From NCBI GenBank assembly GCA_003094555.1, contig NATW01000097.1, forward strand, positions 1 to 37,840: DNA of 37,840 bases, in the 5' to 3' direction. Under the pieces are notes generated by a model. That model saw only the letters and a list, made by a program, of their open reading frames with translations. It did not search any database and was not told the DNA's origin. Shown here in pieces: positions 1 to 37,840 of the stretch. Position numbers and translations under genes: made by a program. This DNA comes from a gamma proteobacterium symbiont of Ctena orbiculata (GTDB lineage: Bacteria; Pseudomonadota; Gammaproteobacteria; Chromatiales; Chromatiaceae). The stretch's first letter is position 1. Each line of letters begins with the position of its first letter.

Positions 1-397
1 ATAGCGCTGCTGTATCGAAGGTGTAGCTACCCTGAAATCGTTGTTTTTTCCTTCCCGCAATGGATTTAGATTTGTTTATGATGTGCGCATCGGCAAAATC
101 CGCTTCCCTGCCACTGACCGGCTTTGATTTGCGATAGTCGTTTAATGCCTGCCATACCACCTGCCCATCCTCAAACCTGATGTTGGGCTCTTGAAACAGG
201 GCAAGAATGACAGTGGCCAATTCGGTCTTCTTGAGTTGGTACTTTTTACCTCTCAGGGTCCAGATCAACTCTGCCAAAACCACATCCGTAACCAGGACAG
301 GGCGCTTCCCCGTGATCAACCTTGCCGCAAGGGGAGACTGATCAGCATCATCCTCGAGCAGATAGCGAAGTAATACATTCGTATCTACAGCAATCAC
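1..397 (-). CDS. vapC: PIN-domain toxin, VapC family (runs off the left edge)
   Basis: The frame is open from a GTG at 397 to the window edge, giving 132 residues, close to the full length of this family. It begins VIAVDTNVLLRYL, the classic PIN N-terminus. The expected acidic residues are visible: Asp5, Glu43 (in LAEL), Asp100/Asp103 (in ADFADAH) and Asp128 (in YTFD). PIN toxins are Mg-dependent ribonucleases that cleave tRNA or rRNA and are held inactive by the partner antitoxin; that activity is inferred here. The GTG overlaps the antitoxin stop by four bases (GTGA, 394-397), so the pair is translationally coupled. The last few residues and the stop lie outside the window. No inactivating change is visible. 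Weaker alternative: a PIN nuclease outside a toxin system, unlikely given the neighbour. Confidence 0.85.
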   Translation of the reverse strand, partial: MIAVDTNVLLRYLLEDDADQSPLAARLITGKRPVLVTDVVLAELIWTLRGKKYQLKKTELATVILALFQEPNIRFEDGQVVWQALNDYRKSKPVSGREADFADAHIINKSKSIAGRKKQRFQGSYTFDTAAL

Positions 398-609
398 TTC
401 AACGCACTTTGCAAGGAGTCTTCATCCGACATATCGCGATTCACGCGAATCGATTTCAAAAGTCCCCTGGCAGCACCTTTGCGTTTTTTAATGATCGTCA
501 GCAGACCATCGGCGATGAAACTCTCAACCTCGTCGCCCGGCTTTATTCCAAGCGCCTCGCATTGACTGATTGGAAGCGTTATCTGTCTTTTCGCGCTTAC
601 CTTCGGCAT
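394..609 (-). CDS. vapB: AbrB/MazE/SpoVT-type antitoxin (VapB)
   Basis: This 71-residue protein has the swapped-hairpin AbrB fold signature near its start: SAKRQITLPISQCEALGIKPGD at residues 4-25, followed by a hydrophobic strand and a lysine-rich stretch. The C-terminal 25 residues (after about residue 46) should be the toxin-binding tail. It lies directly upstream of and overlaps the PIN toxin, the normal order for type II modules. VapB proteins bind their own promoter, usually better in complex with the toxin. A palindrome overlapping the predicted -35 box at 656-683 is the obvious operator. The ATG at 609 has no strong Shine-Dalgarno sequence. Confidence 0.85.
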   Translation of the reverse strand: MPKVSAKRQITLPISQCEALGIKPGDEVESFIADGLLTIIKKRKGAARGLLKSIRVNRDMSDEDSLQSALK

Positions 610-644
610 GACACGGACCCATTCAGACGAATATATTGATCAAT

Positions 645-673
645 ATCATATACCATTCTTTACTATTATTCAA
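645..673 (-). promoter_or_regulatory. Predicted sigma-70 promoter of vapBC
   Basis: On the minus strand a TTGAAT -35 box (668-673) is separated by exactly 17 bp from a TATGAT -10 box (645-650). The predicted start is near 638, leaving about 29 nt of leader before the vapB ATG. The -35 box falls in the loop and inner arm of the palindrome at 656-683, so a repressor bound there would block RNA polymerase. Confidence 0.6.
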
Positions 674-683
674 TAGTAAAGAA
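656..683. promoter_or_regulatory. Palindromic operator candidate for vapBC
   Basis: This is a perfect inverted repeat with 12-bp arms, TTCTTTACTATT (656-667) and AATAGTAAAGAA (672-683), separated by 4 bp. It overlaps the -35 box and spacer of the predicted vapBC promoter. Type II antitoxins of the AbrB class typically repress from such sites. It also touches the broken 3' end of the neighbouring exporter gene, so an alternative is that it marks a recombination junction. Confidence 0.6.
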
Positions 684-684
684 A

Positions 685-1845
685 TCAAACCACCCCCCCT
701 ACTTCGTTCAGGTCCTGGCTGCGGAACGAGGCGTGGACATAGTTGGCGAGGTGGTCTTCGAGCTTGCGCTGCATCTGGGGTTCCACCGCCATCGACTTGA
801 CCGTACCGATACCGGTAATCGACTCGGTGAGAAAGGCGGTGTTGGCCGCCCCATGCCTGAATTTGTCGTTGAGACGGTGGCGCAGGATGGGGGTGATAAA
901 GAGGGAGAGCACTACATACAGGGGTATGGTCGCCAATACGATCCAGGTCAGGGTGGGGCTGTAGTACCACATCACCGCAAGGAAGACGAAGACGAAAAAG
1001 AGGTCGATGACCAGGGTCAGGGCGGTGCCAGTGATGAAGTTGCGCAGGGTGTCGAGTTCCCGCACCCGGGCCACGTTCTGCCCCACCTGGCGGGATTCGA
1101 AATAGGCCATCGGCAGGGCCATCAGATAATTGTAGAGCCGTGAACCCAGGGTGACATCCACCCGGTTGGTGGTATGGCTGAAGAGATAGTTGCGGATACC
1201 CCCCATCAGGGCATCGAATACCACCAGGACAAAAAAGCCCACCGCCAAAACGTCCAAGGTGGTGAAACCTCTGTGCACAAGCACCTTGTCCATCACCACC
1301 TGAAAGAAGAGCGGTGTCACCAGGGCGAAGAGCTGGAGGAAAAATGAGGCGATCAACACCTCGTCGAAAAGTTTGCGGTATTTCACCAGAGAGGGGATGA
1401 ACCAGGAGATGTCGAACTTCTGCTGCAGGCTCTCGCCCAGCCCCTGCCTTCTTGTCAAGAGTATCAGCTCGCCTGACCAGATGGCATTGAATGCCTCCAA
1501 CTTCATGCTTTTCGGAGCATTTTCACGGAGATCATGCACCAATAGGCCTGCTTGTGCTTGCTGCTGATCCCCAGACGAATTTGATTTGGCGACGCGGGCC
1601 AGAATGATGTAGCTGCCGTCTTTCAGCTTTGCTATTGCCGGCAGTATGCTGTTATCCAACTCAGCCAGCGTTGCTTTTGACCGCTTTGCCTTTAAGGTAA
1701 GGGCCTTGGCAGCCTGTAGCAGTTCGCTATCGGTAAAGGGTTGACCGGGTTTGCCGAATTGGTGGGCAATCTGCTCGGGTTCGGCGGGAAGCTGATGGAA
1801 GCGCGCAATGGCGATGAGCGTAGTGAGGCCGGTGTCCATTCCCAT
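685..1845 (-). pseudogene. Type I secretion ABC exporter (HlyB/LapB-like), truncated before the ATPase domain
   Basis: The 386 residues match the N-terminal half of type I secretion permease/ATPases. Residues 1 to about 130 are a C39-peptidase-like domain that starts MGMDTGLTTLIAIARFH and lacks the catalytic cysteine, as in HlyB-type exporters. Residues about 150-385 are the ABC transmembrane domain, including LFFQVVMDKVLVHRG and LPMAYFESRQVGQNVARVREL. Intact family members are about 700 residues and end in a nucleotide-binding domain with Walker A, LSGGQ and Walker B motifs. Here the reading frame stops right after LNEVGGVV and none of those motifs follows. A run of seven C at 693-699 sits at the break, and the next DNA is the vapBC promoter. 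No membrane-fusion or outer-membrane partner is next to it. It is very likely non-functional: a 3' deletion, possibly made when vapBC arrived. Confidence 0.8.
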
Positions 1846-1980
1846 TTCAAACGACCACCCAACCCTGGGAAACCGTTAGTTATCTCCTTTAATCGCCACC
1901 CCCAAATAGGTACTTAATAATATAACAGTGTATGTGTGTGTCAATTTTTTTCACTGTAACTCAAGATATCAAGCAAACTG

Positions 1981-2421
1981 CTATACAACGAGATTTTGAT
2001 GGGTCCACTGCACGATATTCCCTTGGTCCATCGCCCCTGCCTGGCGCGCAACCTCTCTGCCGCCGCGCATCAGCATCAGGGTGGGGATACTGCGGATGCC
2101 GAAGCTGGCACCCAGTTGCTGGGCCTCTTCGGTATTGACTTTGACCAATCTGACTGCCGGTTCGAGCTGGACGGCCGCCTGCTCGAAGGCCGGGGCCATC
2201 ATCCGGCAGGGTCCGCACCAGGGCGCCCAGAAATCGATGAGCAGGGGAATGTCGTTTTTTTGCGCGTGGTGCTGGAAACGCCTCTCATCCAGTGCCAGGG
2301 GCTGGCCGGAAAAAAGGGGCTGATGGCACTTGCCACATTTGGCGCCGTCCTGCAGTCGCTCGGCAGGGACCCGGTTGATGCCGTCGCAATGGGGACAGAC
2401 GATATGCAGGGCTTTACTCAT
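1981..2421 (-). CDS. trxC: Thioredoxin 2
   Basis: This 146-residue protein has the two-part layout of TrxC. The N-terminal zinc finger has CPHC (Cys9, Cys12) and CGKC (Cys29, Cys32). The thioredoxin fold follows, with active site WCGPC (Cys69, Cys72) and the cis-proline loop RSIPTLMLM. TrxC is a cytosolic disulfide reductase, often induced by oxidative stress. The zinc finger separates it from TrxA. It is divergently transcribed from the second thioredoxin-family gene at 2551. Its upstream neighbour in transcription is that shared 129-bp gap, and the downstream gene on the same strand is the broken exporter. Confidence 0.95.
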   Translation of the reverse strand: MSKALHIVCPHCDGINRVPAERLQDGAKCGKCHQPLFSGQPLALDERRFQHHAQKNDIPLLIDFWAPWCGPCRMMAPAFEQAAVQLEPAVRLVKVNTEEAQQLGASFGIRSIPTLMLMRGGREVARQAGAMDQGNIVQWTHQNLVV

Positions 2422-2506
2422 GATACTGATTCCATAAGTTTGGATTATGCCTTAAATGGGGCGTGACAAGGGGGATTTCAAGTCCAACATTCTGGCCTGA
2501 ATTCAG

Positions 2507-2512
2507 TATAAT
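2507..2512 (+). promoter_or_regulatory. Possible -10 box for cnoX
   Basis: There is a perfect TATAAT 38 bp before the cnoX start codon, inside the trxC/cnoX divergent gap. No good -35 hexamer lies 16-18 bp upstream (the sequence there is CCAACA-like), so this is a tentative call. Confidence 0.35.
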
Positions 2513-2550
2513 GGCGCCCCTTATCGGCTTAAGCACAGGAGCTTTCACCC

Positions 2551-3414
2551 ATGGCGGACCAATCCTTTGTCTTTGATGTCACCACAGACCGTTTTCAACA
2601 GCTGGTGCTGGAAAACTCCATGCATGTCCCGGTACTGGTGGACTTCTGGGCCGAGTGGTGCAATCCCTGCAAGAGCCTGATGCCAACCCTGGCGAAACTG
2701 GCGGATGAGTATCAGGGCAAGTTCCTGGTGGCGAAGGTGAACACCGAGCAGGAACAGCAACTGGCCGCCCATTTCCAGGTACGCAGCATCCCCAGCGTAA
2801 AGCTGTTCCATCAGGGCCAGGTGGTGGATGAGTTCATGGGGGCTTTGCCGGAAGCGGAGATCCGCAGCTTTCTCGACAAGCACATTCCTCGCGAGTCCGA
2901 CACCCTACTGACCCAGGCCGATGCCTTGCTGCTGCAAGGCGATGCGGAAGGCGCCGAGGCCCTGCTCAAGCAGGCCAGTGAGGCCGATCCGGAAAGCCCC
3001 CGGGTCAGACTCTCTTATGCGCGCTATATGGCCACTCTCGGCAAGCTGGATGAGGCTGAAAAACTGCTCAAGGCCCTGCCCCCTGAAGAGAGGGACAAGC
3101 CGGAGGTGGCCTCCATGCTGGCGCGGATCGAAATCGATCGCGCAACCGCTGACAGCCCGCCGGCAGCGGAACTGGAGAATCGTCTGCAGGCAAATCCCGC
3201 TGACAGCGAGGCCCTGCATCTGCTGGCATCCCATAAGGTGATGGAAAACGATTTCGAAGGGGCCCTTGAACTGCTCATGTCCCTGTTACAGAAGGACCGT
3301 AGTTATGGGGACAATGCAGCGCAGAAGGAGATGTTGCGGATATTTGAGTTATTGGGTGGACAGGGTGAACTGGTGAAGCGTTATCGCAACCGGATGTTTA
3401 ATTTTCTTCACTAG
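2551..3414 (+). CDS. cnoX: Chaperedoxin CnoX (YbbN), thioredoxin-TPR protein
   Basis: The 287 residues form a thioredoxin domain (residues 1 to about 110, active site WCNPC with Cys37 and Cys40, cis-proline loop RSIPSVKLF) followed by helical tetratricopeptide-like repeats (about 115-287). This is the YbbN/CnoX architecture. In E. coli the protein holds unfolding clients during hypochlorite stress and hands them to GroEL. E. coli CnoX has lost the first active-site cysteine; here both are kept, so this version could also act as a redox enzyme (inference). An AGGAG ribosome site (2537-2541) lies 9 nt before the ATG. Its TAG stop sits in a CTAG that also encodes the stop of the convergent gene. 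Confidence 0.9.
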   Translation: MADQSFVFDVTTDRFQQLVLENSMHVPVLVDFWAEWCNPCKSLMPTLAKLADEYQGKFLVAKVNTEQEQQLAAHFQVRSIPSVKLFHQGQVVDEFMGALPEAEIRSFLDKHIPRESDTLLTQADALLLQGDAEGAEALLKQASEADPESPRVRLSYARYMATLGKLDEAEKLLKALPPEERDKPEVASMLARIEIDRATADSPPAAELENRLQANPADSEALHLLASHKVMENDFEGALELLMSLLQKDRSYGDNAAQKEMLRIFELLGGQGELVKRYRNRMFNFLH

Positions 3415-3866
3415 CCTTTAAATTGCTGCCAGGTCTCCTCACAGGACCATGCTGCAACTGAATACCCGAGAATCTTGGTAAATCCAATCAAGGTCGGTGC
3501 CCGCTTAAAATAGAAGAGGTGAGTATCGCAGCTGCAGTCACTGCTGCCAAAACCCCGCACCGACTCCGCTTTGCTCCATTTAGCCAACGCCTTCGCCCAT
3601 CGATGTTCCAGGCGAGTCTGCCCGTGGATGTACCAGACTGATTCGATGAGTGTCATCTCTCTAAGATAATCGATATGCCAATGCTTCGACTTCCTCTCCC
3701 GGCAATGTCTAGAGACACGTCCCCGAACACCACCTGGGCCGAATGCACTGCCTACATAGAGATAGTAGCCGGGTCTGATATCGAGGACACCCCAGCGCCC
3801 TATCTCTACCGCACTGTTTGCGTCAGCCCTCAACAACAAGATGTAGGTACCAGGATCAGCGTTCAT
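3411..3866 (-). CDS. GIY-YIG nuclease-fold protein of the DUF123 family
   Basis: The 151 residues carry the DUF123 signature: GTYILLL near the N-terminus, GYYLYVGSAFGPGGVRGRVSRH, then HWHIDYLR, and a cysteine pair in SDCSC. DUF123 is a compact GIY-YIG-like domain, sometimes found fused to endonuclease III; its cellular role is not well established. The start at 3866 was chosen because the homologous part begins there and ATGA (3863-3866) overlaps the methyltransferase stop. The frame stays open further upstream, but that part is antisense or out of frame with the methyltransferase and has no family resemblance. It shares the palindromic stop CTAG with cnoX. Confidence 0.8.
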   Translation of the reverse strand: MNADPGTYILLLRADANSAVEIGRWGVLDIRPGYYLYVGSAFGPGGVRGRVSRHCRERKSKHWHIDYLREMTLIESVWYIHGQTRLEHRWAKALAKWSKAESVRGFGSSDCSCDTHLFYFKRAPTLIGFTKILGYSVAAWSCEETWQQFKG

Positions 3867-4501
3867 ACACCCGTTGACAGGCTTGTTTTCAGCTTGCCTG
3901 CATCGGTAGCGAGAAACTCGCCTTTGCCGACCGGTACAGTACAAGTGGAGTAAGCCGGGTCTGCGGAAACGAGGAGAATGAAAGCAGCGACCTCCTCGGC
4001 GTGGGAAAGGGCGTTGTCCATTACCAGCAAGCCACCCGGACGAAGTATGCGCCGGATGTGCGGCCACCAGTCAAGGTAATCACTCCGTTCGGAGTCGAGA
4101 AACAGCAGATCAAAACTGCTGTCGCTCTTCGCCTCGAGGAGATTTTTGGCATTGCCTTCCACTTGGGTAATGAAGTTGGATATACCCGAGCGTGCAAAAT
4201 TCCTGGCAGCCAGCTCTATCTTGTACTCGGATAACTCAACAGTGAAGACATGGCCATCGATAGCCTGAGCTGCCTGCGCAAGCCATAGGGTTGAATAACC
4301 GTTTGAGGTGCCGATTTCAAGTATACGCTTGGCATTGGTTGCCTGAACTAGAACATTCAGAAACTCGCCCGTTTCGCGGGTAATATTAAGCATACGGTGG
4401 GAGCGATCCATGTTAGCTTGATCGTGGCTTCGCCCGAATATCTCTAGTTCCGATAACAGCTTTTCCAACGATTGGTAGTTCAAGCTCATAGTATATGGCA
4501 T
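3863..4501 (-). CDS. Class I SAM-dependent O-methyltransferase
   Basis: This 212-residue protein resembles the catechol/caffeoyl-CoA O-methyltransferase type. Motif I is RILEIGTSNGYSTLWLA (about residues 59-75), an acidic residue after strand 2 sits in FTVELSEYK, and the metal/substrate-side segments are FDLLFLDSER and GGLLVMDNAL. It should transfer a methyl group from S-adenosylmethionine, probably to a small hydroxylated acceptor; the substrate is unknown. An in-frame ATG at 4489 is an alternative start (MSLNYQSLEK). Its stop overlaps the start of the DUF123 gene by 4 nt, so the two are coexpressed. Confidence 0.8.
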   Translation of the reverse strand: MPYTMSLNYQSLEKLLSELEIFGRSHDQANMDRSHRMLNITRETGEFLNVLVQATNAKRILEIGTSNGYSTLWLAQAAQAIDGHVFTVELSEYKIELAARNFARSGISNFITQVEGNAKNLLEAKSDSSFDLLFLDSERSDYLDWWPHIRRILRPGGLLVMDNALSHAEEVAAFILLVSADPAYSTCTVPVGKGEFLATDAGKLKTSLSTGV

Positions 4502-4948
4502 AGAATTCTTTGCGTAAGGAACAGGTGTACCAGTATATCACTGCCGTTACTGTTTATGCATAGAAAAAGTATGCTACTTTAGATAAAATTTAGATGTTAT
4601 TTATTAATCATACTTTGACAGTTAATGTTTTCATATAAATCGGTACTGATGACGATTGCACATATTTAGTTCGATTCATGATCACATTAATTTGTATTAA
4701 TCATTTATTTGGCCGCCATCCACGACACCCATATTTATCAAGAAATTGATAATCAGGCGAACTCATTCTTCACCCACATTTTTGCGCTAGCTAATAATAC
4801 AGGTATTCTGGTAATATATATTTCGTTATTATCGAATGTGTTTTTCGATCAATATTTTTATACAGATTGTTTCTGCCGGTAATCTTCATTCTAATGTGAA
4901 CAAGCATAGTTGAAGATAACTCATGGAGATGCTGTAAAGGGAATTAGT
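4502..4948. other. AT-rich intergenic region, about 450 bp
   Basis: No convincing gene is visible. The stretch is much richer in A and T than the methyltransferase before it and probably contains the divergent promoters of the methyltransferase and the secreted repeat protein. A TTGACA occurs at 4615-4620 but has no matching -10 at 16-18 bp. A short inverted repeat with arms ATCGAA/TTCGAT lies at 4831-4849. I see no IS ends. Confidence 0.4.
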
Positions 4949-7771
4949 ATGAAATCAATCCTCCGTCCGCTCTTCCTACTCCTGTTCCTATATACATCTA
5001 GTCCTGTTCTTCAAGCTGCCGTATGGACACCAGAAACGGTCCATGAACAGAAATATTTCGATCTTAGCAGATACTCTCAAGTCATAGATGATGCTGGCAA
5101 CCCTCATATCTTCTATGGAGGCAGCCATCTATTTCATGGTTATATGGATGCAGATAACACTTGGACCGAAGAGGTGGTTGATGGCTCTTCACAAGTAGGC
5201 AGATATGTTTCTGCCGCAAAAGATGGAAATGGTAATTTTCATATATTATATTCTGACCAGCTTGAAACAATCCCATATACGAACGGCCATGTCCCTGGCA
5301 TCAAGTATGCCTACGGCAATTCCAATTCCTGGACTATAGAAACCACACCAATACCTCCCGATGAATTTGTACGAACTCACTCCGGTGGCCACAAATCTGC
5401 TGACTTGGATTCGTCAGGCAATTTCCACTTTGCGTATATCCATGAAGCCACTTTATATCATGCAGTAAGAGATACCAGGGGCTGGAATATCGAAGAAGTA
5501 TTGAGTTTTACTAATGACCCGACTTTTCCTGGCGATGTTGTAACGGTAATTGACAGCGATAATGTTATTCATGTTGCTTATTTTAACCCAGACACAGCAC
5601 ATCTAGATCATGCCTACAACAACGGTGGAGCTTGGAGTTTTGAGACTATTAGTTCAAATTTTGGTACTAACGTAATTTATAAATTTGTATCGCTTGCTGT
5701 TAATTCACAAAACCATGTTTTTGCCTGTTATCAACAGAAAAATCCAATCGCTTTCGAACTATTCTGCTCTGACAACAGTCAGGGCTCATGGTCACAGGAT
5801 CTTGTTAGCATCGAATCAACCGGATCCTCTTATGGATATCATCCATCGATTCACATAGATGAGAATGACCACCTACACCTAGCCTATGTCAATTTCGAAA
5901 ACAGTGGAAGTAACTATGTCGGATATGCATTTAAAGATCATTCCACCTGGAGTCACCACACCTACCCTATTACAAATTCTGTATTATCTACTCGCATATC
6001 AAATATGGTCATTACTGGTGATGGTTTGATCTCCCTTTTTTTTATTGATCAAGATCCTGATTCAACAGTGTTGTTACCGATGGATCTTTCCAATATTACA
6101 TTTGATGGATTTACCTTTAACGAGACCCTTGTCACTACTGGTGAGAATAGTTACTTTGACGCTGGTCTCAATTCCGATATAGCAATTGATAATGATGGCC
6201 ACACTCATATAATTTATGTTGTAGAAGATGATTCCATTTGGCGCAGCCTGTACTATTCCACGAATACAACAGGTCGATGGGAACATGAAAGATTATCCAG
6301 CTTTTCCGATTATAGCGATTACGTCCAACCCTCACTAATTATTGATGATAACAGTTTTATACATATCGTCTATGCTGAAGCTAATTCCTCTGGTACTAAC
6401 TATTTGAGTAATCACACTGGCGTATGGGTGAATGAGCTTATAGACCCTGGATATATTGCTGTCGGTGAGTATTCAATGAAAATGGATTCCAATGGAAAAT
6501 TACATATCGCATATCTGACTAATGGCAGGACAAGCAGAATTACTCCCTGGCAGTTGAGATATATCACCAATGCATCTAACAACTGGACCAGCACCCAAGT
6601 TTATGAGTACGAACCAAGGAACGTAAGTGACTTTACTCGTAGAGATGTTATCGGTGCCACGGCAGAGTTGGATATTGATGCAAACAATAATATAAAAATT
6701 GCTTTTACTCGGCTTAAGCGTTTGTTCATGGCCGTTAAAGCAGAGACAGATTGGGATATAAGTATAATTCTAAACAGCGAATCAGTCCCCCACTTCTTCG
6801 TCGATGTTTTATACGAAATGTATTGGAGCTCACCCTCAATTGCTTTCGATAGTAACCACGACTTGCACTTTGGATATGAAAGCAAAGAGTGCAGGGGCGG
6901 TCTTGCAGTATCCGCATGCTATCCAGGCGGAGTAAGATATTCAAGATTCTCAGTCAATGAATGGCAGCACTTTTTGGTTGATGCCGAACTGTATTTTCCA
7001 GAAAACAGCGTTTCTTATCTCTATCCATCTCAACCGAAAATACTTGTTATTGACGATACAACCGTCCACCTTGCATATTACCATAACGCATATGAACACA
7101 TACGCATTGCAGAGATTTCTGATAACCACCTAACATCCAGTATCGCTGTAGATACCAATCCTTATGTTTACAGAAGCACTCTGGATTCATACTATATAGA
7201 TGCTAATCTTGCAGTTATGCCAGATAAGTCAGTATCAATGACATATCATGATATAACCAGCAAAGGTCTGAAAATCGCTGTCTCAAAGCCTGGCCTGGAA
7301 GTCTATTTTAGCGAAGCTGAAGCCCTGGGCACTCAACCATTAGATATAGATATAAGTAACAGATCGTTAAACCCTATTACTGTTTCTACCATTTCCCTGA
7401 TTGGCTATTCTGGAAATAACATATTGTCTAACACTTGTGCCGATGACTTGCTAAACCCGTCTAGCTCATGCCTGTTGTCATTGCAAATCAATGCGCCACT
7501 CGTCCCAACAGTCTCTGCTATTTTACAAACTGTAATTACAGATACTGTTACGAATGAAGAAAACATGGTTTTTATTTCACTACCAGAAATAACAACCAGC
7601 GGCAGCACTAATGCAGACACTGACAACCCGCCGGATAATAGCAATGCGGATAATTCTACAGAGCATAATGACAGTGGTGGTGGCGGTGGTGGATCACTGG
7701 CATTATATATTCTTTTTATCTTATTGATATATATGTACACAATGCATAGGTGCAGGACTAACGAGGAGTAG
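4949..7771 (+). CDS. Secreted repeat protein, probable beta-propeller, with GlyGly-CTERM-like tail
   Basis: This is a 940-residue protein from the ATG at 4949, which has an AAAGGGA ribosome site 6 nt upstream; a TTG at 4910 would add 13 residues and hide the signal peptide. Residues 1-23 form a signal peptide ending near LQA-A. The body repeats a unit built on D-x-x-G/N-x-x-H-h-h-Y followed about 12-20 residues later by an aromatic strand and W. Examples are NPHIFY (51-56), NFHILY, NFHFAY, VIHVAY, HLHLAY, HTHIIY, FIHIVY, KLHIAY and TVHLAY. Such repeats are typical of propeller blades with sialidase-like (BNR/Asp-box-like) folds. No catalytic residues can be assigned. Next come an Asn/Asp/Thr-rich linker and, at about 909-940, SGGGGGGS, a hydrophobic segment and HRCR. 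That is the layout of a GlyGly-CTERM sorting signal, processed by rhombosortase in known systems. Its AT-rich composition differs from the housekeeping block. Confidence 0.75.
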   Translation: MKSILRPLFLLLFLYTSSPVLQAAVWTPETVHEQKYFDLSRYSQVIDDAGNPHIFYGGSHLFHGYMDADNTWTEEVVDGSSQVGRYVSAAKDGNGNFHILYSDQLETIPYTNGHVPGIKYAYGNSNSWTIETTPIPPDEFVRTHSGGHKSADLDSSGNFHFAYIHEATLYHAVRDTRGWNIEEVLSFTNDPTFPGDVVTVIDSDNVIHVAYFNPDTAHLDHAYNNGGAWSFETISSNFGTNVIYKFVSLAVNSQNHVFACYQQKNPIAFELFCSDNSQGSWSQDLVSIESTGSSYGYHPSIHIDENDHLHLAYVNFENSGSNYVGYAFKDHSTWSHHTYPITNSVLSTRISNMVITGDGLISLFFIDQDPDSTVLLPMDLSNITFDGFTFNETLVTTGENSYFDAGLNSDIAIDNDGHTHIIYVVEDDSIWRSLYYSTNTTGRWEHERLSSFSDYSDYVQPSLIIDDNSFIHIVYAEANSSGTNYLSNHTGVWVNELIDPGYIAVGEYSMKMDSNGKLHIAYLTNGRTSRITPWQLRYITNASNNWTSTQVYEYEPRNVSDFTRRDVIGATAELDIDANNNIKIAFTRLKRLFMAVKAETDWDISIILNSESVPHFFVDVLYEMYWSSPSIAFDSNHDLHFGYESKECRGGLAVSACYPGGVRYSRFSVNEWQHFLVDAELYFPENSVSYLYPSQPKILVIDDTTVHLAYYHNAYEHIRIAEISDNHLTSSIAVDTNPYVYRSTLDSYYIDANLAVMPDKSVSMTYHDITSKGLKIAVSKPGLEVYFSEAEALGTQPLDIDISNRSLNPITVSTISLIGYSGNNILSNTCADDLLNPSSSCLLSLQINAPLVPTVSAILQTVITDTVTNEENMVFISLPEITTSGSTNADTDNPPDNSNADNSTEHNDSGGGGGGSLALYILFILLIYMYTMHRCRTNEE

Positions 7772-7865
7772 TTGATACTTAATAAACTGTCACTTATTCT
7801 GGCACTCTATAACGCCCATCAAAATATAACCTTATTCATTCCGAATCTTTAATCCATGCCTATTG

Positions 7866-8306
7866 CTATGTTCGATCATGTGTGGGGACAATCAGGACCG
7901 GACAGGTTGCCGCATGGAGTACACCTTCAGTCACACTCCCCATAAGAATCTGATACATGGCTCCTCGCCCGTGCGAGCCTATGACAATCATATCCACACC
8001 CAACCTTGAGGCCTCTTGCAGAATGGTTTCTGCCGTTGATCCTTGCATCAGAAGTGCAGTTACGTCCAGCTTCTTCTCTCGCATACTATCAGCCATCTCT
8101 TGGATCTGGCGATGTTCATCATGGAACTTCTGCGAGAGTGAATCCCGAACCGATTGCGGTCCCACTTGATACCCGACGAAATCCGGTTCAGGTTCTGCGA
8201 CATGCAGCAGCCAAATAGTTGCTGACAATGCTTGTGCGATCTCTTCGGCCTTTGTGACGATCTTTTGTGACGACTCGGAAAGATCAACGGCCACCAGAAT
8301 CTTCAT
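7866..8306 (-). CDS. Universal stress protein, UspA family
   Basis: The 146 residues form one Usp domain. It starts MKILVAVDLSESSQK and carries the ATP-binding pattern G-2x-G-9x-G-S near the C-terminus (GSHGRG...GSVTEGVLHAA), ending CPVLIVP. Family members that keep this motif bind ATP and act as small cytosolic stress or energy-status proteins; the precise role is unknown. It is monocistronic-looking, 99 bp downstream of the ankyrin gene on the same strand, and convergent with the secreted repeat protein across a 94-bp gap. Confidence 0.92.
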   Translation of the reverse strand: MKILVAVDLSESSQKIVTKAEEIAQALSATIWLLHVAEPEPDFVGYQVGPQSVRDSLSQKFHDEHRQIQEMADSMREKKLDVTALLMQGSTAETILQEASRLGVDMIVIGSHGRGAMYQILMGSVTEGVLHAATCPVLIVPTHDRT

Positions 8307-8405
8307 ATTACATTCCCATTAGACATGTAAGAAAGTATTGATCCATTGATTGAATATTGACACGGTAAATAGATTGCACGGCCCACGCATATAGGTGCTT
8401 ATCGA

Positions 8406-9035
8406 TTACCTATGCAACAGATCTCCAACCCTGTCATCAATATGACTGTGCATACGCACCCTTTCATACAGAGTGTATCCAAACGAGTCCTTGAGGCTTT
8501 TATCTGCCCCATGATTCAATAGCAACTCCACACATTCAGGCATATTTTTCATGACACAATAGTGCAGGGCTGTCTGCGGATGTTTTTTCCCGTTTAAAGC
8601 ATCGATATCCGCGCCATTGGCCAACAATTCCGTTGCAACAGCATACTTTTTCCAGGCAACCGCTTGAAATAATATTGACCGCTCATTATCATCTTTGGTG
8701 TTTACATCGCTACCGGCGCTCAATAGCATTTTGAGGATATGCGGCTTCTCATTCCAAAGAGCGTAATAGAGCGCAGTCCGTCCCCAGTTGTCCTTAAGCT
8801 CTAACTCTTTCCCATTGTTTAGGTAACCAGTAAGACCATCGATATCCCCATCACGGACTAAACAATGTAACGGCATGGTCAGGCAATCCAGCTTGGATTT
8901 TTCCCGCAAATCAGCAAAGTTCCTATTCTCTGACGACAGGTATATTTGCGGCGCGGCAATAAACAGCAAAACCAGCACTCCGACTATGATGCCTACTCCG
9001 AAAAACAATCCGTTTGAGAAGCTTCTTCTGCCCAT
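8406..9035 (-). CDS. Membrane-anchored ankyrin-repeat protein
   Basis: The 209 residues have one N-terminal membrane segment (about residues 9-30, hydrophobic, after MGRRSFSN), then ankyrin repeats from about 52 to 205. Recognisable units are DNWGRTALYYALWNEK with LLSAGSDVN (about 82-112), NERSILFQAVAWKK with LLANGADID (about 117-146), and PQTALHYCVMKN with LLNHGADKS (about 153-180). The positive N-terminus suggests a periplasm-facing repeat domain tethered to the inner membrane (inference). Ankyrin domains bind proteins; the partner is unknown. The 117-bp gap upstream has a candidate promoter on this strand, TTGGTT with 18 bp to TACAAT. Confidence 0.8.
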   Translation of the reverse strand: MGRRSFSNGLFFGVGIIVGVLVLLFIAAPQIYLSSENRNFADLREKSKLDCLTMPLHCLVRDGDIDGLTGYLNNGKELELKDNWGRTALYYALWNEKPHILKMLLSAGSDVNTKDDNERSILFQAVAWKKYAVATELLANGADIDALNGKKHPQTALHYCVMKNMPECVELLLNHGADKSLKDSFGYTLYERVRMHSHIDDRVGDLLHR

Positions 9036-9152
9036 GCCTTATTACTTTCCACACCAATGTCAGGGTCCAAATAACGATTCGTGGGACCTGGATTTGATGC
9101 AATGATTGTATAGGAACCCTTGTTGCAAAACCAAACATGCAGAATTCAAAAG

Positions 9153-10478
9153 CTAAACCTTTATCCATTCAATAAGGATGGCATCCTCGCTCACTCGCGC
9201 CTGAAAAGGCTGACAGATACAGAACCCTGGTATCACCGCTAATTCACCATCCAGGTAGACCAGTGGCATACGCTCCCGCTCCCAGGTCGGCACACCCCAC
9301 TCCTGGAAGAGTTTTTTCAGCGGCCGATGGTGGGACTGATTGGGCAGCAGACAATGCTCACCACCCTGTCTGAATCGCACCTCCACTTTGGCCTGCTCCC
9401 AACGGGTTACTGAGACACCGCCTTCACCGGGTTGCGCAATCAGCCGTCCTAAACCTTCGGGGAGTATCAGTTCGTTCCCTCCGAGCCAGGCCAGCGGCTG
9501 GGCGGGTAGATCTATCCTCTGGGCGGGATTGAGAATCAGCCGGTCACGATAGCGTCGCACCTCCCAACCCTCCCAACTGATCAGCGGTACCGCATCGATA
9601 CGGCCATGCACCGCCTCTTGTTCCATGCGCACGAGCTTTTTCGAACTGGGCAGGGGGGCGCCGCTGGCGCTGATCCAGTGGCGCAGCAGGTTTCTGAGGC
9701 GAACGGAGTTCAGCTGTTTCAGAGCTGAGATCGAGAGGGTATCGCCATCTTTAGTGCGGGCCTTGGCCAGGTCCTCTTCGGCCTCCTCTCTTACCAGCAT
9801 CAGCATTTCACCGCTGAAGCGGGCCGCCCGGGATAGGGTGGTGGCCGCTGCCGGCCAGCGGGAACGGAGCAGGGGCATCACCTGATGGCGGATGAAATTG
9901 CGATCGAAGCGCTGATCCTGGTTGGAGGGGTCCTCCTGCCAGGTCAGGTCATGTCGCCTGGCATACTCTTCCAGGGATTGGCGTGTGCAATCCAATAGTG
10001 GCCTGGCCAACCAGCCGGGATCGAAGCGGGCCAGGGGCGGCATGGAGGCGAGTCCGGCGGGTCCGCTGCCGCGCAGCAGTTGCAGTAGCAGGGTCTCCGC
10101 CTGATCGTCCCGATGCTGGGCGGTCAGCAACAGCTCCCCCTCCCTCATCTGATCGGCCATTGCCTGGTAGCGGGCCTCCCTGGCGACCGCCTCCAGACTC
10201 TCGCCGCTGTCGACGTTGAGGGTCAGATGTACGCTTTTCAGGGGAGTGTCATAGCCATTGCAGAGCTCTTCGCAGAAGTTCTGCCAGCTATCGGCCTGAT
10301 GTTGCAATCCGTGGTGCACATGGATCGCCCTAAGTTCAAAGGGGAGTTGGGGTCTGAGTTGGACCAGCAGGTGGAGCAATACGCAGGAGTCGAGTCCACC
10401 GCTGAGGGCGAGATGGCATCTGGATGCAGTCGGCAGCTGCCGCAGCGTCTCAAGCAGCCGGCTGGCTGTGAGGTTCAC
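9153..10478 (-). CDS. tilS: tRNA(Ile)-lysidine synthase
   Basis: This 441-residue protein has the N-type PP-loop SGGLDS at residues 26-31 and the TilS region HVHHGLQ...W plus LLTAQHRDDQAET. A C-terminal substrate-recognition domain follows (about 360-441). It attaches lysine to C34 of tRNA(Ile)(CAU), using ATP, so that the tRNA reads AUA; the gene is normally essential. The start is GTG at 10478 with AGGA about 7 nt upstream. It is the last gene of the minus-strand block, 15 bp behind accA, and likely cotranscribed with it. Confidence 0.95.
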   Translation of the reverse strand: MNLTASRLLETLRQLPTASRCHLALSGGLDSCVLLHLLVQLRPQLPFELRAIHVHHGLQHQADSWQNFCEELCNGYDTPLKSVHLTLNVDSGESLEAVAREARYQAMADQMREGELLLTAQHRDDQAETLLLQLLRGSGPAGLASMPPLARFDPGWLARPLLDCTRQSLEEYARRHDLTWQEDPSNQDQRFDRNFIRHQVMPLLRSRWPAAATTLSRAARFSGEMLMLVREEAEEDLAKARTKDGDTLSISALKQLNSVRLRNLLRHWISASGAPLPSSKKLVRMEQEAVHGRIDAVPLISWEGWEVRRYRDRLILNPAQRIDLPAQPLAWLGGNELILPEGLGRLIAQPGEGGVSVTRWEQAKVEVRFRQGGEHCLLPNQSHHRPLKKLFQEWGVPTWERERMPLVYLDGELAVIPGFCICQPFQARVSEDAILIEWIKV

Positions 10479-10493
10479 AAGGGATTCCTGCTA

Positions 10494-11453
10494 TCAGTCT
10501 CCGGCAAACTGACCATACTGCATGAGCCGCTGATAGCGGGTATCGAGCAGTTTGTCGACGGCCATGCTGGTGATGTTGTCCAATCCCTCCACCAACGCAT
10601 GTTTGAGGCTCTTGGCCATGGTCTCGATGTCCCGATGGGCGCCGCCCAAGGGCTCCGGCACAACCTCGTCGACCAGTCCCAGCTCCTTCAGCCGATCTGA
10701 GGTGATCGCCATGGCCTCGGCAGCCAGGGGGGCCTTTTCCGCGCTCTTCCAGAGGATCGAGGCGCACCCTTCCGGTGAGATCACCGAGTAGGTGCTGTAT
10801 TGCAGCATCAGGATGCGATCGCCGACACCCACCGCCAGGGCGCCACCGGATCCGCCCTCCCCGATCACGGTACAGATGATCGGTGTACGCAGGCCCGACA
10901 TCACCTTGAGGTTACGGGCGATGGCCTCGCTCTGCCCCCGCTCCTCGGCGCCGACACCGGGATAGGCGCCCGGGGTATCGATGAAGGTCATGACCGGCAA
11001 TCTGAAACGCTCCGCCAGCTCCATCAGGCGCAGGGCCTTGCGATAGCCTTCGGGACGGGGCATGCCGAAGTTACGAAACAGTTTGTCCTTGGTGTCTCGG
11101 CCTTTCTGATGGCCGATCAACATCACCGGCCGCCCCTCGAGACGCGCCACGCCGCCGACGATGGCATGATCGTCGGCAAAGGCCCGGTCCCCGTGCAGCT
11201 CGTGGAACTCGTCGAATATGCGGTCGATATAGTCGAGCACATAGGGCCGCTGGGGATGACGCGAGAGCTGTGAGATATCCCAGGGCTTGAGGTTGGAGAA
11301 GATCGATTCGGTCAGGGTCTGACACTTGTTCTCCAACCGGGCAATCTCGTCCTGGATGTTGATCTCGTTGTCGGTACCCACCAGGCGGAGTTCTTCGATC
11401 TTCGCTTCAAGTTCGGCGATCGGTTGTTCAAATTCAAGAAAATTCAGATCCAT
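10494..11453 (-). CDS. accA: Acetyl-CoA carboxylase carboxyltransferase subunit alpha
   Basis: At 319 residues this is the same length as E. coli AccA. It starts [22 protein letters not shown], then the crotonase-like core with [20 protein letters not shown] and the oxyanion-hole glycines in [10 protein letters not shown]. It works with AccD to carboxylate acetyl-CoA from carboxybiotin, the first committed step of fatty acid synthesis in the cytosol. Its place between dnaE and tilS is the usual gammaproteobacterial arrangement. No irregularity is seen. Confidence 0.97.
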
Positions 11454-11521
11454 GCGCGAAATATACCGGATTCAAATAGGTTAGGACAGTCTCTAAACCA
11501 GGAAATCTCAGGCAGGCTTTA

Positions 11522-15070
<3,549 letters not shown>

Positions 15071-15102
15071 GGCTGCCTATTCTACCCCGAATCGGTCTCA
15101 GG

Positions 15103-15696
15103 TCATGAGCCTGATAGCAACCGTTTTACCGGTGCGAATGAGCGCCGGTGAATCGGAGTGACGCCCAGAGAGCGCAGACCCTCCAGGTGCTGCCTGGTTG
15201 GATAGCCCTTATGGCGCGCAAGACCGTAACCGGGATAGCGGCCATCCAAGTCGACCATCTCCTGATCCCGCGCCACCTTGGCGATTATCGAGGCTGCGCT
15301 GATCGCTTCCACAAGGTCGTCCCCACCGATAATCGTATCCACCCTGCATGCCAGTTGCGGGGCATGCTTGCCATCCACCATGGCCAGAACGGGCATGCAG
15401 GGTAGACCCTCCACCGCCCGCTGCATGGCCAACAGGCTCGCCTGCAGGATATTGATCCGATCAATCTCTTCCACTTCCGCCCGTCCCAGACACCAGCTAT
15501 GGGCCTGCTCCTTGATCAGCTGGGAGAGCTGTTCCCGGCGCTTTTCACTCAACTTCTTGGAATCGGCCAATCCCTCGATGGGTCGCTCAGGATCGAGTAT
15601 CACGGCTGCCGCGACAACCGGTCCTGCCAGGGGGCCCCTTCCCACCTCATCGACACCTGCAACCAGGGTAAGTGCTTTTGCCATGCTCATACTCAC
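15103..15696 (-). CDS. rnhB: Ribonuclease HII
   Basis: The 197 residues show all four acidic positions of the type 2 RNase H site: Asp16-Glu17 in VDEVGRG, Asp108 in MVDGK, and Asp126 in [18 protein letters not shown]. It removes single ribonucleotides from DNA and RNA in hybrids. ATGs at residues 1, 3 and 5 make the exact start uncertain by a few codons. In most relatives rnhB directly follows lpxB; here a ligase gene with about 120 bp of noncoding DNA on either side separates them, so rnhB may rely on its own promoter or read-through. Confidence 0.96.
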
Positions 15697-15816
15697 CTAA
15701 AATCAGCGTTACACACCCGTGCCATCACCCCAATCAGAGTGGCAACACATCAAATCATATAACCAAGGGCATGAGTTTTATTTGTCAAACAGACGGAGAT
15801 CGATAGGGAGTTCAGC

Positions 15817-17400
15817 TCATTCTGAAATCGACTCCAATACCTCCAGCCTAAGCTGTTTTCTATCAACCTTGCCATTGGGATTGGTTGGCAAACTGGTACG
15901 AAAAATCACTTCAGCCGGCATCATATAGCTTGCCAATCGCTGTTTACAATTATCCAGCAACTGCTTTTCCGTCACTTCGATACCGCTTTTAAGCGTAGCT
16001 ACAAGCACGATCGACTGGCCTATCGTGGTGTGAGGAATACCCAATGCAATCACCTCGGATACCAGGCCCGAACGGTAGAATATCTCTTCGATCTCGTTTG
16101 GGCTGACCCGATAACCCATTGTTTTGATCAAATCATCATCTCTGCGCATGAAATAGAGATAGCCTTCGCTGTCCATCTTCACGATGTCCCCCGACCAGAC
16201 TGCCAACTCATTGCCTGGTATGGCATCAATGCGATTGGGGATTGGTCTGAATCGCTGATTTGTCGCCTCCACATCGTTCCAGTAACCCATTGAGACCAGC
16301 GATCCACGATGAACCAACTCACCGGGTTCATCCACGCCACAGAGGCTTCCGTCGCTGCGTAACACCAGTACCTCGGCATTCGGAATCGCCTTGCCAATGG
16401 AGGTGGGTCTTTTCTTGACCTGATCCGGCGCCAGGTAGGTCGATCGAAACGCCTCCGTAAGCCCATACATGAGATAAATCTCGGTGTTGGGCAGTACCTG
16501 GCGCAGCAGCTCCGTGGTCTCTACCGGCACCACGCCACCGGAACTGGTGATATAGCGCAGATGGGATGCAACTTCGCCGGGCCAGGGCAGCTCGACCAGC
16601 AGATTCCATAATGGTGGTACCGCGGCCAAGCCGGTGATCTGCTCCTGGACAAGAGTGTTGAGCACTTCCATAGGCAACAGGTAGTTGATCAATACGACAG
16701 TAGCGCCGACCAGAAATGCGGTGGTCAACTGGCTCATGCCATAGTCGAAGCTGAGGGGAAGTACTGCAAGGATCCTGTCAGACGAGCTGTTTTTCAAATA
16801 TTGGGCGACACTTTTCGCGCCATTCACCATGTTCCTATGGGAAAGGATTACACCCTTCGGATCACCAGTGCTGCCCGATGTATAGATGAGCGAGACCATA
16901 TCCGTATCGATCACCCGATGTCCGCGAGGGGCGACAGGATTCGCGATCAACTCATCCCAGGCGATCAAACGCTGGGCATGCATTCCCTCCACCTCGCTGT
17001 CTACCCCATCAATCAAAACCACGCTTTGTAGACCGACGCAATACCCAAGGGCGGTTTTCAGCGAACGGCATTTTCCCTGGGTGGTAATCAGGACCTTGGC
17101 ATCGCAGTCCAGCAGAATATGCGAAACCTGATGGGCCTTGAGGGCCGGATTGATTGGCACGAATACGGCACCCGCCGCAGCCGTGGCGAAAATAGAGACC
17201 ACATCCTCCAGGCATTTTGGCAGATAGATTGCGACACGGTCCTGTTTATCGATTCCGATATCGATCAGAGCCCGGGATATGTGATCGACCTGTTGTGCAA
17301 GTTCAGCATAGGTCAGAGAGGTTGATTTGTACTTGAGGGCCGTTTGTGACGGAGTGCGGCTGGCCGATTCGTATATAAGATCATGGAGAAGTACAGCCAT
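15817..17400 (-). CDS. AMP-forming acyl-CoA ligase resembling the exosortase-A-associated family
   Basis: The 527 residues carry the ANL superfamily motifs: the P-loop-like YTSGSTGDPKGV (about 171-182), MYGLTEAFRSTY (A5), AVWSGD (A7 region), and the C-terminal NPNGKVDRK with its catalytic lysine. Wording such as LTEAFRSTYL, GKAIPNAEVLVLR and PGELVHRGSLVSMGYWND closely resembles the ligase that accompanies exosortase A (PEP-CTERM/EpsH) exopolysaccharide loci; this is from memory of the family, not a search. It should adenylate a carboxylic acid and load it on CoA or a carrier protein; the substrate is unknown. It lies between lpxB and rnhB with 125 bp upstream and 120 bp downstream. No exosortase or other polysaccharide gene is adjacent, so it looks like an insertion into the lpx block. 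Confidence 0.85.
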   Translation of the reverse strand: MAVLLHDLIYESASRTPSQTALKYKSTSLTYAELAQQVDHISRALIDIGIDKQDRVAIYLPKCLEDVVSIFATAAAGAVFVPINPALKAHQVSHILLDCDAKVLITTQGKCRSLKTALGYCVGLQSVVLIDGVDSEVEGMHAQRLIAWDELIANPVAPRGHRVIDTDMVSLIYTSGSTGDPKGVILSHRNMVNGAKSVAQYLKNSSSDRILAVLPLSFDYGMSQLTTAFLVGATVVLINYLLPMEVLNTLVQEQITGLAAVPPLWNLLVELPWPGEVASHLRYITSSGGVVPVETTELLRQVLPNTEIYLMYGLTEAFRSTYLAPDQVKKRPTSIGKAIPNAEVLVLRSDGSLCGVDEPGELVHRGSLVSMGYWNDVEATNQRFRPIPNRIDAIPGNELAVWSGDIVKMDSEGYLYFMRRDDDLIKTMGYRVSPNEIEEIFYRSGLVSEVIALGIPHTTIGQSIVLVATLKSGIEVTEKQLLDNCKQRLASYMMPAEVIFRTSLPTNPNGKVDRKQLRLEVLESISE

Positions 17401-17434
17401 CGCTAACTAAAGGTATCCCTGCCGCAGGTAAATG

Positions 17435-17463
17435 ATATGTGAGTATATTTTCCGCATTGCCAA
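17435..17463 (-). promoter_or_regulatory. Candidate promoter of the acyl-CoA ligase
   Basis: On the minus strand TTGGCA (17458-17463) is followed after 17 bp by ACATAT (17435-17440), giving a predicted start near 17428 and a leader of under 30 nt. The -10 match is modest. It would let the inserted ligase be expressed independently of the lpx genes. Confidence 0.35.
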
Positions 17464-17525
17464 TAAGAGCAAAAAAATCACCCTCTGTCTAATCAAATAA
17501 TGAGTGACCGCCGGAATGCCAGGCT

Positions 17526-18692
17526 CTAATTTTCAGCCAGCAAATCCAGGACTGCATCGGCGGCAGCCTGGGCGGCATCACGGCGCAGATTTCTGTGGAT
17601 TTCCATATAGGCGCGGGTAATCTGCGCACGCTTTGTCGCGTCTTCGAGAAACGCCAGCACCGCCCTACCCAGGGCGCCCGGTTTGCACGCCTCCTGGATG
17701 AATTCAGGGGCGTAGGGTTGATCGGCAAGCAGATTCGCCAATGCCACATGGGGAGTTTTCAATAACTTAAAGCGGCGAATCAACCAAACCGTGAGCGGTG
17801 AAAGTCGATAGGCCACCACCATGGGACGCTTCAGTAACAGGGTTTCAAGGGTAGCCGTACCCGATGCCGTCAGCACCACATCTGCTGCACGAATCGCATC
17901 TCTGGGTCTACCATTGAGCAGCGTTACCTGCAATTCAGGCGCAGTCGCTTCAATCAGTTCCTGAAAAAGCAGTTTGAGCTTCTGATTCACCATCGGCGCG
18001 ACAAACTGCAGATCCGGCATTTGCAGTTGCAGCCACAACGCTGTTTGCAGGAACACCGGGCCAAGCCTGCTCACTTCACTCATCCGGCTTCCTGGCAATA
18101 GGGCGACAACAGGCCTTTCCCTCACCAGGCCCAACCCATCCCTGTTCGCTGCGGGTTCTGACGGCTCCAGGGGAATCTGGTCCGCCAGTGGATGCCCCAC
18201 ATAGACTGCAGGCACCTTGTGTCGAATCAGAAAATCGACCTCGAAGTCAAAGATACAGAGCATCAGGTCAACCGCCCTTTGCAGCTTCTTCACCCGGCCC
18301 TGCCGCCAAGCCCAAACCGTGGGACTGACAAAATGCGCTGTTGTTACACCGGCCGCTTTGAGCTTAGTCTCCAGTGCCAGGTTGAAATCGGGGGCATCGA
18401 CCCCTAACACGAGATCGGGGGGATTGGCGAGAAAGTAGGCCAGCAGGTTTTTACGTGTGCGTAGCAGTCCAGGCAGATGACCGATGACCTCGGCAAACCC
18501 CATCACCGGATCCATCTTGGCAAGAGAACGGCAACCTGCCGCCTCCATCAACGGCCCTGTCATACCCTCGAACTCGATATCCGCATCCTTGGCGTGCAAG
18601 GCTTCGATCAATGCCGCTGCCAACTGATCACCCGACACCTCATTCGCCAGGATGCCGATCCTTGGGGGTCTCTTTGCTTGTCTCTGTTGCAT
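17526..18692 (-). CDS. lpxB: Lipid-A-disaccharide synthase
   Basis: The 388 residues are collinear with LpxB (GT19 family): IGILANEVSGDQLAAALI at the N-terminus, FEGMTGPLMEAAG, DAPDFNLAL, FVSPTVWAWRQGRVKKL, LLPGSRMSEV, and TASGTATLE followed by PMVVAYRLSPLT. It condenses UDP-diacylglucosamine with lipid X on the cytosolic face of the inner membrane. It follows lpxA by 24 bp and closes the lpxD-fabZ-lpxA-lpxB run. Confidence 0.97.
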   Translation of the reverse strand: MQQRQAKRPPRIGILANEVSGDQLAAALIEALHAKDADIEFEGMTGPLMEAAGCRSLAKMDPVMGFAEVIGHLPGLLRTRKNLLAYFLANPPDLVLGVDAPDFNLALETKLKAAGVTTAHFVSPTVWAWRQGRVKKLQRAVDLMLCIFDFEVDFLIRHKVPAVYVGHPLADQIPLEPSEPAANRDGLGLVRERPVVALLPGSRMSEVSRLGPVFLQTALWLQLQMPDLQFVAPMVNQKLKLLFQELIEATAPELQVTLLNGRPRDAIRAADVVLTASGTATLETLLLKRPMVVAYRLSPLTVWLIRRFKLLKTPHVALANLLADQPYAPEFIQEACKPGALGRAVLAFLEDATKRAQITRAYMEIHRNLRRDAAQAAADAVLDLLAEN

Positions 18693-18716
18693 AGACGGAA
18701 ATAGAAATACCCAAGG

Positions 18717-19511
18717 CTAACGTAAAATACCTCGACCCTTATGTTTGAGGAAATCGGCCAGGATCTCAAGTTCAGGGGTATCCCTCAGCATTGCATCGAT
18801 CCCTTCCCTGGCCTCTTCCAGGCGTTTCTTGGAGAGATAGATCAGTTTATAGGCTCGTTTGATCTGTTGGATGGCGTCAATGTTGAATCCCCGGCGGCTC
18901 AATCCCTCCCGGTTGATACCATGGGGTTTGGCCGGTTGCCCCGAGGCCATGACGTAGGGCGGCAGATCCATGCTGATTGCCGATCCCATCCCGGAAAAAC
19001 TGTGTGCCCCCACCCGACAGAATTGATGCACTTTCGTGAACCCCCCCAGGATAGCGTGACGCCCAATCTGCACATGCCCGCCCAGGGAGGCCGCATTGGC
19101 CAGAATGATATGGTCCTCCAGTACACAATCATGGGCCACATGGATATAGGCCATCAGCAGATTGTCATTGCCGATCCTTGTCACACCCCGGTCCTGTACG
19201 GTGCCGCGATGCAGGGTGGCAAATTCACGGATCACATTGCGATCACCGATCTCCAGGGTGGTAGGCTCACCGGCATATTTCATATCCTGGGGATCTTCCC
19301 CTACCGAGGCAAACTGGTAGATCCGGTTGTCCCGGCCTATCTGGGTCGGTCCCTTGATCACTACATGAGGACCGATTTCAGTCCCGGCGGCGATCTTGAC
19401 CCCGGCGCCGATGATCGTGAAGGGACCAACGCTGACCCCTTCATCAAGCTCAGCATCCGGATCGATAACTGCGCGTGGATCTATCAGTTGCCTATCTCCC
19501 GTGCCGTACAC
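18717..19511 (-). CDS. lpxA: UDP-N-acetylglucosamine acyltransferase
   Basis: This is a left-handed beta-helix of hexapeptide repeats, with the LpxA core [16 protein letters not shown] and the catalytic histidine in HVAHDC (His127 if counted from 19511). A helical C-terminus follows ([19 protein letters not shown]). It adds a 3-hydroxyacyl chain from ACP to UDP-GlcNAc, the first lipid A step. The start is unusual. The longest open start is a GTG at 19511, giving 264 residues and 28 nt of overlap with fabZ, with no clear ribosome site. Family members normally start right at IDPRAV. Here that position is a CTG at 19487 that overlaps the fabZ stop as CTGA and has GGGAG (19496-19500) 8 nt upstream. 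I think CTG is the more likely real start; the span given is the longer form. Confidence 0.95.
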
Positions 19512-19924
19512 ATGATATCCGCGGTGGCCACGGTTTTGTCCCCGACCTTTGCGGTGCAGGCGAAAAAGCCGATACCACGTTTCATCTTGTTCTGATTGAC
19601 TTCGATGATGAGTTGATCACCAGGCTCTACCTGATGCTTGAATCGGGCCTTATCGATACCGACGAAAAGATAGATGGTCGTCTCATTGACTGTTTCCGGA
19701 TTGGACTCCATTGCCAACAGGCCGGTTGCCTGTGCCATCGCTTCGACGATCAGTACGCCCGGCATTACCGGTTGAATGGGAAAGTGGCCGTTGAAAAAGG
19801 GTTCGTTGTAGGTGACATTTTTCAATGCCAAGAGCCGTGTATCCTTCTCATACTCAAGCACCCGATCGATAAGCAGAAAAGGATAGCGGTGCGGCAGCAA
19901 GCTCAGCACCTTATTGATATCCAT
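19484..19924 (-). CDS. fabZ: 3-hydroxyacyl-ACP dehydratase
   Basis: The 146 residues form a hot-dog fold with the FabZ active site: GHFP (His47) and VEAMAQ (Glu61), seven positions earlier than in E. coli, consistent with a shorter N-terminus. It dehydrates 3-hydroxyacyl-ACP in fatty acid elongation and competes with LpxA and LpxD for hydroxyacyl-ACP, which explains their shared operon. The start at 19924 gives [20 protein letters not shown] at 19933, three codons earlier, is closer to the GGAGGG at 19938-19943 and cannot be excluded. Confidence 0.95.
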
Positions 19925-19974
19925 TGCGATCAAACCGCCCTCCAGTTTCTCATGCCATTCATCTCAACGGCTCT

Positions 19975-21012
19975 CTACAGGTCGTCTAGATGTTTTTTCT
20001 TAAGGAATTTCATCCGTTTTGCCATCGACTCCAGATTTCGGAGTCTTGCAACCACTCTTTTCCATGCGCCATTTTCCATAGCCGGAAGGTTACCACTGTA
20101 GTATCCCGCCTCTCTGAATGAGCGGGTAACAAGGGTGGCCGCTGAAAAATGCACATTATCACCTATCGTTAAATGCCCCACCAGGCCTGTCTGACCACCG
20201 ATGGTGCAGTGACTGCCGATCTTGGTTGAGCCAGCCACCGCTGAGCAACCGGCCATCGCCGTACTCCTGCCAATTTCCACGTTATGGGCAATCTGAATAA
20301 GATTATCCAGCTTGACCCCATCATGCAGAATCGTATCCTCCAACGCACCTCGGTCGATGGTGGTATTGGCACCAATCTCCACATCGTCCCCAACCCACAC
20401 CCGACCAAGCTGCGGCACTTTGAGCCAATCCCCCTCATCATTGGCCAGGCCGAAGCCATCCGCACCCAGCACAGCGCCTGGGTGGATCAGGCAACGTTCT
20501 CCCAAGCGGGTGTCATGGCACAGGGTCACATTCGCCACCAAGCGGGTATCGGCGCCAATCCTGCAATTGTCCTCGACCACGCAGCCAGGGCCAATATAGA
20601 CTCCCGATTCGATCCTCACCCCCTCCCCGATCACACTACAGGGTCCAATCCAGGCACCGCTGTCAATCGAAGAAGATCCAGCTACGACCGCGGTTACATC
20701 GACACCGGGCGTAAAGGTTTCATGGGGAAACAGTTTTTCAGCCACCTTGGCATAGGCTAGATAGGGATTGTCGGAGACCAATGCGGAAACCGGGCAATCA
20801 GCAGCATCCTTTTCATAAAGGATCACCGCCGATGCCTGGGTCGTGGAAAGGTAGCGACGATAGGCGGGATTACTGAGAAAACTGATCTCTCCCGGTTTTG
20901 CGCCCTGTAGCGTCCCAACCCCGGTAATCGTCGTTTTCTGATCACCTAGCAGTTTCGCCCCAACAGCATCTGCCAGGTCACCGAGACTGGATCCAGATGA
21001 TCTTGATACCAC
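19975..21012 (-). CDS. lpxD: UDP-3-O-(3-hydroxyacyl)glucosamine N-acyltransferase
   Basis: The 345 residues comprise an N-terminal uridine-binding domain (LQGAKPGEISFLSNPAY), a hexapeptide-repeat helix with the catalytic histidine in QIAHNVEIG (His243; His239 in E. coli), and a C-terminal helix ending FLKKKHLDDL. It carries out the third lipid A step. The start is GTG at 21012, one base after the skp stop, so translation is probably coupled. It is followed by fabZ after about 50 bp. Confidence 0.96.
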   Translation of the reverse strand: MVSRSSGSSLGDLADAVGAKLLGDQKTTITGVGTLQGAKPGEISFLSNPAYRRYLSTTQASAVILYEKDAADCPVSALVSDNPYLAYAKVAEKLFPHETFTPGVDVTAVVAGSSSIDSGAWIGPCSVIGEGVRIESGVYIGPGCVVEDNCRIGADTRLVANVTLCHDTRLGERCLIHPGAVLGADGFGLANDEGDWLKVPQLGRVWVGDDVEIGANTTIDRGALEDTILHDGVKLDNLIQIAHNVEIGRSTAMAGCSAVAGSTKIGSHCTIGGQTGLVGHLTIGDNVHFSAATLVTRSFREAGYYSGNLPAMENGAWKRVVARLRNLESMAKRMKFLKKKHLDDL

Positions 21013-21013
21013 C

Positions 21014-21529
21014 TTATTCCGCTTTCAGCTGACGTAACTTTTCCAGCACCTTATCGGAAATGTCGATCTTTTTGCTAAAGTAGACGACACCATCTGAAAC
21101 GATAAGGTCTATGTTCTCACTCTTGCCCACTTCCCGGATCACTTCACGCACCTGCTGACGAAGTTTCTTGAACTCCTCATTCTGGCGCAGATTGAGATCC
21201 TCGCGAAACTCGGTCTGGGCGTTCTTTAACTTACGGCTTCGACTGAGAATATCCCGTTCCAGCCTCTTGACCTCAGACTCACTCATCACCGAACCATCCC
21301 GCTGCAGCTTCTCTTCAAGCTGCTTGAGCTGTTTCTGGGAGGCAAGCAGATCCTTCTCCCGACGGGAAAACTCAGTTTGCAACCTCTCCCTGGCCGTTTT
21401 GTATTGCGGTGACTCCTCGAAGACTTTTGTGGCGTTCACAAAGCCAATACGATACTCCTCAGCAGATACACTGAAGGTCACGAACAATCCTAAGGTAATA
21501 ACAATTAAAATTTGTCTTAGCGAATTCAC
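21014..21529 (-). CDS. skp: Periplasmic chaperone Skp/OmpH
   Basis: The 171 residues begin with a signal peptide (LRQILIVITLGLFVTFSVSA, cleaved before EEYRIGF), then a long charged coiled-coil region (about 45-130) and a C-terminal strand segment with LIVSDGVVYFSKKID. Skp trimers hold unfolded outer-membrane proteins in the periplasm and deliver them to BamA, its upstream neighbour. I chose the GTG at 21529 because GGGAG (21537-21541) lies exactly 7 nt upstream. A longer frame from 21565 would overlap bamA and put polar residues before the signal peptide. Confidence 0.92.
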   Translation of the reverse strand: MNSLRQILIVITLGLFVTFSVSAEEYRIGFVNATKVFEESPQYKTARERLQTEFSRREKDLLASQKQLKQLEEKLQRDGSVMSESEVKRLERDILSRSRKLKNAQTEFREDLNLRQNEEFKKLRQQVREVIREVGKSENIDLIVSDGVVYFSKKIDISDKVLEKLRQLKAE

Positions 21530-21548
21530 CCATTCACTCCCAAACTGA

Positions 21549-23840
21549 TTAAAAACCACCACCAATCCTGAATTGAAGGTTCTTTATATCATCACCCTCT
21601 TCCTCTTTGATCGGATACCCCCAGCTAAATGAGAGGGCACCCACCGGTGAGAACCAGGATAACATCAGACCGGTGGAAGCCCTAAACAGGTCCCACTCGA
21701 TCTTCTCACCCCCTGCCAGATCAAATACGTTGCCCGCATCGACAAAGAAACCGGCACGCACCGTATCCTTGAAATCATCGCCAAAGGCGGGAAAGAGTAA
21801 CTCCATCTGACCCACGATTCTAGCATTTGCTCCCAAAGCATCATCCTGGGAGTCCTGTGGCCCCAGGGTATTCTCCTCGAAACCCCTTACCGAACCAATG
21901 CCGCCGGCGTAGAAGTTGCGGAAAAAGGGCAACTCGTCATCTTCCCCATACCCGTCTCCATATGCCAACTCCCCATTCAGCTTCAGGGTCAGCGAGTTGG
22001 TGAGTTGGAAATAGTGGGCATTTGAATATTTAACACGGTAATACTGCAGGTCACTGCCGGGGGTATTGGCCTCGACGCTGAATACCTGCCGGCCACCGCG
22101 ATTGGGGAATATGGCGCGATCCCTGGTATCGTGAATCCAGCTACCCACGATTTCGAAATCGTCAAACTCATCGCCATTGGTATCGATGAACTCCTCGATT
22201 TCATCAGAAGGGGAGGAACCAAGGAAGAAGGTCGTACGCTCATAGGCCAGACTGAATCTAAGCCGATCGTATTCGGTCAAGGGTATACCGTAGTGGACCC
22301 CAAGACGTCCCACATCGGTGGAATAGCTGGAGATATTGAGTTCGGAGAAATCGGTCTTCCGATAACTCAGCTCGTAACCCTGACTCACACCATCGATGGT
22401 GTAGTAGGGATTGGTATAGGAGAGGGAGAGCTTTTTGGTCGCGTCACTGGTATCGAAGCCGGCACTGAATCTATTCCCTGTGCCGAGGAAGTTGTTTTCA
22501 CTGATACTGGCATTGAAGATCACACCCTGGGTCTGGGTAAATCCCACACCGGCACTGAACTGCCCGGACGCGGCCTCGGTCACCGCCAGGTTAACGTCCA
22601 ACTGATCCGTTGAGCCGGGTACCGCCGGGGTCTCCATGTTCACATCACTGAAAAAGCCCAAACGCTGTAGCCGTTCCCGGGAGAGGCGGGTCTTTTCACC
22701 GGAAAACCAGGCGGATTCCATCTGCCTCAACTCTCTGCGCAGCACCTCATCGCGGGTGTTGGTATTACCCGATATATTGATGTAGCGGACATACACCCGC
22801 TTACCCGGATCGACGAAGAAGGTGATCCCCACTTGCTTGTTTTCACGATCGATGTCCGGAATGGTGTTGACGTTGGCGAATGCGTATCCCACATCGGAAT
22901 AGTGACTGTTCAACCTATCTGCGCTTGCGGTCAGTTTTTTGCGCGAAAAGACCGCTCCCCGTTTAAGGTGGATCAGGGGGAATAGTTCTTCCGGGGGAAT
23001 TTCCAGATCCCCGGCCAGCTTGATATCGTTTAAGGTGAAGACATCGCCCTCGTCCACAACCACGGTAATGTAGATATCCTTCTTATCCGGTGTAATGGAT
23101 ACCTGGGTAGACTCGATCTTGAAATCGATGTAACCCCGGTCGAGATAGAATGAACGCAGTGTCTCCAGATCGCCGGAAAGCACTTGTTTGGAATATTTGT
23201 CCCGGCTGGAGAAGATGGCATACCAGGAGGGTACACCCAGGGCAAACTCATCCAGCAGCAGATCATCCTCATAGGCCTGGTTGCCAATAATATTGATGTG
23301 CTTGATCCTGGCGGTCAGGCCCTCGGAAATCTCGATATCCAGGCCGACACGGTTTCTCTCCAGCGGGGTAACGGTGGATTGGATCTTGATGCCATATTTG
23401 CCCCGGGCGAAGTATTGACGGTTGAGCTCCTGCTCCACCTTCTCCAATAATGCCCGCTTAAAGACCCGCCCCTCCGCCAGGCCGATGTCCTTTAACCCGG
23501 CCATCAATGGCTCGGTATCCAGCTCCTTGTTGCCAGAGATATTTATCTCCGCAATGGCGGGACGTTCACGGACGAATACGATCAGGACATTGACGTCGCT
23601 TTCGAGCCTTATATCCTTGAAAAAGCCTGTTTTGTAGAGGGTGCGGATAATGTGCGAAGTGTTGCCCGCGTCGACCACATCCCCGGTCTTGATGGGCAAG
23701 TAATTGAACACTGTCCCGGCCGAGATCCGCTGCAGACCTTCCACCCGTATATCTTCCACCACAAAGGCGGCAGCCTGCTGGGTCAGCAGCTGTCCACCAA
23801 GCAGAACAACAAGGATTAAAATCCGGGAAATTAGAGGCAT
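21549..23840 (-). CDS. bamA: Outer-membrane protein assembly factor BamA
   Basis: This 763-residue protein has a signal peptide ([18 protein letters not shown]), five POTRA domains (about 22-420; the first starts [15 protein letters not shown]), and a C-terminal 16-strand barrel. The barrel carries the conserved loop-6 motif [11 protein letters not shown] and ends in IGGGF, the C-terminal phenylalanine needed for recognition by the Bam complex. It inserts beta-barrel proteins into the outer membrane. The ATG at 23840 is preferred over a TTG two codons earlier. The 169-bp gap before it contains a small inverted repeat (TGATCT/AGATCA at 23935-23950); I could not identify a convincing sigma-E promoter. 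Confidence 0.97.
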
Positions 23841-24009
23841 TATCAATAACTACAACAGTGTTTTTTCAAATTATCCGTACTGGACGGTTCACATTCCGAA
23901 CGATTTCGGTTGCGAAACAGCGCGTTAGTATAAGTGATCTTCAGAGATCAGGATACCGATAGCCTTCTGCGACGTTCACGGCCCATACTCTGTGACAACA
24001 GCGATGTCT

Positions 24010-25374
24010 CTACCCCAGATACCGGTTTATATCGATATAGAAGGCCAGACTCATAATCGCCAATAGGATTAATAATCCGATTTTTTGGCCTTGTTCAAGG
24101 AAGCGATCCGATAGGGGCCCACCCTTGATCCCTTCAATGAGGAAGAAAAACAGGTGCCCGCCATCCAGAACGGGTATCGGCAGCAGATTCAGCACACCCA
24201 GACTGATGCTCACCACCGCAAGAAATTTCAAAAAATAACTGAAGCCGTAACTGGCTGATTTTCCTGCAGTATCAGCAATAGATATCGGGCCACTGAGATT
24301 TTTAACCGAAACCTCGCCGACAATCATCTTACCCAGCATACGCAACATCAGCAGGGATAGGTCCCATGTCTTGTAGATGGATTGTCCGACTGCATCGATC
24401 GGCCCATATTTGACCACAGCCCTGTAATCATCCATCAGATCATCGGGTACAGCCACACTTGCACCGATTCGACCATAGCTCTCCCCATCGCCCTCAATCG
24501 ACAACGGGGTGATGCGGATTGCGATATAATCGCCATTGCGATCGATCTCCAGTTCTAGGGCTTGGCCAGGTCGCTTACGCACATATTCGACCCAATCACT
24601 CCAATCCATCACTTCGATACCGTCAACAGTGACGATACGATCCCCCGGTTTCAGGCCAGCCAAGTCAGCGGGCTCTCCATCCAGCACCGCATCGATAACA
24701 GGTGGCAGGGTGGGTCGATCGGGGGAGAGACCGAGATTCTGCAACAACATGCCATCCTCAGCCAACTCGGAGAGGCCCAGTCCAGGGAGTTGATGGATAT
24801 GCTCCACTCCCGTCTGACCACGCACCCGGATATGGAGATTGGTGCCGTCGAGGGATTCTGACAGCATCGCATAGACCACACTCTCCCAGGTCGGGGTGGA
24901 CTGGTCGGCTACCGCGAGTATCTCATCACCTTGGGCAAATCCCGCCTGTTCCGCGATAGAGCCGCTCTCCACCTCACCCACTAGCGGTTTGAGACCGGTA
25001 TCACCGGTGACGAAGATCAGCCAGAAGGCAAAGATGGCAAACAGGAAATTAAACAGTGGACCCGCAACAACGATGGCGCTGCGAACGCCCAAAGACTGGC
25101 GATTGAATGCGCGGTGCTGTTCCTCCGGTTCTACCGGCGCTTCGCGTTCGTCCAGCATCTTTACGTAACCACCCAGGGGTATGGCGGCAATTACATATTC
25201 GGTGCCATCTGCATCAGCAGTGCGTCGCCACAGGGCTCGGCCGAAGCCAATCGAGAAACGTAACACCTTGACACCCAGTTTACGCGCGACCCAGAAATGA
25301 CCGAACTCATGCACCGCAATCAGAATTGCCAGGGCGACGATGAATGAAACTATTGTGAAAAGTAGTGAGTCCAT
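24010..25374 (-). CDS. rseP: Site-2 protease RseP
   Basis: This 454-residue zinc metalloprotease of the inner membrane has HEFGH at residues 22-26, two periplasmic PDZ domains (about 115-300; DEILAVADQSTP and GDRIVTVDGIEV mark the ligand loops), and the third zinc ligand in NLLPIPVLDGGH (Asp404), with transmembrane segments at both ends. RseP cleaves the anti-sigma factor RseA after DegS, releasing sigma-E, which in turn controls the neighbouring envelope genes. It follows dxr by 25 bp. Confidence 0.96.
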   Translation of the reverse strand: MDSLLFTIVSFIVALAILIAVHEFGHFWVARKLGVKVLRFSIGFGRALWRRTADADGTEYVIAAIPLGGYVKMLDEREAPVEPEEQHRAFNRQSLGVRSAIVVAGPLFNFLFAIFAFWLIFVTGDTGLKPLVGEVESGSIAEQAGFAQGDEILAVADQSTPTWESVVYAMLSESLDGTNLHIRVRGQTGVEHIHQLPGLGLSELAEDGMLLQNLGLSPDRPTLPPVIDAVLDGEPADLAGLKPGDRIVTVDGIEVMDWSDWVEYVRKRPGQALELEIDRNGDYIAIRITPLSIEGDGESYGRIGASVAVPDDLMDDYRAVVKYGPIDAVGQSIYKTWDLSLLMLRMLGKMIVGEVSVKNLSGPISIADTAGKSASYGFSYFLKFLAVVSISLGVLNLLPIPVLDGGHLFFFLIEGIKGGPLSDRFLEQGQKIGLLILLAIMSLAFYIDINRYLG

Positions 25375-25399
25375 TGGAGTTTTATAGTGTTAACGAGCC

Positions 25400-26596
25400 C
25401 TAACCCATACCGCTGCTTAAGACCCTATTTTGCACGACTTGTTCCGCAATGGCCCGTCCCTCCCTATCGATTGAGAGCAGGCTATTGAGATCTTCGACCT
25501 TTTCCACCACCAACCGTTGTAAGGTCTCATCCACCACCCAGGCGATTTCGGTGAAGGCAAGCCGCTCTGACAAGAACGCCTCCACGGCCACCTCATTCGC
25601 TGCATTCAGGATAACACTTGCCGTGCCACCCGCCTGAATCGCCTGATAGGCAAGTTTTAGGCAGGGGTATCGCTGCAGATCAGGTTGATCGAAGTCGAGC
25701 CGGGCAACCTGGAAAAGATCGAGGCTCGCGACGCCGGAATCGATTCGCTGGGGCCAGGCCAGGGCGTGGGCAATCGGCGTGCGCATATCCGGATTGCCGA
25801 GCTGAGCCAGCACCGAGCCATCCACATACTCCACCATGGAGTGGATAATGCTTTGCGGATGCAGTACCACCTCGATCTCTTCAGCCTTGGCCTCGAACAG
25901 CCAGTGTGCCTCGATGACCTCCAAACCCTTGTTCATCATAGTTGCGGAATCGACTGAGATTTTCCGTCCCATGTCCCAGTTCGGATGGGCGCATGCCTGT
26001 GCCGGTGTGACATCCGCCAACTGCGCAAGTGGCGTGGTGCGAAAAGGCCCGCCTGAGGCAGTCAACAGGATGCGTTTTACCCCACCTCTGGTCAAACCTT
26101 CGCCACCACCGGGTGGCAGGCATTGAAAAACCGCATTATGTTCGCTGTCGATAGGCAGGATCTCAGCACCATGGACAGCCACTTCGGCCATAAACAGACT
26201 GCCCGCGACCACCAGTGCCTCTTTATTTGCCAATAGCAAGCGCTTACCGGCCCGAACTGCCGCCAGCGCGGGTAACAATCCGGCCGCACCGACGATAGCC
26301 GCCATCACTATTTCAGCATCGGGAATGGCGGCTGCGATCTCCAGCCCTCTCAAGCCGGATAAGACCTCTGTTGCCACTCCTCTCTGGTTCAATCCTTTCG
26401 CCAGCAGATTCGCGGCATCCGGATCCGCCATCACCGCGATAGTTGGCTTGAAGCGTTCACACTGAACCAGCATGGTCTCCACATCCCGGTTCGCAGTCAG
26501 GGCGATGACACGGTATTTGTCAGGATGCCTCGCCACCACATCCAGGGTGCTTACACCGATTGAGCCGGTGGATCCAAGTACGGTAAGACCCTTCAT
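25400..26596 (-). CDS. dxr: 1-deoxy-D-xylulose 5-phosphate reductoisomerase
   Basis: The 398 residues carry the NADPH-binding [13 protein letters not shown] near the N-terminus, ANKEALV, the metal/substrate segment [12 protein letters not shown], and the flexible-loop region LTASGGPFR. It makes MEP, the second step of the non-mevalonate isoprenoid pathway, which feeds UppS in the same cluster. Its ATG overlaps the cdsA stop by four bases (ATGA, 26593-26596). Confidence 0.97.
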
Positions 26597-27414
26597 TGCG
26601 CTTCTCCCAGCAGGATCAAACCAAACAGAAAAAGCGGTGCGGCCGCGGTAAGGCTGTCGATTCGATCCAGCATACCGCCATGTCCGGGTAGCAGTTGCCC
26701 ACTATCCTTGACACCCCGTTGGCGTTTAATCAGGCTTTCAAACAGATCTCCAATAACAGATGCGAGCACGGTGGCCAGACAGAGCATGACAATCAATAGG
26801 GTTTGAGTTACATCACTACCCAACCAAATGCCCAGACCAATGGCGCAAAGCAAGGCGCAGGCCATGGCGCCATACACACCCTCGCGGGTCTTTCCCGGAC
26901 TCACTTGAGGAGCAAGTTTGTGCTTTCCCCAACGATGCCCCGCAAAATAGGCGCCGATATCCGCACTCCAGATCAGGATCAGCACAAACAGCAGGAGCCC
27001 GGGACCGGTGGTCGGAATCCGATGTATCGAGACCAGTGCAAGCCAGGCAGGCAGGAGCACGATAAAACCCTCGACTGCCCGAAGTGGCACGCTGTCGGAT
27101 TGTGGCTGGTCGGCACGATAGCGAACCAGGCGTAGAAGCGCGAGTAACCACCAGGCCACAGAGAGCAGCATAATCCCTGGCACCCAGCCAGGCGGCACTA
27201 GAAAGTAGAGCGCTAGCAGGCAGATCAATAATGAAAATGAGTAGCCAATCTGCAGCGAGGTGGTTTCAATACCACTCAGCCTGGCCCACTCCATACTGCC
27301 GACTGTGATCACTAAAGCGGCAATCAATGCCAGGTAACCATTAGGCAGCAACAATACCGCCGCGACAACCAAAGGTGCCAGGATGAGGGCAGTGATGACG
27401 CGCTGTTTCAACAT
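26593..27414 (-). CDS. cdsA: Phosphatidate cytidylyltransferase
   Basis: The 273 residues are mostly hydrophobic with about eight membrane helices and the CDP-diglyceride synthase signature near the C-terminus: [25 protein letters not shown]. It makes CDP-diacylglycerol from phosphatidic acid and CTP, the branch point of phospholipid synthesis. There is no strong ribosome site before the ATG at 27414. It lies 111 bp behind uppS and its stop overlaps the dxr start. Confidence 0.95.
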
Positions 27415-27525
27415 GGATGAGTATTGGACATCTTACCCGTCAGCGGCTTGCAGGCTGCATGCCGTCTCTTTTGCCCTGTATGGATACGACCGCCATCATT
27501 GCATCTATGCTCCATATCGTCAGCC

Positions 27526-28299
27526 TTATGAGGCCTCTGCGGTCTGATCCCGTACCTGCTCACCGGTGCGACCAAAGCGTCGTTGTCGACGTGAAAAGTC
27601 ATGCAACGCATCTTCCAGGGCCTTGCGGTTGAAATCCGGCCAAAGCAGGTCGGTAAAGTAGAGTTCAGTATAGGCACACTGCCACAAAAGAAAGTTGCTG
27701 ATCCGTTGCTCACCACCAGTGCGGATAAACAGATCCGGTTCAGGTACATCGGTGAAGCAGAGGTTCCGGGATAGTAGCTCCTCATCAATCTGATCCGGTG
27801 ATAATTCACCTTGCTGCACCCGTTCAGCCAGGTGTTTTGCGGCCTGTGTAATGTCCCAACGTCCACCGTAGTTGGCAGCCACTTGTAACAACAAACCCTG
27901 ATTGGATGCGGTGCGGTTTTCAGCCTCGGCAATCTGTTCCCGGAGATTGCCGGGGAAGGCGCTGCAATCACCGATCACCTTGAGTTTGACATGGTTGCGG
28001 TCCAGGCGCCGAACCTCTTTCTTCAGCGACCTTAAAAACAGGTCCATGATAAGATTGACTTCCTTTTGAGGCCGTTGCCAGTTCTCACTGCTGAACGCAA
28101 ACAGAGTCAATACTTGAATCTGTCGTTCGACACAGACCTCGACCACCCCGCGAACGGCCTCCACACCTGCCGGATGACCGGCATAACGGGGAAGACCACG
28201 CTTTTTCGCCCAACGACCGTTACCGTCCATGATGATCGCGATATGCTTCGGCAATCGATTTTCGACAGGTACGGATTCCTTTGTCTTGCCGTTAGTCAT
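27526..28299 (-). CDS. uppS: Undecaprenyl diphosphate synthase
   Basis: The 257 residues carry the cis-prenyltransferase motifs: IIMDGNGRWAKKRG with the catalytic Asp25, FAFSSENWQRP, and RTGGEQRISNFLLWQ. It condenses isopentenyl units into the C55 carrier used for peptidoglycan and O-antigen. The start was set at the ATG at 28299 because the homologous protein begins there. The open frame continues 71 codons upstream, but those codons belong to the MITE-like element. The nearest SD-like bases are AGG only 3 nt from the ATG; the better GAGGA is now on the far side of the element. Expression may therefore be altered. Confidence 0.95.
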   Translation of the reverse strand: MTNGKTKESVPVENRLPKHIAIIMDGNGRWAKKRGLPRYAGHPAGVEAVRGVVEVCVERQIQVLTLFAFSSENWQRPQKEVNLIMDLFLRSLKKEVRRLDRNHVKLKVIGDCSAFPGNLREQIAEAENRTASNQGLLLQVAANYGGRWDITQAAKHLAERVQQGELSPDQIDEELLSRNLCFTDVPEPDLFIRTGGEQRISNFLLWQCAYTELYFTDLLWPDFNRKALEDALHDFSRRQRRFGRTGEQVRDQTAEAS

Positions 28300-28303
28300 T
28301 AAC

Positions 28304-28333
28304 CTAGGGCCTGTTAACACTAATCCGATAGGC
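28304..28333 (+). repeat. Left terminal inverted repeat of the MITE-like element
   Basis: Thirty bases starting CTAGGGCCTGTTAACACTAA and ending CCGATAGGC, the exact reverse complement of 28572-28601. It ends 4 bp from the uppS ATG on the minus strand. Confidence 0.95.
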
Positions 28334-28474
28334 TCTGCTGGGGCTTTTTTTTCGTCCAGCAAGGCAGAATGAGCGTAGTGTAGCAGCGCTACATGAGCGA
28401 ATGATAACGCCGCTGGGGGGAAAAACAGCCCCAGCCCTCCGGGTTGCGCCCCGAAGGAAGTGCCCTTGGGGTGC

Positions 28475-28490
28475 GCCTGAAAAAGCGCCA
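28475..28490 (+). repeat. Internal inverted repeat, left arm
   Basis: GCCTGAAAAAGCGCCA here pairs perfectly with TGGCGCTTTTTCAGGC at 28548-28563, with a 57-bp loop. With the terminal repeats it lets the transcript of the element fold into a long branched hairpin. Confidence 0.9.
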
Positions 28491-28547
28491 CTCGGTGTTG
28501 CTCGTCGCTCATTTGGAACTACCAAACCTCGCTCCTCGCGCCTTGAT

Positions 28548-28563
28548 TGGCGCTTTTTCAGGC
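28548..28563 (-). repeat. Internal inverted repeat, right arm
   Basis: Reverse complement of the 16 bases at 28475-28490; lies 8 bp inside the right terminal repeat. Confidence 0.9.
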
Positions 28564-28571
28564 ACAACAGG

Positions 28572-28601
28572 GCCTATCGGATTAGTGTTAACAGGCCCTA
28601 G
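28572..28601 (-). repeat. Right terminal inverted repeat of the MITE-like element
   Basis: Exact reverse complement of 28304-28333, ending in CTAG. The flanking bases outside the two CTAGs differ, so the repeat is exactly 30 bp. Confidence 0.95.
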
Positions 28602-28603
28602 AG

Positions 28604-28608
28604 TCCTC
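28604..28608 (-). promoter_or_regulatory. Displaced ribosome binding site of uppS
   Basis: GAGGA on the minus strand lies just upstream of the element. If the element and one CTAG copy are removed, the sequence reads GAGGACTCTAGGTTAATG, with 10 nt between GAGGA and the uppS ATG. That is a normal ribosome-site distance, and it is strong circumstantial evidence that the element is a later insertion. Confidence 0.6.
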
Positions 28609-28651
28609 AATAGAGAGTTGCAACCGGCGTGATGCTGTATACGGCCACAGA

Positions 28652-29209
28652 TTAGATTTCCATGAGGTCCTTCTCTTTCTCTGCCAACAGTTCCTCAACC
28701 TGTTTAATATGCTGGTCAGTCAGTTCCTGGATGACATCCTGACCACGATGCTCGTCATCTTCGGAAATCATTTTCTCCTTAACCAGGTCCTTGAGATCAT
28801 GATTGGCATCACGCCGGATATTCCGAACCGCGACTTTAGCCCCTTCCGCCTCATGCCGCACAACCCGAATCAGGTCTTTGCGCCGCTCTTCAGTCAGCGG
28901 TGGCATGGGAACGCGGATGACGGTACCGGCGCTCATGGGATTGAGACCCAGATCGGAAGTAAGAATCGCCTTCTCGACCACTGCCACCATGGGCTTTTCC
29001 CAAGGGACCACGGTCAATGTACGTGCATCCTCCACATTGATATTGGCGACCTGGCTGATTGGCACCTCCGAACCGTAGTAGTCAACCCGAATGTGATCCA
29101 ACAGACTGGGATGAGCCCTACCGGTACGCACTTTGGCCAATTCATGCACCAGTGACTCAACACTCTTGCCCATACGGGTTTTAGCATCTTTCTTAATGTC
29201 GTCTATCAT
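28652..29209 (-). CDS. frr: Ribosome recycling factor
   Basis: At 185 residues this is the same length as the E. coli protein when started at the ATG at 29209 ([13 protein letters not shown]). Conserved [14 protein letters not shown] and [10 protein letters not shown] are present. It splits post-termination ribosomes with EF-G. The ATG is one base after the pyrH stop, with GGGTGG as the ribosome site inside the end of pyrH. A GTG three codons upstream would overlap pyrH and is not needed. Confidence 0.97.
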
Positions 29210-29210
29210 G

Positions 29211-29933
29211 TCAGCCACCCTTTACCACTAGTGAACCAATCTCCTCGCCCTGCATCAAGCGCATAAGGGCTCCGGGATCATTGATATTCATGATGCGTAG
29301 CGGCATCTCATTGTCCCGGCAGAGCACGATCGCGGTTGCATCCATCACCTGCAGGTTTTCCGCTATTGCACGATCATAAGTCAATTGGGGATAAAACTCA
29401 GCTTGTGAATCCTTTACCGGATCAGCCGAATAGACGCCATTGACCTTTGTCGCTTTGATCATCAAATCGGCTTGAATCTCCACCGCGCGGAGACTGGCAG
29501 CCGAATCGGTGGTGAAATAGGGGTTGCCGGTACCAGCGGAGAGGATAGCCACCTTACCGTCTTGCAGCGCGCGTCGCGCATCCCGGGCAGTGAAGGTCTC
29601 ACAGACATCGGGCATCTGTAGCGCCGAAAATACCACAGCATCGACACCGGTCCGTGACAGCGCATCCTGCATCGCCAGCGAATTCATGACCGTTGCCAAC
29701 ATGCCAATGTGATCACCTCGTACCCTGTCAAAGCCCCCCTGGGCCAGACCCGCGCCGCGAAAAATATTTCCGCCACCGATCACCAATCCTATCTGAATGC
29801 CTGCATTCACCAGATCCTTGATCTCATCGGCAACCCGTTGCATGACAGCCGGGTCAATACCGAAATCCCCTCCTCCCATGAGGGCTTCACCACTGAGTTT
29901 AAGTAGAATGCGTTGGCAAATCAGATCAGTCAT
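29211..29933 (-). CDS. pyrH: UMP kinase
   Basis: This 240-residue member of the amino-acid-kinase fold has [14 protein letters not shown] at the N-terminus, [13 protein letters not shown], and the nucleotide-binding region [13 protein letters not shown]. It phosphorylates UMP to UDP and is normally hexameric, activated by GTP and inhibited by UTP. It lies 12 bp behind tsf and directly before frr, the usual order. Confidence 0.97.
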
Positions 29934-29945
29934 CTATTATCCAGG

Positions 29946-30830
29946 TTACATTTTCGCCTGTGCCATAACCTCTTCAGCAAAGTTTTCCTGCTTCTTCTCG
30001 ATGCCTTCACCAACCTCGAAGCGGGCATATTGAACGATTGTGGCAGCCTTGCTCTTCAGCAGTTTTTCCACCGTGGTGTCCGGATCTTTGACAAAGGCCT
30101 GACCAAGCAAAGTGTTCTCAGCCAGGTACTTGCGCATCCGGCCATCCACCATTTTGGCAACGATCTCATCCGGCTTGCCACTCTCCTTTGCCTGAGCGGT
30201 GACGATTTCACGCTCCTTGTCGAGCAGATCCTTGGGCATCTGATCCGCAGAGAGACAGATCGGATTGGTGGCTGCAATGTGCATTGCCAGATCCTTGCCC
30301 AGATCCTCGTCTCCTCCGTCGAGTTCCACCACGACACCTATGCGTGCTCCATGTTGATAGCTCGACAGCTTACCGCTGCTGGCTTGGATACGGGAGAATC
30401 GACGCACATTCATATTCTCTCCGAGCTTCGATACCAGCGCTTCTCGGGCTTGATCGACAGTAGTCTCCTCGCCCTCGTGCAGTGGTAACTCCATCAGTGC
30501 GGCGACATCATCCACTGCACCCACCAATACCCGCTCGGCAACCGCCTTTGCGAAAGAGGTGAAATTGTCATCTTTTGCGACAAAATCGGTTTCGCTGTTA
30601 ACCTCAACCATCGCAGCTTGACCGCAATCTTCGCTGAAGCTGATGACAATCACACCTTCAGCGGCGATGCGCCCAGCCTTTTTGGCCGCTTTGGCCTGGC
30701 CGGACTTGCGCATCTGCTCAATGGCGGCGTCAATGTCGCCATTTGTCTCAACCAGTGCCTTTTTACATTCCATCATGCCTGCGCCTGTACGCTCGCGCAG
30801 CTCCTTAACCAGAGAGGCTGTAATCGCCAT
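29946..30830 (-). CDS. tsf: Elongation factor Ts
   Basis: The 294 residues have an N-terminal UBA-like domain with [20 protein letters not shown], the core with [16 protein letters not shown], a coiled-coil dimerisation insert and the C-terminal module. It exchanges GDP for GTP on EF-Tu. The start at 30830 is ATG with AAGG about 10 nt upstream. The 96-bp gap to rpsB holds a stem-loop that may tune its expression relative to S2. Confidence 0.97.
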
Positions 30831-30876
30831 AGTCTGTCTACCTTAAATTATAAGCTTAAAAAATTCTTACTCGCGG

Positions 30877-30906
30877 ATAGCGGCATATTTGGTCAACAAC
30901 CGCTAT
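30877..30906 (-). promoter_or_regulatory. Stem-loop between rpsB and tsf, possible attenuator
   Basis: Seven-base arms ATAGCGG/CCGCTAT (30900-30906 and 30877-30883) enclose a 16-base loop in the rpsB-tsf gap. A run of six U follows about 11 nt after the stem in the transcript. The loop is large and the U-run distant, so it is at best a weak terminator or a processing signal. Confidence 0.35.
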
Positions 30907-30926
30907 ATCGTTTCGTAATCAATGCT

Positions 30927-31676
30927 TCAGGAACCGCTTTCCGATACCTCAACGAACTCTTCGGTACCGTTGCCGCCAGCCATGGTTGCGGCACTTGCAC
31001 GGCCCTCGAGAATGGCTGCAGAAGCCCCCTGTACATAGAGCTGAATGGCACGAATCGCATCATCGTTGCCTGGAATCACATAGTCGATACCATCTGGATC
31101 GTTGTTGGTATCAACCACGCCAATCACGGGGATACCGAGTTTGCGAGCCTCGGCAACAGCATTCTTCTCATGGCCCACATCGACGATGAAAAGTGCGTCA
31201 GGTAGGCCGTTCATGTTCTTTATTCCACCCAAGCTCCGCTCCAGCTTTTCCAGCTCCCGGCTCAGGCCCAGCGCTTCCTTCTTGTTGAAGCGTTGCTCCA
31301 CACTGCCGTCTTCAAACATCGCCTCCAGCTCTTTCAGGCGTTTGATGGACTGCTTGATGGTTTTGAAGTTGGTCAGCATGCCGCCCAACCAACGATGGTT
31401 AACAAAGGGCATGCCGCAACGATCAGCCTCTTCGCGCATCACATTCTGTGCCGCACGCTTGGTACCTACAAAGAGAACTTTACCGCCGTTAGCGGAGAGG
31501 GAACCGACGAAATTCATCGCATCCTTGAACAGAGGCATGGTCTTTTCAAGATTGACGATATGAATCTTATTGCGATGACCAAAGATGTAAGAACCCATTT
31601 TTGGGTTCCAATAACGGGTCTGATGCCCGAAATGCACGCCAGCCTCAAGCATTTGGCGCATTGATACTTCACTCAT
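30927..31676 (-). CDS. rpsB: 30S ribosomal protein S2
   Basis: The 249 residues start at the ATG at 31676 ([25 protein letters not shown]); the frame continues 17 codons upstream but CAGGAG in that stretch is the ribosome site. Conserved [14 protein letters not shown] and [18 protein letters not shown] are present. The C-terminus has a short Gly/Glu-rich extension. The leader contains a small hairpin (GTAT/ATAC) next to the ribosome site, where S2 autoregulation acts in other bacteria; this is not demonstrated here. It is the first gene of the minus-strand block. Confidence 0.97.
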
Positions 31677-31742
31677 GAGTGACTCCTGATTGTATCGGGT
31701 TATACCTCCACATATCCCATGGTCCAACCATAAGACACTGAT

Positions 31743-31765
31743 TTATAAGTAATTACTACTTATAA
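31743..31765. promoter_or_regulatory. Inverted repeat in the rpsB/map divergent promoter region
   Basis: Perfect 9-bp arms TTATAAGTA/TACTTATAA are separated by 5 bp, about 70 bp upstream of the rpsB start codon. Both arms contain TATAA-like sequence that could serve as -10 boxes in either direction. It may be a regulator site or coincidental A+T symmetry. The rest of the 292-bp gap (31677-31968) shows a TTGACA on the minus strand near 31826 but no clear -10 for it. Confidence 0.4.
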
Positions 31766-31968
31766 TCGCGACATCCCGTGGCACCCAGGCCCATGTGTCG
31801 ATATGTGTGTGTGGTTTGCCGCTGTCAATACCTTAATAAAGCAGCGGATTTAGTCTGCCGAAGCGTTTGCGATTCGGCGGGGCGTTTTATACCATAACCT
31901 GCTTGTTGCGACAAACACGCCGCACCCCCCTAGCCCCTTTATTTCCCCGGATTCTTAAACATTTTCAA

Positions 31969-32745
31969 ATGGGTATCACAATAAAAACCACCGAAGAGAC
32001 TGCTAAGATGCGCGTTGCCGGAAAACTGGCAGCGGAGGTCTTAGACATGATCGCCCCCCATGTCCAGCCCGGCGTAACCACCCTGGAACTGGATCGAATC
32101 TGTCACGATTACATCGTCAATGAGCAGGATGCCATCCCCGCACCGCTCAATTACCGGGGTTTTCCCAGATCGATCTGTACCTCGGTAAATCAGGTGGTCT
32201 GTCACGGCATACCCGGAGAAAAGAGACTTAAAAAGGGCGATATCGTCAATATAGACATCACCGTCATAAAAGATGGATTTCATGGGGATACCAGTAAAAT
32301 GTTCTGTATCGGTCAACCGTCAGTGTTGGCCAAACGGTTGATTGAGGTAACACAGCAGGCGCTTTGGATCGGGATTAATCAAGTCAAACCCGGACGCCGC
32401 CTTGGAGATATCGGTCATGCCATTCAGACCCATGTGGAGAGTTACAATTACTCCATTGTGCGTGAATATTGCGGGCATGGCATCGGGCGGGAATTTCATG
32501 AGGATCCCCAAGTTCTCCACTATGGGCAACCCGGTACGGGTATAGAACTACAACCGGGGATGTGCTTTACCATTGAACCTATGGTGAATGCAGGCAAACA
32601 ACAGGTGAAACTTAAACCAGATGGTTGGACAGTGGTAACCAAGGATCGCAGTCTTTCGGCACAATTTGAACACACCATACTGGTAAAGGATAATGGATTT
32701 GAAGTACTCACCTTACGGGATGAAGAGCACGGCAAAGTCCCATAG
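31969..32745 (+). CDS. map: Methionine aminopeptidase type I
   Basis: The 258 residues start at the ATG at 31969; an in-frame ATG 34 codons upstream adds unrelated sequence. Substrate and metal residues are at the expected places: His79, Asp96, Asp107, His170, Glu203 and Glu234, each within one position of the E. coli enzyme. It removes the initiator methionine from nascent proteins. It has no visible Shine-Dalgarno sequence. It is divergent from rpsB and 22 bp upstream of glnD, the same neighbourhood as in E. coli. Confidence 0.97.
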   Translation: MGITIKTTEETAKMRVAGKLAAEVLDMIAPHVQPGVTTLELDRICHDYIVNEQDAIPAPLNYRGFPRSICTSVNQVVCHGIPGEKRLKKGDIVNIDITVIKDGFHGDTSKMFCIGQPSVLAKRLIEVTQQALWIGINQVKPGRRLGDIGHAIQTHVESYNYSIVREYCGHGIGREFHEDPQVLHYGQPGTGIELQPGMCFTIEPMVNAGKQQVKLKPDGWTVVTKDRSLSAQFEHTILVKDNGFEVLTLRDEEHGKVP

Positions 32746-32767
32746 CTGGGATTGAGCTGGTTATATA

Positions 32768-35401
32768 ATGATAGATTTTTCGGCTCTGAATCAGGCGTTC
32801 GCAGAGGATGGCTCCCCCATTCAACCCTGCAAGGTCATTCTGAAACACTATACGGAAGGCGCTAAGCAACGCTTCTCCACCGGCCAAACCCCCATCAGCA
32901 AGCTAGTTGCGGAACGCGCCCTAATGATCGATGAGATCCTGATACGCGCTTGGAATCGCTATCTGGATACCTCTATCGATGCCTGCCTGGTGGCCGTTGG
33001 AGGCTATGGTCGCGGTGAGTTACACCCAGCTTCGGACATTGATCTGCTGATCCTACTCGACCACGAAGATCAGTTTGAATCTTTCAAGGACTCCCTGACA
33101 GAGTTTCTTACGCTGCTTTGGGACATTGGCCTCGATGTCGGCCATAGCGTTCGCACAATCGACGACTGTGTGCGGGAGGGTGATCAGGATATCACCGTAA
33201 TGACCAACCTGATCGAATCCCGAAGTCTTGTGGGTTCGACCCAACTATTCACTGCAATGTTGGAGGCTACCGGGCCTGAGCGGATGTGGAACAGCCACGA
33301 TTTCTTCGAGGCGAAATGGAATGAGCAACGTATTCGCCACGCAAAACAGGACGACACTATCAGTAATCTGGAGCCCAACATCAAAGAGAGTCCCGGCGGA
33401 TTGAGGGACATCCATATGATAGGTTGGGTGGCCAAACGCCATTTTAAAATCGACAACCTGCACGATTTGGTTGAACATGCCTTTCTCACGGAAGCTGAAT
33501 ACCATACTTTGATCGAGGGTCAGGAGCATCTGTGGCGGGTTCGATTCGCACTTCATCTGCTAACCGGTCGTCACGATGATCGTTTGCTTTTCGACCACCA
33601 ACGCACACTCGCATCATATCTGGGCTATGACGCAGATCACGCCAACATGGCAGTCGAGTTTTTTATGCGTGATTACTATCGCACAGTGATGGAGTTGAGC
33701 CGACTGAATGAAATGTTACTACAACATTTTCAGGAGGATATACTTTTCAAGAATGAGTTGGGAGACCCGATTAAAATAAATAAACGTTTTCAAAAACGCG
33801 GCTACTTTCTTGAAGTCACTCATGAAAATATATTTAAGAATTACCCTACCGCACTATTGGAACTTTTTCTGGTTATGCAGGAAAACCCTGAATTGAGGGG
33901 AGTCAGAGCCAGTACTATTCGTTTAATACGCAATCATACCTATTTAATAGACGAAAAGTTCCGCCAGGACATACGTGCTAAAAGCCTGTTTATGGAGATA
34001 TTACGTCAACCGGTTGGTATCACCAGTGCTCTGCGACGCATGAATATCTATGGTGTACTAGCTGTCTACATTCCTATCTTCGAAAATATAGTCGGTCGGA
34101 TGCAATACGATCTTTTTCACGTCTATACCGTGGATGAGCACACACTCATGGTAGTGAGAAATCTACGCCGCTTGACAACAAAAAAGTATGCAGATGAACA
34201 CCCTGTCTGCACACAGCTTATGAATACCCTCCCAAAGGAAGAGATAATTTATCTCGCTGCACTATTTCACGACATTGCCAAGGGGCGAGGCGGCAATCAC
34301 TCAGAACTTGGCGCCATAGACGCCTACGATTTTTGTCGATTACATCAATTAAGTGAATATGACAGCCACTTGGTAGCTTGGCTTGTGCGGCATCACTTGG
34401 TTATGTCGATGACTGCGCAACGCAAGGACATCACCGATCCCGAGGTTGTACAGAGTTTTGCTTCACTAGTCGGCGACATCAATCGATTAACCTATCTCTA
34501 CCTGCTTACATTTGCCGATAGCAGAGCAACAAACCCCGCAGCTTGGAACTCTTGGAAAGACTCACTATTGCGGGATCTGTTCAATGCAACGCGACGTGCG
34601 CTTTTAAGGGGACTCGATAATCCACTTGCACAGGATGATTTGATACGGGAAAAGCAAACCGCAGCTCTACATCAACTTTTGCAGCAAAACATCTCCAGTG
34701 AAGATATCAGTAATCTATGGACGACTTTCACCAAGGAGTACTTTCTTACACATTCGCCAAATGCGATAAAACGTCACACTAAAGCAATAATAGAAACACC
34801 AAATAGTGATTTACCACTGATTCAGATGCGTCAGACAGAAAAACGTGGTGGTAGCGAAGTACTCATTTACTGCTTGGATAGAGACAATCTTTTTGCGGTC
34901 ACGACCACTATGCTCGATCAACTCGCTCTGTCTATTGTCAATGCCAGGGTAATGAGTACCACTGATGGGTTTTCTTTAAATTCTTACTTGGTGCTTGAGC
35001 AGGATGGCAGCCCTGTTGAAATCGGGCGTCGCAGCGATGAGATAATCACAACCCTCTCTGATGGCCTTTCCCTGGAAGGCACCCAACCTTTCAAGGTGAG
35101 TCGGCGTATTCCTAGAAAAAATAAACATTTCGACCATAAAACCTCTATCTACTTTACACAGGAACCAAAACTGAAAAGAACAGTCATGCGCTTGGTAACA
35201 TTGGATCGTCCTGGACTTTTATCCAATGTTGGACGGGCATTCGCAGAATGCAAAATCAGATTGAAGCATTCAAAAATAACCACTCTCGGCGCACAAGTGG
35301 AAGATATATTTTTTATTACGGATAGAGATGACAGGCCAATACTGGATGAAGATAGACTGAATTGTCTCAGAAGCACTGTTACACAAAAAATGACAGAGTG
35401 A
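32768..35401 (+). CDS. glnD: Bifunctional PII uridylyltransferase/uridylyl-removing enzyme
   Basis: The 877 residues hold a nucleotidyltransferase domain with GGYGRGELHPASDIDLLIL (78-96; Asp90 and Asp92 bind metal), an HD hydrolase domain (LAALFHDIAKGRGG near 500), and two C-terminal ACT domains (about 700-790 and 808-877) that sense glutamine. It uridylylates PII when nitrogen is short and reverses this when glutamine is abundant. Codon use becomes more AT-rich toward the 3' end. Downstream, a 4-bp stem CTGT/ACAG followed by seven T at about 35427-35443 is a weak terminator candidate; the 277-bp gap to the next gene is otherwise featureless. Confidence 0.97.
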   Translation: MIDFSALNQAFAEDGSPIQPCKVILKHYTEGAKQRFSTGQTPISKLVAERALMIDEILIRAWNRYLDTSIDACLVAVGGYGRGELHPASDIDLLILLDHEDQFESFKDSLTEFLTLLWDIGLDVGHSVRTIDDCVREGDQDITVMTNLIESRSLVGSTQLFTAMLEATGPERMWNSHDFFEAKWNEQRIRHAKQDDTISNLEPNIKESPGGLRDIHMIGWVAKRHFKIDNLHDLVEHAFLTEAEYHTLIEGQEHLWRVRFALHLLTGRHDDRLLFDHQRTLASYLGYDADHANMAVEFFMRDYYRTVMELSRLNEMLLQHFQEDILFKNELGDPIKINKRFQKRGYFLEVTHENIFKNYPTALLELFLVMQENPELRGVRASTIRLIRNHTYLIDEKFRQDIRAKSLFMEILRQPVGITSALRRMNIYGVLAVYIPIFENIVGRMQYDLFHVYTVDEHTLMVVRNLRRLTTKKYADEHPVCTQLMNTLPKEEIIYLAALFHDIAKGRGGNHSELGAIDAYDFCRLHQLSEYDSHLVAWLVRHHLVMSMTAQRKDITDPEVVQSFASLVGDINRLTYLYLLTFADSRATNPAAWNSWKDSLLRDLFNATRRALLRGLDNPLAQDDLIREKQTAALHQLLQQNISSEDISNLWTTFTKEYFLTHSPNAIKRHTKAIIETPNSDLPLIQMRQTEKRGGSEVLIYCLDRDNLFAVTTTMLDQLALSIVNARVMSTTDGFSLNSYLVLEQDGSPVEIGRRSDEIITTLSDGLSLEGTQPFKVSRRIPRKNKHFDHKTSIYFTQEPKLKRTVMRLVTLDRPGLLSNVGRAFAECKIRLKHSKITTLGAQVEDIFFITDRDDRPILDEDRLNCLRSTVTQKMTE

Positions 35402-35678
35402 AGAATCAGAAGTTAACTCTATAATCTGTTTACAGTTTTTTTATTGTCATACTAAACGGCTTGAGTTTAAGCAATAAGATATTAACATAACAAGTAGAGG
35501 GTCCTGATTAGATGCTTAGCTTATCGTTATATTCTTATTTTATGATAATACTTCACAGCTCTTTACTGTATATATTTTGTACAGTGTGGTGGTAATCTTT
35601 CACTAAACAGGATTTATTCACTAAACCTGGAACAACTTATGTGATAACAATGTCTCTATAGATTCATTGGAGAGTCTT

Positions 35679-36071
35679 ATGTATCACAAACATATTTTAT
35701 CAATCATCATTTTTATTGTTTTTTTTGCACTTCAGGGATGCGGTGGAGGTGGTGGTAGTAGCAATGTTAGCAGTGATATTCAGACTCCTGATACGTATAC
35801 CGCATACACGGACCTTATCTGGATACCACCCAAGACCAGGGAAGATGGTAGCTATCTGATCTCATCCAATATTGCCGGTTATAAGGTTTACTACGGTACT
35901 GATAGGGACAATCTGAAAATGTTAGTTGATTTACAGGAAGCCGGTATTGATGAGTATCGGATTGGTGTTCCCTCTTCCGGAAGCTATTTTTTTGCTATCT
36001 CTGTTTACGATACAGAAGGGATTGAAGGTGAGTTATCCAATATTGTATTTAAAGATGCTATACCTTTTTGA
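35679..36071 (+). CDS. Small lipoprotein with one fibronectin-III-like domain
   Basis: The 130 residues begin with a lipoprotein signal: a hydrophobic stretch ending in the lipobox LQGC, with five glycines directly after the acylated cysteine. Residues about 50-128 look like a single fibronectin type III domain (LIWIPPKTREDG, then IAGYKVYYGTDRDNL and SYFFAISVYDTEGIEGELSNIV). It should sit in the outer or inner membrane facing the periplasm or surface. The ATG at 35679 has GGAG 6 nt upstream; a TTG four codons earlier is less likely. Function unknown. It is strongly AT-rich and convergent with the ATP-grasp gene, 25 bp away. Confidence 0.75.
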   Translation: MYHKHILSIIIFIVFFALQGCGGGGGSSNVSSDIQTPDTYTAYTDLIWIPPKTREDGSYLISSNIAGYKVYYGTDRDNLKMLVDLQEAGIDEYRIGVPSSGSYFFAISVYDTEGIEGELSNIVFKDAIPF

Positions 36072-36096
36072 TGAAAAACAGTCGCGCAACTTAATG

Positions 36097-37299
36097 TTAC
36101 TTTTTTAAACTTTTTATCCATTGTTTACTTTCAAATAGCCAGGGTTTTAAATCGCTCAATCTTAGAACCTCATAAAACATATTTTTTCCAAATGGATTTA
36201 GTATATTTATTATCACCCTCCATTTGGGACCATAGTCCTTTGGAAGGTTAAGTTGATTTCCGCTCTTGAAGAGCAGCATTAACAATAAGTCTATATCACC
36301 CCACAGCCAGCGTGTTTTTATGCCAACTTTATACGTTTGAGCATCTGATATTTCTATATTCTTCGAAATACTGACTAGATGATCAGGAAAATCAACACCT
36401 GCATCTATAGCAAGTTGTAAAGAACCCCAGAATCTTCCATTGATTTCCATGAAGTATGGTATGCCCCTATTTACATCTTTTTTATATTCTACCATTGCCA
36501 CACCATGCCAATTTAAATGACTTAACAGTAATTGACTGTGCTTGTCTATCAGTGGGTCAATTTCTACACTCTCTCTTAGCACACTCACACCGCCAGAAGG
36601 TGGTTTTTCTCGAATTCTCTTATGAGCAAATTTAGCAATGCACTTACCGTGTTTGTAACAGTAAAATGCACCAACACCATTGCCAAGCACCCTCTCTTGT
36701 AAAATTATTGGATAAATTTCTTGATGCGTGTTGTTTAAAATTGTAGCTAATTCTTCTTCTGTTTTTGCGTAAGTAACACTGGTGAAATGCCATTTACCAT
36801 CAATCATTACTCTTGAGCGGGAGGGTTTAATAACAATTGGATAAGTAATATCAGCGTAGTCAATTGAGATATCATTTTTTGATTCAATTATTTGAGAATT
36901 AGGTACATTTATACCTAATTCTTCAGCCACTTTTATAAGTTTACTTTTATTAGCGGCCAGACTGACAGTCTCATCACTTGCTATAGGTGTGATGCAGTTT
37001 ATCTCATTGTCCTTAAATAATTTTGAAATTGGAAAAACACAAACATCAGTGACTGGAATGATAAGATCTATATTGAACTCATTGACAATTTTTTTTATTG
37101 ATGAGCAAAATTCATTAAGATTGTTGACAGGGTCTGGATAAACAACAGCTTGCGAACAATATTTTGAATTTGATGCCAGTGATGTCTCCGCACTATCAGC
37201 CACAAAAACCTTGTACCCTTTAGAACCCAATGACCTTGTAACCGCAAGCGCCGCTCTGCTGTTTCCATCTGTAACTAAAATATTTTTAATTATATTCAT
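36097..37299 (-). CDS. ATP-grasp family carboxylate ligase
   Basis: The 400 residues have a Rossmann-like pre-ATP-grasp domain (ILVTDGNSRAALAVTRSLGSKGYKVFVAD, 7-35) followed by the ATP-grasp fold: LAANKSKLIKVAEELGINVPNS, YPIVIKPSRSR (ATP-binding lysine), the ILQERVLGNGVG hinge and the metal-binding PYFMEINGRFWGSLQLA. It should join a carboxylate to an amine or thiol through an acyl phosphate. The substrate is unknown; homologues occur in surface-polysaccharide and exosortase-linked loci (recalled, not searched). The C-terminal 90 residues are a poorly conserved helical tail. It lies 68 bp downstream of a DegT-like aminotransferase on the same strand, and codon use is very AT-rich, unlike the main block. 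Confidence 0.8.
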   Translation of the reverse strand: MNIIKNILVTDGNSRAALAVTRSLGSKGYKVFVADSAETSLASNSKYCSQAVVYPDPVNNLNEFCSSIKKIVNEFNIDLIIPVTDVCVFPISKLFKDNEINCITPIASDETVSLAANKSKLIKVAEELGINVPNSQIIESKNDISIDYADITYPIVIKPSRSRVMIDGKWHFTSVTYAKTEEELATILNNTHQEIYPIILQERVLGNGVGAFYCYKHGKCIAKFAHKRIREKPPSGGVSVLRESVEIDPLIDKHSQLLLSHLNWHGVAMVEYKKDVNRGIPYFMEINGRFWGSLQLAIDAGVDFPDHLVSISKNIEISDAQTYKVGIKTRWLWGDIDLLLMLLFKSGNQLNLPKDYGPKWRVIINILNPFGKNMFYEVLRLSDLKPWLFESKQWIKSLKK

Positions 37300-37367
37300 T
37301 GATCTTTTTTTTAAATTTAATTATTTTAGTTACGAAGATTTATCTAGCTATGTAATTATATATTATT

Positions 37368-37840
37368 TTATGAATGCTGAGAATTATATATGAGTTTATT
37401 TATACTTTTTCTATCCTCATTTTTTATATACATTTGAGTTGGCAAAGTAATAATTTGTTGTGATATCTGTTCTGCACCTGCATATGTATCATTGTTAACA
37501 ATATACTCTTGTATTTCTTTGAGCATATTTAATGACTTCGGATATGATACGGTCAATCCATATCTCTTACCGTTCACTATTAACGTATTTCTTTTAATTG
37601 GGTCTGAAATCATTAAAGGATATCGTAAATAAGCTGGTTTAGTTGCATTAAATTCGTTAATTTTCGTTACTATCTTGTTTTCTTGTATTTTTGATTTATA
37701 CCATAAGCCATTATTTACTCTTATATCCATAATATCTTTCGACCTTTTAATCTGCTTCAATGCAAGAGGAGCTAAGTTTGCAGGATATTTTTGAAGTTCT
37801 ATCTTCTCCTCATATCTGGTCTTTCCCAGGTTTAAAAAAG
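37368..37840 (-). CDS. C-terminal part of a DegT/DnrJ/EryC1/StrS-like aminotransferase (runs off the right edge)
   Basis: The frame is open to the window edge, giving 156 residues that lack the PLP-binding lysine region, which would lie upstream. The visible part has the family's C-terminal layout: RYEEKIELQKYPANLAPLAL (substrate-side helix), RYPLMISDP, a small domain, and AEQISQQIITLPTQMYIKNEDR near the end. These enzymes aminate keto-sugars for surface glycans or act on amino acids; which one cannot be told from the fragment. It is AT-rich and probably cotranscribed with the ATP-grasp gene. An internal TTG at 37760 is not a plausible start, since homology continues beyond it. Confidence 0.65.
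   Translation of the reverse strand, partial: FLNLGKTRYEEKIELQKYPANLAPLALKQIKRSKDIMDIRVNNGLWYKSKIQENKIVTKINEFNATKPAYLRYPLMISDPIKRNTLIVNGKRYGLTVSYPKSLNMLKEIQEYIVNNDTYAGAEQISQQIITLPTQMYIKNEDRKSINKLIYNSQHS

Follow-up and report, generated by a model that had tools for sequence, protein, structure and literature searches.

A MITE of IS5 type interrupts the frr-uppS junction in the genome of a gammaproteobacterial symbiont of Ctena orbiculata. It has inserted at the TA of a CTAG there, in the orientation in which one of its two hairpin modules, module A, precedes the other along the direction of transcription. The window, by which we mean the whole stretch of 37,840 nucleotides that was analysed, corresponds to C97, one of the 193 contigs of a draft genome of 4.07 Mb (G000), and a second genome of the same species (G039) was available for comparison. 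uppS, a cell-wall gene that is normally essential, encodes 257 amino acids from its native ATG (27526..28299, minus strand; Pfam PF01255) and was found once in the genome. Its upstream neighbour on the same strand is an open reading frame from the ORF list (28652..29218, minus strand), which we take to be frr from its position. A sequence-only reading of this DNA had described a 298-bp segment with perfect 30-bp inverted ends and CTAG at both ends, 4 bp from the uppS ATG, and we could confirm all of these particulars: the segment spans 28304-28601, its outer 30 bp are perfect inverted repeats that include the CTAG (28304..28333, plus strand, on the uppS side; 28572..28601, minus strand, on the frr side), its 42-nt terminal arms are 90% complementary, and the uppS ATG starts at 28299 on the minus strand, 4 bp from the right-hand CTAG.

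While CTAG is indeed present at both ends, the duplicated target is TA rather than CTAG. TA flanks both sides of 37 of the 39 copies first examined and of 150 of 165 distinct copies, and its outer neighbours are not constant (C..G in 62, T..G in 32, C..A in 31, T..A in 17, other in 8), as would be expected of a 2-bp TA duplication within YTAR; this leaves as the element proper a core of 292 bp (28307..28598, minus strand, module A first toward uppS) with a target duplication at 28305..28306 on the uppS side and another at 28599..28600 on the frr side. Inside the core are two hairpins of like plan and opposite orientation, each recognised from an inverted repeat and covariation events: module A (28472..28566, minus strand; 22-nt arms 28545-28566 and 28472-28493) and module B (28337..28435, plus strand; 24-nt arms 28412-28435 and 28337-28360). 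A terminator-like hairpin with a T run lies on the strand opposite to uppS (28538..28553, plus strand), and a weaker terminator-like site on the uppS strand (28430..28443, minus strand). The element carries no transposase gene of its own, its longest frames being runs of 71 and 87 codons with no match to a transposase. The stems covary across the family, with 95 Watson-Crick to Watson-Crick events. Selection on the RNA was sought in wobble asymmetry and is not established, as G-U versus A-C events stood at 46:36 in the TIR stem and 40:48 in module B, with a modest excess in module A (74:40).

The element is one of many. The genome holds 81 end-like sites (no more than 3 mismatches in the 19-base end) against 0 for a reversed control pattern, so that the search for further copies with the same ends, proposed with the original observation, succeeded. 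By blastn there are 137 matches in the genome, with pieces and ends on both strands counted, and the five full-length copies closest to the one at uppS share 90-92% identity with it; G039 has 112 end matches. The family is present in all 22 Candidatus Thiodiazotropha genomes searched, these bacteria being symbionts of lucinid clams, and among the matches listed there are further exact ends, in contigs that carry the labels Sedimenticola, Thiohalobacter, Chromatiales and Thiotrichales. The whole element had no match in plasmids or in E. coli genomes, and phage matches to the end sequence were short only, with E about 5. Two plasmid matches, H1 (Proteus) and H4 (Thioclava), were rejected as relatives since each has only a single end-like sequence. 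As a short inverted-repeat element that is multicopy, is bounded by a TA duplication and is without its own transposase gene, it is rightly read as MITE-like.

By its ends, the MITE appears to be of IS5 type, and an IS5-type transposase is the candidate mover and its element the candidate parent. A search by end sequence alone led to an 805-bp IS5-family element on an Enterobacter plasmid (L247), which has the same outer bases as the MITE and CTAG on both sides; an N-terminal piece of its transposase matches NF033580 (110.4 bits, cut-off 110) and DUF4096. An intact relative of 808 bp with two overlapping ORFs was found in another genus of the same family (L255), with the ends GGGCCTGTTAACACTAATC and GGGCCTGTTAACACTAA. 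The ends of these NF033580/DUF4096 elements, GGGCCTGTTAACACTA, are identical to those of the MITE and stand in a CTAG context on both sides. In contrast to the MITE, which shares only the ends, the IS5-family relatives are 805-808 bp long and encode a transposase in two frames. In the genome that holds L255, a single weak match to the MITE was found, spanning half of its length at 72%. An insertion sequence with the same ends and a transposase therefore exists in a related genus, as had been looked for, but not in the genome itself: no such transposase matched in G000 or G039, so the MITE may now be without a helper there, and 2 of the 22 genomes of the genus have one, a decayed copy in G013 (L251) and an IS5 relative with one similar end in G007 (L250, L252). 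IS630, suggested by the TA duplication, was considered as a source and rejected, since DDE_3 was found in neither G000 nor G039 and in 3 of the 22 genomes, and the 4 DDE_3 loci of the genus showed no paired ends. These data thus indicate that a repeat abundant in the symbionts of lucinid clams descends from an IS5-type element.

At uppS, the element varies in presence between strains. We compared 31 uppS loci, from the genome itself, G039, 20 congeners and 9 more distant genomes, and the element was absent from the frr-uppS junction in all but our own. None of the outcomes named beforehand as telling against the insertion occurred, namely an element shared by the relatives, a single copy, or a start within the element in all homologues. 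In five congeners a single CTAG is retained at the corresponding place of the alignment, and the native uppS start is the same in G039 and the congeners. The G039 junction, GAGGACTAAATG, lacks the element and shows a short deletion there, and its flanks are 98.4-98.7% identical to ours. The element was thus either inserted within the species or ancestral and then lost in G039 together with a few bases. The deletion in G039 (locus L100, around 2270-2285) falls exactly at the insertion site, perhaps a mark of imperfect element loss. From the frr stop to the uppS ATG there are 352 nt, versus 52 in G039. This gap measures 28-52 nt in most of the other relatives measured, 226-227 nt in three congeners and 163 nt in two (L032-L036), the five long gaps having no MITE match. 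No consensus sigma-70 promoter was found in 28200-28750.

The insertion has parted uppS from its ribosome site. When the flanks are joined over the target, leaving one CTAG, they read GAGGACTCTAGGTTAATG and place GAGGA 10 nt from the ATG, just as had been claimed; at present this Shine-Dalgarno sequence lies beyond the element (28604..28608, minus strand), and an AGG 3 nt before the ATG is what remains (28303..28305, minus strand). The pairing with the anti-Shine-Dalgarno sequence is -5.9 kcal/mol at spacing 9 for the joined flanks versus -3.1 kcal/mol at spacing 1 for the UAGGUU now present, and the best present pairing within spacings 3-12 is -2.5 kcal/mol. Among 19 relatives scored in the same manner (G015 and G017 were left out), 6 had a site of -5.5 to -5.9 kcal/mol and 13 had one weaker than our remnant, so a weak uppS ribosome site is usual in the genus. 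Both the observation and its reading as a MITE hold up; the idea that the lesion is exceptional, in contrast, is weakened by this genus background and by other copies of the family that likewise lie close to gene starts. Judged by the sequences of the relatives, loss of the GAGGA need not cripple uppS.

The element would also change the structure of the uppS leader. To open the 25 nt surrounding the ATG takes 24.5 kcal/mol in the presence of the element, versus 8.9 in G039, 8.3 in G020 and 10.0 in G006, so that the output of uppS may well be reduced. The predicted folding energy of the transcript is -196 kcal/mol (z -10.3, with 0 of 100 shuffles as good). In the predicted fold the two CTAG copies pair with a probability of 0.97-1.0 and close the element between GAGGA-CU and GUUA-AUG; the GAGGA itself is largely paired (mean unpaired 0.14, opening 3.0 kcal/mol), as it mostly is in G039. 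Our favoured explanation, to which we give about an even chance, is that the insertion is tolerated and that UppS is still made from its own ATG, perhaps through a split ribosome site closed by the fold of the element. The folded element may present the displaced GAGGA across its base, where the paired CTAG copies would leave only CU and GUUA between GAGGA and AUG. Split sites are known from T4 genes 25 and 38, in which structure between the Shine-Dalgarno sequence and the AUG brings both to working distance (PMC3014915), and thrS of E. coli is another (PMC3936740). The arrangement is alike, with an RNA structure between the two signals that shortens their effective distance. In contrast to our case, in which a mobile element of 292 nt has a predicted fold, the T4 and thrS structures are much smaller and their use has been shown.

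A fold that rescues the start would by itself predict no orientation, because both ends are alike, yet near gene starts the element is strongly oriented. On either side of full-length copies we took the longest ORF nearby, with a minimum of 120 codons, and counted one case per distinct protein start; the set consists of the best-scoring copies among the matches listed, not a census, and the starts are ORF calls. Among the matches listed, a copy lies 2-15 nt before a called gene start in 44 distinct cases. Less than 15 nt from a called start there were, among the matches listed, 26 A-first and 4 B-first copies in the first set and 11 and 1 in a second batch of 51 new copies; pooled at 0-15 nt, again among the matches listed, the counts are 39 and 5. 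For ATG ORFs of at least 200 codons among the matches listed, A-first to B-first copies stood at 24:0 at 0-15 nt and 7:6 at 16-30 nt (Fisher 0.0007), at 18:7 at 31-100 nt and at 4:4 beyond. Also among the matches listed, the second batch gave 14:6 at 0-30 nt, which is not significant, gene ends within 30 nt gave 26:8, and same-strand gaps, which hold 60 of the 173 placed copies, gave 45:15 overall, 26:3 where both sides were at most 100 nt and 15:0 where both were at most 50 nt. The bias is thus strongest beside the start but extends past it, so that 15 nt is not a sharp limit. Of the 29 near-start ATG ORFs of at least 150 codons, 23 A-first and 2 B-first cases have Pfam support and the other 4 are without a family; Pfam likewise supports 6 of the 8 B-first ORFs at 16-30 nt, so that these B-first copies too lie before real genes. 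With the flanks joined, the ribosome site was stronger than the remaining one by at least 2 kcal/mol in 5 of the 44 near-start cases, all of them A-first and uppS included; of these five, Pfam supports two (uppS and L097), two have no family and the fifth was outside the Pfam test. A general attraction of the element to gene starts was not seen, as 51 of 142 element sides with an ORF have a start within 30 nt versus 625 of 1839 YTAR control sides. In the literature searched, we found neither this element family nor one-way placement at start codons. Among the near-start Pfam families are some that we read as cysS, holA and thiL; genes with the AIRS N-terminal domain (thiL on our reading) have a copy 12, 14 and 26 nt upstream in L332, L319 and L443, which are loci from different congeners.

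In our favoured explanation, the orientation would come from transcription. A simple scan of 188 copies placed terminator-like sites on the B-first strand in 84% and on the A-first strand in 12%, and such a B-first strand would favour A-first copies inside transcripts. We infer that transcription mostly passes an A-first element, whereas the opposite strand tends to stop it, and that a strong Shine-Dalgarno sequence is often missing at the uppS start in this genus; for these two reasons the insertion would be tolerated. The terminator reading does not fit neatly in every respect: of the 15 same-strand B-first copies, 10 persist despite a terminator-like site, and the uppS copy belongs to the 12%, having one on its own transcript strand. 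A hybrid promoter, with TTAACA of the element's end as its -35, was considered as the reason for the 15-nt limit and found doubtful: of the 73 sides at 16-100 nt, 16 had a -10-like hexamer with at least 4 matches, as had 4 of the 39 A-first sides at 0-15 nt, 6 of the 46 sides beyond 100 nt and 9% of 1630 control positions. It might, at a stretch, rescue B-first copies farther out.

The long and very stable stems (z -10.3, as above) invite a different account, in which RNase III or another RNase cuts them, so that the uppS mRNA would keep just a very short leader and be translated without a Shine-Dalgarno sequence. There is precedent in the cleavage of Correia elements by RNase III at their inverted ends and in the orientation-dependent action of ERIC through RNase E (PMC10969869, PMC3049150). 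However, the ends of our element are identical, and cutting would leave the orientation bias unexplained; we consider this account rather unlikely. A bolder claim, which we offer as speculation with the chances clearly against it, is that a mobile element has become safe at start codons, with A-first read-through and a closed helix that returns the Shine-Dalgarno sequence to the AUG, so that genes such as uppS would not be silenced by its entry into their ribosome sites, and that one-way placement within 15 nt would be the trace of this in the population.

Less likely again is translational coupling, by which a frame of the element that ends beside the ATG would deliver ribosomes to uppS. Such a frame exists, running open for 87 codons through the element (28304..28567, minus strand) to a TAG 4 nt before the uppS ATG; it is open for at least 60 codons in 79% of 137 copies, and the orientation bias peaks less than about 15 nt from gene starts. 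Against this, the frame is equally open on the disfavoured strand (82%), and the frame from the conserved ATG within the element often stops 57-228 nt before the gene. The sequence-only reading also pointed to an open extension of 71 codons, which is present: an ATG within the element (28510..28512, minus strand) is in frame with uppS, 71 codons upstream, and has a ribosome site of -6.6 kcal/mol at spacing 12. Pfam finds only UppS and no other domain in the extended frame. We consider it highly improbable that UppS starts there, and as a family feature a coding fusion was rejected, since the frame is open in only 41 of 126 copies, conservation at its codon positions (0.937, 0.895, 0.926) gives no codon signal, the gene offsets of near-start copies are spread over all three frames and the relatives use the native ATG; the extension is probably not a real part of the protein. 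That the element is kept as a cis regulator of uppS, for which its position and strong structure speak, we regard as scarcely credible in view of its presence at 1 of 31 uppS loci, the lack of any Rfam match at E up to 1 and the occurrence of the family before unrelated genes.

By description, the element resembles in kind the Correia, ERIC, RUP and BOX MITEs, which are likewise short, multicopy and non-coding with strong stems; BOX is modular, as is this element, and for ERIC an orientation-dependent effect on transcripts is known. In contrast, and again by description, their ends, modules and host groups differ from those reported here. Two strains with about 98.5% identity in the uppS region, yet with a difference of 300 nt of structured sequence between the ribosome site and the start of a normally essential gene, represent a natural experiment. 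With the orientation bias near starts, moreover, the tolerance of insertions at translation starts becomes testable, and we believe that this is the part most worth following.

Copies of the family vary in length in a regular manner. Among 137 copies of 255-350 bp, 69 are of 265 bp, 29 of 292 bp and 11 of 319 bp, in steps of 27 bp, and short derivatives and 29-bp remnants exist as well. Out of 17 copies of our genome checked against G039, 6 had both flanks among the G039 loci compared. Lengths differ in 5 of these 6 pairs: L004, L006, L013, L014 and L021 measure 292, 292, 164, 202 and 164 bp against 265, 265, 265, 345 and 345 bp for L348, L354, L359, L343 and L361 of G039, respectively, while in the sixth pair (L002, L106) only an end remnant is left. 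Rearrangement inside the copies, in place, is common. The 29-bp mini forms have TA on both sides (L083, L084, L101, L107, L202, L206 and others) and look like products of a collapse between direct GGGCC repeats, one located in an end and the other in the subterminal region opposite. The inner part of module A (within 28472-28566), GAGGAG..GTTTGG..CCAAATGA, is among the most conserved stretches of the 137 copies; its GAGGAG columns are 0.96-1.0 conserved, and the 17 of 137 copies returned by an exact-string regex are taken as a matching artefact.
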